Part shown: positions 1 through 64,000 of the stretch, piece after piece
Layout of the letters: the number at the start of each line of letters is the position of its first letter
Position numbering within the stretch: the first letter of the stretch is position 1
NCBI GenBank assembly: GCA_013178125.1
Contig: JABLXJ010000001.1
Coordinates: forward strand, 1-64,000
DNA length: 64,000 bases
Direction: 5' to 3'
Origin: Bacillota bacterium
GTDB lineage: Bacteria; Bacillota; SHA-98; Ch115; JABLXJ01
Notes under the pieces: generated by a model
Databases searched by the model: none
Seen by the model: only the letters and a program-made list of their open reading frames with translations
Told to the model about the DNA's origin: nothing
Made by a program: the position numbers and the translations under genes

Positions 1-984
1 TACTTCATCTCTGGCCCCGCTGAAATACCGACCTCTATCCCCCATCCGTAAAACTACTATGGTCTCTTCCGGACGCTTACATGAACCCCTACCATGGATG
101 ACAATCCCGTCCGCGAAGATTACCACCTCTCCTTCTTGGGGTTTAGGCCCTAAATTAGCTAATAGAAAGGGGTCTAATTCTTTAGTTGAGTGCCAACTTC
201 CCCTCACGTATTCTAAAATCCTATCCCAGTCCCTCTTTGGTAAACCAAATGGAACCTCTTCTATCTCAGGCCGCTCAAGCGTGCGATTCACCGCTTCTTG
301 AACATCCTCCGGCCAGACCTTCCTCCGCGATGGAGACATATCCTTCAACTGCTGGAAAGCCGCTTCCGGTTTTACATCAGGGGTATTCTCCATAACCTTG
401 GCTCTTTCCGCCTCCTGTTGTCTTACAATAGACCCATGTTGATTTACCAAATTCTCCACCTCCCGAGCACACAAGACATCGGGGTCGTGAGAGATCTGTC
501 CCAAAAGGCGCGCAGCCCCCTCATATGACGAGAAAAGCGAAAACAGACAAGCCATCTCTTGGAGCCCCCTGGTGATGACTATCCCATTGTGTTCAGGGAG
601 AAGAGCATTCATGGGGATGAAATGCTCACCGCAAGTCTTACACTCCAATACCTGACGTTCCACATTGACCACACCGAACCTGGTAGCGACTTTTAAGGAT
701 GTGTACCCGTCGCGAACAACCTGACACTCAGGGCTCCGATGGGATAGATTCTCACATACCTGCGCGTCAATCAACTTCAGATGCTGAACAAAGAGCGCAC
801 GTTGTATCTGATTTGCAATCTCTATAACAGCCTGCTCTGCATTATCCATAAAACCTGCTCCAGATGAGCCTGAATTAGGTAAAAACATAGGTAGGGCTGG
901 TGCCTCGAAGTTCAACCTATATTCTTGCTGTTGCGTGCTGGGGTGGGTGAAGCGTATAATTATAGCGTAGCTAGCCGTCATCAT
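1..984 (-). CDS. Transposase, ISKra4/ISLre2-like, partial at window edge
   Basis: An open frame of 328 codons runs from an ATG at 984 off the left edge, preceded by GGAGG. Residues 83-130 have a zinc-ribbon-like region with Cys87, Cys115 and Cys118, followed by the 'VNVERQVLECKTCGEHF' type segment seen near the N-terminus of ISKra4 and ISLre2/UPF0236 transposases. Around residue 287 'EVVIFADGIVIHG' looks like the strand carrying the first catalytic Asp (Asp292) of a DDE domain. The C-terminal half is outside the window, so I cannot tell whether it is intact, nor choose firmly between the two families. No terminal inverted repeat was identified beside it. Confidence 0.6.
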   Translation of the reverse strand, partial: MMTASYAIIIRFTHPSTQQQEYRLNFEAPALPMFLPNSGSSGAGFMDNAEQAVIEIANQIQRALFVQHLKLIDAQVCENLSHRSPECQVVRDGYTSLKVATRFGVVNVERQVLECKTCGEHFIPMNALLPEHNGIVITRGLQEMACLFSLFSSYEGAARLLGQISHDPDVLCAREVENLVNQHGSIVRQQEAERAKVMENTPDVKPEAAFQQLKDMSPSRRKVWPEDVQEAVNRTLERPEIEEVPFGLPKRDWDRILEYVRGSWHSTKELDPFLLANLGPKPQEGEVVIFADGIVIHGRGSCKRPEETIVVLRMGDRGRYFSGARDEV

Positions 985-1351
985 GCTGTGCCTCCATTAT
1001 TTGGTTTTTGCTTACCTTAATGGTAGCACAGGGCTAGCTACTTTGTTTAGCGGCAAATGTTGGATACTCACCGCCTAACTAACAACCTCACCGCTACCTA
1101 TCCCAAGGGTTATGCGTGCTAAGAATTATTTTGTGTAAATGGTCTCGGTTCTGACTCTGTTGCGCCTCCTATTGAGACAGAAAGCTTAGTTGTGGTATAA
1201 TCTTACAGGGGCAGCAGTTCTAGGTGAACAGGAGCGATAGTATGTTGAGCGAGGAAGGCAAGAATATTGCATTATGTTTCAAAAAAAGCTATTACTTGAA
1301 GGTATCCTACTCCTTGAATTCTATATCACTATCCCAAGGGGGGTTTACCCT
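985..1351. other. Intergenic region between transposase and MntA-like gene
   Basis: No coding frame is convincing here. It should contain the outer end of the left-hand insertion sequence and the promoter of the toxin-antitoxin pair. An in-frame ATG at 1274 exists upstream of mntA but lacks a ribosome-binding site. Confidence 0.5.
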
Positions 1352-1789
1352 ATGATGGAGACCAGTAAAGATTTAAGTACTATTTTTAAACGCCTCACTT
1401 CAAGACTTCTCGAACTTGAACCAGTGGCTATTTACCTCTTTGGTTCCCAGGCGACGGGAGAGACCCGGCCAGATAGCGACATTGACTTAGCTGTGTTGCT
1501 GCCAAAGGGCAAGGAGCTACCGACACTTACGCGTCTTGCTATAATTGACCGTTTACAGGAAATTGCAGGCCGTAAGGTTGATCTTGTGGTAGTCAATGCT
1601 GCGCGCTTGCCGCTGCAGTTTGAGATCATTCATACAGGGCATGTTCTCTATGAGTCCAGCTTCGACGCCCGCACGGACGCGGAAGACATCATTGTTCGCG
1701 ACTACATGGATCTCCAACCCATGTACGAACAGAATTTCCGGGAGATCTTGGAGGCGGCACAGGAGGAGGCAAGAGCGCGACATGTTTAA
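1352..1789 (+). CDS. mntA: MntA-type nucleotidyltransferase antitoxin
   Basis: A 145-residue minimal nucleotidyltransferase. Residues 31-45 carry the family signature: Gly31-Ser32 and the metal-binding pair Asp43-x-Asp45 (GSQATG...DSDID). In characterised MntA/HepT pairs this enzyme neutralises the HEPN RNase by adding AMP units to its active-site Tyr. The ATG at 1352 is chosen because AAGGGGGG lies about 8 nt upstream; a longer in-frame start at 1274 has none. The 3' end overlaps the HEPN gene by 8 nt, the usual translational coupling. The C-terminal extension after residue 105 (acidic, helical) is slightly longer than in minimal family members. Function is by family; activity is not shown by sequence. 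Confidence 0.85.
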   Translation: MMETSKDLSTIFKRLTSRLLELEPVAIYLFGSQATGETRPDSDIDLAVLLPKGKELPTLTRLAIIDRLQEIAGRKVDLVVVNAARLPLQFEIIHTGHVLYESSFDARTDAEDIIVRDYMDLQPMYEQNFREILEAAQEEARARHV

Positions 1790-2240
1790 CAAACAACTAG
1801 TGGCCGATCACGCGCAACTGATTCGGACTTCTATTGCCCGCTTGGAGACTCTGGCTACTCTATCCTGGGAAGAGTTCGCGGCAAATCCGGACAACTTTGC
1901 CATTGCCGAACATCACCTACGTCGAGCTTTGCAGGCTGTTTTGGACTTGGGGCGTCACGTAGTGGTGAAAGCGGGCCTTGGCAATCCGGCCAATTACAGA
2001 GAGATTTTTGACCTGCTGGAGAGTGGCGGGGTCCTTGAACCCGAAGTGGTGCGCAGGGTACGAGGGATGGCCGGATATCGGAATAGATTGGTGCACGACT
2101 ATGCCCGTATCGAGGAAAAAGAGATGTGGGACATTCTCAGAAATGATCTTGGCGATGTTAGGCTCCTTCTAAACCGCCTTCTTGGTTATATCACCAAAGA
2201 AACAGCTAGTGACTGTAGGAGTTCGGCAACGTTGTCTTGA
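1782..2240 (+). CDS. hepT: HepT-like HEPN-domain toxin RNase
   Basis: A 152-residue all-helical HEPN (DUF86) protein. The catalytic motif R-x4-H-x-Y is present as Arg100, His105 and Tyr107 (RNRLVHDY); in known HepT proteins Arg/His cut RNA and the Tyr is the site AMPylated by MntA. The ATG at 1782 has AGGAGGAGG upstream and overlaps the end of mntA by 8 nt. The 3' 55 nt overlap the tail of a convergent short gene, and the last residues after 'LGYITKE' look non-native, so the end may be a fusion with flanking DNA. Confidence 0.85.
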   Translation: MFNKQLVADHAQLIRTSIARLETLATLSWEEFAANPDNFAIAEHHLRRALQAVLDLGRHVVVKAGLGNPANYREIFDLLESGGVLEPEVVRRVRGMAGYRNRLVHDYARIEEKEMWDILRNDLGDVRLLLNRLLGYITKETASDCRSSATLS

Positions 2241-2509
2241 ACTTCCTCCGGCCCGCCTCCATAGCGGTCGAGGTCCGCAAGGTCCGGCTCGAGCTCGTTC
2301 CAGAGAGCGAACATGGCCTCAGCCTTAGCATTCGCCTCTGCTACGGGCGTCAGGTCGAGGCGTGCCATAAGGAAGTCGATGCACTCGCGCTGCAGGTGTG
2401 GCCCATTTGCCAGGAAATGGTTCACGAGTTCTCGCAGCGTAGCGGCATCGGCTGCCTTCAGGAGCTCATCCAGGGTCCTTGACGGTTCATTCTTGCCATC
2501 GGCATTCAT
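2186..2509 (-). pseudogene. Truncated gene for a helical protein of unknown family
   Basis: An open frame of 107 residues with ATG at 2509 and GGAGAG just upstream. It encodes amphipathic helices rich in Leu, Ala and Glu, then an acidic segment ending 'DLDRYGGGPEEVQDNVAELL'. Its 3' end overlaps the tail of the convergent hepT by 55 nt, and its last eight residues read into hepT sequence. I infer the 5' part of a longer gene cut off when the mntA-hepT segment arrived. I do not recognise the family with certainty; the acidic segment is reminiscent of N-terminal regions found in some SWIM-type zinc-finger proteins. Confidence 0.45.
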
Positions 2510-2690
2510 AAATGATCTCTCCTCTTAGGCCTGTCTACAAGAACTATACCTGATTATCCTCCAGCATGCAACGGGCAACCTGCATTCTGCACGCACCCCG
2601 CATTTGCGCATGAGTTCTATCATATCAAGTATAGCGAAGGAATGTCCGGCAGCCTGTGCCATGCCGGGACATTCAGCGAACATCCTGCAA

Positions 2691-2750
2691 GAGGCTGTCT
2701 TCCAGACGCTTCAGCATCGTGAAACCCCGTTCGATGGAGATAGCTTACGA
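2691..2750 (+). pseudogene. 60-bp fragment of an AbiEii-like gene
   Basis: These 60 nt match 57 of 60 positions at 18727-18786, which lies inside the intact abiEii gene (encoding 'FQTLQHRGTPFDGDSL'). The reading frame is preserved. The flanks do not match, so this is a remnant of a second abiEii copy or a recombination scar. Confidence 0.8.
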
Positions 2751-2875
2751 CTAGAAATATCTGCGCCGCGGTGGATGCCGCAGATATCTGTAACAGGGTG
2801 AATCGTATGGGCAAGCATGAAATAGTAAAGCGGGCTTCTGAATCTGGCGAAAGCATAGCTACCACAGGCGAAAGG

Positions 2876-3133
2876 CTGCCGGTGCAGTTCTTGACAATTT
2901 TCTATCTTTCAATATGATAATTGTAGGCATTTTTATCATCTTAATGTTAATGCTGTTAATGAAGGCATGGATTTCAGTGCTGGGGCCGTGCGTGCCCAGA
3001 ATTTGATATGTTCCTGTTGACGCGTGCAGGAGGTGTATCTCCATGGACCTCTGGAAGAATAATCTCGATGTTTTCCGCGAGCAGAATCCATGGTGGGTGT
3101 CGGGGGCGGTTCCCGCCGACCTGGTCGGGTCCG
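2876..3133 (+). repeat. Long direct repeat, copy 1 (promoter plus ATPase 5' end)
   Basis: About 258 bp are repeated in diverged form at 15690-15946. The shared part includes the promoter, the leader, the AGGAGGTGTAT ribosome-binding site and the first 31 codons of the ATPase. Copy 1 continues into the full gene; copy 2 breaks off. Confidence 0.85.
2891..2918 (+). promoter_or_regulatory. Sigma-A type promoter of the DUF4143 ATPase
   Basis: TTGACA (2891-2896), 16-bp spacer, TATGAT (2913-2918). It is preserved in the truncated copy at 15704-15731. The start codon lies 125 bp downstream. Confidence 0.75.
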
Positions 3134-4467
3134 TTCGTAGGCTGTACTATGATCATATCGCAGAGCACCTTGCCACCCAGCGGGAGGTCCTTCTTCTGGA
3201 GGGTCCCCGTCGTGTCGGCAAAACCACCCTCATCTACCAGGCAATCGCTCATCTTCTGACGTCTGCGATCCCGCCCAGCCACATCTTGTACGTGTCCGTA
3301 GACGACCCATATCTCAACAGGGAGACGCTTTTCAAGGACATACAAGACTACTTCGAGCACTTTGCGGCGAAGCGGGACCTCCGTGGCGCAGAGGGAACAT
3401 TCTACGTGTTCCTTGACGAGGTGACAGCCCTGGATGACTGGGAGCTTTATGTAAAGCGCTACTATGACCTGAAGTATCCACTCCGGTTCGTGTGCACGAG
3501 CTCGGCTGCGGCATTCTTGAAGAAGCGTTCGCGCGAGAGCCTGGCCGGACGGATATCCGCGGTCCAGGTCTATCCATTCTGCCTATCTGAGGCCGCCAGC
3601 TTGAGAGGCACGGAGCCGAGGCTTACTGAGGCACATACGTCGCTTCGCGAGACCTGGGCGGCGTTTTACAGGCATCTTGATGTAACGCGACTCCACGCCG
3701 GGCTGCAAGAGGTAGAGAAGGAATTCGGGACGGTCCTTCTGGATGAGCTGCCACTGAGGCTCTACCTCCTTGAGGGTGGCTTCCCCGAGTATATACTTGC
3801 TGAGTCACCGCGCTACAAGGACCGCTACTTCCTGGAGAGCGTCGTGGACAGGACGCTCTTTCACGACATCGGGCCGGTCTTTGGCGCGACGGACCTGCAC
3901 CTCCTGCAGAGGCTGTTTCTATATGCCAACAACCAGAGCGGCGCCCTCATGAACATTTCAGAAGCATCCAGGAACCTGGGAGCACCGTATTCGACGGTAG
4001 CTGGCTACCTTCGCTCCTTAAGCTCGGCCGGGCTTTTATATCTTCTGTCGAAATTCGCAACCTCTGTGGAGGCTGAAGCGCGGTCCATCGAGCGCGTATA
4101 CGCCATCGACCCGGGGCTTTACCTCTCGCTCGCGCGCGTCGATCCGGCCGATCTGGACCAGACGGGCGGGTGGGGGCGCCTCGCAGAGATCTGTGTGTTT
4201 GCCGAGTTGAAGCGTCATGACCTGCGAGACATTCGTTACTGGAGGGACCGGGACCGCGAGGTGGACTTCGTCGTGGATTGCGGCGGCGCCTTACTGGCTG
4301 TCGAGGTGAAATTCAGGGGCGATCCCCTCGACTCACGCGGACTTCGCGGCCTCGAGCACTTTACTCGCAGGTTCTCGCCGGCGGCCCGCATCATCGTAAG
4401 CAGAAATACTCACCGCCTCTGCGACGACCGGACGCTCGTGGTGCCGCTGCGGCTGTTCCTGGGCTAG
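3043..4467 (+). CDS. AAA-type ATPase with C-terminal DUF4143 domain
   Basis: A 474-residue protein with Walker A at 54-62 (GPRRVGKTT), Walker B at 120-127 (FYVFLDEV) and a C-terminal DUF4143 region with a nuclease-like 'REVDFVV...LLAVEVKF' strand pair. Such ATPases are common in accessory regions of bacteria and archaea; their role is not established. The ATG at 3043 follows AGGAGGTGT by 6 nt. Length is normal for the family and both motifs are intact, so it looks functional. It stands alone, with its own promoter. A truncated duplicate lies at 15856, and a 17-nt match to its last codons occurs near 14560. Confidence 0.85.
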   Translation: MDLWKNNLDVFREQNPWWVSGAVPADLVGSVRRLYYDHIAEHLATQREVLLLEGPRRVGKTTLIYQAIAHLLTSAIPPSHILYVSVDDPYLNRETLFKDIQDYFEHFAAKRDLRGAEGTFYVFLDEVTALDDWELYVKRYYDLKYPLRFVCTSSAAAFLKKRSRESLAGRISAVQVYPFCLSEAASLRGTEPRLTEAHTSLRETWAAFYRHLDVTRLHAGLQEVEKEFGTVLLDELPLRLYLLEGGFPEYILAESPRYKDRYFLESVVDRTLFHDIGPVFGATDLHLLQRLFLYANNQSGALMNISEASRNLGAPYSTVAGYLRSLSSAGLLYLLSKFATSVEAEARSIERVYAIDPGLYLSLARVDPADLDQTGGWGRLAEICVFAELKRHDLRDIRYWRDRDREVDFVVDCGGALLAVEVKFRGDPLDSRGLRGLEHFTRRFSPAARIIVSRNTHRLCDDRTLVVPLRLFLG

Positions 4468-4659
4468 GAGATTGCTCGAGGACCCTTAGGACTTATTAGG
4501 CTGGCTCCTGCAAACTTGGCTTTGGAGCTTGCGAAAGGCAGCAGCAAGCCCCATTTGTACAGGCATCCTGATTGGTCCTTATGAATTTCGGCTGTCCCGG
4601 CCAAAGTCAGATTTCCCATAATCATATAGCCACGCCACGGTTCAAGTTCATGGTACAAA
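4468..4659. other. Intergenic region after the DUF4143 ATPase
   Basis: No gene or clear terminator seen. It is probably decayed DNA leading into the AlbA_2-like remnant. Confidence 0.4.
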
Positions 4660-5164
4660 TAGAGGCAGGAATATCCATTCGGTCATAGAATAAGAATAGG
4701 GGAAGACAGGCAAGAGAGTAACAGATTATCGCCGAGTTTCTTGACCTGGATGTTCGCGAAATACTGAAACCTTTTTGGGGTTCTCCTTCCCTACCCAAGA
4801 ATGGCCAAGAGGGTTTTGCTTCCAGCAGATGCATCTGGGAATACGATTCTTGACAAAGGACGGAATTCCCAATGTGGCCGCAATCCTATTGTTCGCCAAA
4901 GATCCGTTGCGTTGGCTGCCAGGGGCATATGTGCAATTTCTCCGTTTGGATGGTCCGGAGCTAACCGATCCCATTCGGCATCAAAAAGAAATAAGCAGAC
5001 CACTGCCAGATTTACTCCGGCAGTTGGATGAGATCCTTACGGCCAATATCTCTATTGCCAGCGATATCCGGCTGCCGATTGAGCAAAAACGACCGGATTA
5101 TCCACTGGTTGCTCTACAACAATTCAGCCGGAGTCTTGGTCACCGTGCGGAGAGATTAGCATGA
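4660..5164 (+). pseudogene. Remnant of an AlbA_2/RecG-like ATP-binding regulator
   Basis: The frame ending at 5164 reads 'GIPNVAAILLFAKDPLRWLPGA...' followed by '...YPLVALQQFSRSLGHR', the order of conserved blocks found after the AlbA_2 (Schlafen-like) domain in ATP-binding transcriptional regulators. A different frame around 4690-4740 reads 'RIRIGEDRQESN', matching the block that normally precedes it, so at least one frameshift is present. The N-terminal AlbA_2 domain and the C-terminal winged helix are missing. Its stop codon overlaps the ATG of the ParA-like gene. No intact copy is in the window. Confidence 0.6.
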
Positions 5165-6153
5165 AAACGATTGCTTTCTTCAATAACAAAGGCGGAGTTG
5201 GAAAGACTTCATTGGTCTATCATTTGGCCTGGATGTATGCGGATCTAGGATACAAGGTAATTGCTGCTGATTTCGATCCGCAAGCAAATCTAACCTCGAT
5301 GTTTCTGGATGACGATCGCCTGGAAGAACTCTGGCCTGATGGTGAGCATCCGCAAACAGTTTTAGGGGCGATTAAACCTATTCTTGGGGGAACCGGGGAT
5401 ATTAATCGTTCGTATGTTGAAAATATCGCTGATAACATCGGGCTAATTGTTGGCGATTTAGGACTATCTACGTTTGAGGATGATCTAAGTGCGCAGTGGC
5501 CTGCTTGCCTAGATGGCAAGGAACGAGCTTTTCGGGTTATCTCAGCTTTTTGGCGCCTGATTTTACAAGGCGCGGAGGAGCAAGGCTCCGATCTGGCCCT
5601 GATCGATGTCGGCCCCAATCTGGGTGCCATTAACCGGGCAGCTTTAATCGCGGCGGAATTTGTCATTGTGCCTCTGGCGCCGGATCTCTTCTCACTACAA
5701 GGGCTGCGCAATTTGGGGCCAACGTTGCGGCGCTGGCGCAAGGAGTGGAAGCAACGCTATGACCAGAACCCGGAACCAGCGTTAAGTCTTCCTTCTCCGG
5801 AGGGAATGCAGCCGAAAGGCTACGTCATCCAGCAGTATGCTATTCGTTTAGACCGCCCTGTGCAGGCTTATGAGCGCTGGATGGCAAGAATTCCTCTGGT
5901 TTATCGTCATTCTGTCCTGGCATCGGAAACAGAGGAAGCTCCGGACGTGGCAAACGACCCTTATTGCCTGGCTCAGGTCAAGCATTATCGCAGCCTGATG
6001 CCCCTGGCCATGGAGGCGCGAAAGCCGATGTTTTTCCTAAAGCCGGCCGACGGCGCAATTGGGGCGCATACATCTGCCGTGCAAGATTGCTATCGCAATT
6101 TCAAAGAACTGGCGTTGAAGATTCTGCAGACAATCGAAGCCGCTGCCATTTAG
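5161..6153 (+). CDS. ParA/MinD-type ATPase, no ParB partner
   Basis: A 330-residue P-loop ATPase of the ParA family. The deviant Walker A 'KGGVGKTS' is at residues 10-17 and '[11 protein letters not shown]' (Walker A') follows around residue 37; '[18 protein letters not shown]' is the Walker B region. The long C-terminal part (from residue 215) with '[16 protein letters not shown]' matches a subgroup of stand-alone ParA-like proteins found in genomic islands. There is no parB or parS-like repeat nearby, so a plasmid-type partition role is doubtful. The ATG overlaps the stop of the upstream remnant. Confidence 0.8.
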
Positions 6154-6283
6154 TCGTCTTTTTCCAGCGCCGTGGACCACTTCCTTTACCGGGTCCGCGC
6201 CCCGGTACCCGCATGGATTCCCCCTTCAAGATAATTTTGTGTGCATTATGGACCAGACGGTCCAGAATTGCATCGGCAACAGT
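6154..6283 (-). pseudogene. 3' remnant of an IS21-family istB gene
   Basis: Read on the minus strand, 6283 downward gives '[19 protein letters not shown]' followed by 'KGESMR', the very conserved C-terminal block of IstB helper ATPases. Just upstream the frame is closed by TAG and no P-loop is present. The IS21 transposase istA is absent. Confidence 0.75.
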
Positions 6284-6477
6284 CTACTGGTGTCCGCCCT
6301 GGAGAAAGTCCTTACCCGTTGCTAAAGTACTGCTCGATGGCTCAAATGAGTTCGTCTATGCCCCCGAAACAATGGTTGGCTAAGCCTATAATTCGCGGGT
6401 CGACGGAATAGTATTGTCTGGTATAGTTCGGCCAGTCTGAAGGTATTGTCGCAATTATCTGAGAAGGCACTTTAGGG
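6284..6477. other. Short intergenic region between IS remnants
   Basis: No gene seen. It may hold further decayed istB sequence, as the minus strand shows stop-interrupted stretches. Confidence 0.35.
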
Positions 6478-6870
6478 GTGAGTGTCGAATATCTAGGCCA
6501 GGGGGGATGTTCCTTCGCTAGGAGATTTGATGGCTATCCCGATTCTGAGTTCTCACCGGTTCCCGTTCGTCAATTCTCGTATATTCGGGATTACTACGTA
6601 GGTTCGCTTTACGTTTATGGGGTAGATCAGGAGGAGCTTCGCAAGCTCGAGCATAGGGACGGGGTTTACCCGGTTGTCACGAACCTGGTGGATGGCGAGG
6701 AGTATCCACTGAAGGATATCTTCGAACGAACTCGACGGAAGTATCAAGTTGAGCGGCCCATGAGGTATATGAAATCCCGGGTTCAGGTGCGGCCGATATT
6801 CCTGCACAAAAAGGTACGGGTCCCATCGGGTGGCTTATCTGTAAGCCTCTTTCAGGGCCGGGAACTTGCG
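6478..6870 (+). pseudogene. 3' remnant of an IS1634/IS4-like transposase
   Basis: The frame encodes 'DGVYPVVTNLVDGEEYPLKD' followed by 'YQVERPMRYMKSRVQVRPIF', the pattern at the end of the DDE domain in IS1634-type transposases (D-G-hydrophobic-T-N, then a K/E-rich helix and 'P+F'). The N-terminal domain and the first two acidic residues are missing. After about 6830 the frame has no family resemblance and runs into the convergent beta-barrel gene. No terminal repeats seen. Confidence 0.6.
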
Positions 6871-6871
6871 A

Positions 6872-8092
6872 CTAGAAGCTATACGCGACCTGGGCTTTCA
6901 ACACCATGTCGGGCCTTCTGGTGGACGTACCGGGGACGGCTCCACCCGCAAACTCGCCGCCCGGTCCCCCCACAAGGGCACTCGCTGACAACAAAAGTTT
7001 CCACCGGTCGCCGAGAAGCATGCTCGTCCCTGCGGTCAGGACGGCGCTGCGATCGACGAGGTTTGCGAGCACCGAGCCCAAGACGGATGTGAACTCGTCG
7101 TGCTGGTATGTTAGCTGGGTGAACGCATAGTGGCGAGCCAGGTAAGTGCGGTCGCCTGCGAGCCACGATACGTAATCGTAGGAATCCTGCGTTGCAGCAC
7201 CGCGTGAGTTGTAGAAGTACTCTCCGGCCCAGACGATCTTTCCGCCGCCCCAGCTGTGGTCGGCGCCGAGCACGCATTCCACCCACGGGCCCGACCCGTC
7301 GTGCGGCGCATGGTGAGCGATCTCGGCATGCCATCCGAGCGCGAGGTCCCCGGCCACCAGATCACCCTTGGCGTCCGTCCCTACCATGGTCGTGCGCGTA
7401 TCTCTCACAGCCGCGAGAGACCAGTCGGTGCCGCCACAGTTTGCGTGATACCTCGCCCCGTACTGCCACGCGGCGCCGCTGCCCTGCTGGATGGAGCTGC
7501 GGTCGTTCCGGGCCGCGACGAGGCTCCAGTAAGCCAAGGGCCCGGCCGGGACCTTGATGACGGCCGCGTCCATGCCCTGGCGCAAGCCCCCGGGGTCCAG
7601 CGCGTCCGGCGGGTTGAAGACGTCCGTGGGCGACCAGGCGTATCCCACGCCCCAGCTAATCTGTTGTTTCCCGAGGCTGAGGTCGGCCCACGGCAGGAAG
7701 ACCTTGAGGTATGCCCGCTCCAACTCGGTCGTCACGGTCCAGTCGCCGCCGGCTCCGGGCGCGCGGCCGAGCGTCGTCCCCACATCTACGTAAAGCTTCC
7801 AGGGATAGTCCCCGAGCCGCAACTTCAATCTGAGCATGGACTCCATCGAGCTCGACCACGAACCCTGAGTCTGGACAGCGTATACACCTGTTTGCCATTC
7901 TCCGCCCACCTGGAATTCAGGTAGCGTGGTCGCATCCATCGCGGACTGCGCGGCCGCCGTGCCGCGCGAAAGCACAAACGCGGCGGCAAGGCAAAGACAG
8001 ACCGCGACCACAGGACGACGTAGACCCCTGTGCAGGGGCAAGCCCCCCCGCCCGGTTGACTTGTGCACAGCATACCGTTTCGTCGTTTTCAT
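6872..8092 (-). CDS. Predicted outer-membrane beta-barrel protein
   Basis: About 406 residues. The N-terminus has a basic region, a hydrophobic stretch (VVAVCLCLAAAFVL) and an Ala-rich cleavage-like site near 'AAAQSA', i.e. a signal peptide. The rest alternates polar and aromatic residues in short strands separated by Gly/Asp turns and ends '...KAQVAYSF', a terminal Phe typical of proteins inserted by the BAM machinery. The arrangement 'LSLGKQQISWGVGYAWSPTDVFNPPD' is like DUF1302-type barrel proteins. It is the last gene of a five-gene minus-strand operon and starts 22 nt after the LolA-like gene. ATG 8092 is preferred over GTG 8104 because of ribosome-binding site spacing. Substrate unknown. 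Confidence 0.7.
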   Translation of the reverse strand: MKTTKRYAVHKSTGRGGLPLHRGLRRPVVAVCLCLAAAFVLSRGTAAAQSAMDATTLPEFQVGGEWQTGVYAVQTQGSWSSSMESMLRLKLRLGDYPWKLYVDVGTTLGRAPGAGGDWTVTTELERAYLKVFLPWADLSLGKQQISWGVGYAWSPTDVFNPPDALDPGGLRQGMDAAVIKVPAGPLAYWSLVAARNDRSSIQQGSGAAWQYGARYHANCGGTDWSLAAVRDTRTTMVGTDAKGDLVAGDLALGWHAEIAHHAPHDGSGPWVECVLGADHSWGGGKIVWAGEYFYNSRGAATQDSYDYVSWLAGDRTYLARHYAFTQLTYQHDEFTSVLGSVLANLVDRSAVLTAGTSMLLGDRWKLLLSASALVGGPGGEFAGGAVPGTSTRRPDMVLKAQVAYSF

Positions 8093-8114
8093 AGTATCGT
8101 CCACCGCCTCGAGA

Positions 8115-8906
8115 TCAGCGCATCAAGTTCCTCAGCGAGAACAGGTCGCCTGGTATCTTCACGTCGAAATCGACTTGCTCGACTATGAGGGTCGTGGACG
8201 AGCCCCGCTTCAGCTTGTCTTCCATGACCACCCTGCTCGCGTAGGTACGCCCGCCCTTCTCCTTGACCTCCTCGATCCGCGAGACCTTGAGGAGTTTGCC
8301 GCTTGCCGCGTAGAGTTCCTCTCTCCTCGCCACGAACTTCTCGCTGTCAACCCAGATCTTCCGCTTCGGGTAGGAGACCTGCTTGCCGGGAAGCGCCGTG
8401 GCCTCGAGCACGTAACACCTGGCTCCCTCGTATGTCTCCACCCCGGCCAGCTTGAACTCGTAAAGTTCGCCCTTCTTCTCGCTCTCGAGGGCGTCCTGGT
8501 ACGAGAAGTCGCTCCCCATCATGCCCTGTTTGAGCATGTGGCCTGAGATCTTCACGAGGTCCTCGGCGTCGGGGAAAAACATCCACAGCTCGTCGCCGAG
8601 CTTGAGGTACTTCGTCCCGCGATCGCCAGGGTTGAGGAAGGTCACCATGGCCTTCTGATTCCCGACCACCCATCCTTCCATTTCCTTCGTGATCTCGCGG
8701 CTGCCGGCCCGGATGACGAGCTTCGCCACCAGGTGGGCGCTGGCCATGTATGCATTTGCATCCATCCTGGCGACGATCTCTTTCGCGGTCAGGTCCGCCG
8801 CCGCATCCGCCCCCGTAAACCCGGTAAGAGCGAGAGAGAGTGCCACCAGGAGGGCCATCGCCATCAGAGGCCCGATCTTCATCCTGATCCCCGTCCCGAT
8901 CCTCAT
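8115..8906 (-). CDS. LolA-like outer membrane lipoprotein-sorting protein
   Basis: 263 residues: a signal peptide (hydrophobic 'MALLVALSLALTGF', residues 16-29, then 'GADAA'), then a LolA/LolB-like fold with the order typical of the family: 'TAKEIVARMDANAYM', 'GTKYLKLGDELWMFFPDAEDLVKI', 'GARCYVLEAT' and 'YPKRKIWVDSEKFVARREE'. Such proteins carry lipoproteins or lipids across the periplasm. GGGAGG precedes the ATG at 8906. It sits between the permease genes and the beta-barrel gene, 50 nt after the permease stop. I infer a periplasmic carrier working between the ABC transporter and the barrel. Confidence 0.8.
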   Translation of the reverse strand: MRIGTGIRMKIGPLMAMALLVALSLALTGFTGADAAADLTAKEIVARMDANAYMASAHLVAKLVIRAGSREITKEMEGWVVGNQKAMVTFLNPGDRGTKYLKLGDELWMFFPDAEDLVKISGHMLKQGMMGSDFSYQDALESEKKGELYEFKLAGVETYEGARCYVLEATALPGKQVSYPKRKIWVDSEKFVARREELYAASGKLLKVSRIEEVKEKGGRTYASRVVMEDKLKRGSSTTLIVEQVDFDVKIPGDLFSLRNLMR

Positions 8907-8956
8907 GTTCGCTTCCTCCCTGTGAATCCATTGAATCCATGTCGTTCTCGACTCTA

Positions 8957-10210
8957 TCAGGTCCTGAGCGCCTGCGCCGGCTCGATCCTGGCAGCCCGGG
9001 CGCTGGGCCAGGAGACCGCGACCAGCGTCACCGCTATCCCTGCGACAAACGCGAAGGCAATGACGTCCGAACTGAACCTTGGATAGAACGTCGAAGATAT
9101 CATGAACACCTTGTCGAGGGAGGACATCCCGGGGATGGGTATCCCAACGCGGGCCAACGTCTTGAGAGCTATCGCGCCCAGTGATGCCCCGATGGCGCTT
9201 CCCATGACACCCATTACGCCACCCTCGAGCAAGAAGAGCCGCCGGATCTGCCCCGGCCGCAGGCCCAGGGCCCCCAGCATGCCTATCTCCCTGCGTCGCT
9301 CGTTGACGATCATCAGCATGGTGTTGATCACCACGAAGCCCGCAAGGAATAGGATGAAGAAGTAGACGAAGTTGTATGCCGTCTTTGCCACCTGCGACAT
9401 CCTCATCATCTCGCTGTGCTCGTACCAGGGTTTAGCTACGTAGCGGGCGTCGGCGCCCCTTGCCTTCAGCACCCCCTCGACGTCGCGCAACAGATCGGGT
9501 ACTCTGGCCTCGTCCTTCGCCATCACGAGCACCTCGGTCACGGCGGGCCCCATGTCGAGCATAGCCTGGGCGACGTCGAGCGGCACAAACACCAGGCCAT
9601 CGTCGAGGTACGGCAGGCCGCTCTTGACCGAGCCAACCACCACAAAGGTGTAGCCCTTGAGGGAACCGAGCGCGGTATTGAAAATGAGGGTGAACCTGTC
9701 GCCCACCTCGAGGCCGAGCCTGTCGAGGGTCCTTTGGCCCATGATGGCTTCGCGCTTCCCGGAGCGCAGCAGCCGTCCCTTGACAAGGTAGCGGGATAAC
9801 CCGATGAGCCTGTCTTCCGCTTGCGGTTCCACGCCCATGCCCATGAGGCCCTCGAGTTCCTCGCCCCTACCCACCACCATGGTGCCGAAACGGAGGCGTG
9901 GCACCACCTGCGACACCAGAGGGATTTCTTTGAATGCATTCACGACCGACTCATAGCCTTCGCCCTGAAACCCGTCCACCGGATAGTTCAGCGAGAGAAG
10001 CCGCTCCTTCAGTGGGTATTCCCTGGCGACGATCCTCACATGACCCGAGGTGAATCTGATGGAGTTGCCTATCATCATGTCGAAGATGCCGTCGATGGTT
10101 CCTTTCGTGAGTATCACCGCGAAAACGCCCACCGCGATCGCAACCAGGCTGAGCGCGGTGCGCGCCCGGGCTCTTCCGAGGTTACGGAACGCTATACGCA
10201 TTAGGCTCAC
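8957..10210 (-). CDS. FtsX-type ABC transporter permease (LolE/MacB-like), second permease
   Basis: About 417 residues with the FtsX/MacB layout: one N-terminal membrane helix ('RTALSLVAIAVGVFAVILT'), a large periplasmic domain, then three C-terminal helices with 'NTMLMIVNERRREIGMLGALGLRPGQIRRLF', the hallmark of the family. The preceding permease ends at 10228, so the two are coupled. GTG 10210 is preferred because GGGGGTGA lies 6 nt upstream; TTG at 10225 and ATG at 10201 are possible. It resembles LolC/LolE rather than drug-type MacB because the ATPase is separate and two different permeases are present. Confidence 0.8.
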   Translation of the reverse strand: MSLMRIAFRNLGRARARTALSLVAIAVGVFAVILTKGTIDGIFDMMIGNSIRFTSGHVRIVAREYPLKERLLSLNYPVDGFQGEGYESVVNAFKEIPLVSQVVPRLRFGTMVVGRGEELEGLMGMGVEPQAEDRLIGLSRYLVKGRLLRSGKREAIMGQRTLDRLGLEVGDRFTLIFNTALGSLKGYTFVVVGSVKSGLPYLDDGLVFVPLDVAQAMLDMGPAVTEVLVMAKDEARVPDLLRDVEGVLKARGADARYVAKPWYEHSEMMRMSQVAKTAYNFVYFFILFLAGFVVINTMLMIVNERRREIGMLGALGLRPGQIRRLFLLEGGVMGVMGSAIGASLGAIALKTLARVGIPIPGMSSLDKVFMISSTFYPRFSSDVIAFAFVAGIAVTLVAVSWPSARAARIEPAQALRT

Positions 10211-10227
10211 GATCTTCACCCCCAATG

Positions 10228-11463
10228 CTAACCCTGGCGCAACGAGACGATCGGGTCCTGGGCTGCGATTCTCCTGGCAGGCACGTAGCTTGCCGCCCAG
10301 CTCACCACGATGCCCAGCAAGAAAGCCCCTCCAATCGTGGGCCAGTTCCAGGCACCGCGGATGACCCCGGCGATCGGGTAGCCGATGTCGAGGTCTTGAT
10401 ATCCCTTGAGGACGTTAATGCCGTGGTTCACCAGGTAAGCGTTGCCGGCTATGCCGATCAGGCACCCCGTGATCGAACCCAGCACGCCTATGCCTGTGGC
10501 CTCAAGCATGAACAGGAGCACGATCTCCCTCGCCGTCATGCCCATCGCCTTCATCATCCCGATCTCGCGGACGCGCTCCATGGCCCCGAGGAGGATGGTG
10601 TTGACCACGCCCACCACGGCGATGATGAGTATCATGAAAATGAGCAAGGCGCTGAACCCCTGTTTGCTCTGGCTTATCGCGAGAAAGTCCCTGGCGGCCT
10701 CCCGCCAGGTGAGCACCTCGCCGGATATGCCGGTGTCCTCCAAGGCAGCGCGCACACTTTTGGACACATCCTCGACCCGCACGCCATCCTGTGTTTTCAG
10801 AACGACCTCCGTCGCCGCGCTGCCCAGCGCGAGAGCTTGACTTGCAACGTCGAGCGGCAGGTAAACCTGGCTGCTGTTCACCTGCGGGTGAGGGCTCCTG
10901 ATGAGGCCGGCCACGGTGAGGTCGATGGCCTGAAACGCCTCGTCACGGGTGCGCGTAACGAGTGTGAAGCTGTCGCCCGGCGCAAGCTCGAGCACGCGCG
11001 CGAGGTCGTACCCCAGGAGCGCCTCGGCTGCGCCCCGCGCCGGCCACCGGCCCTCGACGTACTCGGCCAACGTGAACACTTGCCCGTCGCGATCGGGGTC
11101 GATCCCCACACCCATCACGGGGATCTCCTCCCAGCCGGTGTTGAGACGGGCACCGAATACGAGCCTCGGCGTCGCCGCCTGTATCCCCTCCGCGCTCTGC
11201 AGCGCGGCGAGCACCGCATCAGGATCCAGGGTGCGATCGATGGGAAGACTCTCCCGCTCGGCGGAATAACCCTGAGCTTGAATGCGCACGTCTCCGGTCT
11301 CCAGGCTGATGAGATTATCTATGGAATCGCGGTCGACGCCGGCCATGATGCAGTCGACCTCGATGAGCGCCGCAAGGCCCACGGCAATCGCAAGGAACGT
11401 CAGGAACGTACGGCGCTTCTGCCGCCACAGGTTCCTCGCTGCCAGCTTGAGCAGGTAACGCAT
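10228..11463 (-). CDS. FtsX-type ABC transporter permease (LolC-like), first permease
   Basis: 411 residues with an N-terminal helix ('TFLTFLAIAVGLAALI'), a periplasmic domain of about 230 residues and three C-terminal helices; 'NTILLGAMERVREIGMMKAMG' is the FtsX signature. AGGAGG stands 9 nt before the ATG. It starts 6 nt after the ATPase stop. It differs clearly from the second permease in the periplasmic part, suggesting a heterodimer as in LolCE. Confidence 0.8.
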   Translation of the reverse strand: MRYLLKLAARNLWRQKRRTFLTFLAIAVGLAALIEVDCIMAGVDRDSIDNLISLETGDVRIQAQGYSAERESLPIDRTLDPDAVLAALQSAEGIQAATPRLVFGARLNTGWEEIPVMGVGIDPDRDGQVFTLAEYVEGRWPARGAAEALLGYDLARVLELAPGDSFTLVTRTRDEAFQAIDLTVAGLIRSPHPQVNSSQVYLPLDVASQALALGSAATEVVLKTQDGVRVEDVSKSVRAALEDTGISGEVLTWREAARDFLAISQSKQGFSALLIFMILIIAVVGVVNTILLGAMERVREIGMMKAMGMTAREIVLLFMLEATGIGVLGSITGCLIGIAGNAYLVNHGINVLKGYQDLDIGYPIAGVIRGAWNWPTIGGAFLLGIVVSWAASYVPARRIAAQDPIVSLRQG

Positions 11464-11469
11464 GGCCTG

Positions 11470-12177
<708 letters not shown>

Positions 12178-12562
12178 GTCCCCTCTCCGCTCGGTTTCAT
12201 TCTAAGCAGCAAGCAGCGCGATTAAGCAGCGCGATTGAACAAATGCTGAACGGCTTCCGGACAGCCACCCTTCTCATCGCACTATTATATCACTCGTGTC
12301 ATCTATTATATCACTCGTGCCATACCTGTGCTATACCTCCAGATACCCTCCACACCCTCGTCTGTCCATGTCACGACATCGCACGATTGAGTGCTGCACT
12401 GAGTATCACCAAGAACGGAATTAGCCAAATCATGAAATTGCTACGCAGAGGCAGCAGATTGGTGATCGCCTAACGTAAGACCCACGATGTGTGTGGCATC
12501 TCCTGCAGATTCAGTTATTGTGCAATTCCCTGCCGGACACCTTCTAATTCTTTCTAATTCCT
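12178..12562. other. Intergenic region upstream of the lol-like operon
   Basis: It must hold the operon promoter, but no convincing hexamers were found. It contains a perfect-but-one 21-bp tandem repeat and stop-interrupted decayed sequence. Confidence 0.5.
12282..12323. repeat. 21-bp tandem repeat, two copies
   Basis: 12282-12302 and 12303-12323 are 21-nt copies (start CTATTATATCACTCGTG) differing at one position. It lies about 105 bp upstream of the lolD-like start; function unknown. Confidence 0.8.
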
Positions 12563-12970
12563 TTTTTCGGACCGTATTCCGAAACGCTGGCAGCGGAGCT
12601 CGAGGAGATGAAAGCGCTAGATCTCCTTGTCGAGCATGCTACTAGTGGTCCCTCTGGCTACATCTCTTATGAATATTCCCTCTCACATGGTGGGAAAACG
12701 CTTGTGAAAGGGTCTTGCCGGTCAGGCGTGGATGCAGAGATCGGCGTCGATCCTGAGTTCTTGATGCGAATGAACAGCAAGAGCGCTCGTGAACTCGAGC
12801 TAATAGCGGCACTACATTACCTTATGTGCGCGGGCATGGCGGAGAGTGACGCAGTGAGCGCCGTAAAACTGCACAAGGCCCAGCAACACTACACCGATGA
12901 GGAGTGTAAGAAGGCGCTGGAGGAGCTCAGGGCGGAGGGGTTGAATCCCGACGGCTCCGGGGCTTGCTGA
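12563..12970 (+). pseudogene. 5'-truncated YwgA-like protein
   Basis: The open frame has no start before residue 'GPYSETLAAELEEMKALDL', which matches the 'GPYS..L...L..L..L.LI' winged-helix block of YwgA-like proteins, and continues with 'SARELELIAALHYL' and 'HYTDEECKKALEELRAEGL', later blocks of the same family. An internal ATG at 12608 preceded by GAGGAG could still start a 120-residue product. The N-terminal third is missing, so I call it a remnant. Confidence 0.5.
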
Positions 12971-13045
12971 AGGGTAGGGTAGTATGGGTAAGTCATAGCT
13001 GACGTTGGAGAAAGTGTCCAGCTATCATCGGGACACGTTGCTTAG

Positions 13046-13172
13046 TCACTGCACAACCATCTTGACAAGGTCTTTCCGTGTGTCAGCGGCTCTGGCTCCC
13101 GGCGAAACCACCAACTCCTCTATCTTCGGGCTGTTCGTGGGGGTCCAGCCCACGAAGTTCAAAACCCGCATT
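13046..13172 (-). pseudogene. C-terminal coding remnant, family unknown
   Basis: On the minus strand this frame gives about 40 codons ending '...RKDLVKMVVQ' and a TGA. Composition looks like real protein ('VLNFVGWTPTNSPKIEEL'). It directly continues, in another frame, the TniB-like ATPase remnant, suggesting a recombination junction near 13165. Confidence 0.35.
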
Positions 13173-13656
13173 GATGCTCCTTTAGGAGGGAGGTAATGTA
13201 ATCCTTTACCTCAGACTTATCCAGGCCTTTAAACTCATAGTGAACCACTATGCGGTTACGCAATGCCTCATGTACATGCAAATTGAGCTGGGCCACAAAA
13301 TAGGGTTGCCCAACCAGGAGAACCATGGCAAGGTTCTTCGAGTCTAGCTGAAAGTTAAAAAGCACCCTCAGGTCCCCCAAGACAGAAGTATGGAGCGCCT
13401 GAGCCTCATCAATTATGATGAGGGGTACCGTGTTCTTCTGATAGGCTAAATGGGCGATATGTCCCTGGATATCATGAAATAGGTCAACCTTCCGAAACCG
13501 GGGAATCAGCCCTAGCGCCACCGCAAGGTGCCGGTAAAAGTCTACAGCCGTAACTAAGGATAGCGGCATGTATACCACCTTGAAGAGTTGGGGGTTCAGC
13601 TTTGAGATAAATGCCCGTACACTCGTTGTCTTTCCGCTGCCGGATTCACCATGCCT
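13159..13656 (-). pseudogene. TniB/ExeA-like transposition helper ATPase fragment
   Basis: The frame contains Walker A 'GESGSGKTT' just after position 13650 and Walker B 'LIIIDEAQAL' near 13415, with the arrangement of the AAA ATPases that accompany Mu/Tn552-type transposases. It lacks residues before the P-loop (TGA at 13657-13659) and the C-terminal winged helix; the full protein is normally about 260-270 residues. No partner transposase with a DDE domain is nearby. Confidence 0.7.
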
Positions 13657-13765
13657 TCATCACAACGTCACAGTTAGAGCAATCTACCTTGATATCCGGT
13701 CTTTTCGTCGAATATGCGTCGAGGTAGTCCTTGATAGATTTAGCCAGTGCTATTACGATAGGCAT
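13646..13765 (-). pseudogene. N-terminal fragment of a DUF6431-like transposase protein
   Basis: 39 codons from ATG 13765: 'MPIVIALAKSIKDYLDAYS' then 'RPDIKVDCSNCDVVMK'. The pattern (hydrophobic start, 'IKDYL', then a zinc-ribbon Cys-x2-Cys) matches the N-terminus of DUF6431-type insertion-sequence proteins. It is fused to the ATPase fragment by overlapping frames. Confidence 0.45.
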
Positions 13766-14800
13766 GGGTGTTTTTTGGGGTTTGGCGAGGAGGTTGTGGG
13801 CCTTCTCGCCTCTTCATATCCACCCCTCTATCCAACGCTTCCTAACACTTAATGCTCCATATTCTGCGTCATAAACTACCATCCTTCTTCCTCCGACCCC
13901 TCCATAAAACAAAAAATCCCGGGTACCGTACTCCCGAGTTCCGGATCGCTGCCATCTTCAGTTGGATTTTTCCCTCATTCTAACGTCAAATTAGATCGGC
14001 TTCTACACCCTAGTTAGACAGCAAGAATCTGGGCTGGAGAAGGGAGGCAATTTCCAGTGCTCCGTGTGGCAGCAGGTTATTGAAGGCGGGAAAGCAGCCA
14101 AAAATGAGGAACGGTTCAAGACCCCGTCCCCCGGTTTTCGATGGTTGCCCGATCCACTGCTAGTGCCAAAGGACCACTCGGAGTCTTCAACTCAACTTCC
14201 CTCGCAGCCGGCCGATCAGGCCGCGGATGAAGACGCGCGAACCGAGGTAGCTGTTGCGAAGGATGAACGCGATCACGCACGCGTGGATTGTCCGGATCCT
14301 TCCTCGTGATACGGAGGTCTGTGTCCATGTTACCGTATTTAAAGGCTGGGACTAGTTTTTCATATGTTAGCAACTAGTCATGGTTCATTTGTGCGCTATG
14401 GTGGAGGGACGCAACACATGCTTCTTTTTACCGCGGCAACGGACGCGATTTGCTATGGAGCCGTGTATATCGCTTGGGAGTCCTTACGCGCCGAGGCTGC
14501 TAAGCTCGGGAAGGACATCAGTCCACTAAGCCAGTGACGCCGGCTGCGGCCGTCGCTGTGGCTGTTCCTGGGCTAGTCGTGTCCCCGGCGCCGCAATATC
14601 TTATCCAATTGGAGGCTGAGGTTGACAGGATTATCTCGATCCATGGCGAATGAAATTGTAGCAAGAGCAACCACATGCTGCCGGTAGATGGTTTTGAAAC
14701 GGCGGGGGAGAATAAAATAATATGGTGTGAATATCGAGTTCTCTTGACAATCATAGTCACGCCTAAGAGGATGATTTTATGCTTTGGTTAGGTGGTAGCC
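13766..14800. other. 1-kb region of decayed sequence
   Basis: No intact gene is supported. On the minus strand about 14180-14310 reads 'IHACVIAFILRNSYLGSRVF' and '...GLIGRLRGKLS' then stop, perhaps a lost membrane or transposase protein tail. At 14560-14576 a 17-nt stretch equals the last codons of the DUF4143 ATPase at 4451-4467. Everything else appears non-coding. Confidence 0.4.
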
Positions 14801-15609
14801 ATGGTTGAGCATGGGTTGCGAATAAGCATAGAAGGCGAAGAAGTAAGAGATGGGGTACCCCTCTCTCTGCTTGCGGATGTTTTTAGGGGTGTGCAGGAAA
14901 CCGTCTACTACATCGCGATGGCGGAGTTACGATATAATGGGCGGAGAAAGGTACATGTACCGAGTGAGATTCTGAACGAATACCGGTTGATCAGGGTTGC
15001 GGAACACAACAGCGTCTATACTGCCGATATTGCACTAGCAAGGCCCAGGCACATGCGTTTGCCGCTGGAGACTGATAGGCGGACGGCGGTCATGGATAAA
15101 TATCTGGAGTTCTTGCGAATATTGTCTGCCGCCGACAGTCAGGCGGTGTCGGAGTTGAGTTGTTTCCTGACACAACGTGGAGGAGAAAGATCCTTCGTTT
15201 GGTGGGTATCGTCGTGGGGAGCTTGAGGGATGTAGTTCATGTCACGGGCAGGGTTGAGCTTGACATGAATGGCTTTCCTGAGAAAATCATTGACGTAACT
15301 GATATCCGCCCGCTTGATCTTCGACCATTTTGGCTTGAGGTGGTTGAGACTCCCGAAGGGACCATTGCGCTGGCAGAGCCAGTCGAGGTGACTCCCGTAT
15401 TCGAAGACCAGCAGGTAACATTCGAAATACCTGAATTAAACCTGGTCAGCTCAGGAGCTACACGGGACGAGGCCGTGCAAGAACTCTATTCCGATATCAT
15501 TTGGCTATGGAAGGAGTACGGAATGGCGGCAGATGATGAACTGTCCACTGATGCAAGAGCCCTGAAAAATCGTCTTCGCCAGATGATTCGGGAGGCCGCG
15601 TTGAGATAA
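14801..15609 (+). pseudogene. Conserved hypothetical gene broken by a 5-bp duplication
   Basis: Two overlapping frames (14801-15226 and 15160-15609) appear to be one gene. At 15152-15161 the 5-mer GAGTT occurs twice in tandem; removing one copy joins the frames as '...QAVSELFPDTTWRR...' and gives a 267-residue protein. The N-terminal part includes 'SLLADVFRGVQETVYYIAMAEL'; the C-terminal part is acidic with 'VELDMNGFPEKIIDVTDIRPLD'. AGGTGG precedes ATG 14801. Family not recognised. Whether either half is still made is unknown. Confidence 0.6.
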
Positions 15610-15689
15610 TGAGTGGGGAGCTTCGCCGGGTCCTGTGGTATAGGTGAGTTTAGCAACTTCCCCGGCGTACCCCCGCAGCACTCCCGGAC
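15610..15689. other. Short intergenic stretch before repeat copy 2
   Basis: Nothing recognised. Confidence 0.4.
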
Positions 15690-15946
15690 TGCCGGTGCAG
15701 GGCTTGACAATTTTCTATCTTTCAATATGATAATTGCAGGCATTTTTATCACTTCAATGTCAATACTGTTCATCAGAGCACAGATTCCAGTGCCGGTGCC
15801 GCGTGTTCCCGGGATTCGGCATGATCCCGGTGGCGTGTGCAGGAGGTGTATTTCCATGGACCTCTGGAGGAATAACCTCGATGTTTTCCGCGAGCAGAAG
15901 TCATGGTGGGTGTCGGGAGCGGTTCCCGCCGACCTGGTCGGGTCAG
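15690..15946 (+). repeat. Long direct repeat, copy 2 (truncated)
   Basis: Diverged copy of 2876-3133, including promoter TTGACA (15704-15709)/TATGAT (15726-15731). Identity is highest in the promoter core and in the first codons and lower in the leader. Confidence 0.85.
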
Positions 15947-15951
15947 TCTAG
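15856..15951 (+). pseudogene. Truncated duplicate of the DUF4143 ATPase (5' end only)
   Basis: The first 31 codons match those at 3043 nearly residue for residue (MDLWRNNLDVFREQKSWWVS...), with the same AGGAGGTGTAT ribosome-binding site. At 15946 similarity stops and a TAG follows, so only 31 residues could be made. The P-loop is missing. Confidence 0.85.
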
Positions 15952-15985
15952 CCGTGCCCTCTGCAAGGACGTGGACGACCCGGAC

Positions 15986-16262
15986 TCATAATCTGCCATA
16001 AAGGAATTTCCCCTCCCGCAGCGCCCGCGCGATGATGTGATTGCGCGCATTGCGCCAGCGTTCCACCTCCTCGGGACTATAAACCAAAATGTCTTTGGCG
16101 ATCGGGAACCTGATAAGCGCCCGCCACAATCGGGTCATCTCCTTGCGGCGGTCTCTTCCTGGGGAGAATGGTGTTCTCTCAACGACCAGTAAGTCCACAT
16201 CCGAATCAGGACGGGCTTTGCCAGTGGCATGAGAGCCAAAATGGGACCCTTCAGGATTTAAG
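15986..16262 (-). pseudogene. MNT-type nucleotidyltransferase remnant
   Basis: Minus-strand frame reading 'HLNPEGSHFGSHATGKARPD' then 'SDVDLLVVE', the GS-x10-DxD motif of minimal nucleotidyltransferases, followed by the normal C-terminal part ending near 15986. There is no start codon upstream in frame and the first strand appears to have lost a few residues. No HEPN partner is adjacent. An internal ATG at 16198 lies after the active site and would give an inactive product. Confidence 0.65.
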
Positions 16263-16622
16263 TGTACTATTGGACATTACTCGTGTCAACTGGAAGAGCC
16301 GCAGATGGCAGGGTTACGTCTGAGAAACCCACCCCCCAGGATCGCAGCCTCCCAGCCTCATATGCCGCCTTTCCCTGTGCTAAACAGGGAAAGCACCACT
16401 GATGTACGTAAATGCCCCCAGCAGCATTTCCCTGGGTCACGCATAGGAAGCATCCACTGATGTACATCACGCTTTCAGGGTGAAGGCTGAAATATATCAC
16501 GATTCTGTACCAACCCGTTCCGTGGGTCATGCATGATAGATCATGCATGATAGACACCATCCGATCCACTCAACTACCTCCCACCTGCTCATCAGGGAAT
16601 TAGCGGACAGGAACTTTGACGG
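16263..16622. other. Intergenic region with small repeats
   Basis: No gene. Besides the 14-bp tandem repeat there are inverted stretches around 16370-16400 (CCCTGTGC...) and repeated GATGTAC motifs at 16401 and 16458. Confidence 0.4.
16527..16554. repeat. 14-bp tandem repeat, two perfect copies
   Basis: TCATGCATGATAGA occurs at 16527-16540 and again at 16541-16554. Each copy contains the palindrome TCATGCATGA. Confidence 0.85.
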
Positions 16623-16952
16623 GGTTCTACATTGGGGCCCGGCACGGTCGTGATGCCTGGGTCCGTCGTAAATGCAGGGGCGAGGGTGATGGAACACGTT
16701 ATCCTGAACACTTGCTGTTCTGTTGACCATGATTGCACCATCGGAGACTTTGCCCACATTTTCCCAGAGGCCCACCTTTCCGGGAATGTTACGGTTGAAG
16801 AGGGGAGCCATCTCGGGGTGGGTGCATCAGTCATCCCGCAGAAGTCTATTGGCGAATGGTCTATTGTTGGAGCCGGCGCTGTAGTCATTAGGAATGTGCC
16901 GTCAAGAGTCGTGGTGGCCGGCATCCCGGCGGCCATTATTAAGAACGTATAG
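16623..16952 (+). pseudogene. 5'-truncated sugar O-acyltransferase (NeuD/hexapeptide type)
   Basis: About 106 residues of left-handed beta-helix repeats ('GPGTVVMPGSVVNAGARV', 'IGDFAHIFPEAHLSGNV', 'IGEWSIVGAGAVVIRNVPS') ending 'VAGIPAAIIKNV', the usual C-terminus of sialic-acid-type O-acetyltransferases. His in 'VDHDC' is the likely catalytic residue. The N-terminal Rossmann-like domain is missing and a stop lies at 16617-16619. It may have accompanied the DegT aminotransferase at 22171. Confidence 0.7.
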
Positions 16953-16956
16953 GGAC

Positions 16957-17124
16957 AGGAGCTGGAAGGGCTATCCCTTCGAGACCCCGGACCAGCTTAC
17001 GGAGGAAGGTCTGATCTACGGGAGCCGGAGCGCAAAATCTGTATGGTTCACCGAGAAGGGGGAGAAGGAGGCGAAGGCTCTTCTCGAGAAATATGGCATA
17101 GGAGAGGTCGTTGGGGAGGCATAG
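16957..17124 (+). pseudogene. DUF6429-like fragment, copy 1
   Basis: The frame reads 'RSWKGYPFETPDQLTEEGLI' and '...SRSAKSVWFTEKGEKEAKAL', the winged-helix-like C-terminal part of DUF6429 proteins. The 5' half is missing. The same sequence recurs at 19366-19521; this copy keeps the reading frame across the point where copy 2 has lost one base. Confidence 0.6.
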
Positions 17125-17399
17125 GCGGTTGGCCGCCCGGGGAGGCTTGTTTAGGGCGGTCGGTGTCATCGCAGCTACATCCATGTGCATTTCAGCCTCT
17201 TTGAGTATCCAACTGCTATCGAATTCGGGGATCAGGCGTTGCGGAAGTGTTGGGAAGCGTCTCTCGCGGGATGGCAGGCCCGGGGACGTGGTGTGGCACA
17301 CTACATGGTGCGTCCGGTCATCAACGTGCGTTCGATCTCGATCGTCAATGCCAGGTGCTGTTTTCACGTATATTCATCTCAGCATCTCAGCCAGGTGAG
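17125..17399. other. Intergenic region upstream of abiE promoter
   Basis: Nothing recognised. Confidence 0.4.
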
Positions 17400-17428
17400 T
17401 TGATCCTGGGGTTCCGATATGGTATAAG
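17400..17428 (+). promoter_or_regulatory. Promoter of the abiE operon
   Basis: TTGATC (17400-17405), 17-bp spacer, TATAAG (17423-17428). Confidence 0.55.
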
Positions 17429-17439
17429 TATGTTAGAAC

Positions 17440-17468
17440 TATCTGCGTCACGACGCGTTCCGCAGATA
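17440..17468. promoter_or_regulatory. Inverted repeat, candidate AbiEi operator
   Basis: TATCTGCG (17440-17447) and CGCAGATA (17461-17468) form perfect 8-bp arms 13 bp apart, just after the predicted start of transcription and 14 bp before abiEi. AbiEi antitoxins in other species repress by binding inverted repeats in their promoter. Confidence 0.55.
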
Positions 17469-17482
17469 CTTATGACAAGGCG

Positions 17483-18088
17483 ATGAGTATGGATAAGTAT
17501 AAGACGGTAAAGCAGATATTCAAATCCCGGGGCAATATAGCTACTACGGGTGAGATACTGAAAGAAGGTATTCATAGTAGCTATATTGCAGATCTGATCG
17601 GAACAGAACGCATTGCCCGTATCAAACGTGGTGTGTACGAGTGGGTTGAGGACGGGCGAAAGGATGACCTCGAGATTATATTCCGGCTTCTTCCAGATGC
17701 CATTCTTTGTATGGATAATGCGCTTTACTACTACCAGTATACCGATCGGACCCCCGGTATATGGCATATTGCGGTTGATAAGCGGATCAATAGGAAGAAG
17801 GTCAAACTTGAGTATCCGCCGATCAAAGCTCATTTCATTGAACCTCAGTGCCTTGCAATCGGCCTTGCTCATGCTGAGATGAATGGGATAAAGGTGCGTA
17901 TCTATGACAGAGAGAGGACGATCTGCGATGTGATCCGCCATTCAGCCAAGATGGATGCAGAGACTGTAGGCAAGGCAATTCAGGCTTACGTCAAGGATGG
18001 GCGGAAGAACATATCGAGGCTCATGGAATATGCGAGAAGGTTCCGAATCCAAAGGAAAGTCCATGACCTGATGGGAGTGTGGCTTTGA
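17483..18088 (+). CDS. abiEi: AbiEi-type antitoxin / transcriptional regulator
   Basis: 201 residues. The N-terminal winged helix (residues 5-50, 'FKSRGNIATTGEILKEGIHS', then 'RIARIKRGVYEW') and the C-terminal AbiEi antitoxin domain ('RERTICDVIRHSAKMDAETV...' near 147-165) are in normal order. AbiEi represses its own operon and counteracts AbiEii in this type IV system. Its end overlaps the abiEii start by 10 nt. ATG 17483 is taken; the ribosome-binding site (AAGG) is weak, and ATG 17489 is equally possible. Confidence 0.85.
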   Translation: MSMDKYKTVKQIFKSRGNIATTGEILKEGIHSSYIADLIGTERIARIKRGVYEWVEDGRKDDLEIIFRLLPDAILCMDNALYYYQYTDRTPGIWHIAVDKRINRKKVKLEYPPIKAHFIEPQCLAIGLAHAEMNGIKVRIYDRERTICDVIRHSAKMDAETVGKAIQAYVKDGRKNISRLMEYARRFRIQRKVHDLMGVWL

Positions 18089-19002
18089 TGCCAGACATCG
18101 CCCAGTCGGTGATCGACAGGTTGAGGAGCAAGTCCAGAACCTCTGGTAGGACCGTTCAACTAATACTGCAGCTATTCTGTCAGGAAGAGTTTCTGAGGAG
18201 GCTGCAGCGGTCAAGGCATCATAGCAATCTGATCCTCAAGGGAGGCTTGCTTCTGTACTCATTGAGCGGTTTTACAAGTAGGCCAACCATGGATGTGGAC
18301 TTCTTGGCCAGAAGGATGCCCGCCGACCCGGTAATAATCGAGAGGGTGGTGCGCGAGATAATCGGGACTAGTACAGGGAATGACTACGTTATCTTTGAAA
18401 TCAAAGGCATTGAATCCATTACAGAGTTCAGGGAGTACAATGGAGTCAGGGTGAGTCTTATCGGTTGCATCAAGAATACGAGGACGCCTTTTCATATCGA
18501 TATGGGAATTGGGGATATGATTGTACCGATGCCATTGGAAAGGGCCATCCCAACCCAGTTGGATGGATTTGAGGAGCCGGTCATCCTGACGTACTCGCTG
18601 GAGTCCACTGTAGCGGAGAAGCTAGATGCGATCATATCTCGAATGGAACTAAACAGCAGGATGAAGGATTTCTACGACCTGTATTATCTTGCGAGTACGT
18701 ATAGCTTCGATGCTAGAACCCTTCAGGAGGCTCTCTTCCAGACGCTTCAGCATCGTGGAACCCCGTTCGATGGAGACAGCTTACGAAAGGTGAGGCAACT
18801 GGCAAGCATGATAGATGTTCAGACAAGGTGGTCACGCTTCGCGAGTAGTAGGCTTGGAATTAGGATTAGTCTTGTGGAGGTACTGGATATCGTTTACATA
18901 TTTCTTGAGCCGGTCTTCGAGGCCATTGTTAATGAGCGAGAGATATTCGGCACCTGGGACCCAGCTCAAAGACGATATGTCAGCGTAAGCAACCATTCGT
19001 GA
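18079..19002 (+). CDS. abiEii: AbiEii-type nucleotidyltransferase toxin
   Basis: 307 residues, normal length. Residues 50-75 contain 'LILKGGLLLYSL' and 'TMDVDFLARRM', the G-G...D-x-D nucleotidyltransferase core; 'ESTVAEKLDAIISRMELNSRMKDFYDLYYL' is the conserved K...D...K-D-x-x-D block of the AbiEii family. Related toxins transfer nucleotides to tRNA and arrest growth or abort phage infection. It overlaps abiEi, so the two are coupled. A 60-bp segment of its 3' part is duplicated at 2691-2750. Confidence 0.88.
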   Translation: MALMPDIAQSVIDRLRSKSRTSGRTVQLILQLFCQEEFLRRLQRSRHHSNLILKGGLLLYSLSGFTSRPTMDVDFLARRMPADPVIIERVVREIIGTSTGNDYVIFEIKGIESITEFREYNGVRVSLIGCIKNTRTPFHIDMGIGDMIVPMPLERAIPTQLDGFEEPVILTYSLESTVAEKLDAIISRMELNSRMKDFYDLYYLASTYSFDARTLQEALFQTLQHRGTPFDGDSLRKVRQLASMIDVQTRWSRFASSRLGIRISLVEVLDIVYIFLEPVFEAIVNEREIFGTWDPAQRRYVSVSNHS

Positions 19003-19261
19003 AGTCGGCCGTGAAAGTGGCCGAGCGCAGGTTTTCCCTAGACAATAGTTGCACGTTTAATCCTCGGGTTTTTGAGAATATAGAATCCTTGATTCAGCGT
19101 CCAAACGTTTTTGTGGTATACTTGCCCTTGCCACGAGGCTCTGCCACCTTCGGCGCTGTTTTGCACTAAAATAAGCATACCAGAGAGTAGGTCTCCGCGG
19201 TTCTCTCATCTTCTGGATGTGTTACCTTTCAAATAGCGCCGCGGAGTTTCCGGGGAGGCAT
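19003..19261. other. Intergenic region
   Basis: Nothing recognised. Confidence 0.4.
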
Positions 19262-19521
19262 TCAACATAGTAAAGACCTTCGGAGAAAAGACCATCAGAG
19301 ACTTTACCTTGATGCTTCTCTACCTTACCTCCTGGCAGGAGGATGATCCTCCATTTGACGCCCGCAGGAGCTGGAGGGCTACCCCTTTGAGGTCCTGAAC
19401 CAGCTTACGGAGGAAGGTCTGATCTACGGGAGCCGGAGCGCAAAATCTGTATGGTTCACCGAGAAGGGGGAGAAGGAGGCGAAGGCTCTTCTTGTGAAGT
19501 ACGGTATAGGGGAGAGCCCAT
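19262..19521 (+). pseudogene. DUF6429-like gene, copy 2, with one-base deletion
   Basis: Frame 1 gives 'VKTFGEKTIRDFTLMLLYLT' then 'SWQEDDPPFDARRSW'; after a single-base deletion near 19374 frame 2 continues 'GYPFEVLNQLTEEGLI' and '...VWFTEKGEKEAKALLVKYGI'. Comparison with copy 1 (TGGAAGGGCTA versus TGGAGGGCTA) shows the missing base. No ATG is in place at the beginning (ATA at about 19268 follows a GGGGAGG). Confidence 0.6.
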
Positions 19522-19525
19522 AACC

Positions 19526-19580
19526 GCTTCACAACCACCTCACCGCCGAGGAGATCGATTACGTCGCCGGCACCCTATTA
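19526..19580 (+). pseudogene. 3' scrap of a DegT-type aminotransferase gene
   Basis: The frame reads 'PLHNHLTAEEIDYVAGTL', corresponding to 'PFHNHLTAEEMDYVAEVL' at the end of the intact aminotransferase (about 23236-23290). Only this C-terminal piece remains. Confidence 0.6.
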
Positions 19581-19912
19581 GCCAGGCTAGCAGCGTTGTA
19601 TGGATATACGATTGACTACTTCCTGGGAGAAGCGGGCGAGGAAGAGCAAGTCAACATCTCTTTCCACGCGGAGGATGTGGGCGAGGCAGACTTGAAGATT
19701 ATTGCATGGGCGAAAGATTTCGTTATGGCTACCGATAAACTGGAAAGGATTTTGAGAGGAGGGCGTCGGCATCATTGGTCGCTGTCCAGCTGTCCAGTCC
19801 GCATGATGGCCGCGAATCTGACGGATCTTCTGATCGCAGGATCGCAAAGCCCTCTGCTAAAGCCCTCCGCTAGTTCCAGCTGGCACGGGCTGGATAGGAA
19901 TCCATTTTAACT
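19581..19912 (+). pseudogene. 5'-truncated XRE-type regulator remnant
   Basis: In frame with the preceding scrap: 'LAALYGYTIDYFLGEAGEEE', 'NISFHAEDVGEADLKIIAWAKDF'. This is the stretch that follows the helix-turn-helix in XRE regulators paired with ImmA/IrrE peptidases. The helix-turn-helix is missing, and from about 19770 onward the frame is low in similarity to anything. Confidence 0.5.
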
Positions 19913-19969
19913 GAAGAACTCTTGTTATGGGGGACAAAAATGGCAAAACCACACCCTGATTTGGGTATG

Positions 19970-19996
19970 AAAAAAGCCGCCCTGTTGAGCGGTTTT
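19970..19996 (-). terminator. Bidirectional rho-independent terminator
   Basis: AAAAAAG-CCGC-CCTGTTGA-GCGG-TTTT: a four-base-pair GC stem extended by A/T pairs. On the minus strand it has a run of six T's and ends the XRE-nucleotidyltransferase operon. Confidence 0.55.
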
Positions 19997-20010
19997 AGGT
20001 GGTTTCGCGT

Positions 20011-20127
20011 TTATCTGCTGATGTCCTGGCTTCGATTAATTACTCGCAATTCATGGAGGATGACTTCTTTGAATTTCTTCAGGTCGTTGTTGGCGATATC
20101 CCCAAATGATCTCAGCATCCAATACAT
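20011..20127 (-). CDS. Possible 38-residue protein at the end of the XRE-MNT operon
   Basis: From ATG 20127 a frame encodes 38 residues, helical and basic ('FGDIANNDLKKFKEVILHEL'). It lies 23 nt after the nucleotidyltransferase stop and just before the terminator. No ribosome-binding site is visible, so it could equally be the remains of a third (HEPN-like) gene. Low certainty. Confidence 0.25.
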   Translation of the reverse strand: MYWMLRSFGDIANNDLKKFKEVILHELRVINRSQDISR

Positions 20128-20150
20128 GAAGGATATGCATGAGGATAATC

Positions 20151-20465
20151 TTAGTTTTCTGCTCTTTCATAGACCGGTCTCGCTTTTCTCAAAATATCGT
20201 AGCCGAACTTTTTTTCCAAGTCACGGGCTTGGTTGATAGTAATGACATCCACCGCTGTGCCTGCCGCCTGCTTGATGTCCTGTATCATGGATATGAATTG
20301 AAGCCCCATAGAAGCATTCAATTCCACCAGCACGTCCAAATCACTTCCGGTGGTTTGCGCACCTTCGGCAAAGGAACCAAATATGAATGCGCGGCTGATC
20401 TGCGGGTATTTATTTATAATAGCGTTGCGGACGACTGTCGCAGCTTCCGCAAAAGTTGCAACCAT
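20151..20465 (-). CDS. MNT-type nucleotidyltransferase
   Basis: 104 residues. 'RAFIFGSFAEGAQTTGSDLDVLVEL' holds the GS...D-x-D motif (Gly-Ser near residue 30, Asp-x-Asp near 42). The real start is ATG 20465 with GGGAAGAGAG upstream; a longer open frame reaching to 20585 overlaps the XRE gene and has no start signal. It follows the XRE gene by 17 nt. In the common arrangement the nucleotidyltransferase pairs with a HEPN toxin, but here the upstream partner is an XRE regulator and no full HEPN gene follows. Confidence 0.8.
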   Translation of the reverse strand: MVATFAEAATVVRNAIINKYPQISRAFIFGSFAEGAQTTGSDLDVLVELNASMGLQFISMIQDIKQAAGTAVDVITINQARDLEKKFGYDILRKARPVYERAEN

Positions 20466-20482
20466 GCTGCTCTCTTCCCTCT

Positions 20483-20797
20483 TTATATTATTGCAATATA
20501 CCGTTGCACCAGTTCGGGATTCTTTTTGAGCATATCCATCATGCGCAATGCCGGTCCCTGCGGGGTGTTTTTGCCCGATTCCCAAGCCTCGACCGTCTTG
20601 ATGGATACGCCGAGAATGTTGGAGAAGACCAATTGTGTCAGCTCCAACGAATTGCGTATGGCCTTAATTTCAGTAGGACTATATTGCGGCAACGGCGCAA
20701 CAGTAATTTTTTTTGTTCCAGCCTTCACCAGCTTTTGAGCTTTGCAATCTACGGCTTGCTGCAAGCCGGTTTTCGTGTTCGCCAAGGCCTTGCTCAC
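20483..20797 (-). CDS. XRE/HigA-like helix-turn-helix regulator
   Basis: 104 residues with a HigA/MqsA-C-terminal-like helix-turn-helix: 'YSPTEIKAIRNSLELTQLVF', 'LGVSIKTVEAWESGKNTPQG' at residues 39-80. GTG 20797 has AAGGAAG upstream. First gene of a two- or three-gene operon under a consensus promoter whose spacer contains a palindrome, which suggests autoregulation. Such proteins usually act as antitoxins or operon repressors. Confidence 0.8.
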   Translation of the reverse strand: MSKALANTKTGLQQAVDCKAQKLVKAGTKKITVAPLPQYSPTEIKAIRNSLELTQLVFSNILGVSIKTVEAWESGKNTPQGPALRMMDMLKKNPELVQRYIAII

Positions 20798-20869
20798 GGA
20801 CTTCCTTCTTTCTTAACAATTCCGGAAGTATTAAACATTCTATTGATATATTCTATAACTTTTCTCTTG

Positions 20870-20897
20870 CATTATACCCTATACAATAGGGGTGTCA
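20870..20897 (-). promoter_or_regulatory. Consensus promoter with palindrome in spacer
   Basis: On the minus strand TTGACA (20897-20892), 16-bp spacer, TATAAT (20875-20870). The spacer contains CCCTA-TTGTA-TAGGG, a 5-bp-arm inverted repeat, placed to block RNA polymerase if bound, probably by the XRE protein. Confidence 0.8.
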
Positions 20898-20947
20898 AGC
20901 ATGCGGGGCTACTAAGACTAAACTTAACTCATGATATAGGTTGCCAC

Positions 20948-20973
20948 ATTGTTACAAGAGATTGTTACAAGAG
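20948..20973. repeat. 13-bp tandem repeat
   Basis: ATTGTTACAAGAG at 20948-20960 and 20961-20973, perfect copies; each contains the palindrome TTGTTACAA-like core. Confidence 0.85.
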
Positions 20974-20981
20974 GCTGGACG

Positions 20982-21081
20982 TGCTGCATCTTGCAGCATA
21001 TCTTTAAAAAGCATGCTGCACTACGCAGCATGTTCTGGCGGGATGTGTTGCAGCCTGCAGCATCAGGGGGTCCGATGCTGC
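20982..21081. repeat. Cluster of three GCAGCA/TGCTGC palindromes
   Basis: IR1: TGCTGCA (20982-20988) / TGCAGCA (20992-20998). IR2: CATGCTGC (21012-21019) / GCAGCATG (21025-21032). IR3: GCAGCATC (21057-21064) / GATGCTGC (21074-21081). All arms are perfect. The region has no gene. Confidence 0.8.
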
Positions 21082-21191
21082 TAACTTCAGCCCCAATGCC
21101 CGCGTGGATAAAAAGGCCGCTAATAATGATTTGCTGCAAATCTACGGAAATTCACGTGCCGAAAACCCTCCTATACGCCAAATTGCTGCCC

Positions 21192-21220
21192 TTGACTATT
21201 TGCCCTGTTTGGCTTACCAT
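21192..21220 (+). promoter_or_regulatory. Candidate promoter of vapBC
   Basis: TTGACT (21192-21197), 17-bp spacer, TACCAT (21215-21220). The -10 is weak. Confidence 0.4.
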
Positions 21221-21243
21221 GGAGTAAGAAAACCGGGAGGTGG
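21207..21243 (+). repeat. Promoter-proximal repeat, copy 1 (before vapB)
   Basis: GTTTGGCTTACC, then A/G-rich AGAAAACCGGGAGG. A diverged copy is at 22097-22136 before the DegT gene, so the two flank the vapBC cassette as direct repeats. Confidence 0.6.
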
Positions 21244-21248
21244 CCAAA

Positions 21249-21545
21249 GTGGAAGGCACATATGTATCATCAAAGGGGCAGGTCGTCATACCAAAAGCGG
21301 TTAGGGATGCAGCGGGTCTTAGGGTTGGAACCAGACTCAAAGTTACTCTGGAGGAAGGCGGGATCTTGCTTACTCCCGTGCGTGCGGCAACTGTCGATGC
21401 CCTATATGGCCGCTTTAAGGGTCAAGACTTTATTGCCGATCTGGAAGTTGAACATCGGATCGAGGTTCAGAGAGATTCCGAAATCGGGGCACCGCGAAGG
21501 GCCTCCGGAAGGTCGACCAACGCAAAGGGGGTTCGAAAACCTTGA
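21249..21545 (+). CDS. vapB: AbrB/MazE-type antitoxin (VapB)
   Basis: 98 residues. The N-terminal SpoVT-AbrB swapped-hairpin domain is clear: 'YVSSKGQVVIPKAVRDAAGL' followed by 'VGTRLKVTLEEGGILLTP'. GTG 21249 is chosen since GGGAGGTGG ends 5 nt upstream; GTG 21240 overlaps that site. The C-terminal tail (from residue 55) is the toxin-binding part. It overlaps vapC by 4 nt. Confidence 0.85.
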   Translation: MEGTYVSSKGQVVIPKAVRDAAGLRVGTRLKVTLEEGGILLTPVRAATVDALYGRFKGQDFIADLEVEHRIEVQRDSEIGAPRRASGRSTNAKGVRKP

Positions 21546-21997
21546 CTCCATCTAGAGTGACCCTTGATTCCTGGGACATCCTGGCATGGCTCCAAGGTGA
21601 GCCTTCAGGCAGCATAGTGAGAGACCTTTTAATGTGGTGCACGGGAGAGGCCTCAGCTGGTGAGTCCCTGGAATCCATATTTCAGCCGGCCGGTGGGCCT
21701 CCAGAGGTGTTTCTCAATATCATAAACCTTGGAGAGGTGTTCTACATTCTGGGGAGAAAGCTCGGGGAGCGGACCGCTTTCGAAACTATACGACAGGTTC
21801 AAGCCATGCCTTTAGAGATCGTTCCAGCCGATGGTGAGACAGTCTTTGATGCCGCACGTATAAAGATCAGAAATCGTATATCATATGCTGACGCATTCGC
21901 CATCGTCACCGCCCAAAAGAAGGGCGCCATACTTCTGACAGGCGATCCTGAGATGCGGGATGTGGCAGAGGTCAAGGTTCATTATATGCGGAAATAA
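21542..21997 (+). CDS. vapC: PIN-domain toxin RNase (VapC)
   Basis: 151 residues with the PIN acidic residues: Asp in 'TLDSWDILAWL', Glu in 'NLGEVFYIL', Asp in 'SYADAFAIVTAQ' and Asp in 'LLTGDPEM'. VapC toxins cut tRNA or rRNA and are neutralised by VapB. There is an insert (residues about 38-55, 'GEASAGESLESIFQPAGGPP') longer than usual, which may alter substrate choice. Coupled to vapB by ATGA-type overlap. Confidence 0.88.
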   Translation: MTPSRVTLDSWDILAWLQGEPSGSIVRDLLMWCTGEASAGESLESIFQPAGGPPEVFLNIINLGEVFYILGRKLGERTAFETIRQVQAMPLEIVPADGETVFDAARIKIRNRISYADAFAIVTAQKKGAILLTGDPEMRDVAEVKVHYMRK

Positions 21998-22096
21998 TAT
22001 GCGGAGATTTTGGCTATCTGGCCAAAAGGAGCGGTAAAATCCGAGTGACCCGAACCGTAAGCGCATCGTGCTGTCCGTGAAAACCCCGCACTAGCG

Positions 22097-22136
22097 TTTG
22101 GCTTACCTTAGAGCAGAAAAACCGCGAGGCAGCGGC
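22097..22136 (+). repeat. Promoter-proximal repeat, copy 2 (before DegT)
   Basis: GTTTGGCTTACC then AGAAAAACCGCGAGG; diverged copy of 21207-21243. Confidence 0.6.
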
Positions 22137-22170
22137 TATTATAGGCTTAACCGGGTAGGAGGCGCCTTTT

Positions 22171-23322
22171 GTGCAAGTTCACCTTTCGCGACCGGATATC
22201 ACCGAAAAGGAAATCACCATCGTCAATGAAGTCATTCATTCCCCAATCCTGGCTCTCGGCCCGAAGATGGTGGAGTTTGAACGAGCTGTTGCGGACTATG
22301 TTGGGCGCAAGCATGCAATCGCCGTGAACAGCGGCACCAGCGGCCTGCACCTTCTGGTGAGGGCGTTCGGAATAGGGGAGGGCGATGAGGTCATCACTAC
22401 GCCGTTCAGCTTCATCGCATCCAGCAACTGCATACTGTATGAGCGGGCGAGACCTGTCTTTGTGGATATCGAGCCCGATACTGGCAACATAGATCCCAGC
22501 CTCATAGAGGCCGCCATCACCCCACGGACAAAGGCCATTCTGCCTGTTGATGCCTTTGGCCAACCTGCGCACCTCGACGTGATCCGGGAGATCGCCAGGT
22601 GTCATGGGCTCGTGGTTATTGAGGATGCCTGCGAGGCTATAGGTTCGGAATATAGGGGTGTTAAGGCTGGAAGTGGTGCCTTTTCTGATGCTGCGGTGTT
22701 TGCGTTCTACCCGAATAAACAGATCACGACTGGCGAGGGCGGGATGATCGTTACCGACGACGATGAGGTGGCGCGGCTCTGCCATAGCATGCGCAATCAG
22801 GGCAGGGGAGAGGCGGGTGTGTGGCTGGCCCATGAGCGGCTGGGCTACAACTACCGCATGGACGAGCTTTCGGCTGCCCTCGGGGTTGCACAGATGTCGC
22901 GCATTGATGAGATCGTCGCGAAGCGGCAGCGCGTGGCTGAGATGTATGCGGAACGGCTCGCCGGGATCCTGGGGGTGCGCCTGCCGTACGTGGCACCCGA
23001 GGTGACGCGGATGAGCTGGTTCGTGTATGTGATTCGGGTCGGCGTGAGCGAGCCCATCCCTGAGCGCCAGTCCGCCGTGCGGGACCATGTCATGAAGCGA
23101 TTCCAGGAGGCAGGGATCGGCTGCCGCCCGTACTTCACCCCCATCCACCTGCAGCCATTCTACCGCGCCAAGTTTGGCTTCAAAGAGGGAGACTTCCCCA
23201 TCACCGAGCTCGCCGGGCGCACCAGCATCGCCATCCCATTCCATAACCATCTTACGGCGGAGGAGATGGACTATGTGGCCGAGGTGCTGGAGAGGGCGGT
23301 GGGGGATGCGTGGTTTCATTGA
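22171..23322 (+). CDS. DegT/DnrJ/EryC1/StrS-family sugar aminotransferase
   Basis: 383 residues, usual length. The PLP-dependent fold is complete: 'AVNSGTSGLHLLVRAFGIGEGDEVITTPFSF' holds the phosphate-binding Ser/Thr, 'VIEDACEAIGSEY' the Asp that pairs with the PLP nitrogen, and 'FYPNKQITTGEGGM' the Schiff-base Lys. These enzymes add an amino group to keto-sugar nucleotides for surface polysaccharides. GTG 22171 follows TAGGAGG by 7 nt. No epimerase or glycosyltransferase is adjacent, so the sugar is unknown; a C-terminal scrap of a related gene is at 19526. Confidence 0.88.
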   Translation: MQVHLSRPDITEKEITIVNEVIHSPILALGPKMVEFERAVADYVGRKHAIAVNSGTSGLHLLVRAFGIGEGDEVITTPFSFIASSNCILYERARPVFVDIEPDTGNIDPSLIEAAITPRTKAILPVDAFGQPAHLDVIREIARCHGLVVIEDACEAIGSEYRGVKAGSGAFSDAAVFAFYPNKQITTGEGGMIVTDDDEVARLCHSMRNQGRGEAGVWLAHERLGYNYRMDELSAALGVAQMSRIDEIVAKRQRVAEMYAERLAGILGVRLPYVAPEVTRMSWFVYVIRVGVSEPIPERQSAVRDHVMKRFQEAGIGCRPYFTPIHLQPFYRAKFGFKEGDFPITELAGRTSIAIPFHNHLTAEEMDYVAEVLERAVGDAWFH

Positions 23323-23512
23323 TGATGCACTTGTAGTCATGCAGCAGTTTATTCAGAGCATAGAGCGCCTACTCGAGGATTCTTGCAATAATCTGGCTTG
23401 ATTCACGCTTTCGTTAGATACGTTTTGAGGTATTCCCCGCATCTGCTGCATCTTCTATCCAGGTATAGAGTGCGCTGCATCGAACGGAGCCCTAGGATCC
23501 CCGGGATAATGG

Positions 23513-24025
23513 CTAAAACGTAAAGCCTTTCCCGAAGCCGTCCAGGAAGAAGACATTGCTCTTATCTTTGCGAGGGCGGGCTTGGGGTGTCTCAGCGGGC
23601 TTGCCTATGGGTGTGAGGGCGATAACCCTCATTTCTCTAGGAATCCCGAGGACCTCCTTCACTTTATCCTCATCGAAAGCCCCGATCCAGCAAGTTCCAT
23701 ACCCGAGCGAGCTTGCCACAAGGATCATGGTTTGCATGGCGATAGTCACATCGACAGCGTACCACTTCTGACTTTCGCTCGGCACGCCTATTCCTGCAAG
23801 TATAACTGCGGCATCCGCCATCCAGGTTTGCCCGTTGCATGCAAGGGCCACCCTTTGTCTTATCTCTGGGTCCCTGACGACCACGAATCGCCACGGCTGG
23901 CGGTTGGCCGCTGAGGGTGCTGTCCGGCCGGCTTCTAAGATTTTGGCAAGGTCATCATCAGGTATGCCTTCTTCGAGATATCTACGCACGCTACGCCTCA
24001 TTAGGGCTATAGAATATGTATCCAT
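23513..24025 (-). CDS. Nitroreductase-family flavoprotein
   Basis: 170 residues, FMN-dependent nitroreductase fold: 'MRRSVRRYLEEGIPDDDL' (FMN phosphate-binding Arg residues), 'TAPSAANRQPWRFVVV', 'GYGTCWIGAFDEDKVKEVLGI' and 'ALTPIGKP'. GGAG precedes the ATG at 24025. It follows a small Cys-rich gene by 26 nt on the same strand, so a redox pair is possible. Physiological substrate unknown. Confidence 0.88.
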   Translation of the reverse strand: MDTYSIALMRRSVRRYLEEGIPDDDLAKILEAGRTAPSAANRQPWRFVVVRDPEIRQRVALACNGQTWMADAAVILAGIGVPSESQKWYAVDVTIAMQTMILVASSLGYGTCWIGAFDEDKVKEVLGIPREMRVIALTPIGKPAETPQARPRKDKSNVFFLDGFGKGFTF

Positions 24026-24051
24026 GTAGAATCGCTCCTATCATATCATAA

Positions 24052-24219
24052 TTATAAAAAATAGCCTGGACCGATCTTTTTTGGAAATTCCTTTACTGCT
24101 CGGTGGACCCTGTCGAGGAATTGAGAAAAGCTATCCACATCCGGCTTTTCGAGCTTTTTCCTGGTACAGATATTATATTTGCTAGGGCACAGGCAAATGC
24201 AACCAGCCTCCTCAGACAT
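24052..24219 (-). CDS. 55-residue Cys-rich protein
   Basis: From ATG 24219 the frame gives a small protein starting 'MSEEAGCICLCPSKYNICTR', with Cys at 7, 9, 11 and 18, then a charged helical tail ending 'KKIGPGYFL'. The Cys arrangement resembles short DUF2769-type proteins and could bind a metal or Fe-S cluster. Ribosome-binding site weak. Placed directly upstream of the nitroreductase, probably co-transcribed. Function unknown. Confidence 0.5.
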   Translation of the reverse strand: MSEEAGCICLCPSKYNICTRKKLEKPDVDSFSQFLDRVHRAVKEFPKKIGPGYFL

Positions 24220-24786
24220 CCCGGGTAGCCTATTCTCATTCTCACGCTCAGCACCCTCCCTTGTGGGGTGTTGTCATCCCTGAACTACATCCTGAACTAC
24301 GTGCTCATGCCAGCATCCCCACATGTTTCGTATTTAAATCTTACCATATCCTGAATGAGTTGAAAATCTGATTTTGCCGCATGACACGTTGGAGGCTGCC
24401 GGCTGATTGCCGGGTTCATTCAGCATCAGCCTCAGCACCAGGTCTTTTGCCCTATTTCTGTTCTGGATAGGTGGAAACTGTTCTGGAGAAGTGGAAACCT
24501 CTCAAATCTTAGGAGGTATTATTCCACTTATGTCGAATAGTGGAAGAGGCTCGTAATGGGAAGAGGTTCGGATCGATAATTGATACTCGGAATGATAAAC
24601 GGGTGGACGAATAATTTTAGGTGGCTAAATGATTTAAGTGGTTGAATGATTTAAGATGAATAATAAAGGGAGCGCCCGACATAGCTGCAATGCGGTAGCA
24701 ACATCGCGGTAGCAACATAATGACATCGCGGCAGCAACGCAATGATCAAGTGATTAAGCGGGGGCGGGGGCTCGGGGTGGATAGTC
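24220..24786. other. Intergenic region upstream of the CapD-like gene
   Basis: No gene seen except a 9-codon start-stop unit at 24530 after AGGAGG. It contains a 20-bp tandem repeat and, at 24690-24740, several GGTAGCAACA repeats. Confidence 0.5.
24458..24497. repeat. 20-bp tandem repeat
   Basis: CTGTTCTGGATAGGTGGAAA (24458-24477) and CTGTTCTGGAGAAGTGGAAA (24478-24497), 18 of 20 identical. It resembles repeated ends of insertion sequences, but no transposase is adjacent. Confidence 0.8.
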
Positions 24787-26778
24787 ATGAGCCGGAACCT
24801 TAAGACAGCCTTTCTTATATTCTGCGACCTTATATGCATCCTAATCGCGAGCATACTGGCCTTCCTGATCCGGTTTGACTTTGTCATCCCGGTGAAATTC
24901 TTTGGGACGTTCGCGCGCACCCTTCCCTTTTTGATCCCGATTCGCATAGGAAGTTACTATATCTTCGGCCTCTACAACCGGCTCTGGCAATACGCGAGCG
25001 TCCGGGAGATATGGATCATTGTCAAGGCAGGGACTATCGCGTCATTGGGGGACTGGCTTTTCCTCCATAGCCTGCAGAAGACGGGGTTCCCTCGAAGCAT
25101 TACCCTCCTGATATGGCTCTTGAACATCATCCTTGTGGGGGGAATCAGGTTCCTAATACGTTTTCGCCACGAATTCGCCCCTAAGGGCCTTACTGGTGGT
25201 ACCGGTGGATCCACCAATGGCTCCAATGGTGGAAGCAAAATTTGGCTCCGGGGGCTGCGCGGGCCACACAGGCTACGGACTTTGATAATAGGGGCGGGCC
25301 AGGCCGGAAATATCGTGGCGAGGGAGTTGCGCTCCCACAGGGAGTTGCCGTACGAGGCCGTGGGGTTCATCGATGATGACCCTTCTAAACAGGGTTACAG
25401 GATAGCAGACCTCCCCGTTCTCGGCACCCACCGGGACCTGCCCCGGATCATTAGGAGCCATAACGTCAGGGAGGTTATAATAGCCATGCCCTCGGCCCCC
25501 GGCAGCGTGGTTAAGGAGATTGTCGAAATATGTAAAGGCCAGGGGGTTAACCTCAAAACACTGCCGGGGATGTACGAGCTCATCAACGGCAAGGTAAGTG
25601 TCAGGGCCATACGTGATGTGCAGATCGAGGACCTCCTGCGCCGGGATGAAATCAGGGTGGATCTCAAGAGCATTGCCGGTTACCTGTGTGGCGAGCGGGT
25701 GCTGGTGACAGGGGCTGGTGGCTCTATAGGATCTGAGCTGTCCAGGCAGATCGCAAGGTTCAACCCAGCGGAGCTCATTCTTTTGGGGCATGGCGAGAAT
25801 AGCATATACGAGATAGAGATGGAATTCAGGGCCACACGGCCTGATGTCAGAATAGCCCCGGTTATCGCCGATATAAGGGATCAGGATAAGATAGACAAGG
25901 TTTTTAGCCGGTTCAGGCCGGATGTGGTATTTCACGCGGCCGCTCACAAACATGTCCCCTTGATGGAGGCGAATCCCGACGAAGCTATGACGAATAACAT
26001 CTTCGGGACCTGGAATGTAGCCTCGGCCGCTGATAGATACGGTGCCAAGAGATTTGTGTTGATTTCAACTGATAAAGCGGTAAACCCAACGAGCGTAATG
26101 GGTTGCACGAAGCGCGCCGCCGAGATCGTGATCCAGATGCTCAACAGGACAAGCAAGACTAAATTTGTGGCGGTGAGGTTTGGTAATGTCCTGGGGAGCC
26201 GGGGTAGCGTGGTCCCGCTTTTCAAGAAGCAGATAGCTCTCGGAGGGCCCGTCACCGTGACGCACCCCGATATGATGCGATATTTCATGACCATCCCCGA
26301 AGCCGTGCAACTCGTGATACAGGCGGCTGCAATGGGGGAGGGCGGGGAGATATTTGTGCTTGACATGGGGCAACCCGTGAGGATTTTGGATATGGCGAGG
26401 GATCTCATCAGGCTCTCCGGGTTTGAGCCGGACCGTGATATCAAGATCGAGTTTGTCGGGGTGCGGCCTGGCGAGAAGCTTTTTGAGGAGCTTCTCACGG
26501 CCGCGGAGGGCACGGTAGCTACCCGGCATAAGCGGATATTCATCGCCAAGGGCAATCCGGCCTTCGACGGGACCCTCGAGGAATTCTTCGAAACCTGCCG
26601 CCAGATCGCGACCGCAGGCGCGGGCGAGGGCGCGGGGGATGCCCTTGTGAGCTGGATAAGGCAGTTGACTGATGCCGGGACGAACTGGGCGAATGGCGAT
26701 TTTAGGGCGGGGACGAGCGGCACCCCCCGGGGGAATGGCAATCCCGGAGCGAGTAGCCAAGGGAGGTCAGGCCGCTGA
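24787..26778 (+). CDS. CapD/FlaA1-type nucleotide-sugar epimerase/dehydratase
   Basis: 663 residues. Four N-terminal membrane helices (residues 8-120), a first Rossmann-like domain (150-290, 'TLIIGAGQAGNIVARELR') and a C-terminal SDR domain with 'VLVTGAGGSIGSEL' near 308 and the 'NPTSVMGCTKR' block near 437-447, whose Lys is catalytic. Such proteins make the first sugar nucleotide for surface polysaccharides (UDP-GlcNAc 4,6-dehydratase class). A Gly/Ser/Asn-rich insert lies at about 137-150, and the tail after residue 610 is Gly/Ala-rich. RBS GGGGTGGA. Stands upstream of the export operon, separated by a minus-strand gene cluster. Confidence 0.88.
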   Translation: MSRNLKTAFLIFCDLICILIASILAFLIRFDFVIPVKFFGTFARTLPFLIPIRIGSYYIFGLYNRLWQYASVREIWIIVKAGTIASLGDWLFLHSLQKTGFPRSITLLIWLLNIILVGGIRFLIRFRHEFAPKGLTGGTGGSTNGSNGGSKIWLRGLRGPHRLRTLIIGAGQAGNIVARELRSHRELPYEAVGFIDDDPSKQGYRIADLPVLGTHRDLPRIIRSHNVREVIIAMPSAPGSVVKEIVEICKGQGVNLKTLPGMYELINGKVSVRAIRDVQIEDLLRRDEIRVDLKSIAGYLCGERVLVTGAGGSIGSELSRQIARFNPAELILLGHGENSIYEIEMEFRATRPDVRIAPVIADIRDQDKIDKVFSRFRPDVVFHAAAHKHVPLMEANPDEAMTNNIFGTWNVASAADRYGAKRFVLISTDKAVNPTSVMGCTKRAAEIVIQMLNRTSKTKFVAVRFGNVLGSRGSVVPLFKKQIALGGPVTVTHPDMMRYFMTIPEAVQLVIQAAAMGEGGEIFVLDMGQPVRILDMARDLIRLSGFEPDRDIKIEFVGVRPGEKLFEELLTAAEGTVATRHKRIFIAKGNPAFDGTLEEFFETCRQIATAGAGEGAGDALVSWIRQLTDAGTNWANGDFRAGTSGTPRGNGNPGASSQGRSGR

Positions 26779-26830
26779 CCACCCAGGGGTATAGACGAGG
26801 CTCTACCCCAAAGCGCATATAAGACTCTAT

Positions 26831-27130
26831 TTATCCATGATATCCATGAGGCTCCGTTGACCTTCTCCGCCGGGGATGTTTGACCAGTGCGAAAGCATAA
26901 TCGCTTTCGTCTATGATTCCCCAATCCTGCAAGAGATGCAGCGTAGCCTCGAACACGGCCTTTTCCCCGAAGAGCTGCCGGATCGCCCGGATGTATTCTA
27001 CGTTATGCGTAACATACCTATGCCTCGGGCCGAGCCTCTCGATCGACTGGTCCATTAGCTTGTGGACGAGCGGGTCTGCATACCCGAGCAGGATTTTGGC
27101 AGCGTTAAGGTGTTCTTGTCTCCTGGGCAT
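26831..27130 (-). CDS. Conserved hypothetical protein, second of a pair
   Basis: 99 residues from ATG 27130. Sequence 'EHLNAAKILLGYADPLVHKL', 'GPRHRYVTHNVEYIRAIRQL', 'DYAFALVKHPRRRRS' is helical with several His; family not recognised. Its start overlaps the end of the preceding gene by 26 nt, so the two are coupled. Confidence 0.6.
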   Translation of the reverse strand: MPRRQEHLNAAKILLGYADPLVHKLMDQSIERLGPRHRYVTHNVEYIRAIRQLFGEKAVFEATLHLLQDWGIIDESDYAFALVKHPRRRRSTEPHGYHG

Positions 27131-27416
27131 CCTTACTCGTCCCTTTAAAGAGCCTCTCAAGGTCGGAGAGGAGCAGGTCCGGGATCATAGCGCTTCTCTC
27201 CATCACATCGCTCGCCTTGGCGACCCACCGTTGCCATATGACCCTGAGATGCTCGTCGCTCATGGTGGGAGCCGGAGTTTTCCCCTTGCCTTCGCCCTCA
27301 ATGTAAAATATCTCGGACGGTTTCGTCTCCTTGAGCCACCTCACCACCGATGACAGGGTCTCAAGGGCTGCAAGCCGCCTCTCATCCATAGCTGCACGCT
27401 CTTCTCTGATATCCAT
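27105..27416 (-). CDS. Conserved hypothetical protein, first of a pair
   Basis: 103 residues, AGAGGTG upstream of ATG 27416. Predicted helical ('RRLAALETLSSVVRWLKETK', 'DEHLRVIWQRWVAKASDVME'). Family not recognised. Overlapping pair with the next gene. It lies on the opposite strand to the polysaccharide genes, so a link to them is not implied. Confidence 0.6.
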   Translation of the reverse strand: MDIREERAAMDERRLAALETLSSVVRWLKETKPSEIFYIEGEGKGKTPAPTMSDEHLRVIWQRWVAKASDVMERSAMIPDLLLSDLERLFKGTSKDAQETRTP

Positions 27417-27722
27417 ATGTGTTTCACCTCTTTAAAAATATCCCCCAGAAAATATCCCCAACTATTACAGCGCTAGGCCATCTTTAATACCATTAATAAT
27501 CAGGCTTTAATGATCAGGCTTTGGTGGAGGCCTCGGCAGGGCATAATAATGTCCTGGTCAATCAATTTTTCGACGTTAGTTGAGAGATTCCTGCATGTTT
27601 CTTATGTAAATTGCAGGGGACAAGTGCATTGCGGGGAACAAGCACATTGCGGGGAACAAGCACAGAGGGCGCAGGCGGATTCCCTTACCTATTTAGGTAA
27701 ATGGGAAATCGGCGATTGAGTT
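27417..27722. other. Intergenic region with a short tandem repeat
   Basis: No gene supported. Around 27615-27665 the unit GCATTGCGGGGAACAA occurs twice, with related GGGACAAGT before it. Confidence 0.5.
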
Positions 27723-27914
27723 TTACGCCATGAAGCGGGCCAGCACGTACATCAATCCTACTAGCGAGAATACCATTATAATGGTGAGAAGGTAGGCCAT
27801 GACTCTTCCATAGTTCATGGCAAGCTGTTTATACCACCAGCGGCGTAGTCTCCGGCTGCTTTTCATAGGGAGTCCCCACCCTGTACCTTGATAATAACTC
27901 ATTCTATATGACAT
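27723..27914 (-). CDS. Small single-span membrane protein
   Basis: 63 residues: a basic N-terminal half ('SSRRLRRWWYKQLAMNYGR') and one membrane helix ('VMAYLLTIIMVFSLVGLMYVL'). AAGGAG sits 6 nt before ATG 27914. Family not recognised; the positive-inside rule puts the N-terminus in the cytoplasm. Confidence 0.65.
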   Translation of the reverse strand: MSYRMSYYQGTGWGLPMKSSRRLRRWWYKQLAMNYGRVMAYLLTIIMVFSLVGLMYVLARFMA

Positions 27915-28233
27915 ATTATTCTCCTTCTTAAATCTAAATAAAATTATCTGTCTTATGCAATAAAATATTTAGCCAAAACCTGTCGTCCAGGCAGGCCGCT
28001 GGGGGATAAGGTCAACAAGGGTTTTAGTTAGATTCTTAGCTTATAGTTAAATTTCTCTTCGCATAGAGGAATATGTCTTGATATGTAGAAATTCATATAG
28101 CTAGTCGTAGAATCCCGTGGGTCAGTATGTGTAGTCAGGATGTGTATCAGTATTATGAGATATTCCTGGGCCTAGGTTCCAGGCGCGCTAACAGCGGACG
28201 GACGGGCTCCTTCTCATCGCTGGGGTGAAAGGC
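27915..28233. other. Divergent intergenic region before the polysaccharide export operon
   Basis: It should hold promoters for both directions; no clear consensus hexamers were identified. Direct repeat ATGTGTA at 28125 and 28139. Confidence 0.4.
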
Positions 28234-31200
28234 ATGGAGAGATTCCATTGGCAGAACAGGTGGATTATGCCCTGTAGAATACATTGTAGGGGCTCGCGCG
28301 GCGGTTTGCTGGGCTGGCTCCGTCCAGGACTCTGGCTTTTTTTATTGTTCGCCTCCATCGTCATAGTTAATATGGGGGCACCGGCGGCTGCCGCGGGCGA
28401 TCCAGGCGGTGGGGGTGGGCCGGGTGGTTCCGATGACTACGTGCTTGGCCCCGGGGACGTGCTCGAGATATCAGTCTGGGGATATGAAGACCTGGCCGCG
28501 GTCGTGACCGTCAGGCAGGACGGCAAGGTATCCTTCCCCCTCATAGGCGATATCCAAGCGAGCGGTTGCACCATAGCTCAGTTGCGCGACGACATGTCAT
28601 CCGGGATCGCCGAATACGTCAAACGCCCCAGCGTGACTGTGATATTGAAGCAGCCAAGGGTTATAAGCGTTAGGGTGCTGGGGGAGGTGAAGGTGCCTGG
28701 CGTATACGGCTTGAGGCAGGGCCAGACGGTGGCTGACGCGATCGCCATGGCCGGGGGCCTGACCGAGCGCGGCGATGACATGAATATAACGGTATCAGGC
28801 ATGCGGCCTTCGGGCGCGATGTCCGCTAAGATAGATATGGCAAAGGCCCTGCAGGATATGGATGGGCGTGGTTTTCCCTTGCAGGATGGCGATACCGTTT
28901 TCGTGCCTAAAACCATACAGGTCCAGGTTATGGGCTGGGTATATGCCCCGGGGCCTTATCTCCTGCCCCGGGGAGCACGCCTCCTGGATGCAGTTGCGAG
29001 GGCTGGCGGGGTGAAGCCTGATGGAGACCCTTCCAGCGCGACCCTGACTCGGCCCCAAAATGAACGCAGGCCTTCATCAATTAATCTAATTAAGCTGGAT
29101 TTGGAGAAGCTCATGACCGGCGGTGATCTCGCCTCAAATATTCCCCTCGAGGATGGCGACGTCATCTTTGTACCCGCGGCGGTGCGGGAGATCTCGGTTC
29201 TCGGGGAGGTGAACCGCCCGGGGGTGTATCCTATTCACGACGGGAGCCGCCTGCTTGATGCAATCGCCGCGGCAGGAGGGCCGACGCCTGAGGGGGATAC
29301 GACCTGCATTACGCTGGTGCGCCGTGAGGGCGAGATGACTGTAACTTTCAAGGCCGATCTGGACAGGCTTTCGGGTCAGTATGATGCAGGTCAACCTGGC
29401 CAGGATGTAGGCCAGAACATGGGCCAGAGCGAGAGTCAGAATGACGTGAGTCAGAATGCAGGTCAGGGTGAACAGGATAAAGCTGCAGGCCAGGGCGTGG
29501 GCCGGAGCCCCGGGGAGAATTACCTTCTCAGGAACGGAGATACCATCTATGTTCCCAGGGCGATACGAGTCCAGGTCCTGGGCCAGGTTGGGGCGCCGGG
29601 AGTTTACCGGCTTCAGGCGCGCAGCAGGGTTTCCGATGTCCTGGCCAGGGCAGGGGGCGTCACCCTCCAGGGGGATGCAGGGCGCATACAGCTCACGCAT
29701 AAGGGTTCCGTTACCCAGCTCAGCCTGGATGAGGTGCTCGGGAGCGGCGATGAAAGGCGAAATCCCGAGCTGGCCGATGGTGATATCTTGTTCGTCCCCG
29801 AGCTTATCCAGGAGGTATCTGTGATTGGAGAGGTTGCAAAGCCGGGCGTATACCCGATCCGCGCGGGCAAGACCCGGCTTGTGGATATCATTGCTATGGC
29901 AGGCGGTCCAACCCCCGAGGGCGATACCGCTAACGTGCGGATCACGCGAAAGACCCAGGGCGGCGAGGCCGTTTTTATCGAGAATCTCGATCTTGCCTCT
30001 GGTGAAACCCCCAGCGAAACGGGCAGGGGTGGTGGGTTCCGGCTCGTTGACGACGATGTGGTGTGCGTTCCTAAGGCTATCCGGGTCCAGGTCCTGGGCG
30101 AGGTTTATACCCCGGGCGCCTATCTCATGCGTGCCAGGAGCAGCGTGACGGATGCCATCGCGAAGGCGGGCGGGGTGAAGGCCACCGGCGACGGGACGAA
30201 TGTGACGTTGACGCGCACGAGAGGTGGGGTGAGCACCCGGACCGTAATCGATATCGACGCTTTGGTCAACGCCGCCGGTGCGGGGGAAGCAGGCGAGGCG
30301 ACCGTGGCCGGTCAGGCGGCTATGGCCAATCCGGCGCTGGTGGACGTAACACTGGAGGATGGCGATATACTATTCATCCCACCGGCGTTCTTCGGGGTTT
30401 CGGTTTTGGGGGAGGTCCAGAAGCCCGGCGTCTATCAGGTGAAAAAGGGCAGCAGCCTACTTGATGCACTGGCAGAGGCGGGCGGGATCGGCAAGGAAGG
30501 GGATCCTACGACTGTCGCCCTGATGCGGAAGGCGTCAAATGAGGTTATAACCGTAAATGTGGAAAGGCTCCTGGGGAGGGAGAGAGCGCAGGATGGGCAG
30601 GGACCGGAGCAGGGGGTGCATGGAGCGGAGCAGGGGGTGCATGGACCGGAAGGTGGCCCGGACCGGAGCCCCGCGCTCGCCCCTGGCGATGTTATCACCG
30701 TTCCTAAGGCATTAAAGGTCCAGGTGCTAGGCCAGGTCCAGGCGCCGGGAACCTACTTTATGCGAAGGGATGCAAAGGTCGTAGACGCAATTGGAGAAGC
30801 GGGAGGACTCAAACCTGACGCAGGCACCTCCGCCATAATGCTAACGCAGCCGGGGCGCCCCGGGAAGTTGCTCAGCTGGGAAGGGGTGCTTTCGGGGGAC
30901 CCGGCCGAAAACCAGCGGCTTTCCGACGGGGATGTGATCTTTATCCCCGAGGCTCCCAATGAGGTGTCCGTCCTTGGCGAGGTCGCAAAGCCCGGAGTTT
31001 ACAGGGTTTACGCCGGGACGCGCCTCCTTGACGTAATGGCTGCTGCCGGCGGGGCGACCGTCCAGGGCGATACGTCGAGCGTGACTGTAACGCGAATGAC
31101 CGGTCCTGGCAACGCTGGCGACGCTGGCGCACAGGCTCAAATCCTTAAAGTCGACCTGGACGCGCTTTCGCGGGGTGCGGATAGCTCGGGAAACATCATA

Positions 31201-32403
31201 ATTAAGAGGGGCGATGTGGTCTACGTCCCCAAAGCGATCCAGGTACGCGTCCTAGGACAGGTGCAGGCCCCGGGTGTCTATCTCTTGAGGGCGAGGAGCC
31301 GGGTTATGGATGCCATCGCCAGGGCCGGGGGCCTTAAACAAGACGGCGATCCTGAGAATGTTATGTTAACGCGTCCCGGTCACGCCCCGGAAGCGGGCAC
31401 CTCCGGCGAGCCTCCCGGCGACGGGTCCTCTGGTAAGGGGCCGGCAGCGAGGGTGGTTAATATCGCGAGGGCTTTGACCGGCGATGATGACGGCGGCGCG
31501 AACCCCCCGCTCGCTGACGGGGATACGATCTTTGTGCCGGAGCGCATCCGGGAGGTTACGGTCCTTGGCGAGGTCGCGAGGCCCGGCACCTATCCCATTC
31601 GTGGCGAAATGCGGGTGCTCGATGCCATTGCAGCGGCCGGTGGCCCGGCGGTCGACGGCGATACCACCAGTGTGACGCTTACAACGAGGCGGGGCGGCGA
31701 GAAGACGGTCTTGAATATCGATCTGGACAGGATAGCCGCGGGCGACCCGCAATCGGAGAATTGCCAGGTATCCCAGGGTGATGTGATCTATATACCCAGG
31801 GCCATCGAGGTCCAGGTGCTCGGTCAGGTCACGAGCCCGGGGTCTTACCGCCTCAAGGCCAACAGCAGGCTCACAGAGGCCATAGCCAGGGCTGGCGGCA
31901 TAAAACAGGATGGGGATGCTTCGCGCGTCTCGCTCACGCGGATGGTTGAAGAGGGGCACGGGGGTTCACGCGTGCTTGTGGTCAATGTGGATGATATCCT
32001 CGAAGGAAGGGCAAGGGACGCTGACTACAGGCTCAAGGAGGGCGACATCATCTCGGTGCCCGAGGCAGAGAGGCGAGTCTTGGTCGTGGGCGAGGTCAAG
32101 CAGCCGGGCATCTATACGGTGCGAAAGGGGGCTCTCCTCATGGACGCGATAGCGCTTGCGGGCGGGCCGACGGACCGGGCTGCACTGGAGTCCGTGTGTG
32201 TATTCAGCGGGGGCAAGGTCGCAAGCTCCCGGCAGGTTAACATAGGCATGGATGACCTGCTGTTCAAGGGCAACGTAAAGGAGAACCCGGTGATAAACGG
32301 CGGTGACATCGTCTACGTCCCGGAGACGAAGAAGCCCGACTGGTCAAAGGTTTTCAACTTCTTGTCAGGTCTCAAACTCCTGAAAGACCTTATCTTGCCC
32401 TGA
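28234..32403 (+). CDS. Giant Wza-like polysaccharide export protein with 13 SLBB repeats
   Basis: 1389 residues. A signal-like membrane segment (residues 32-52) is followed by a polysaccharide-export domain (68-143, 'YVLGPGDVLEISVWGYEDLA') and 13 SLBB units, each 'V.VLG.V..PG.Y......DAIA.AGG....GD'. They begin near 28663, 28915, 29185, 29563, 29815, 30079, 30388, 30712, 30955, 31228, 31546, 31807 and 32071. From unit 2 the units alternate between 'I.VQVLGQV.APG' and 'REVSVLGEV.+PGVYP' types, each followed by 'DGD..FVP', so the protein grew by duplicating a two-domain block. Wza-type proteins usually have two or three. ATG 28234 is preferred over GTG 28225. First gene of the export/kinase operon. 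Confidence 0.9.
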   Translation: MERFHWQNRWIMPCRIHCRGSRGGLLGWLRPGLWLFLLFASIVIVNMGAPAAAAGDPGGGGGPGGSDDYVLGPGDVLEISVWGYEDLAAVVTVRQDGKVSFPLIGDIQASGCTIAQLRDDMSSGIAEYVKRPSVTVILKQPRVISVRVLGEVKVPGVYGLRQGQTVADAIAMAGGLTERGDDMNITVSGMRPSGAMSAKIDMAKALQDMDGRGFPLQDGDTVFVPKTIQVQVMGWVYAPGPYLLPRGARLLDAVARAGGVKPDGDPSSATLTRPQNERRPSSINLIKLDLEKLMTGGDLASNIPLEDGDVIFVPAAVREISVLGEVNRPGVYPIHDGSRLLDAIAAAGGPTPEGDTTCITLVRREGEMTVTFKADLDRLSGQYDAGQPGQDVGQNMGQSESQNDVSQNAGQGEQDKAAGQGVGRSPGENYLLRNGDTIYVPRAIRVQVLGQVGAPGVYRLQARSRVSDVLARAGGVTLQGDAGRIQLTHKGSVTQLSLDEVLGSGDERRNPELADGDILFVPELIQEVSVIGEVAKPGVYPIRAGKTRLVDIIAMAGGPTPEGDTANVRITRKTQGGEAVFIENLDLASGETPSETGRGGGFRLVDDDVVCVPKAIRVQVLGEVYTPGAYLMRARSSVTDAIAKAGGVKATGDGTNVTLTRTRGGVSTRTVIDIDALVNAAGAGEAGEATVAGQAAMANPALVDVTLEDGDILFIPPAFFGVSVLGEVQKPGVYQVKKGSSLLDALAEAGGIGKEGDPTTVALMRKASNEVITVNVERLLGRERAQDGQGPEQGVHGAEQGVHGPEGGPDRSPALAPGDVITVPKALKVQVLGQVQAPGTYFMRRDAKVVDAIGEAGGLKPDAGTSAIMLTQPGRPGKLLSWEGVLSGDPAENQRLSDGDVIFIPEAPNEVSVLGEVAKPGVYRVYAGTRLLDVMAAAGGATVQGDTSSVTVTRMTGPGNAGDAGAQAQILKVDLDALSRGADSSGNIIIKRGDVVYVPKAIQVRVLGQVQAPGVYLLRARSRVMDAIARAGGLKQDGDPENVMLTRPGHAPEAGTSGEPPGDGSSGKGPAARVVNIARALTGDDDGGANPPLADGDTIFVPERIREVTVLGEVARPGTYPIRGEMRVLDAIAAAGGPAVDGDTTSVTLTTRRGGEKTVLNIDLDRIAAGDPQSENCQVSQGDVIYIPRAIEVQVLGQVTSPGSYRLKANSRLTEAIARAGGIKQDGDASRVSLTRMVEEGHGGSRVLVVNVDDILEGRARDADYRLKEGDIISVPEAERRVLVVGEVKQPGIYTVRKGALLMDAIALAGGPTDRAALESVCVFSGGKVASSRQVNIGMDDLLFKGNVKENPVINGGDIVYVPETKKPDWSKVFNFLSGLKLLKDLILP

Positions 32404-32417
32404 CCTGTGGGGTTTTC

Positions 32418-33914
32418 ATGCGGAGAAATTGGGGTGAATGGGAGCTAATGGGAGTTGGGGTAGATCCAAACGTCGAGGAAGTAGACCTGCTTGAATATGC
32501 GCGTGCGCTGTGGAGGTGGAAGTGGTCCATCTTCATCCTCGTGGTGGCTGCGGTTGCTGCCAGCTACATTATAAGCGGCAGGATGACGCCGATCTATGAG
32601 ACGAGCACAACGATCCTGGTGAAGGACAACCCCGAGGCCGCAAATATGCCGTTTTTGCAGGCCTTCGGCGGACAAACCGGGGTAACCGCGCAGAACTATG
32701 TGGAGATACTCAAGAGCCGGACCCTTATGGAGCACGTGGTCAGGCGCCTCGGGCTGGACGCGCCGGTCGGCTCGGAGGCATTTGCAAGGCTCAAGAGCGC
32801 GGTTAGCGTCCAGCCGGTCCAGGGGACGGATGCCATCAGGATAAGCGTGCAATCGGACGATCCGGGCGAAGCTGCGAGGATTGCAAACACGCTTGTGGAT
32901 GTGTTTATCGAGGAGAACCAGCGCTCAAACCAGGCGACGACCCGGAGCGCGAGGGAGTTCATCGGCCAGCAGCTCAAGACGGCCAAGGAGAACCTGGGAC
33001 GCGCTGAGGATGCGTTGCTTGAATACAAGAAAACGCATGTGGTCATCGAGCCGGGGGAGGAGGCAAAGGCGAGGATCGAGGAGATAGCTTCCCTTCAGAA
33101 GCTCGAGGCCGAGGCTGAGACGGATATAGAGGAGGCCAGGGCGTCGCTTGCTCAATTGAGGAAGGAGCTTGAGAGGCAGGATCCGAAGCTCGTGGCTTCG
33201 CAGACCATATCCCTCAACCCCCTGGTGCAGGAGTACAAGGCCAGGCTCGCAGAGCTTGAGTCATCCCTCGCGGCTGCGCAGGAGAAATACACTGGGAAGC
33301 ACCCGGCCGTGATAGCCTTGAAGGCCGAGATCGAAGAGGTGAAAAAGAGCCTGTCCGCTGAGGTGACGCGGATCGTGAGCGCCGAAACGGTGGCCCTCAA
33401 CCCTATCCACCAGGATCTCATGGGCCGGGCGATCACTGCTGAGGCTCAGATCATAGGGGCTGAGGCAAAAAGGGATGCCATAGGGAGGCTGATCAAGGGG
33501 AAGGAGGCGGCTCTCGAGCGGCTTCCGCAGACTGAGATAGACCTTGCACGCCTCATGAGAGACCAGCGCGTTGCCGAGGAGATATATGTCATGCTGCTCA
33601 CAAAGCATGAGGAGATGCGCATCACGGAGTCAATGAAGCTCGCAAACATCCAGCAGATCGACTCGGCCATAGTCCCGGAGCGCCCGATTAAGCCACGAAA
33701 GCTTCTAAATGTAGCTATAGCGGCGTTTCTCGCCCTGTTTGTCGGCTGCGGATTTGCATTCGTAATGGAATACATCGACAATTCATTCAAGACGCCTGAG
33801 GAGATTGAGAAATACCTCGGGTTGCCCGTCCTTGGGACTATACCCCACATGGACCGCGTCCGGCGCCGCAAGCGCGGGCATTTGGGCCACGAGGGCGCCC
33901 AGCCCGGGCTGTAA
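32418..33914 (+). CDS. Wzz/GumC-like polysaccharide chain-length protein
   Basis: 498 residues. Two membrane helices (about 36-56 and 425-447) enclose a periplasmic part with long coiled coils (residues 170-360). The motif 'EEVDLLEYARALWRWKWSI' at the N-terminus and 'PERPIKPRKLLNVAIAAFLALFVG' before the second helix are typical. The family sets polysaccharide length and partners with the tyrosine kinase encoded next. ATG 32448 is an alternative start with GGGAG upstream. Confidence 0.88.
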   Translation: MRRNWGEWELMGVGVDPNVEEVDLLEYARALWRWKWSIFILVVAAVAASYIISGRMTPIYETSTTILVKDNPEAANMPFLQAFGGQTGVTAQNYVEILKSRTLMEHVVRRLGLDAPVGSEAFARLKSAVSVQPVQGTDAIRISVQSDDPGEAARIANTLVDVFIEENQRSNQATTRSAREFIGQQLKTAKENLGRAEDALLEYKKTHVVIEPGEEAKARIEEIASLQKLEAEAETDIEEARASLAQLRKELERQDPKLVASQTISLNPLVQEYKARLAELESSLAAAQEKYTGKHPAVIALKAEIEEVKKSLSAEVTRIVSAETVALNPIHQDLMGRAITAEAQIIGAEAKRDAIGRLIKGKEAALERLPQTEIDLARLMRDQRVAEEIYVMLLTKHEEMRITESMKLANIQQIDSAIVPERPIKPRKLLNVAIAAFLALFVGCGFAFVMEYIDNSFKTPEEIEKYLGLPVLGTIPHMDRVRRRKRGHLGHEGAQPGL

Positions 33915-33949
33915 CGGGACGTAAATGGAAAGCATGGGGGTGATAAGTT

Positions 33950-34627
33950 ATGGATGGCCATACACGCGTCTTAATAATGGAGCGCGACCCTAAGTCGCCC
34001 GTCTCGGAGGCTTTTCGAACATTGAGAACCAACCTCCAGTTTGTGCGCCTTGACAGCCCTTTGAGATCGCTTGCGGTGACCAGCACTGCCCCAGGAGAGG
34101 GTAAGAGCACCGTGGCTGCAAACCTGGCAATCGCCGTGGCCCAGGCAGGCAAATCCACCATCCTCGTCGATGCCGACCTCAGGCGGCCAAAGCTGCACAA
34201 GATGTTCAACCTCCCAAACCGGACAGGTCTCACAAACCTCCTGCTGGGCAACTCCGGCCTGGAGGTGCTCCATGATACGGGGGTCGAGGGTCTCAAGCTC
34301 CTGCCGAGCGGGGCCCTGCCTCCAAACCCATCGGAGCTTCTCGGTTCGGGAGCTATGACCCGCGTTGTTGAGGCGCTTGACGCGGAGGCTGATTTCTTGA
34401 TCTTTGATACCCCTCCCATGATGGCCGTTACCGATGCTGCGGTGCTTGGCACCAAGGTGGATGGGGTCTTGCTCGTCCTGAGGCTCGGCCAGGCGGCCCG
34501 CGAGGGAGTTATGAGGGCAAAGACGTTGCTCCAAAATGCCAACGCCCGGGTCCTCGGGGTCGTTGTCAATGGAATAAAGCCCGAGGGCCGCTACAATTAT
34601 TATTACTACTACTATTATGGAGAATAA
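33950..34627 (+). CDS. BY-kinase (CpsD/CapB-type tyrosine kinase)
   Basis: 225 residues. Walker A at 45-54 (STAPGEGKST), Walker A' 'ILVDADLRRP' and Walker B 'FLIFDTPP' mark a bacterial tyrosine kinase. The C-terminus is an autophosphorylation cluster of eight tyrosines (YNYYYYYYYGE). The activating membrane partner is the upstream chain-length protein, as in Gram-positive CpsC/CpsD systems where the two are separate. The phosphatase follows. Confidence 0.92.
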   Translation: MDGHTRVLIMERDPKSPVSEAFRTLRTNLQFVRLDSPLRSLAVTSTAPGEGKSTVAANLAIAVAQAGKSTILVDADLRRPKLHKMFNLPNRTGLTNLLLGNSGLEVLHDTGVEGLKLLPSGALPPNPSELLGSGAMTRVVEALDAEADFLIFDTPPMMAVTDAAVLGTKVDGVLLVLRLGQAAREGVMRAKTLLQNANARVLGVVVNGIKPEGRYNYYYYYYYGE

Positions 34628-34694
34628 CCCATAAGCCCTGCAGGCGAACTGATATGTTGTGGAAGAGCGGTTAGATTATACGGGGGTTTGGATC

Positions 34695-35495
34695 ATGGTT
34701 GGTATGATTGATATCCATGCACATATCCTGCCCGGGCTTGATGATGGGCCTAAAGAGTGGGACGAGAGCCTGGCGATGGCGCGGCAGGCTGCGGCGGACG
34801 GCATCACCACCATTGTAGCCACGCCGCATGTTATAGCGGGGAGGTATGAAAACTCCTGCGAGGTAGTGGCTGAGCGCGTTCAAGAGTTCCAGGAGAGGCT
34901 TAGCCGCTCCAGGCTCGAAATAAGGGTGTTGCCCGGTGGAGAGGTGTTCTTTGAGGATGGCCTGGTTGGGGCGATTAAATCAGGCAGGGTGCCTTCCGTT
35001 TGCAATGCAGGGAAATACGCCTTGATTGAGTTCCCCCTCGGTGGCATACCGGCGGCTGCGGAGCGGATGGTTTTTGAGCTGGCTGTCAACGGGGTTACCC
35101 CCGTCATAGCTCATCCTGAACGTAATGAGGATGTTATCAGGGATCCAAACAATCTTTACAGGCTGGTGGAGAGGGGCGCGCTGGCCCAGGTAAACGCGGG
35201 GAGCCTCATAGGGGAATTCGGGCGACGGGTGCTGGAGACCGCGCAGGTCCTCGTCACCCACAGGATGGTTCAGATCATTGCGAGCGATGCCCATTCAAGC
35301 AGGCACAGGCCGTTTCGCCTTGCCGCCGCCCTTAATGAGGCCAGGAGGCTGGTGGGCCGGGAGCAGGCGGAGGCTATGGTCGAGGATATCCCGGCGAAGG
35401 TGATAGCCGGCGAGGATGTGCCGCTGCAGAGCCCGAAGCCCTATTCGCGGCGCAAGGGGTTCTTTGCGCGCCTGGTGGGCGCTACGCTGGGTTAA
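34695..35495 (+). CDS. CpsB/YwqE-type tyrosine-protein phosphatase (PHP fold)
   Basis: 266 residues, PHP-type metal-dependent phosphatase. Metal ligands are visible in 'DIHAHILPGLDDGP' (residues 5-18), 'TPHVI', 'PGGEVFFEDG', 'AHPERNEDV' and 'ASDAHSSRHR'. It removes phosphate from the kinase tail. ATG 34695 is preferred since GGGGG precedes it and the family begins at 'MIDIHAHILPG'; the frame is open further upstream. Confidence 0.9.
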   Translation: MVGMIDIHAHILPGLDDGPKEWDESLAMARQAAADGITTIVATPHVIAGRYENSCEVVAERVQEFQERLSRSRLEIRVLPGGEVFFEDGLVGAIKSGRVPSVCNAGKYALIEFPLGGIPAAAERMVFELAVNGVTPVIAHPERNEDVIRDPNNLYRLVERGALAQVNAGSLIGEFGRRVLETAQVLVTHRMVQIIASDAHSSRHRPFRLAAALNEARRLVGREQAEAMVEDIPAKVIAGEDVPLQSPKPYSRRKGFFARLVGATLG

Positions 35496-35762
35496 GGGCG
35501 ACTTTTTTGGGTGGATGGCAGGGATTTGCTGGTGGGCACAGTATAAATATAGCAGCATAAGTAATAGCAGCATAAGTATTAAGTATTAAGTATATAAGGA
35601 ATATATCAAGGAAAGGAATATGAGGAGTATTTGGGATGGGCCCTGGGCTTTAGGGTTGTTTAGGATTGGAAAGGGCGGGTGACGGGTTGTGTAGGTGAGT
35701 AGTTTTCAGACTATTATGGTGATTGCCTGTAGCGATCGTTGAATTGCAGGAGGAATGAAATC
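35496..35762. other. Short intergenic region
   Basis: AT-rich with AAGTATT repeats near 35575-35590. No gene. Confidence 0.4.
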
Positions 35763-36938
35763 ATGGTCAAAGGAAGAGAAATGCAGTCGAACGAGGGGAC
35801 TCTCCGTTACGGGATGGTTGGGGGCGGCCCCGGCGCGTTTATAGGTGACGTCCACAGGAAGGCGGCGAGCTTTGATGGGAAGGCGCAGCTGGTGGCCGGC
35901 GTGTTTTCAAGAAATTACGAGAATACCCTGGCGACCGGGCGGGCCCTCGGAATCAGCCCGGACCGCCTTTACAGGGATTTCGAGGAGATGGCTCAGGGGG
36001 AGGCCGCCCGTGAGGACGGGATCGATTTCGTCTCCATCGTGGCCCCGAATCACGCCCATTATCCGGCTGCAAAGGCCTTTCTGACCAGCGGGATTCACGT
36101 GGTTTGCGATAAACCGCTGACGTTCACGGTCGAGGAGGCCGAGGACCTGGCCCGGATCGCCAGGGGAAAGGACCTCCTCTTCGGCGTAACCTATACATAC
36201 TCCGGCTACCCCATGGTAAAGCAGGCCCGGGAGATGGTTCGCCGCGGCGACATAGGGGAGATCAGGGTGGTCATGGGCGAGTACCTCCAAGAGTGGCTCG
36301 CCGCGCCCATCGAAAAGGACGGGCAGAAGCAGGCAGTCTGGCGCCTGGACCCCCGGCAGTCCGGTGGTTCCGCCTGCGTGGGAGATATCGGAAGCCATAT
36401 CGAGAATACAGTCTCCTATATAACCGGGCTGAAGATCAAATCCATCTGCGCGAACCTGGATATCTTCGGCGAGGGCAGAGAGCTCGATGATAACGCCGAG
36501 ATTTTGGTGAAATACGATAATGGAGCGAGCGGCATCTACTGGTGTTCCCAGGTGGCTATAGGGCATGAAAACGGCTTGAAGATTCGCATCGTTGGCACGA
36601 AAGGGTCGATCGAGTGGGAGCAAGAGAACCCAAATTACCTGAGGGTGGCCTATCTCGGGCAGCCGGCGCAGATTCTCTCCAGGGGAGCTGGCTATTTGTA
36701 TCCCCAGGCGGCCAGGTTCTCGCGGGTCCCCGTTGGGCATCCGGAGGGCTTCTACGAAGCCTTCGCAAACATCTATTCCGCCTTCGCGGGCGCTCTGCTC
36801 AAGAGGAAGGCGGGGCAGCCATTGAGCGCTGGGGACCTCGACTTCCCGGATGTTGAGGCCGGAGTCGCCGGGGTGAGGTTCATCAATAGGTGCATCGAGA
36901 GCTCAAAGAAGGGCTGTGTCTGGGTTTCGATGGACTGA
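35763..36938 (+). CDS. Gfo/Idh/MocA-family oxidoreductase
   Basis: 391 residues. N-terminal Rossmann domain 'YGMVGGGPGAFIGDVHRKA' and the catalytic block 'HVVCDKPLTFTVEEAEDLARIA' (Lys of the EKP-type motif, here DKP), then the C-terminal sheet domain with 'GGSACVGDIGSHIENTVSYI', where Asp/His act in catalysis. AGGAGG lies 10 nt before ATG 35763. Likely an NAD(P)-dependent sugar dehydrogenase; the family also includes enzymes for inositol and polysaccharide sugars. Substrate unknown. Confidence 0.88.
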   Translation: MVKGREMQSNEGTLRYGMVGGGPGAFIGDVHRKAASFDGKAQLVAGVFSRNYENTLATGRALGISPDRLYRDFEEMAQGEAAREDGIDFVSIVAPNHAHYPAAKAFLTSGIHVVCDKPLTFTVEEAEDLARIARGKDLLFGVTYTYSGYPMVKQAREMVRRGDIGEIRVVMGEYLQEWLAAPIEKDGQKQAVWRLDPRQSGGSACVGDIGSHIENTVSYITGLKIKSICANLDIFGEGRELDDNAEILVKYDNGASGIYWCSQVAIGHENGLKIRIVGTKGSIEWEQENPNYLRVAYLGQPAQILSRGAGYLYPQAARFSRVPVGHPEGFYEAFANIYSAFAGALLKRKAGQPLSAGDLDFPDVEAGVAGVRFINRCIESSKKGCVWVSMD

Positions 36939-36998
36939 CCGATTCCATGGTTCCCACGGTTCCCATGATTCCCATGGGCTGACCGGCCCGTCCCATTT

Positions 36999-38498
36999 CT
37001 ATTTGTGGTTATCTATCCTCCCCCTCACTACGCTTGCGACTGCTGCAAGCATGAGCAGGATTGCCCCCACGGCATAGGCGTCGCGAAGGCCGGCCACAAA
37101 GGCGGCGGCCTTCGCCTCGTGGAGGGCGTGGCCCAGGCGGCTCAGTCGTGCGAAGTATATCTCCCGCCTGTTTGAAAAGACAGCGCTCGCTGTCGCCACA
37201 CCGAGGACCATGCCCACATTTCGAGTCATGGCCAGGACGCCGGATGCGATGCCAAGGCGTTGCCGCGGGGCCGCCCCCATCACGGCGCTGTTATTTGGCG
37301 ACTGGAAGATGCCCGTCCCGAGGCCGAAGATGGCGAGCCGCCAGGCGATATCGAGCGGGCGTGCCGGGTGGTTGGTGGTACCCATAGCCGATAATAGGGC
37401 GAGGCTGAGGGCTGACACGGACGCGCCCACGAAGGCGGGCCAGCTTGTCCCGAAACGGTCCGAGATGGCCCCGCTCAGGGGAGCCACCCACAGGACTACA
37501 AGGGGCGATGCCGACATCAGGAGACCGGCCTGGCCGGGGTTCAGCAGGAGCTGCTCCTGGAGGAAAAACGGCGTGAGGAAGACGACTATATACTGGGCCA
37601 TGTAGTTCATGAGGCTGGCCAGGTTCGCAAAGAAGAACGTGCGGCTCTGGAAGAGGGAGAGGTGCAGCATTGGCTCCGCCACGCGGCTCTCCACCCAGAT
37701 GAAGGCCACAGCCGACACGCAGGCGGTGACGCCCGTGATCGCGGCCGCCGTTGAGGTCCATCCCCATATCTGGCTCCTACTGACAAAGAGGAGGAGGCTT
37801 ATCAGGCCTACGAAGGCCAGCGCGGCGCCGGGCACGTCAAACCTCTGGGCGCTCTGGGCGCGGCCGGGGGTTCGACCAGGTGGTGACGGGACAAACGCGT
37901 TGCACAGGATGAGGCTTGCGATGCCGATCGGGAGGTTTATATAAAAAATGGACCTCCAGCCGACATGGTTGACGAGAAACCCCCCGAGCGATGGGCCAAA
38001 GGCCAGGCCTACTGCAACGGTCATGGCGTTGAGGCCGAGGGCCCTGCCCCTCTCGGCCGCAGGGAACGCAGCAGTTATTATAGCGGGCGCGACCGCCATA
38101 AACATCCCGGCGCCCACGGCTTGCAGGGCCCTGAACCCTATCAGCATGTATACGTTTCCGGCCGCGCCGCAAAAGAGCGATGCCGATGTGAACACCCCGA
38201 TGCCGGTGAGGAGCACGCGCTTGTAGCCGATCATATCGCCCAGGCGGCCGAATAACAGGAGCAGGCTGCTTATCATCAGGAGATAGGCCATGGAAACCCA
38301 GCCGATGGTGGCCATGTCCGCTTTGAAGGTGGCCGCAAGGGTTGGGAGGGCTATGTTGACCACGCTCGCATCTATCGGCCCGAGCACCGTCGCAGCCAGG
38401 ACCGATGCAAGCGTGCGCCACCGGTTTACCTGCCATTGCTGTATCTCGTGCACCTCTCGCCTTTCCTTTTGATCCTGCTGTTGGCTTGCCTCTTTCAT
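36999..38498 (-). CDS. MFS transporter, DHA2 (EmrB/QacA) family
   Basis: About 499 residues, fitting the 14-helix DHA2 drug:proton antiporters. 'TVLGPIDASVVNIALPTL' in helix 1 (motif D1), 'GRLGDMIGYKRVLLTG' (motif A) and 'ALGLNAMTVAVGLAFGPSLGG' (motif C) are present. ATG 38498 has GGAGG at 10 nt; TTG 38516 is less likely. Single gene; substrate unknown. Confidence 0.9.
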   Translation of the reverse strand: MKEASQQQDQKERREVHEIQQWQVNRWRTLASVLAATVLGPIDASVVNIALPTLAATFKADMATIGWVSMAYLLMISSLLLLFGRLGDMIGYKRVLLTGIGVFTSASLFCGAAGNVYMLIGFRALQAVGAGMFMAVAPAIITAAFPAAERGRALGLNAMTVAVGLAFGPSLGGFLVNHVGWRSIFYINLPIGIASLILCNAFVPSPPGRTPGRAQSAQRFDVPGAALAFVGLISLLLFVSRSQIWGWTSTAAAITGVTACVSAVAFIWVESRVAEPMLHLSLFQSRTFFFANLASLMNYMAQYIVVFLTPFFLQEQLLLNPGQAGLLMSASPLVVLWVAPLSGAISDRFGTSWPAFVGASVSALSLALLSAMGTTNHPARPLDIAWRLAIFGLGTGIFQSPNNSAVMGAAPRQRLGIASGVLAMTRNVGMVLGVATASAVFSNRREIYFARLSRLGHALHEAKAAAFVAGLRDAYAVGAILLMLAAVASVVRGRIDNHK

Positions 38499-38743
38499 TT
38501 CGGTGTATGCCTCCAACCCTACACGCCTGCACCCCTGCCCCTGTATTGCCCGGCAAACGTGGGCATTTAGCCAACACCAGGGATGCTATGGCGCGGAACA
38601 AAGGCGCGACAAAGGCCCACCACCCGCGCCCCTCTAGAGGCGTGGGCATATTACGCATGTATATTTATCATGCATATTTAACTTATCATGCATATTTATA
38701 GTATATCCTTTATTACAGCTTTACGGCTTGCAGGTATTACACT

Positions 38744-40045
38744 CTACGGCTTGCAGAAGCCGCACGGTGTATAGCCCGCGGCGATGGCCTCCTCCCGCGA
38801 ACGGAAGGTTACGAGATTCTCGGGCTTTATGGCCTTTGCGTATTTACAGCTGGGATAGTGGAATTTTGTCGATTTTGCACTTGCGACATAGCGGGCCACT
38901 AGCGCCGGCGCCGGCGGTTGTGCCCCCGGCCCAGGCGATGCCCCGGCCCCGGGCTCCGTTGATAATGACGGCGGGGATGCCGGCGGCGCTGGAGCCCCAG
39001 TCCCCGGAAAAGCTCCCGGATCTCCGGTCACCGGGGATTTGCCCGTGTTGCCGTTGCCCGATTTAGCATTGCTGTTTACATTGCCATTCGCGTTGTCGTT
39101 TGCGCGCTCGGGTATTACCCTATAGGCCTTGCCATCAGTTTCCACTACTATGGTCCCGTTTACATCGGTCCGGTAGATTTTCACACCCCTTGCACCCAGC
39201 GCGGCGATGGTCCCGGGGTGCGGGTGCCCGTATGGATTGCCGGCCCCGCAGCTTATTATCGCGACTTCCGGTTTGACCTCGTCGAGGAAAATGGTTGCTG
39301 ATGAGGTCCTGCTCCCGTGGTGGCCGACCTTGAGGACCTGAGCCGAAAGCGGCTGGTGGGAGCTGATCATCTCCCCCTCAGCAGCAGCCTCTGCGTCGCC
39401 CACGAGGAGCAGGGCGATATTCCCATATTCAATCCTCATCACGACCGAGCAATTATTTGCGTCTTCCGGAAGGGGCTCGGCCGGCGACAATATACGGGCG
39501 CGCACGCTCGAGCCGAGATCGATGACCTGGCCGCGCCTGGCGAGCTTAAATGGGATGTTTTTCTTATCGATGAGGGTCAGGTAACGCTCAAAGGTCCGGG
39601 TCGTGTGGACCATTCCCGAGTCGTAGACTCCTTTAACGGGGAACTCCGTAAGGACCTGGATCAAACCCCCGATGTGGTCCAGGTGGGGGTGGGTGGCCAC
39701 CATTACGTCTATCTGCCTTACCTTTTGTTTCTTGAGGTAGTTTACGACCCTCGCCCCGGCGTCGGTATCACCGCCGTCAACCAGCATCGTCTTGCCATCG
39801 CGCACCTTTACGAGGATCGAATCGCCCTGTCCCACATCGATGAAATGGACGCTGAGGACGGGTAGTCCCGGTGAGGCGCCAGATGCGGATAAGCTGGGCG
39901 AGTTACCAGCGAATACGGCTTCGGTGTTTGCCGGCTCGAATTTGCACCCGGGCCCAAGATAAAGGTGTGCACAGAGGATAAGGGCAAATATGACTAAGAT
40001 CGCCCGCGCGCGTTTTCTGTTTACAGCATAACCCAATCTATGCAT
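38744..40045 (-). CDS. Secreted ComEC-like metallo-beta-lactamase with C-terminal Cys domain
   Basis: About 433 residues. A membrane anchor or signal ('ARAILVIFALILCAHLYL'), then a metallo-beta-lactamase fold: 'DVGQGDSILVK', 'THPHLDHIGGLI' (His-x-His-x-Asp-His), 'NCSVVMRIEYG', 'VGDAEAAAEGEM', 'VGHHGSRTSS', as in the hydrolase domain of ComEC. A long Pro/Gly/Asn linker follows, and then a 48-residue unit 'KFHYPSCKYAKAI...GYTPCGFCKP' with the Ada-like Zn-binding pattern of three Cys and a His. Extracellular nuclease or phosphodiesterase is a reasonable inference. Confidence 0.85.
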   Translation of the reverse strand: MHRLGYAVNRKRARAILVIFALILCAHLYLGPGCKFEPANTEAVFAGNSPSLSASGASPGLPVLSVHFIDVGQGDSILVKVRDGKTMLVDGGDTDAGARVVNYLKKQKVRQIDVMVATHPHLDHIGGLIQVLTEFPVKGVYDSGMVHTTRTFERYLTLIDKKNIPFKLARRGQVIDLGSSVRARILSPAEPLPEDANNCSVVMRIEYGNIALLLVGDAEAAAEGEMISSHQPLSAQVLKVGHHGSRTSSATIFLDEVKPEVAIISCGAGNPYGHPHPGTIAALGARGVKIYRTDVNGTIVVETDGKAYRVIPERANDNANGNVNSNAKSGNGNTGKSPVTGDPGAFPGTGAPAPPASPPSLSTEPGAGASPGPGAQPPAPALVARYVASAKSTKFHYPSCKYAKAIKPENLVTFRSREEAIAAGYTPCGFCKP

Positions 40046-40539
40046 GGTTTCGTTCCCCTCGCTTGCCATCCCGCTTGCTTAGCTTACTATACTCTACTGC
40101 ATGGTCCTCTATGACCGCTATCGAGGACCGCTATCGAGAATCCCCTAGGCGCTCACATTCTACTGATGATTCTCCATAAGATTGAGTTCTGTGCCAGCCC
40201 GGGAACTCCTCCAGCCATTCGATAATATTTGGGTCGCCCAATATTTATGTCGCTTCTTATGTCTTTTCCTGCGCAGATACCTATGCGCCCGGCTTATGCA
40301 CGTCTAGCCCATGGACGCGAAAACCAAAACCGGGGCGCTAAAGTAGGGATGCTGAAGCAGGAATTAAGGTGGGTTCCGGCGAAGCCTTCTTCGTTTTCGG
40401 ATTCCCCGGTTCCCCGGCTTAGGTTTCTCCAGCTTAACTTTAAGGTTATAATAAATTAATGCCCACTGTCTGGTGTAGACTGCCTGGTGTAGGTCCAAAA
40501 GGGCGATCAAGGCCCTCTAATACGAGAGGTGATTCGCAT
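40046..40539. other. Intergenic region between ComEC-like and UPF0016 genes
   Basis: No gene seen. There is a hairpin with a bulge at 40223-40245 (AATATTTGGG/CCCAATATT) and a TATAAT at 40447-40452 without a good -35. A manganese (yybP-ykoY) riboswitch, expected before some UPF0016 genes, was looked for and its core motifs were not found. Confidence 0.5.
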
Positions 40540-40833
40540 TTGAACTGGAAGCTTCTCTTCTTGACGTTCGGCATGTTGCTCCTGGCTGAAATGGGGGACA
40601 AAACGCAGCTGGCGGTTTTTACCCTCGTGGCGCAATACAAGGCGCCTATACCCATCTTTCTGGGCGCCTCCCTGGCACTGGTCACCGTGACCCTTGTGGG
40701 CGCGGCGGCGGGCCAGTTTGTATCCAGGTACATCCCAACGGCATACCTTCAGGCGGCCGCCGGGGTGTTATTCATGGGAATGGGCGCGTTGATCCTGTGG
40801 CAGGCGGCAAGCAAGATTTTTGGCCGTGGTTAG
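40540..40833 (+). CDS. UPF0016/GDT1-family membrane protein, half-size
   Basis: 97 residues with three membrane helices and one copy of the cation-binding motif 'EMGDKTQLAVF' (E-x-G-D-K-T). Full-length members have two such repeats; half-size members must dimerise. Family proteins export Mn2+ or Ca2+. TTG 40540 follows GAGAGGTGA. The longer frame beginning at 40459 has no start signal. Confidence 0.8.
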   Translation: MNWKLLFLTFGMLLLAEMGDKTQLAVFTLVAQYKAPIPIFLGASLALVTVTLVGAAAGQFVSRYIPTAYLQAAAGVLFMGMGALILWQAASKIFGRG

Positions 40834-40910
40834 GTTTTAAGCAAGATCCCTGGTTTTGGGCTGTCTGCGGTTAGGTTAAGGTCAAGACATTTTTAAGGAG
40901 TTGGAGGTGA

Positions 40911-41735
40911 GTGCCCTTGATTCTCGCCATCGACATTGGAAATACGAACATTGTCCTGGGCGTGTACCAGGGCAAGGAGCTTACAGTTAGCTGGCGGATC
41001 TCAACCGACAGGTACAAGACGGCAGATGAATACGGGATGCTGGTCGATAATCTCTTCCGCTACAGCGGCCTCAAATTTTTGGATATAACCGGGATAGCCA
41101 TCTCGTGCGTCGTGCCGCCCGTGATCTCGGCTCTTGAGGGGATGTGCAGGAAGTATTTTGGCATCGTGCCCCTCATTGTCGGGCCCGGGATTAAGACGGG
41201 GATCGTGATAAGGTATGAGAATCCGAAGGAGGTCGGCGCGGACAGGATAGTAAATGCTGTCGCCGCTTATGAGGCTTATGGTGGGCCCCTTATAGTTGTC
41301 GATTTCGGAACTGCGACAACGTTCTGCGCGATTTCGGCGAGGGGCGAGTACCTTGGAGGCGCCATAGCGCCCGGCATAGGCATATCGAGCGAGGCCCTGT
41401 TTCAGAGGGCGGCAAAGCTCCCCCGCGTCGAGCTGGTGAAGCCCCGGAATGCCATCGGCAGGAATACCGTGGTCAGCATGCAGTCGGGGATAATATACGG
41501 GTTTGTAGGGCAGGTTGACGGGATGATCCGGCGCTTCAAGCAGGAGATGCAGGCGGCCCCGTTTGTGGTCGCCACAGGGGGGTTTGCGGAGCTCATAGCC
41601 AGCGAATCCCGGGAGATAGATAAGGTGGACAAAAACCTCACACTGGATGGGCTGAGGATACTCTATGAGCGCAATGAGCGCAATGAGCGTGACGGGCGTG
41701 ATGGATGCGATGACAACAGCGAGCGCAATGGGTGA
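40911..41735 (+). CDS. coaX: Type III pantothenate kinase
   Basis: 274 residues. ASKHA-fold motifs: '[15 protein letters not shown]' at the N-terminus (phosphate 1, Asp), '[17 protein letters not shown]', '[13 protein letters not shown]' and '[11 protein letters not shown]'. It phosphorylates pantothenate in CoA synthesis. GTG 40911 follows AAGGAG. The last 20 residues are a low-complexity '[19 protein letters not shown]' tail, made by tandem GAGCGCAAT repeats, absent from typical members. Confidence 0.93.
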
Positions 41736-41771
41736 GGCGCGGCAGGTGAGAGGCGATCGATGGATTGATGA

Positions 41772-42776
41772 ATGATGAATGATGGAAAAGCATTCTCGGA
41801 ATTCAGTATAGCAGGGGTCCAAATCCAAAACCCGCTGGTGCTGGCCCCAATGGCCGGCGTCACCGACCTGCCTACGCGGCTCATTGCCAGAGAGATGGGC
41901 TGCGCGCTTGTATATACCGAGATGATAAGCGATAAGGCCCTTGTATTCGGCAACAGGCGGACGCTGGAGATGCTCAGCCTCTCCAATCAGGAGCGTCCCG
42001 TCGCTGTGCAGCTTTTTGGGAGCGAGCCCGGGGTCATGGCTGAGGCGGCATCAATAGTGCGCGAGCTCGAGCCGGATATTATAGATATCAATATGGGCTG
42101 TCCAACCCCCAAGATCGTGAAAAACGGCGAGGGGGTGGCCCTAATGAGAAAGCCCGGGCTGGCTGCGGCTATAGTTGAGGCCGTGGTCCGGGCGGCTGGC
42201 GGCATTCCAGTTAGTGTTAAAATGCGCAAAGGGTGGGACAGGCATACTGTGAATGCCGTGGAGGTTGCGAAGGCGGTGGAGGGGGCCGGGGCATCCGCCG
42301 TGGCAGTGCATGGCCGGACGCGGGATCAGTTGTATTCCGGGCTCGCCGACTGGGATATCATCGCCAGCGTAAAGAACGCGGTGACCATACCAGTCATCGG
42401 TAACGGGGACGTAAAGGGGCCCGGAGACGTAAGGAGGATGCTCGAGGAAACAGGTTGCGATGGGGTGATGATCGGGCGCGGGGCGCTTGGCAACCCCTGG
42501 ATATTCCAGAGGTCGTTGCACTTCCTGAGGACAGGCGAGGAACTGCCCGAACCTGGTGCCGGGGAGCGCATAAGGATGGCTATCCGCCACCTCGGAATGC
42601 AGGTCGACCTCAAGGGTGAACGAGTGGCAGCCCTCCAGATGCGAAAACATATCGCTTGGTACCTCAAGGGCCTTCGTGGTGCCGCGAGGGTCAGGGACGC
42701 CATAAATATTGCCACGAGCGCGGGAGATATGATAAAGCTGCTGGAGGATTTTCTTGCCTTTTACGGCGGGATTTGA
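41772..42776 (+). CDS. dusB: tRNA-dihydrouridine synthase (DusB type)
   Basis: 334 residues. FMN-binding TIM barrel: 'VLAPMAGVTDLPTRLIAREMG', 'NMGCPTPKIVKNGEG' with the catalytic Cys, 'VSVKMRKGWD', 'VHGRTRDQLYSG', 'IPVIGNGDVKGPGD' and 'GVMIGRGALGNPWIF'. It reduces uridines in tRNA. It lies 36 nt after coaX, probably in the same operon, an order common in Clostridia-like genomes. Several ATGs cluster at 41772; the first is taken. Confidence 0.93.
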   Translation: MMNDGKAFSEFSIAGVQIQNPLVLAPMAGVTDLPTRLIAREMGCALVYTEMISDKALVFGNRRTLEMLSLSNQERPVAVQLFGSEPGVMAEAASIVRELEPDIIDINMGCPTPKIVKNGEGVALMRKPGLAAAIVEAVVRAAGGIPVSVKMRKGWDRHTVNAVEVAKAVEGAGASAVAVHGRTRDQLYSGLADWDIIASVKNAVTIPVIGNGDVKGPGDVRRMLEETGCDGVMIGRGALGNPWIFQRSLHFLRTGEELPEPGAGERIRMAIRHLGMQVDLKGERVAALQMRKHIAWYLKGLRGAARVRDAINIATSAGDMIKLLEDFLAFYGGI

Positions 42777-43002
42777 TAAAATGTAGTCGTGCACAGAAAT
42801 GTGAACATTATCGGCGCGCGTGGCTAGCTCAGCCTGAAAATTGTCCAGTTATTCATTCCCAGGCGATATTTTCATTGCCTGTAGCGCCGCGCACCACGGT
42901 ATGCGGGTCTAAACTGCGGCATGCGGGTCTAACATTTAGAGGCATTTAAAGGGCTGGCATTTAGAGGGCTGACATGCAGGGCCATGCAGGGGAGGTGCGT
43001 TG
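42777..43002. other. Intergenic region with small direct repeats
   Basis: Contains ATGCGGGTCTAA twice (42901, 42921) and TTTAGAGG twice (42936, 42960). No gene. Confidence 0.5.
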
Positions 43003-43527
43003 GTGGATTTCGTCCGGATCGGTGAAAAGCTCATCGATAAAGAACGTATATACAAGGTCATTGATAGAATCCTCGAGATGCGCTGTCGGGGTGGCTCCCA
43101 GCAGGAGGTCGCCGATAAGCTCGGCATCGACCGTACCTTCATCTCCCGCCTCGAGACCCTAGGCGAGGTGAGGAAGGGGGGGAGGATTGCCCTTGTGGGG
43201 TTCCCCATATTAAACAAGGCGGAGCTCGAGGCCCTGGCGAGGGAGGAGGGCGTGGATTACGTCCTCATACTAACGGATGAGGAGAGGTGGGCGTTTGTAA
43301 AAAACCGGAGCGGCATTGATTTGTTTAACGAGGTAATGGCCCTGATAATGAAGTTGAAACATTACGATTCCGTTATCTTCCTCGGCTCTGATCTCAGGGT
43401 CGGTCTCGCTGAGTCAATACTCGGAGACCGGGTAATACCAATAATCCTCGGGACGTCTCCAATGAAAGAGGACAAATATGTGGATCCCGGTCAGATCAGG
43501 GGCATCATCCGCGAGCTCCGCGGCTAA
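43003..43527 (+). CDS. Helix-turn-helix regulator
   Basis: 174 residues. A helix-turn-helix at about 31-53 ('GGSQQEVADKLGIDRTFISR') and a C-terminal alpha/beta domain ('RIALVGFPILNKAELEAL', 'YDSVIFLGSDLRVGLAESIL'). A transcriptional regulator found next to the quinate-dehydrogenase-like gene in related Bacillota. GTG 43003 follows GGGAGGTG by 6 nt; TTG 43000 is the alternative. Ligand unknown. Confidence 0.75.
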   Translation: MDFVRIGEKLIDKERIYKVIDRILEMRCRGGSQQEVADKLGIDRTFISRLETLGEVRKGGRIALVGFPILNKAELEALAREEGVDYVLILTDEERWAFVKNRSGIDLFNEVMALIMKLKHYDSVIFLGSDLRVGLAESILGDRVIPIILGTSPMKEDKYVDPGQIRGIIRELRG

Positions 43528-43683
43528 AGCGACTAGACGGCCAGGCTAGTCCGCAGAAGGCCATACAGAAGGCCATAGAAGGCTGCAAAATGTCGCAGGA
43601 GGCCGAATCATGATATGAGTCCCATATGAGTTATGAGTGGTGTAAGGGAGCAAGACGGTACAGGGGGAGTGGGTCAGGGAAAG

Positions 43684-44586
43684 ATGAAACGGGTTGTCAG
43701 CGTGAGCATTGGCTCATCCAAAAGGGATCATACCGCGACCGTCAATGTGCTGGGCGAGGAGGTTCACATTGAACGCATCGGCACAAACGGGGACATCGCC
43801 AGGGCCATAGATATAATCAAGAGCCTGGATGGCAAGGTCGATGCATTTGGGATGGGCGGGACTGATCTTTATTTTGTTGCAGGACACAAGAGGTATCTCC
43901 TGCGGGATTCCATAAAAATAGCCCGGGCCGCCGAAAACACGCCAATAGTCGATGGGAGTTGGCTGAAGGGTATTATAGAACGAAGAGCTGTCGAATATAT
44001 TCGTGATGAGAAGGGGGTTCAACTCCGGGGCAGGAATGCCCTGGTCGTTTGCGCAATTGACCGGTTCGGAATGGCCGAAGCCCTTGCCGAGTCCGGGTGC
44101 AATATGCGTTATGGCGATCTGGCCTTTGCGCTCGGGATACCCTTCTGGTTGAGGTCCCTCCGCGCGCTGGATCTGGCCGCGACGATATTGATGCCTGTGA
44201 TATCATGGATCCCAATAAAGTACCTCTACCCGACAGGGAAGGAGCAGGATGTCATCAAGCCTAAATATAGAGAGGCTTATGAATGGGCAGATATAATCGG
44301 CGGAGACTGCCACTTCATAAAGCGCCACATGCCCGAGAAGCTCGAGGGAAAGATCATCATAACCAATACGGTGACGGCGGATGATGTTGAGGCTTTCAGG
44401 AAGAGAAGGGTTAAGATGCTTGTCACCAGCACGCCAGAGCTCGACGGCAGGTCATATGGGACCAACGTGCTCGAGGCGGTCCTCACCGCCGTTACTGGGA
44501 AGAAGGCGGAGGAGCTTGGGGTTGAGAAGGTGTTGGAACTCATGGGGCAGGTGGGGTTCATCCCAAGGATTGAGTACTTGAATTGA
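43684..44586 (+). CDS. Quinate 5-dehydrogenase-like protein of Bacillota
   Basis: 300 residues from ATG 43684. Related proteins in Clostridia are usually annotated as quinate 5-dehydrogenase, but the classical Rossmann Gly-rich motif is not obvious here. Conserved-looking parts are 'SVSIGSSKRDHTATVNVLGE', 'DAFGMGGTDLYFVAGHKRYLLRD', 'WADIIGGDCHFIKRHMPE' and 'TSTPELDGRSYGTNVLEAVL'. Enzymatic role should be treated as uncertain. It follows the regulator by 156 nt. Confidence 0.65.
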   Translation: MKRVVSVSIGSSKRDHTATVNVLGEEVHIERIGTNGDIARAIDIIKSLDGKVDAFGMGGTDLYFVAGHKRYLLRDSIKIARAAENTPIVDGSWLKGIIERRAVEYIRDEKGVQLRGRNALVVCAIDRFGMAEALAESGCNMRYGDLAFALGIPFWLRSLRALDLAATILMPVISWIPIKYLYPTGKEQDVIKPKYREAYEWADIIGGDCHFIKRHMPEKLEGKIIITNTVTADDVEAFRKRRVKMLVTSTPELDGRSYGTNVLEAVLTAVTGKKAEELGVEKVLELMGQVGFIPRIEYLN

Positions 44587-44779
44587 GTAGGCCCCCGTGC
44601 CGCCGCCCGCGGCAGCGCCAACAAGCACCAACAGAGGATGAAGACAACCTTATATAGGGTTGTTTTTAGGGCGGGAATCTCTAAAAATCTCTAAATAAAA
44701 TATGAATAATAGGTAATAGGAAATAATAGGAGTCTCTAAATAGTCCGTAGAGAATAGTCTATAATTAGTTTGTGTGGTG

Positions 44780-44798
44780 AGCAAATAGCCTATTTGCT
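44780..44798. promoter_or_regulatory. Perfect 19-bp palindrome
   Basis: AGCAAATAG-C-CTATTTGCT, perfect 9-bp arms about one base. It lies 59 bp before the next gene in an AT-rich intergenic tract of repeated AATAG elements; GAGATAGACGGGGTT-type direct repeats follow at 44818-44844. Candidate operator. Confidence 0.6.
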
Positions 44799-44856
44799 GA
44801 GGAAATAGTCTGTTTGTTGAGATAGACGGGGTTGAGATAGACGGGATAGATGCCAG

Positions 44857-46077
44857 ATGGAGACCTTCGCGTTCATTGCCCATCCTCACGAGGTCCGAGT
44901 CCGGGGCGTGGTCCTCGAGCCTCCCGCCCTCAAGCGCCTGCATGCCCGGGCGGTCGAGGGCCTCATGCGTTTCGTGCCGCCGTTTCCCGCATCGCGAATC
45001 ACAGGCGTGCGGTCCAGGGCGGGCGGGGAAACCGAGGGGTGGATCGTGTCATGCCCCCTGACCCTGCGCCAGATGGATACCTATTCGGGCGAGTTCTTAC
45101 GTCGCAAGGTTATGCAGGGCTTGAATGCGGCCCGGAGGGTGGGGGCAAAAGTGGTTGGGGTCGGCATGGTGGATGCGATATTCGCGCGGCGCCGGATCCA
45201 GGTAGATTACGGGTCCGGCGTTCGCGTTACTACAGGGCGCGGACTGGCCATCGGCAGCGGGCTCAAGGGGCTTGTGATCGCGGCCCACGAGGCGGCCGAG
45301 GTGGACCCTGTAGATGCCCGGATAGTGGTGCTCGGTGCGGCGACGGCGACGGGCATTGCGTGCTCAAGGTTGCTGGCGAAGGGGGTGCGCTACCTCGCGC
45401 TCGTAGATTTCCAGGTGGAAAGCGCGGAGAGGCTCAGGGCCATTGCGGCGAGGCTTTTGCATGAGACGGGGCTGGCGGCCAGGGTTGCTCTGCCGGGGGA
45501 TCCTGGATTTCGGGACGTGATCGAGCGCGCAGATATTTTGATTGTCGCGTCGGACATCGCCTCAGAGCAGTTGGCCGGGGTTATGCGCGAACTCAGGATC
45601 CGGCGGGGTGCGCTCATATTTCGCATATTCCCGGGCAGGGATGTGTCGCGCGCCGCTGCTGATGCCGCAGCGTCCCCGCTCAACGGCGGCGGTGCCATTA
45701 ACGATGGCGGCGCCAGGTGTGGATATGGAGGTGTGCACGTGATGGATGATGCCGTACTGCAAATCCCCGGCGACTTTCGCATGGATCCCCCCATAGAGCT
45801 CCCGATCGAGACGGGGAGCCCTTACGTGGTCGAGCCCATGATACTTGCCCTCGAGGGGGTCGAGGAGGCTGATAACTTGCCGCCGCAGGGCGACATCGCC
45901 TTCGCGAGGTGGGTGGAGGAGGTCACCGGGCTAGCGGAGAAGCATGGTTTCGTGGTTACAGGGGCAAAGGTGAATGGCCAGACTATTTCGCGAGGGGTGC
46001 GCGGTGGGATGATACGCGGCACGATGATGCGCGGCGGGATGCAAGACGGCCATGCGAAATGCGGCTATGCAAAATAG
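44857..46077 (+). CDS. Rossmann-fold dehydrogenase/reductase (AAR- or shikimate-dehydrogenase-like)
   Basis: 406 residues. The N-terminus ('FAFIAHPHEVRVRG' ... 'FPASRITGVRS..GGETEGWIVSCPLTLRQM') and the central 'IVVLGAATATGIACSRLLAKG' resemble acyl-ACP reductase (AAR)-like proteins of Bacillota, often labelled shikimate dehydrogenase. The Gly-x-x-Thr-x-x-Gly turn binds NAD(P). Substrate unknown. Two low-complexity segments stand out: 'SPLNGGGAINDGGARCGYGG' and the Met/Arg/Gly-rich tail '...RGGMIRGTMMRGGMQ'. No strong ribosome-binding site. Confidence 0.7.
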   Translation: METFAFIAHPHEVRVRGVVLEPPALKRLHARAVEGLMRFVPPFPASRITGVRSRAGGETEGWIVSCPLTLRQMDTYSGEFLRRKVMQGLNAARRVGAKVVGVGMVDAIFARRRIQVDYGSGVRVTTGRGLAIGSGLKGLVIAAHEAAEVDPVDARIVVLGAATATGIACSRLLAKGVRYLALVDFQVESAERLRAIAARLLHETGLAARVALPGDPGFRDVIERADILIVASDIASEQLAGVMRELRIRRGALIFRIFPGRDVSRAAADAAASPLNGGGAINDGGARCGYGGVHVMDDAVLQIPGDFRMDPPIELPIETGSPYVVEPMILALEGVEEADNLPPQGDIAFARWVEEVTGLAEKHGFVVTGAKVNGQTISRGVRGGMIRGTMMRGGMQDGHAKCGYAK

Positions 46078-46151
46078 AGAAGGTGGCCGTGTTATCAGCA
46101 GCATATGGTTTGCGAAGTATATTAAGGGAATAATAGGCAAGCCGATAAGTC

Positions 46152-46180
46152 TTGACAAGGTCCAGCTCCTTTGACATAAT
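46152..46180 (+). promoter_or_regulatory. Promoter of greA
   Basis: TTGACA (46152-46157), 17-bp spacer, CATAAT (46175-46180). Transcript would start near 46187. Confidence 0.7.
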
Positions 46181-46224
46181 AATGGCATGATTAAATAGAC
46201 AAAACCTGGATATCATAATGTTCA

Positions 46225-46244
46225 GCCTGCCCTCATGGGCGGGC
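46225..46244 (+). other. GC-rich hairpin in the greA leader
   Basis: GCCTGCCC-TCAT-GGGCGGGC, eight pairs with one G-U. Not followed by T's, so not a classical terminator; might influence greA expression. Confidence 0.55.
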
Positions 46245-46318
46245 TTGCCACATGTCTGGGCTGGTGTGGCGGGTGTGATAGCGGATAGCGGAACTACGAC
46301 GAAGGAGCGAGGTTCATT

Positions 46319-46798
46319 ATGGGGGATAAGGAAATTCTCTTGACTCCTGAGGGTTTGCGGAAGCTGGAGAAGGAGCTTGAATATCTGAAGACGACAAAGC
46401 GCCGGGAGGTTGCGGCGAGGATCAAGGAAGCGAAGGAGTTCGGCGACATTTCGGAGAACTCCGAATATGAGGACGCCAAGAATGAGCAGGCTTTCGTAGA
46501 GGGTAGGATAATCCAGCTCGAGAAGCTGCTCAGGAATGCGCGCGTCATTGATGACGAGGATGGCGCGACGGATTCCGTGGCGCTTGGTTCGAGGGTCAAA
46601 CTAAAGGACCTCCAGGAGGGGGACGTGGTTGAGTATATGATCGTAGGCTCTGCTGAGGCTGATCCTGCGCGCCTGAGGATATCCAACGAGTCGCCGGTGG
46701 GGAAGGCTATTCTCGGGCAGAAGAAGGGCGCCATTGTTGAGGTGAATGTGCCCGTGGGGACGTTGAGATTCGAGGTGCTGGACGTCAACAGGGACTAG
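46319..46798 (+). CDS. greA: Transcription elongation factor GreA
   Basis: 159 residues, usual length. N-terminal coiled coil with 'LTPEGLRKLEKELEYLKTTK' and 'FGDISENSEYEDAKNEQ' (acidic tip Asp/Glu that stimulates RNA polymerase cleavage), C-terminal FKBP-like domain 'ISNESPVGKAILGQKKG'. It rescues backtracked RNA polymerase. AAGGAG stands before ATG 46319. Next to lysS as in many Bacillota. Confidence 0.96.
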   Translation: MGDKEILLTPEGLRKLEKELEYLKTTKRREVAARIKEAKEFGDISENSEYEDAKNEQAFVEGRIIQLEKLLRNARVIDDEDGATDSVALGSRVKLKDLQEGDVVEYMIVGSAEADPARLRISNESPVGKAILGQKKGAIVEVNVPVGTLRFEVLDVNRD

Positions 46799-46930
46799 TT
46801 TCAGCGGGGATTAATTGTATATCATAACATATAACATGACCGCATAATGACATGACTGCGTGAATACGGCCCGGGGTAGATATAGGTGGAATGGGGTTAC
46901 CAGGTATGATGAGCTTATAGGGCATGGTGA

Positions 46931-48691
<1,761 letters not shown>

Positions 48692-48848
48692 GCCGGGAAT
48701 GATCCATTTTGGCTGGATAGCAGGATAATGGAGGGTCATAGGTCGTAGGGGGATTTAGGGGGATTATAGATTATAGACTGATTATAGGCATTCGATTATA
48801 GACCTGTGGACCGCAGGGCAGGAAGATGGCGCGGAGGGCGATGGGAGT

Positions 48849-49505
48849 ATGCTCGTAAGGTGCCTGGCTGTCGGGGAGCTCGAGACCAATTGTTACATCG
48901 TGGCCTGCGAGAGGACGCATGAAGCTATCATTATAGACCCCGGCGCCGAGCCCGAGCGTGTCATGGCCGAGGTCGGGGGTCTGGGGTTGAGCTGCTTATA
49001 TATAGTCAACACGCATGGTCACGCGGACCATATCGGTGCGAACGGCGCCCTGAAGCGGGCGACGGGCGCCAGGATCGCGATCCATGAGAATGATGCGCCG
49101 GCACTGCTCTCGCCGGACGTGAATCTGGCGGGGTTTATGTGGCCCGGAAGGGCGGGGTTTTCGGGCCCACCGGCCGATATCCTGCTGCGCGACGGGGACG
49201 TTGTGCAATTTGGGGATGAGCGGCTACGGGTTATACATACGCCAGGGCACACCCCCGGCGGCATCTGCCTGGTCTCGGTCCCGCATTCGGATGCGGTCCC
49301 AGGTCCGGGACAGGTTTTCACAGGCGATACGCTTTTCCGGGCGGGGATGGGCCGCACTGATTTCCCGGGCGGCGATGAGGAGGCGCTCATCCAGTCTATC
49401 GAGGGACGACTTTTCAAGCTCCCTGAGGAAGCTCGCGTCTACCCCGGCCACGGACCGGAGACGACTATCGGAGCGGAGATTCGTTTCTGGAGGAATTTCT
49501 CATAG
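48849..49505 (+). CDS. Metallo-beta-lactamase-fold hydrolase (glyoxalase II-like)
   Basis: 218 residues. 'NTHGHADHIG' (His-x-His-x-Asp-His), 'HTPGHTPGGICLV', 'FTGDTLFRAGMGRTDFPGG' and 'VYPGHGPETTIG' provide the metal ligands of the glyoxalase II / YcbL-like group. It probably hydrolyses a thioester such as S-lactoylglutathione or a bacillithiol analogue; this cannot be settled from sequence. GGGAG precedes ATG 48849. Confidence 0.88.
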   Translation: MLVRCLAVGELETNCYIVACERTHEAIIIDPGAEPERVMAEVGGLGLSCLYIVNTHGHADHIGANGALKRATGARIAIHENDAPALLSPDVNLAGFMWPGRAGFSGPPADILLRDGDVVQFGDERLRVIHTPGHTPGGICLVSVPHSDAVPGPGQVFTGDTLFRAGMGRTDFPGGDEEALIQSIEGRLFKLPEEARVYPGHGPETTIGAEIRFWRNFS

Positions 49506-49708
49506 CACAATGGCTTCGGGATGAGTCATACCCATGCTGGTTTTCCATAATAAAACGTAATATACCATAAGCTTAGTGGCCGGCTTCTTTGGTGCTATTG
49601 ACTCGTGCCTCTTTCTATGCTAATATGATGCAGGGAGCGGTTACCGTAGCAACAATCAATATAGGAATGCGGGAAACGCCAAAAAAGGACATAGCACTGA
49701 TCTTTTGT

Positions 49709-49784
49709 GGGGGTGTAGCTCAGCTGGGAGAGCGCCTGCTTCGCATGTAGGAGGCCACGGGTTCGAATCCCGTCATCTCCACCA
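49709..49784 (+). tRNA. tRNA-Ala (anticodon CGC)
   Basis: 76 nt including encoded CCA. Acceptor GGGGGTG/CATCTCC (two G-U pairs), D-arm GCTC...GAGC, anticodon stem CCTGC/GTAGG with loop TTCGCAT, T-arm ACGGG-TTCGAAT-CCCGT. Anticodon CGC reads GCG (Ala). Confidence 0.95.
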
Positions 49785-49858
49785 TTTTCATTTCTATCGG
49801 CTTTTTTTCATGCCTAACAGAGCAGCGCCAACATACGGCAGCTTGGCCGCCGGCAGCA

Positions 49859-50713
49859 TCAGCGTGGCGGCGGCCTTCTCTCGGGCCCGTCCCTCCGCTC
49901 GTAGGGGACGGGTATGTATTGTACAGATGGCCTTCGCTGCCCGGGCTGCGGGTAGAGCTCCATCAGCTCGTATACCTCCCTCGGCAGGCCCACCTTTACC
50001 TGGAGGCCGAGGGCCTGGAGCTTATCCGGGGTTATGGGGTAATCGTGGGTCCACCGCCCCTCGGTGAGCGCCTTTGCCACCTTCTCGGCCTGTTCGCCAT
50101 CCAGCTTCTCCTTGAGCAACTCGAACACGAATTCATACACCTGGACCATGGCCTTCGCTGCGATATCCCCGAGGATCAGGGTTGTATCGTCGACTTCGTT
50201 TTTGTCCTTTTGCTCGATGGCCCGTAAGATGGATACCGCCGGGTAGTTGCCGAGCTGCGGGTCGACCGGGCCCAGCACGGCGTTTTCGTCCATGACGATC
50301 TCGTCGGCGGCGAGGGCGAGCATGGTGCCGCCTGACATCGCGTAATGCGGTATAAACACCGTGACCCTGGCTTTATGCCGCCTGATGGCCTGGGCTATCT
50401 GTTCGGCGGCGAGCACGAGGCCCCCGGGGGTGTGCAGTATTATGTCGATAGGCATGTCATCAGGCGTTAGGCGTATCGCCCTGAGGATATGTTCCGAGTC
50501 TTCTATGTCTATGTGCCGCGATAGAGGCAGGCCGAAAAGGCTCAGTAGCTCCATTCTATGTATCATAGCGATGACGCGGGAACGCCTCTTGCGCTCGAAG
50601 TGGTTTATGAGTTTATAGCGCGCAAGCTCGATCTTTTTCTGGCGGTAGACCGGCGTGAGGAAGGTCCACACCAGGAGCAGTATCCAGAACCAGTTGAGAA
50701 AAGTTCCGTTCAT
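49859..50713 (-). CDS. SDH-type (Clp-fold) membrane-anchored serine protease
   Basis: 284 residues. One N-terminal membrane helix ('FLNWFWILLLVWTFLTPVY'), then a Clp/crotonase-fold protease: 'PIDIILHTPGGLVLAAEQIA', 'AMSGGTMLALAADEIVMDENAVLGPVDPQLG'. The Ser of 'MSGGT' is the likely nucleophile and a later Lys/His completes a dyad or triad. This is the SDH_sah / SppA-related family; homologues degrade or process membrane proteins. Its C-terminus is Arg/Pro-rich. Convergent with tRNA-Ala. Confidence 0.85.
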   Translation of the reverse strand: MNGTFLNWFWILLLVWTFLTPVYRQKKIELARYKLINHFERKRRSRVIAMIHRMELLSLFGLPLSRHIDIEDSEHILRAIRLTPDDMPIDIILHTPGGLVLAAEQIAQAIRRHKARVTVFIPHYAMSGGTMLALAADEIVMDENAVLGPVDPQLGNYPAVSILRAIEQKDKNEVDDTTLILGDIAAKAMVQVYEFVFELLKEKLDGEQAEKVAKALTEGRWTHDYPITPDKLQALGLQVKVGLPREVYELMELYPQPGQRRPSVQYIPVPYERRDGPERRPPPR

Positions 50714-50825
50714 TATCCCGCCCTCCTGCCTGTTACCTAATTATTGGGGTTGAGTTGCTTATTGCTTTACTATATGGTGTGCATTATGCGGCCGATCTAG
50801 CTATCCTGTATCTCATTTCATTATC

Positions 50826-50854
50826 TTGAGTTTGGGGGGGCAATGTAGTAAAAT
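50826..50854 (+). promoter_or_regulatory. Promoter of glyA
   Basis: TTGAGT (50826-50831), 17-bp spacer, TAAAAT (50849-50854). The transcript would have a leader of about 145 nt. Confidence 0.7.
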
Positions 50855-50920
50855 ATCCAATGTTGATGAGTGATAATGATCTATTAGTGGTTAGCTTCCT
50901 GGTTTGTCGTAAATTCAACT

Positions 50921-50939
50921 CCCCGGGAACTTCCCGGGG
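50921..50939 (+). other. Hairpin in glyA leader
   Basis: CCCCGGG-AACTT-CCCGGGG, perfect 7-bp stem. The leader does not show the conserved core of known glycine, SAM or THF riboswitches that I could recognise. Confidence 0.5.
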
Positions 50940-51006
50940 TGCCCGGGCGGTGCCGGACCGTGTTCGTTGGTATCTTCTGTCGCTTAATCATAGAGGAGTG
51001 ATTCCA

Positions 51007-52251
51007 TTGTTAGAGGAAGTCTGGAAGGTCGATCCTGAGGTCGCCAAGGCAATTGAGGATGAAACAGGGCGCCAGCGTTCCAAGATCGAATTGATCGCAT
51101 CGGAAAATTTCGTGAGCAGAGCTGTTATGGAGGCTCAGGGGTCACCCCTGACAAATAAATATGCAGAGGGCTACCCGGGGCGGAGGTATTACGGGGGGTG
51201 CGAGTTTGTTGATGTTGTCGAGACCCTTGCGATCGAGCGGGCGAAGAAGCTGTTCGGGGCCGAGCACGCCAACGTGCAGCCGCATTCGGGAGCCCAGGCA
51301 AATACCGCTGTGTATTTTGCGGTCTTGAATGTCGGCGATACAGTTCTCGGTCTGAATCTTACACACGGGGGGCACCTGACGCACGGCCAGCACCTCAATA
51401 TTTCGGGGAGGTATTTCAGATTCATTCCATATGGCGTGTCCCGGGAGACCGAGACCATTGATTATGATGAGCTCCGCAACCTCGCGCAGGAACACAGGCC
51501 CAGAATGATCGTGGCTGGGGCGAGCGCCTACCCGAGGATCATCGACTTCGCCAGGATACGCGAGATTGCTGATGAAGTCGGCGCCTACGTCATGACTGAC
51601 ATGGCTCACATTGCGGGCCTTGTGGCCGCAGGGCTCCACCCGAGCCCCGTGCCTTACTCTGAATTTGTGACGACCACGACGCATAAAACATTAAGGGGCC
51701 CGCGCGGCGGGTTGATTCTCTGCCAGGAGCGCTTCGCCAGGGTGGTCGACCAGGCGGTCTTCCCGGGCATCCAGGGTGGCCCGCTCATGCACGTTATAGC
51801 GGCGAAGGCCGTCGCCCTGCGGGAGGCCATGACGCCGGAGTTTCGGGCCTACCAGGGCCAGGTAGTTAGAAACGCCAGGGCCCTTGCAGGCGAGTTGATG
51901 GCCCGGGGTTTCAGGATTATATCGGGCGGCACCGATAACCACTTGATGCTGGTGAGCCTGATCGAGAAGGGCTTGACCGGCAAGAGGGCCGAAAAGCTCC
52001 TGGATGATGTGGGTATAACTGTCAATAAAAATACCATTCCATTCGATCCGGAGAAGCCGTTTACCACGAGCGGCATAAGAATAGGGACGCCGGCGGTCAC
52101 AACCCGGGGAATGAAGGAGAGAGAGATGAGGGAGATAGCCAGCATAATCTCGTCGGTGCTTGATAACCCCGATAGCGCTGAGACGATGGGTGAAGCCAGG
52201 CAGAAGGTTCAGGCTCTGTGTGAGAGCTTCCCACTCTATAGTTCCTTATAG
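51007..52251 (+). CDS. glyA: Serine hydroxymethyltransferase
   Basis: 414 residues when started at TTG 51007, the normal length; AGAGGAGTGA lies 8 nt upstream. The frame is open for 49 more codons upstream, but these do not look like SHMT. PLP enzyme blocks: '[20 protein letters not shown]', '[15 protein letters not shown]', '[18 protein letters not shown]', '[19 protein letters not shown]' and '[15 protein letters not shown]' (Schiff-base Lys). It interconverts Ser and Gly with tetrahydrofolate. Confidence 0.96.
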
Positions 52252-52265
52252 CTTCCTCACCCCCT
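52252..52265. other. Short spacer after glyA
   Basis: Only a few bases separate glyA from the palindrome array; no terminator with a T-run is seen. Confidence 0.4.
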
Positions 52266-52493
52266 TGCCAAGGAATTTGGCAGGCCCACCGCCGCTCTGC
52301 CAAGAGATTAGGCAGATTAGCCTATAAACTCGACAAAACTGCCAAAAATTCTGGCACCTCTACGTGTAACCTGCCAAGATTCTTGGCACTTTCACCTTAG
52401 ATCAGGGTAAACTGCCTAGAATATTGGCAGGGTTACTGAGTAGTTGCCAAGAATCTTGGCATCTCCACGCGCAAACCGCCAAGAAATTTGTCA
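52266..52493. repeat. Seven phased 17-bp palindromes (candidate operator array)
   Basis: Sites at 52266, 52298, 52340, 52372, 52413, 52445 and 52477, each 17 bp and close to TGCCAAGA-N-TCTTGGCA. Sites 52372 and 52445 are perfect palindromes with 8-bp arms; the others have one to four mismatches. Start-to-start distances are 32, 42, 32, 41, 32 and 32 bp, i.e. about 3 or 4 helical turns, so all sites face one side of the helix. A further half-site TTGGCA lies at 52518-52523. The array sits between glyA and the por operon. Confidence 0.85.
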
Positions 52494-52517
52494 CTATGCA
52501 TATTTTTAAATGCATGT

Positions 52518-52546
52518 TTGGCATATGTTTCGTGGTAGAATAGATA
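52518..52546 (+). promoter_or_regulatory. Candidate promoter of the por operon
   Basis: TTGGCA (52518-52523), 17-bp spacer, TAGATA (52541-52546). The -35 is the same hexamer as the half-site of the palindrome array. Confidence 0.45.
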
Positions 52547-52674
52547 TGGTTATGGTTCAACCTCGCGATCTCGCGACCGTGCTTGCGTTATCGGGCTCAG
52601 GGCTTACTGGTCAGGCTCTATTAACGCTCACGGTTTTTGTTATTCTCAGGACCCAATTTCGGTGAGGAGGGTTT

Positions 52675-53277
52675 GTGGGCATGGGCACAGGCATGGGCAT
52701 GGGAAAAGTTTTGGAAATACGCTGGCATGGGAGGGGCGGTCAGGGCGCCAAGACGGCCGCTCTTCTCCTCGGTGAGGCGGCATCTGCTGCCGGCAAGTAC
52801 ATCCAGGCCTTCCCTGAATACGGCCCCGAGAGGATGGGCGCCCCCGTCCTGGCCTTTAACCGGATCAGCGACGAGCCCATCACGGTCCACTGTCATGTCG
52901 CTTCCCCGGGGATAATTGTGGTGCTGGATCCCACCTTGATACGCACGGGGAGCGTTACAGCTGGGGCGCCGGAGGATGCGGTCTACGTCATAAACACCCC
53001 CCTGGACCCCTCCGAAATGCGAAAGAAGCTGGGGGTGCGCTCGGGGAAGGTATTCACGGTGGATGCGATGCAGATTTCCCTGGATTGCCTTGGCCGGGCT
53101 ATACCCAACACCCCGATGATCGGGGCCCTGATCCGTGCGACCGGGCTCATGAAGCTCGAGGACTTCGTCGCGGATACAAGGCGCAAGCTCGAGAAGAAGT
53201 TTGGATCAAAGCCCGGCGTCGTGGAGGGCAATATCAAAGCCATCGAGCGGGCCTACCAGGAGGTGAGGGGTGAGTGA
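52675..53277 (+). CDS. porG: 2-oxoacid:ferredoxin oxidoreductase, gamma subunit
   Basis: 200 residues. 'IRWHGRGGQGAKTAALLLGEAA' near the N-terminus and 'FPEYGPERMGAPVLAFNRIS' are the gamma-domain signature of pyruvate/2-oxoacid ferredoxin oxidoreductases. AGGAGG at 52665 serves GTG 52675 or ATG 52681. First of four overlapping or closely spaced genes G-D-A-B. Preceded by the palindrome array. Confidence 0.92.
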   Translation: MGMGTGMGMGKVLEIRWHGRGGQGAKTAALLLGEAASAAGKYIQAFPEYGPERMGAPVLAFNRISDEPITVHCHVASPGIIVVLDPTLIRTGSVTAGAPEDAVYVINTPLDPSEMRKKLGVRSGKVFTVDAMQISLDCLGRAIPNTPMIGALIRATGLMKLEDFVADTRRKLEKKFGSKPGVVEGNIKAIERAYQEVRGE

Positions 53278-53825
53278 ATCGGGCGAATAGGGGAAATGGA
53301 GTAAACAACCGGGTTGATGTGGATGATGAAGTGAATAAAGTTAACGAGGGAAACAATGGAAACGTAAAGGGTGGAAACGGAAATAATGGAAACAGATGGC
53401 ATGATGGAGTTAATATGGATGAAAAGGGCTGGAGGGATGTGCCCATAGCGGGCCTCATCATCGAGCCCGGGACGGCAAGGGGGTATAAGACCGGGGAATG
53501 GAGGACCCACCGCCCGGTCTGGGACCCCGAGAAGTGTATTAATTGCTTTTTATGCTGGATTTACTGCCCTGATTCGGCTATCCAGGTGAAGGATGGGAAA
53601 GTGGCCGGCATAGACCTGGAGCATTGCAAGGGGTGTGGCATATGCGCACACGAGTGCCCGTCTAAGGTCAGGGCGATCAACATGGTGCTGGAGAGCGAGG
53701 CTGAGGCCGAAGATGGAGGGAAAGGGAATGAGGAAACCGGCGGGGAGGCTAACCGGGGTGAAGCCGACAGCGATAAAGCCGATTGTGGTAAAGCCGGCTG
53801 CGAAAGGGGGAGCGTGAAGTGGTAG
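53274..53825 (+). CDS. porD: 2-oxoacid:ferredoxin oxidoreductase, delta (ferredoxin) subunit
   Basis: 183 residues. Two 4Fe-4S motifs: 'CINCFLCWIYCP' and 'CKGCGICAHECP'. It hands electrons to ferredoxin. The normal protein is about 100 residues; here there is an extra N-terminal tract of about 45 residues, mostly Asn, Gly, Asp and Val, and an acidic/Gly-rich tail after residue 142. GTG 53274 overlaps the porG stop (GTGA); ATG 53415 would give the normal length without the tract. Confidence 0.9.
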   Translation: MNRANRGNGVNNRVDVDDEVNKVNEGNNGNVKGGNGNNGNRWHDGVNMDEKGWRDVPIAGLIIEPGTARGYKTGEWRTHRPVWDPEKCINCFLCWIYCPDSAIQVKDGKVAGIDLEHCKGCGICAHECPSKVRAINMVLESEAEAEDGGKGNEETGGEANRGEADSDKADCGKAGCERGSVKW

Positions 53826-55138
53826 CAGAGCTAGCAGAGCGGGAATTGGCAGGGCGAGAAGCGGTGAAGTTCATTGCCATGACGGGCAATGAGGCTGTGG
53901 CCGAGGCCATGAGGCAGGTCAACCCCGACGTCGTGGCCGCTTACCCCATTACGCCCCAGACGGAAATCGTGCAGATATTCTCGACGTTCGTTGCTGATGG
54001 GCTCGTGAAGACCGAGTTTGTGACCGTCGAGAGCGAGCACAGCGCGATGAGCGCAACCATCGGCGCCGCGGCGGCGGGTGCGCGCGCGATGACGGCGACC
54101 TCGTCCCAGGGCTTTGCGCTGATGTGGGAGATGCTTTACATCGCGGCGGGCCTGAGGCTTCCCATAGTTATGCCCGTTGTAAACAGGGCTCTGAGCGCGC
54201 CCATCAATATTCACTGCGATCATAGCGATACGATGGGCGCCAGGGATTCCGGGTGGATCCAGATATTCTCCGAGAATGCGCAGGAGGCTTACGATAACGT
54301 GATCCAGGCTGTCAGAATCGCGGAGTCCAGGGATGTCTTGTTGCCCGCGATGGTGTGCATGGATGGCTTTATCGTGAGCCACGGCATGGAGAGCGTCAAG
54401 CTGCTCAAGGATGAAGAGGTCCGGGGGTTCATAGGAGGGTATGAACCGGCTTACTCGCTGCTGGACGTCGACCACCCGATAACCGTGGGAGCCCTGGACT
54501 TCGCTGACTGGTATTTCGAACACAAGCGGCAGGAGGCCGCGGCTGAGGTCCCCGTAGCTGAAGTGGTCAGGAGGGTCGGCGAGGAATATGGGAAGCTCTC
54601 GGGGCGGAGCTATGGGTTGTTTGAGGCCTACAGGCTCGACGATGCGGAGGTGGCAGTGGTGGCGCTCGGCTCGACCGCGGGGACCGCGAAGGCGGTAGTC
54701 GATGAGCTGCGGCGAGAGGGCGTCAGGGCGGGGGTGCTCAAAATCCGGCTCTACAGGCCTTTCCCCGGGGATGAAATCGTCCGGGTCCTTTCGGGCGTGA
54801 AGGCCATCGCGGTGCTCGACCGTTCTGATACCTTCTCCACCATGGGCGGGCCAGTGTTTATAGACATCAAGGCCTCCATGTATGCCCCCATATATGATGA
54901 CTCTGTATATGATGACTCTGTGCATGGCCCTGTGCGTGGTTCTACGCATGACCGTGACGCCCGCGATACTGGCGCGCGCGATACTACGCAGAGGCCGGTT
55001 ATAGTAAATTACATCTACGGGCTCGGCGGGAGGGATATTGACCTGGAGCAAATTCGCAAGGTTTATGAGAGGCTCCAGGCAATAGCGACCACCGGGGAGG
55101 CCGGCCAGTGTGTCAGCTACCTGGGGGTAAGGGAATAA
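53819..55138 (+). CDS. porA: 2-oxoacid:ferredoxin oxidoreductase, alpha subunit
   Basis: 439 residues. 'AYPITPQTEIVQIF', 'VESEHSAMSATIGAAAAGARAMTATSSQGFALM' and 'DSGWIQIFSENAQEAYDNVIQA' are conserved in PorA/VorB subunits. A low-complexity insert (about 360-395, 'YDDSVYDDSVHGPVRGSTHD'...) lies before the usual C-terminal 'YIYGLGGRD'. GTG 53819 overlaps porD. The gene order G-D-A-B is as in archaeal and thermophile pyruvate oxidoreductases; the 2-oxoacid is most likely pyruvate but 2-oxoisovalerate is possible. Confidence 0.9.
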   Translation: MVAELAERELAGREAVKFIAMTGNEAVAEAMRQVNPDVVAAYPITPQTEIVQIFSTFVADGLVKTEFVTVESEHSAMSATIGAAAAGARAMTATSSQGFALMWEMLYIAAGLRLPIVMPVVNRALSAPINIHCDHSDTMGARDSGWIQIFSENAQEAYDNVIQAVRIAESRDVLLPAMVCMDGFIVSHGMESVKLLKDEEVRGFIGGYEPAYSLLDVDHPITVGALDFADWYFEHKRQEAAAEVPVAEVVRRVGEEYGKLSGRSYGLFEAYRLDDAEVAVVALGSTAGTAKAVVDELRREGVRAGVLKIRLYRPFPGDEIVRVLSGVKAIAVLDRSDTFSTMGGPVFIDIKASMYAPIYDDSVYDDSVHGPVRGSTHDRDARDTGARDTTQRPVIVNYIYGLGGRDIDLEQIRKVYERLQAIATTGEAGQCVSYLGVRE

Positions 55139-55163
55139 AGGAGACAGGGGGTGTTATTATACC

Positions 55164-56114
55164 ATGGCCAATTTGAGGGAGTTATCTCGCAAGGATGAGC
55201 TGCTCACCGGCGGGCACAGGGCCTGTGCTGGGTGCGGGGCGCCGGTGGCCGTGAGGCAGGTTTTAAAGGCTGTGGACACGCCCGTGGTAGTAGGATGCGC
55301 CACAGGCTGCCTGGAGGTGACCACGACCATCTACCCGTATTCGGCCTGGAATGTCCCGTTTATCCATAGCGCCTTCGAGAATGTTGCTGCGACGGTGAGC
55401 GGCATTGAGGCGGCTTACAGGTCTCTGAAGCGTCAGGGCAGGATCCAGAGGGATATTCAGTTTGTAGCCTTTGGGGGAGACGGCGGCACCTATGATATTG
55501 GTTTTCAGGCGTTATCTGGAGCTATGGAGCGCGGCCACGATATGGTATATATTTGTTATGACAATCAAGCATATATGAACACAGGGATCCAGCGGTCTAG
55601 CGCCACGCCCAGGGGGGCGGCGACCACTACGAGCCCTGCCGGGAGGGTGGCTACGGGAGGCAAGAGTCAGTATCGCAAGGATCTTACAGCTGTGATGGCG
55701 GCCCACGATATTCCATATGTGGCTCAGACCACGATCAGCCACTGGAACGATCTCATAACCAAGGTTAGGAAGGCTTTTGCTGTAGAGGGGCCGGCCTTTG
55801 TGAATATCCTGGCCCCGTGCCGGCTCGGATGGCAGATCGATTCCGCTGATAGCATCGAGATATGCAGGAAGGCGGTGGATACCTGCTTCTGGCCGCTCTA
55901 CGAGGTAGAAAACGGGGTGTGGAAGATAACCGTGAAGCCAAAGGAGAAAAAGCCCATTACGGAGTGGCTGAGGCCCCAGGGTAGGTTCCGCCACCTATTC
56001 AAGCCCGGAAATGAGAAGATCATAGAGGAGATCCAGGCCGACGTGGACCGCAGGTGGGAGATGCTTCAAAAGAGGTGTGAGGTGGGCGGGGCGGGTATGA
56101 TGCCTCGTGAATAG
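55164..56114 (+). CDS. porB: 2-oxoacid:ferredoxin oxidoreductase, beta (TPP) subunit
   Basis: 316 residues. 'HRACAGCGAPVAVRQVLKAV' and 'VGCATGCLEV' hold Cys residues that bind the Fe-S cluster; 'AFGGDGGTYDIGFQALSGAMERGHDM' and 'CYDNQAYMNTGIQRSSATP' form the TPP/Mg site (GDG...N). Last gene of the operon. AAGGAGA precedes ATG 55164. Confidence 0.92.
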   Translation: MANLRELSRKDELLTGGHRACAGCGAPVAVRQVLKAVDTPVVVGCATGCLEVTTTIYPYSAWNVPFIHSAFENVAATVSGIEAAYRSLKRQGRIQRDIQFVAFGGDGGTYDIGFQALSGAMERGHDMVYICYDNQAYMNTGIQRSSATPRGAATTTSPAGRVATGGKSQYRKDLTAVMAAHDIPYVAQTTISHWNDLITKVRKAFAVEGPAFVNILAPCRLGWQIDSADSIEICRKAVDTCFWPLYEVENGVWKITVKPKEKKPITEWLRPQGRFRHLFKPGNEKIIEEIQADVDRRWEMLQKRCEVGGAGMMPRE

Positions 56115-56188
56115 GGCGTCTCGCGTCTCCCCGCTTTAGGAGATGGTATGGTCTTTATGAAATGGCCTCTGCAGGATGCGCCCTGCAA

Positions 56189-56222
56189 GTACAGGATGCG
56201 TCCTACGAGATGCACCCTGTAC
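56189..56222 (+). other. Hairpin after porB
   Basis: GTACAGGATGC / GCACCCTGTAC, an 11-bp stem with one mismatch and a 12-nt loop. No T-run follows, so it may be a transcript-stabilising or attenuator-like element; the unit GGATGCG-CCT is repeated nearby. Confidence 0.5.
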
Positions 56223-56244
56223 CTGCAAACCTGCAAAATGCCTC

Positions 56245-56273
56245 TTGGAATCCATCGTTTGTGATGGTATAAT
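56245..56273 (+). promoter_or_regulatory. Promoter of tRNA-Ser(UGA)
   Basis: TTGGAA (56245-56250), 17-bp spacer, TATAAT (56268-56273), ending 7 nt before the mature tRNA 5' end. Confidence 0.75.
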
Positions 56274-56280
56274 AGTGGGC

Positions 56281-56371
56281 GGAGAGATGGCAGAGCGGTC
56301 GAATGCGGCGGTCTTGAAAACCGTTGGGGGTGCTGAGCCCCCCGTGGGTTCGAATCCCACTCTCTCCGCCA
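56281..56371 (+). tRNA. tRNA-Ser (anticodon TGA)
   Basis: 91 nt with encoded CCA. Acceptor GGAGAGA/TCTCTCC, anticodon loop CTTGAAA (UGA), long variable arm, T-loop TTCGAAT. Reads UCA. Confidence 0.95.
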
Positions 56372-56520
56372 TTTTTATGCCCCTAGTTTTTTAGGCATTC
56401 AGGGGTCACTACCCAGAGAATAAATATTACCCCAGCTAAAGCCGTTTTCATCCTCTGGTGGTGCCGCCTATGCGGCATGGGGGTCTGGCATCCCAGACTT
56501 CCAGACTGCATTTAAAGTGC

Positions 56521-56549
56521 TTGCAATGCTCGGGACCCTTTGCTATAAT
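56521..56549 (+). promoter_or_regulatory. Promoter of serS
   Basis: TTGCAA (56521-56526), 17-bp spacer, TATAAT (56544-56549). The TATAAT overlaps the start of a 15-bp tandem repeat (AATCAAATCGTTGTG twice). Confidence 0.6.
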
Positions 56550-56740
56550 CAAATCGTTGTGAATCAAATCGTTGTGTGGTTAATCCGTGAAGTAGGTTGA
56601 CCTGCGACAATAGAATGACCAGTATACGCGCAAAGCACGCAAATGCCTCTGCCGCAAACGCAACGCATAGCGAGTGCAGCGCGTGGCAACGTAGCGCATA
56701 GCAGGTGTGGCGCATAACCAACGTAGCGCATAAACGCGAT

Positions 56741-57126
56741 GAAGGGGAAAAGTAGGTTCGCATAAGTTTAAGGCAAGTTTACATAGATGAGGTCCCTCGG
56801 GCAGAGAGCCGGGGTTGGTGGGAACCGGCGGAGGGACGCAGCCGAATCCACCCTGGAGCGGCACGGTGAAAGGCTGGATCAGTCAGAAGGTTGGATCAGA
56901 TGCTGGATCAGATATGACAGGTCCGGTTCGAGTAAGCCGTGACGGGCGGCAGGCTCGTTAATGAGGATGAATTGAGTGGGCCCGGAATTGATTATGCGAT
57001 CATGATCGATATACCCGGGTCAAACTGGGGTGGCAACGCGGGAGACTTTATCGCCTCTCGTCCCTGGTGCTCCGCAATATTGCATATCATTGCATGCGGC
57101 GTACCGGGGCGAGGGGTTTATTTTTT
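56741..57126 (+). promoter_or_regulatory. T-box riboswitch controlling serS
   Basis: Stem I elements are present: AGAGAG-CCGGGG and GGTTGGTG near 56803-56820, and the specifier region GAA-TCC-ACC at 56844-56852, giving UCC (Ser). The T-box TGGGGTGGCAACGCGGG is at 57026-57042. The intrinsic terminator (CTCGTCCCTGGTGC...GTACCGGGGCGAG) is followed by TTTATTTTTT at 57117-57126. Uncharged tRNA-Ser would favour the antiterminator. This fixes the function of the next gene. Confidence 0.88.
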
Positions 57127-57275
57127 AGGCGGGATTCCCCTAAGTTGGGTCTCATGACTCATGATCTTAATTTATATCGTGGCGTCATGCCTTGACATCA
57201 TATCGTGACGTTACGCCGTGGCACATATCATGATGCTGCGGCGTAGCAAGATCATGTGAGGGAGCTGATCTATAG

Positions 57276-58550
<1,275 letters not shown>

Positions 58551-58614
58551 CCGGGATAGCCGGCATAGAGCACTGACCGCGCAGGGCTGAAGCCGGGCTG
58601 AAGTATGATACAGT

Positions 58615-60846
58615 ATGAATGCTTCGAGACTGAAAACAGGGCTCATATCCTCCCTGTTCATAATCCTCCTCTTCCTTGGGGGTTTGTTTGAGCCGCTGGA
58701 GCTCATGTCGTATGACGCGAGGGTTCGCCTCTCGCGAGCCCTTTCCTTCCCCTATATTTTTCCGTTCACCAGAATGGCCCCAGATAGAGAAGGAGATTCC
58801 CTCCAGGCAAAGGAAAAGGATTCCCCCGTAGTGCTGATAACGATCGATAACGCATCCCTTGAGAGGCTGGGCCAGTGGCCATGGCCTCGTTCGACCCACG
58901 CGAAGCTCGTCAATGTTCTTTCTCGGGCGGGCGCAAGGGTTATAGGTTTTGACATAATCTTTTCCGAGCCGGATTCGAAGAATGTAAAGGGGGATGAGAT
59001 GCTTGCCAGCGCGAGCGGCGCCGCAGGCAATGTTGTATATGCAGGGTCCTTCTCGACCAAGTTTATCATCCCCGGGTCGAGGCTCTTCCAGGGTGAGGGT
59101 GGGATCTTCCCTGTAAGCCCGCTCCACGAGGCTGCTGCCGCGGTAGGACATATAGTTGCGCTCCCGGATGGGGATGGGGTGCTCCGGAGGTTGCCGGTCG
59201 CGGTGAGGGGACAGCAGGGTCTTTATTTTTGCTTCCCTCTGGAGCTGGCCAGGATTTACCTGGGTATTAGCGGCGATTCGATGAGGCTTATCCCGGGGCG
59301 CTACCTTGAGATGCGGGACCTTGAGCCGGATGGCGGCTCGCGATTGGACCAGCCTCCCGGCTTTGATGAATTGGAATCGAACTGGGACCATCGCCCCCGG
59401 GCCCGGGTCCGGATCCGGGGCCGTCGCATCCGGGTGCCGCTGGACCCGACCAGCAACATGCTCATAAACTATGGCTACAAGAATTATGGCTACAAGGCGG
59501 GGGGCTACCGGACCTTCCCTTATTACCAGGTGCTCGCGGGCCAGGTGCCGGCAAGGGAGTTTGATGGGAAGGCCGTCATCATAGGTGTAGAGGCGCAGGG
59601 CCTGCGGGATTTCTATCCAACACCCCTCTCGACCCGTGGTGAGGTGACTCCGGGGCTCCGCATAAACGCCCTGGCTCTCGAGACTATCCTGTCCGGGGAT
59701 TTTATTAGAAGGGTGAATCCATTCGTTACGGTGATGATAATCGTGGTGGGGGGCCTGGCAGCCGCCGGCTCCACCTTGCTCGCCAGGCTCTTCATTTTAA
59801 TTGCGCTTGCAGTCATCTCTGGATTCCTCGCCTTTGCGCGGTACGGCCTCTGGTTCGATATGGCGGCGCCCATTGCGGCCATGCTGGCCTCCTATGTTGT
59901 AAACCTGATCCAGGCGCTGGCCGCGGAGGAGAGGAAGCGCAATGAGGTGAGGAGGACTTTTGAAAGATACGTAACCCCGGAAGCTGTCCGGGAGATCCTG
60001 GCCACCCCGGGAGGATATGCGCTTGGCGGGTCGCGCAGGGCGGTAACCATTCTTTTCGCCGATATAAGAGGCTTTACGGCGTTTGCCGAAGATAGAGACC
60101 CCGAAGAGATCGTAGGCATCCTAAATCGATACCTCAGCGCGATGGGGGAGGCCGTGCTGCGTGAGGGCGGGGCCCTGGATAAGTTCACAGGCGATGGGGT
60201 GATGGCAGTCTTCGGCGCGCCGGTAGTGATGAAAGACCATGCCTTCCGGGCAGTGAAGGCCGCGCTCGCGATCCTGGATAACGTGGAAAGGCTCGGGTAT
60301 GGTCTCCAGGTCGGGATCGGCATGGCTACCGGCGAGGCCGTGGTGGGGAACATAGGGACCGGAAGGCGCATGGACTACACGGCTATCGGGAGCGTGGTGA
60401 ACCTGGCAAGCCGGCTTGAAGAGCTGGCAGGGCCCCGACAAATCCTTGTGGACGGAGCGACATATTCTATGATAAAGGGCCATGAGAGCCACGCGGGAAG
60501 AGGAGATCCCGGCTACATGTTCATAACATGGGAGAGTCTCGGGCATATAGCGTTGAGGGGCCGGACCAAGCCCCTGGAGGTATGGAGAATCACAGGTAGA
60601 GATGGCTCGAGACCAGCTTTAGGAAGATCCCTATATGTGGAAGAAAAGAAAGAAGAGGGAAAAAGGGAAAAAGAAGGAGAAGAAAAAGAGGAAGAGAAAA
60701 AAGAAGAAGGGGAAAAAGGATATAAAGGTGAGGGAAAATGCAATATCGTGTTTCATTGTCAGCGCTTTGTTTGGTACTCGTCTCCAGCACCCTTATTCTC
60801 TTATCGTTACATAATGCCAGCCCGGCCTCAGGGCACCCTAGCTTGA
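58615..60846 (+). CDS. CHASE2-domain adenylate cyclase
   Basis: 743 residues. N-terminal membrane helix, an extracytoplasmic CHASE2 sensor (about 30-330), three membrane helices (345-430) and a class III cyclase domain (about 455-650): 'VTILFADIRGFTAFAED' (metal Asp), 'LDKFTGDGVMAVFGAP' (Lys and Asp), 'MDYTAIGSVVNLASRLE' (Asp), i.e. the ATP-type residues. It should make cAMP. The C-terminal 70 residues are a Lys/Glu-rich tract from purine-only DNA followed by a part that overlaps the FecR gene by 109 nt; the native end may be near residue 675. Neighbouring fecR and crp genes suggest one pathway. Confidence 0.9.
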   Translation: MNASRLKTGLISSLFIILLFLGGLFEPLELMSYDARVRLSRALSFPYIFPFTRMAPDREGDSLQAKEKDSPVVLITIDNASLERLGQWPWPRSTHAKLVNVLSRAGARVIGFDIIFSEPDSKNVKGDEMLASASGAAGNVVYAGSFSTKFIIPGSRLFQGEGGIFPVSPLHEAAAAVGHIVALPDGDGVLRRLPVAVRGQQGLYFCFPLELARIYLGISGDSMRLIPGRYLEMRDLEPDGGSRLDQPPGFDELESNWDHRPRARVRIRGRRIRVPLDPTSNMLINYGYKNYGYKAGGYRTFPYYQVLAGQVPAREFDGKAVIIGVEAQGLRDFYPTPLSTRGEVTPGLRINALALETILSGDFIRRVNPFVTVMIIVVGGLAAAGSTLLARLFILIALAVISGFLAFARYGLWFDMAAPIAAMLASYVVNLIQALAAEERKRNEVRRTFERYVTPEAVREILATPGGYALGGSRRAVTILFADIRGFTAFAEDRDPEEIVGILNRYLSAMGEAVLREGGALDKFTGDGVMAVFGAPVVMKDHAFRAVKAALAILDNVERLGYGLQVGIGMATGEAVVGNIGTGRRMDYTAIGSVVNLASRLEELAGPRQILVDGATYSMIKGHESHAGRGDPGYMFITWESLGHIALRGRTKPLEVWRITGRDGSRPALGRSLYVEEKKEEGKREKEGEEKEEEKKEEGEKGYKGEGKCNIVFHCQRFVWYSSPAPLFSYRYIMPARPQGTLA

Positions 60847-61733
60847 CCGAAGCCTCACGCCAGCCCATAGTTTCTTCGCCAGTTACATCCGCCATTATAA
60901 CGGAGGCAAAAGGAATAGTGGAAGTATCCTTTTCGCAGGAGAAGCTCTGGCACATGGTCGGAAGTGGATTTTCGCTGAGACAGGGTGACAGGGTGCGCAC
61001 AGGGAAAAATTCGTGGGCTGTGATCAAACTGTTGTGCGGGTCGGCACCGAGAGGCTGGATCAGGCTTGAGCCCGAGACGGAGTTTCTCTTTGCAGCAACC
61101 TCCTTCACGGCATCGCAAGTTGCCTTCGAATCGCACGAATCCTACAAATCGCAGGTCACTCTCAGGATGAGACTGCTTCTTGGGAGGATATATATAAAAA
61201 TTCTTCGACCATTCGCGCCTACCCTCAGCCCAGCCATTGAATTCGAAGTAGTTACTGATGCGGCCACAGTTGGAGTGAGGGGGACGCTGTTTTCAGTTTG
61301 CGTATCGCCTTCAGGGATAACGGGTGTCTCCGTGCGGGAAGGGTTAGTCGAGGTAGCCGCTCAAGGTAAATCTATTTTTCTCAAGCCTGGGCAGGCAACT
61401 ATAGTCCGTCCAGGAATGCCACCCGAGTTGCCCGGCCTCATGTCTCCTGAGGAGAGAAAACAGTGGCAGGGCCCTGAGAAATGGTTGGAGGAGATCGAAG
61501 ATGAGTGTGCCACAATCGAAGGCGAGATTGAATGGCCTGTTCTGTTTCCGGGCGGTAAGCCCAACGAAAATGGGAATCCTCAGGATGGGAACGCGGGCCT
61601 TGAAGCTGGTAAAGGAGTGGAACAGAGTCAGAGTAAAGAAGGGATTAAAGAACAAGCAAATAAGGTAAATGGCCAAATAAATAAGGTTGGGGATAAGGAT
61701 TTGATGTCAAAGATGGGAGCAGAAACTCCATGA
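60738..61733 (+). CDS. FecR-domain secreted protein
   Basis: 331 residues. Signal peptide (residues 5-25), then a FecR domain: 'IITEAKGIVEVSFSQEKLW', 'LRQGDRVRTGKNSWAVIKLL', 'IEFEVVTDAATVGVRGTLFSVCVSP' and 'VREGLVEVAAQGKSIFLKPGQ'. The C-terminal 70 residues are Gly/Asn/Gln/Lys-rich. GGTGAGGG precedes ATG 60738, so the long overlap with the cyclase is real. It probably acts outside the membrane and could convey or modulate the CHASE2 signal; this is inference from gene order. Confidence 0.85.
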   Translation: MQYRVSLSALCLVLVSSTLILLSLHNASPASGHPSLTEASRQPIVSSPVTSAIITEAKGIVEVSFSQEKLWHMVGSGFSLRQGDRVRTGKNSWAVIKLLCGSAPRGWIRLEPETEFLFAATSFTASQVAFESHESYKSQVTLRMRLLLGRIYIKILRPFAPTLSPAIEFEVVTDAATVGVRGTLFSVCVSPSGITGVSVREGLVEVAAQGKSIFLKPGQATIVRPGMPPELPGLMSPEERKQWQGPEKWLEEIEDECATIEGEIEWPVLFPGGKPNENGNPQDGNAGLEAGKGVEQSQSKEGIKEQANKVNGQINKVGDKDLMSKMGAETP

Positions 61734-62458
61734 AGAAGCCGGCGAATCCACAAAAGGTGGATAAGATGGATACGATGGACAATGCCAAATTCCTGAGCCA
61801 GATTTCCCTTTTTTTAAACCTACCTTACGAGGAAGTGGCCCGGGCCGCCGCGATAATCCAGGAACGAGTTTATAGGAAGGGGAGCCCCATATTTTTTGAA
61901 GGGGATCCGGGCGAGGCGATGTTCATAATAAAGGAAGGTGCTGTCAAGGTATATAGACTCTCCATTGATGGGAAGGAGAAAACTTTGGCGATAATCTCCA
62001 GAGGGGGTTGCTTCGGCGAAATGTCCCTTCTCGACGGGCTTCCCCGTTCTGCCGCTGCGCAGGCGCTCGAAGATTCAAAGCTTCTCATTCTACCTAGGGA
62101 GGATTTCCTTAAGCTCCTTACGTCAAACCCGCAGATCGCCCTGAAGATCATCCGAGTCCTGACAGCGCGTCTTCGCGAGGCGGACCAGCAAATTGAATAT
62201 CTCGCTTTCGGGGATGCAAGGGGCAGGGTGGCGTCCATCCTTCTCGACCTCTTTCAGAAACATGCGAAGCTCGGGCCCGATGGGTACACGATTGATATCA
62301 GGCTTACGCATCAGGAACTTGCCAATCTCTCCGGAGTTACTAGGGAAACAGCAAGCCGTATCTTATCGGAATTTGAAGAAGATGGTTTAATCCGGATCCA
62401 AGGAAGGAACATCCTCATCTCAAGCGAGAAGGGTCTTCGTTGCTTGATCTCTTTCTGA
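61730..62458 (+). CDS. Crp/Fnr-family regulator, cAMP-type
   Basis: 242 residues. Cyclic-nucleotide domain with the phosphate-binding cassette 'FGEMSLLDGLPRSAAAQA'; Glu97, Arg106 and Ser107 correspond to E. coli CRP Glu72, Arg82 and Ser83. The helix-turn-helix 'ELANLSGVTRETASRILSEF' has Arg205, Glu206 and Arg210, matching CRP Arg180, Glu181 and Arg185, which read TGTGA. It overlaps fecR by 4 nt. The cyclase makes the ligand. ATG 61730 is taken; ATG 61766 or 61775 are possible. Confidence 0.93.
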   Translation: MKKPANPQKVDKMDTMDNAKFLSQISLFLNLPYEEVARAAAIIQERVYRKGSPIFFEGDPGEAMFIIKEGAVKVYRLSIDGKEKTLAIISRGGCFGEMSLLDGLPRSAAAQALEDSKLLILPREDFLKLLTSNPQIALKIIRVLTARLREADQQIEYLAFGDARGRVASILLDLFQKHAKLGPDGYTIDIRLTHQELANLSGVTRETASRILSEFEEDGLIRIQGRNILISSEKGLRCLISF

Positions 62459-62528
62459 TTCTTTAACCTCCTATGCCCCCAGGCCTTTTATGATCCTGCG
62501 CCCCTTTACCCTCCGCCCCTTCCGATCC

Positions 62529-62567
62529 TGTGATGAAAAACACAAATCTTCTGTGACCGGGCCCACA
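62529..62567. promoter_or_regulatory. Two candidate CRP-binding sites
   Basis: Site A TGTGA-N6-ACACA at 62529-62544 and site B TGTGA-N6-CCACA at 62552-62567, against consensus TGTGA-N6-TCACA. They start 23 bp apart. Site B is centred at 62559.5 and site A at 62536.5, i.e. -41.5 and -64.5 relative to the predicted start at 62601. Confidence 0.6.
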
Positions 62568-62588
62568 AACTCAGCTCCCTTTGAGACC

Positions 62589-62594
62589 TATAAT
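62589..62594 (+). promoter_or_regulatory. -10 element of the CRP-type promoter
   Basis: TATAAT at 62589-62594. The -35 position (62566-62571, CAAACT) is poor, as in class II CRP-dependent promoters. Confidence 0.6.
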
Positions 62595-62682
62595 GAAATA
62601 AAGAGTTAAGGCAACCAAGGTAAAGGTCCCAAAGTCGAAAAAGGCGGGGCGCCGAAAATTATATTGAGGAGGTCGGAGGTCA

Positions 62683-63525
62683 ATGAAGGTAGAATGGACT
62701 GAAGGGAGCATCAACTGGTTCAAAACCTTGGTGGTGTTAACAGCATTGACTTTGCTGGGTCTAACGGTGCTGTGCGGACAAGCAGCATATGCAGGTGGCT
62801 TCGGGGTTAAAATTGGAGGTGGAGGTAGCGGAGGAGCCAAGATCAGCGGAGAGTCCAGTGGAGGGATAGTGACGGGAAGCGGGGGGTCTGGAGCAACCAC
62901 CGCTGGGGAGGCTTCGGCAAAGGCGGAAGTGGATGTGAAGGTTGAAGTTGATGAGGATAACCCAGGGACGGAGGTTGAGGAAAATAAGGAGAACGAAGCA
63001 GCGACAAATGAAGCAGCGATAAATAAAGAGGCCATCAATAGTGAGGGTAATGAGGGCGTTTCAATAAATAACGAGTCAGGGGTAGGGACGGGCGCAGGAG
63101 CTTCAATGGAAATCAATGTTCAATCCTTGGCGACAGATACAGATATTAATAAGCAAGTGGAAGCGTTCTGTACGAGGATTCGCGCTATGAAAGAAATATC
63201 TGCGCAGGTGCGGACCAGGCTGGAAGCGCAGCTTCGAGAGGAATTGAGGGCGATATATGGAGCCCATGAATCTCTCACTCCTGTAAATGCCCGGGCCAGA
63301 ACGCAGGCTAACATTGAGGCGTGTATAAGGGCAGCGATGCGGGCGGACTATTCCGCGGAGGATGCTGCAAAGATAGCAGCGGGGGTGCAGGGCGCCGTCC
63401 TCTCGGGGGTAGATGTTGCGACTGCAGAGCAGGTCGCTCTTGAAGGTATAGCCGGGGGCCGCACTGCGGCAGAGATTCGGGCCGAGCTCGAAACCAGGGC
63501 CCGGCTTGCGGCCGGGAATAAATAG
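62683..63525 (+). CDS. Secreted protein of unknown function
   Basis: 280 residues. Signal peptide ('WFKTLVVLTALTLLGLTVLCGQAAYA', split as residues 12-37) followed by a Gly/Ser-rich part with repeated GGS units, an acidic Asn/Glu-rich middle (85-130) and a helical C-terminal half ('DINKQVEAFCTRIRAMKEIS', 'AIYGAHESLTPVNARARTQA', 'AGGRTAAEIRAELETRARL'). GGAGG lies about 10 nt before ATG 62683. No family recognised. The predicted CRP-dependent promoter suggests it is a target of the upstream signalling unit. Confidence 0.7.
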   Translation: MKVEWTEGSINWFKTLVVLTALTLLGLTVLCGQAAYAGGFGVKIGGGGSGGAKISGESSGGIVTGSGGSGATTAGEASAKAEVDVKVEVDEDNPGTEVEENKENEAATNEAAINKEAINSEGNEGVSINNESGVGTGAGASMEINVQSLATDTDINKQVEAFCTRIRAMKEISAQVRTRLEAQLREELRAIYGAHESLTPVNARARTQANIEACIRAAMRADYSAEDAAKIAAGVQGAVLSGVDVATAEQVALEGIAGGRTAAEIRAELETRARLAAGNK

Positions 63526-63743
63526 GTATTGACAGGCAGGCAGGAGAGGCAGGCAGGTGGCAGACCCCCTGGCCTGCCGTCCCTTCTCCCTCGCCTGCTA
63601 GACGCGACCTGAATGCAGAAGAGCGGGTGGGAATAAAATAATAATTATTATCCCGGGAATCTGATGTGACGATATATACGGTCCTCCAGACCGTCCCCTG
63701 AATAGCTTTGCAAATAGCCTTGCGTAGCTTGCAAATAGATAGA
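63526..63743. other. Intergenic region after the secreted-protein gene
   Basis: Repeated AGGCAGGCAGG units at 63534-63560 and complementary CCTGCC at 63582 can form a long hairpin, without a T-run. No gene. Confidence 0.5.
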
Positions 63744-63772
63744 TTGACACGGCGTCAAGAGAATGCTATAAT
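63744..63772 (+). promoter_or_regulatory. Consensus promoter of tRNA-Ser(GCU)
   Basis: TTGACA (63744-63749), 17-bp spacer, TATAAT (63767-63772): both hexamers are perfect. Confidence 0.9.
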
Positions 63773-63805
63773 TCAGGCATAGCAATGGTTAATCAGTTCC
63801 GCAGC

Positions 63806-63898
63806 GGAGAGGTACCCAAGCTGGCTGAAGGGGACGGTTTGCTAAACCGTTAGACGGTTAACACCCGTGCGGGGGTTCGAATCCCCCCCTCTCCGCCA
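63806..63898 (+). tRNA. tRNA-Ser (anticodon GCT)
   Basis: 93 nt with encoded CCA. Acceptor GGAGAGG/CCTCTCC, anticodon stem ACGGT-TTGCTAA-ACCGT, long variable arm, T-loop TTCGAAT. Reads AGC/AGU. Confidence 0.95.
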
Positions 63899-63941
63899 GG
63901 ATATCTTCAGAGATATTGGAAGATGTCATTTGTAATTCAAT

Positions 63942-63972
63942 TCCTGAGCGTTCACTCAGGGATTTATTTTTA
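63942..63972 (+). terminator. Rho-independent terminator after tRNA-Ser
   Basis: CCTGAG (63943-63948), 6-nt loop, CTCAGG (63955-63960), followed by a T-rich stretch (ATTTATTTTTAT). Confidence 0.75.
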
Positions 63973-64000
63973 TCCAGGGATTTTTACCAGGCCCTTGCCC

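Follow-up and report, generated by a model that had tools for sequence, protein, structure and literature searches.

Helically phased palindromes between glyA and the por operon as a putative truncated copy of a dispersed MITE-like repeat

Between glyA and the 2-oxoacid:ferredoxin oxidoreductase (por) operon, seven 17-bp palindromes form an array that we consider, with a probability of about 0.7, to be a truncated and diverged member of a dispersed MITE-like repeat family, with an interior made of a helically phased row of palindromes (putative dimer-binding sites) and with no more than an incidental relation to por. The repeat family is found in this genus and has its 17-bp palindromes three or four helical turns apart. 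Its copies are dispersed, the end-bearing ones are mobile, the palindrome arms are constrained and, in two palindrome families of this genome, the pitch is close to an integral number of turns. The features discussed are collected in Table 1; the window is the whole stretch of DNA analysed (64,000 nucleotides).

Table 1. Arrays, palindromic sites and neighbouring features, with positions in the window unless a contig or locus is named
Feature	Position	Strand	Remark
Seven-palindrome array	52266..52493	.	copy of the dispersed repeat, probably truncated, without recognisable terminal inverted repeats
Site 1	52266..52282	.	TGCCAAGGAATTTGGCA; same as second site of contig-16 copy
Site 2	52298..52314	.	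TGCCAAGAGATTAGGCA
Site 3	52340..52356	.	TGCCAAAAATTCTGGCA
Site 4	52372..52388	.	TGCCAAGATTCTTGGCA; perfect palindrome
Site 5	52413..52429	.	TGCCTAGAATATTGGCA
Site 6	52445..52461	.	TGCCAAGAATCTTGGCA; perfect palindrome
Site 7	52477..52493	.	CGCCAAGAAATTTGTCA; degenerate, in register
glyA (serine hydroxymethyltransferase)	50860..52251	+	stop codon 15 bp ahead of array
Hairpin, then T-run	52570..52654	+	upstream of porG; context, outside the repeat
2-oxoacid:ferredoxin oxidoreductase operon (gamma, delta, alpha, beta)	52675..56114	+	bystander in the preferred reading
Second phased array, TGCTGC-N5-GCAGCA	20982..21062	.	sites at 20982, 21014, 21046; pitch 32 bp
Type-A copy, 457 bp	contig 8 at 11.5 kb		11 palindromes
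Type-A copy, 128 bp	contig 7 at 36.8 kb		one palindrome
Fermentithermobacillaceae array	L070 2662-3307		
Fermentithermobacillaceae array	L097 6399-6876		
Fermentithermobacillaceae array	L095 3455-3804		

The por array lies between the glyA stop codon and the por promoter region, and its sites, as an earlier note on this DNA had described them, follow one another at start-to-start distances of 32, 42, 32, 41, 32 and 32 bp. Six of the seven fit TGCCAAGANTCTTGGCA with at most three mismatches (shuffled windows gave a mean of 0.39 such sites and never six); the seventh, CGCCAAGAAATTTGTCA, has four mismatches, yet stands in register. All share the core TGCCAA-N5-TTGGCA, in which the inner five bases are variable.

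This palindrome is widespread in the same genome, which we surveyed by pattern searches and fetched stretches. The 17-mer, with at most three mismatches, has 111 matches in 3.48 Mb (6 for a reversed-pattern control), and a pattern of two neighbouring sites has 41 (0 in the control), corresponding to about 15 arrays on 11 contigs, with roughly 100 sites. BLAST with one 164-bp array retrieved near-full-length relatives at nine loci, the query counted; apart from the query itself, their identity to it is 79–90%, with the por copy as the most diverged (79%). Since the spacers are also homologous between loci, the arrays represent copies of a single mosaic element, frequently with a larger repeating unit of about 106 bp (32+32+42). 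In a de novo scan of the whole of contig 1 (435 kb), pairs at helical spacing were restricted to the por array and to an array of another palindrome, TGCTGC, described below. All arrays of this genome are intergenic: six sit 11–25 bp from a stop codon (15 bp in the case of glyA) and the remaining ones mostly between tandem or converging genes, with no constant orientation towards the genes. The neighbours (serine hydroxymethyltransferase and por, CobD, an ABC permease, an acyl-CoA-synthetase-like protein, a DEAD-box helicase, a LacI regulator, SelD/SelA, a release factor, an IclR regulator and a sugar-isomerase-like protein) have no shared function, and no regulon could be recognised among these loci. 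Another dispersed repeat, of about 170–200 bp and 82–91% identical, was observed in this genome and in that of a sister species of the same genus, G001 (L149 3397-3578, L150 2255-2453, L155 4113-4309, L035 5195-5393 and L037 9649-9846).

Consecutive sites in this genome are separated by 32 (51 cases), 33 (3), 36 (1), 40 (1), 41 (12) or 42 bp (18), giving a phase vector of length 0.91 at 10.5 bp, although these counts are not independent, because the arrays are copies of one element and the conserved spacing is partly inherited by copying. Three further cases of phased palindromes, described below, add weight to the pitch: another family in this genome, a third in G001 and one in a different Bacillota family. 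The helical phasing proposed in the earlier note is thus borne out, as the spacings are near-integral numbers of turns. NtrC binds 17-bp palindromes whose arms are 6 bp long and which, at glnA, are about 32 bp apart; NorR uses three sites. Such enhancer clusters, in which groups of three dimer sites with three-turn spacing load a hexameric AAA+ activator, match the present geometry, and five strong sigma-54 activator genes were identified in this genome. Nevertheless, an NtrC/NorR-type function is improbable: the arrays are mostly located at 3' ends or between converging genes and not before promoters, no regulon is formed, and the exact sigma-54 promoter consensus has no match in the window.

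Many copies, mostly in G001, sit in MITE-like elements bounded by inverted CTRAGGTTTTGACATAA (type A), and inverted GGTTTTGACATAA ends were also found around arrays. Two copies with type-A ends are present in the genome studied here (Table 1). Exact target duplications flank the ends of three copies (TCATTGTTA, 9 bp; GACTTGAATT, 10 bp, which lies within a repetitive stretch; and GGACATAAAATC, 12 bp) and are absent or decayed at other copies. Most copies of our genome bear different ends (type B), and in at least one G001 copy an A end is joined to a B end. MITE criteria (ends, duplications, dispersal) therefore fit part of the family. In the por copy neither a recognisable terminal repeat nor a target duplication is visible; it has the appearance of a type-B relative that was truncated, since its first site matches the second site of the contig-16 copy exactly and its last one is similar to the site that neighbours B ends elsewhere. 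We infer its mobility from its membership of the family and from the relatives in which the array is lacking. No autonomous element with the same ends was found in the two draft genomes (this one and G001), where the matches to the end sequences are short elements or single ends, and no transposon open reading frames were recognised by eye beside the lone ends. A plasmid collection queried with a full copy, terminal inverted repeats included, gave no match, and the array-pair pattern retrieved from viral contigs three stretches, at spacings of 36, 36 and 40, that we judged unrelated.

Constraint is concentrated in the palindrome arms. Pairwise comparison of nine aligned copies gives a divergence of 6.0% for the 6-bp arms, as against 26% for the 5-bp centre and 21% for the spacers, and changes private to one copy affect 9 of 534 arm positions versus 39 of 664 spacer positions (p=0.0002); for the por copy alone the numbers are 2/60 and 15/74 (Fisher p=0.0035). 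Arm changes are one-sided in 84 cases and paired in 6 (3.8 expected under independence), covariation is unfavourable to the consensus fold (term of +1.66) and double changes occur in 2 of 49 pairs. One-sided changes and unfavourable covariation imply that it is the half-site sequence that matters and not the pairing of the arms, which look like protein half-sites rather than a hairpin, as would be expected for the binding of a dimer; on this point the earlier note's proposal of protein-binding sites gains support, its por function aside. The constraint could reflect selection in place or act only on the lineages that are actively copying.

The same data bear on a REP/BIME-type origin, in which the palindromes would be mobilised as single-strand hairpins by a REP-associated tyrosine transposase (RAYT). 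The arrays are indeed extragenic mosaics of palindromes, often just past stop codons, and they fold (z-score -6.5), a result that palindromes give trivially. In REPs, complementary mutations in the palindrome arms were described (PMC2817692), and here the arm changes are non-compensatory. There is also no GTAG-type tag, the helical pitch is strict and Y1_Tnp (PF01797) had no match in our genome, although control genomes were matched; this origin is quite unlikely. The contrast with REP-type repeats drawn in the earlier note stands as regards geometry, which is stricter than in ordinary REP/BIME, but not as regards dispersal, since the array does belong to a dispersed repeat family. Structural RNAs or cruciforms, that is, transcribed hairpins that stabilise or terminate mRNA at gene 3' ends, would agree with the arrays after stop codons and with the same fold z-score, but are highly improbable given the covariation result, arms that vary independently, the inconstant orientation towards genes and the lack of a relevant Rfam family (the only match of the array, mir-255, scored far below the gathering score and was taken as chance). 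A CRISPR array was rejected, since only the 6-bp arms are conserved, the centres vary and spacers are common to several loci.

The comparison with relatives separates the array from the por operon. The adjacency of glyA and porG is kept in G001 and in two genomes of the same order (G002 and G003), yet without any such site between the two genes; upstream of porG, G001 has an 85-bp hairpin-like segment, 84% identical to positions 52570-52654 of the window, and the array is absent. Two other array loci of our genome, one behind an oxaloacetate-decarboxylase-like gene and one between selD and selA, have no array in G001 and, conversely, an array in the selD neighbourhood of G001 is missing at the corresponding place in our genome. 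These array-free orthologous sites indicate gain or loss of arrays. The earlier note had proposed that a cooperative or polymerising regulator, bound to the seven sites, controls the por operon. The location between glyA and porG, the arm constraint present in the por copy and the near-integral-turn spacing are compatible with such an operator, but we regard it as very unlikely, given some 15 arrays at functionally unrelated loci and three relatives that keep the gene order, one of them also the downstream hairpin, with no array upstream of porG. Control of por thus does not survive the refutation test that the earlier note had itself set. The half-site TTGGCA (52518-52523), which had been proposed as the -35 box of porG, was likewise rejected as a sigma-70 element: its gap of 12 bp to the -10-like TAGAAT (52536-52541) is too short, and a promoter scan identified no + strand promoter at these sequences. 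The hairpin upstream of porG has a large loop before its T-run and is a possible glyA terminator or por attenuator.

For a mobile repeat with a phased interior, we propose that a dimer of one DNA-binding protein would occupy each palindrome, contacting both TGCCAA half-sites from the same side of the helix, and that neighbouring dimers would cooperate along the DNA, giving a filament or a wrapped complex. This complex may serve the element, either in transposition or through a silencing that makes it tolerated at gene 3' ends, or it may contribute to local chromosome packing. The por operon would be a bystander and any effect of the array on it incidental.

The window holds a second phased array, overlooked in the earlier note and built on another palindrome, TGCTGC-N5-GCAGCA (Table 1). 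With at most three mismatches allowed, the genome contains 22 pairs of this palindrome spaced exactly 32 bp apart, and the control 0. Its arrays, at about eight loci, have a 32-bp pitch and triads of 32, 32, 30; no such arrays were found in G001. Apart from the window, TGCTGC arrays were noticed in L024 8012-8280, L030 5639-5719, L210 and L216, and three of the approximately eight loci are within roughly 0.5–2 kb of a TGCCAA array. Directly before one TGCTGC array (L033 5472-5510; contig 8 near 150.5 kb) there is a single repeat unit that differs little from the CRISPR repeat on contig 119 of G001, either a CRISPR relic or an array end. In G001 a third palindrome, TGGTAAG-N3-CTTACCA, recurs at 31–33 and 42 bp (L150 1-260, L161 1-150, L154 3232-3355), and contigs break at these sites, which suggests many copies.

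Outside the genus, metagenome-assembled genomes (MAGs) of another Bacillota family, the Fermentithermobacillaceae, carry a related palindrome, TGCCAAC-N3-GTTGGCA, in arrays of 9–16 sites at a pitch of 41–42 bp between converging genes. The query used was biased to TGCC...GGCA and to 30–44-bp spacing, so that the shared core is partly a matter of selection; the length, rigidity and synteny of the arrays are not. Two of them (L070 and L097) are one syntenic locus in two species, with flanks 79–81% identical; within each array, the arms are 81–92% identical and the spacers 37–49%, with a spacer length of 25 in nearly all cases. Many TGCCAAA/TTTGGCA-like palindromes, at a 21-bp pitch (two helical turns), were also seen in a Methylococcaceae MAG (L071, L079, L080, L089), and pairs similar to TGCCAA-N5-TTGGCA, 32 bp apart, lie just upstream of promoter-like sequences in Parachlamydia and alphaproteobacterial contigs (L086 3539-3587 and L094 4264-4312). 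In the literature collection that was searched, no matching description of phased palindrome arrays came up. We tentatively hypothesize that rows of odd-length palindromes at integral helical pitch constitute an undescribed class of bacterial DNA elements, acting as loading tracks for filament-forming proteins; the class would span several lineages, which differ in their palindromes, and would have turned into a mobile repeat in this genus. By the same conjecture, Fermentithermobacillaceae might keep one syntenic locus of this class, with a rigid 42-bp pitch and largely randomised spacers.

Dispersed bacterial repeats are usually taken for hairpins or junk. Here, within a mobile, duplicating element, conservation falls on two half-sites and on the helical pitch, as is characteristic of protein docking. 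If a filament-forming protein were found, small mobile repeats would become linked to chromosome organisation, and nature would provide a collection of phased docking arrays for study. The case also cautions that a palindrome array upstream of a gene need not be the operator of that gene.

Among known systems, NtrC/NorR enhancers resemble the arrays in geometry only (17-bp palindromes, 6-bp arms, 5-bp centre, three-turn spacing, groups of three); the present arrays differ in being dispersed, in lying at 3' ends or between converging genes and in having no sigma-54 promoter in the window. Neisserial intergenic mosaic elements are mosaics of small palindromes that alternate with repeated spacers; the alternation is shared by our family, in which, unlike those elements, the sites stand a set number of helical turns apart and arrays are copied as a whole. 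With REP/BIME (PMC2817692) the family has in common extragenic palindromes, mosaic arrays, a location often just after genes and repeated spacer types, and it differs in the near-integral-turn pitch, in arms that behave as half-sites and in the lack of a GTAG-type tag, RAYT and complementary arm changes. Like MITEs (PMC10969869), its copies are short (128–457 bp here), non-coding, multicopy and intergenic, with inverted ends and target duplications, truncated copies losing their ends; unlike MITEs, their interior is a row of as many as 11 phased palindromes in which the arms are constrained, most copies of this genome have other ends and no parent insertion sequence was found. We therefore call the family a small dispersed mobile repeat, a variant with a phased putative docking array.
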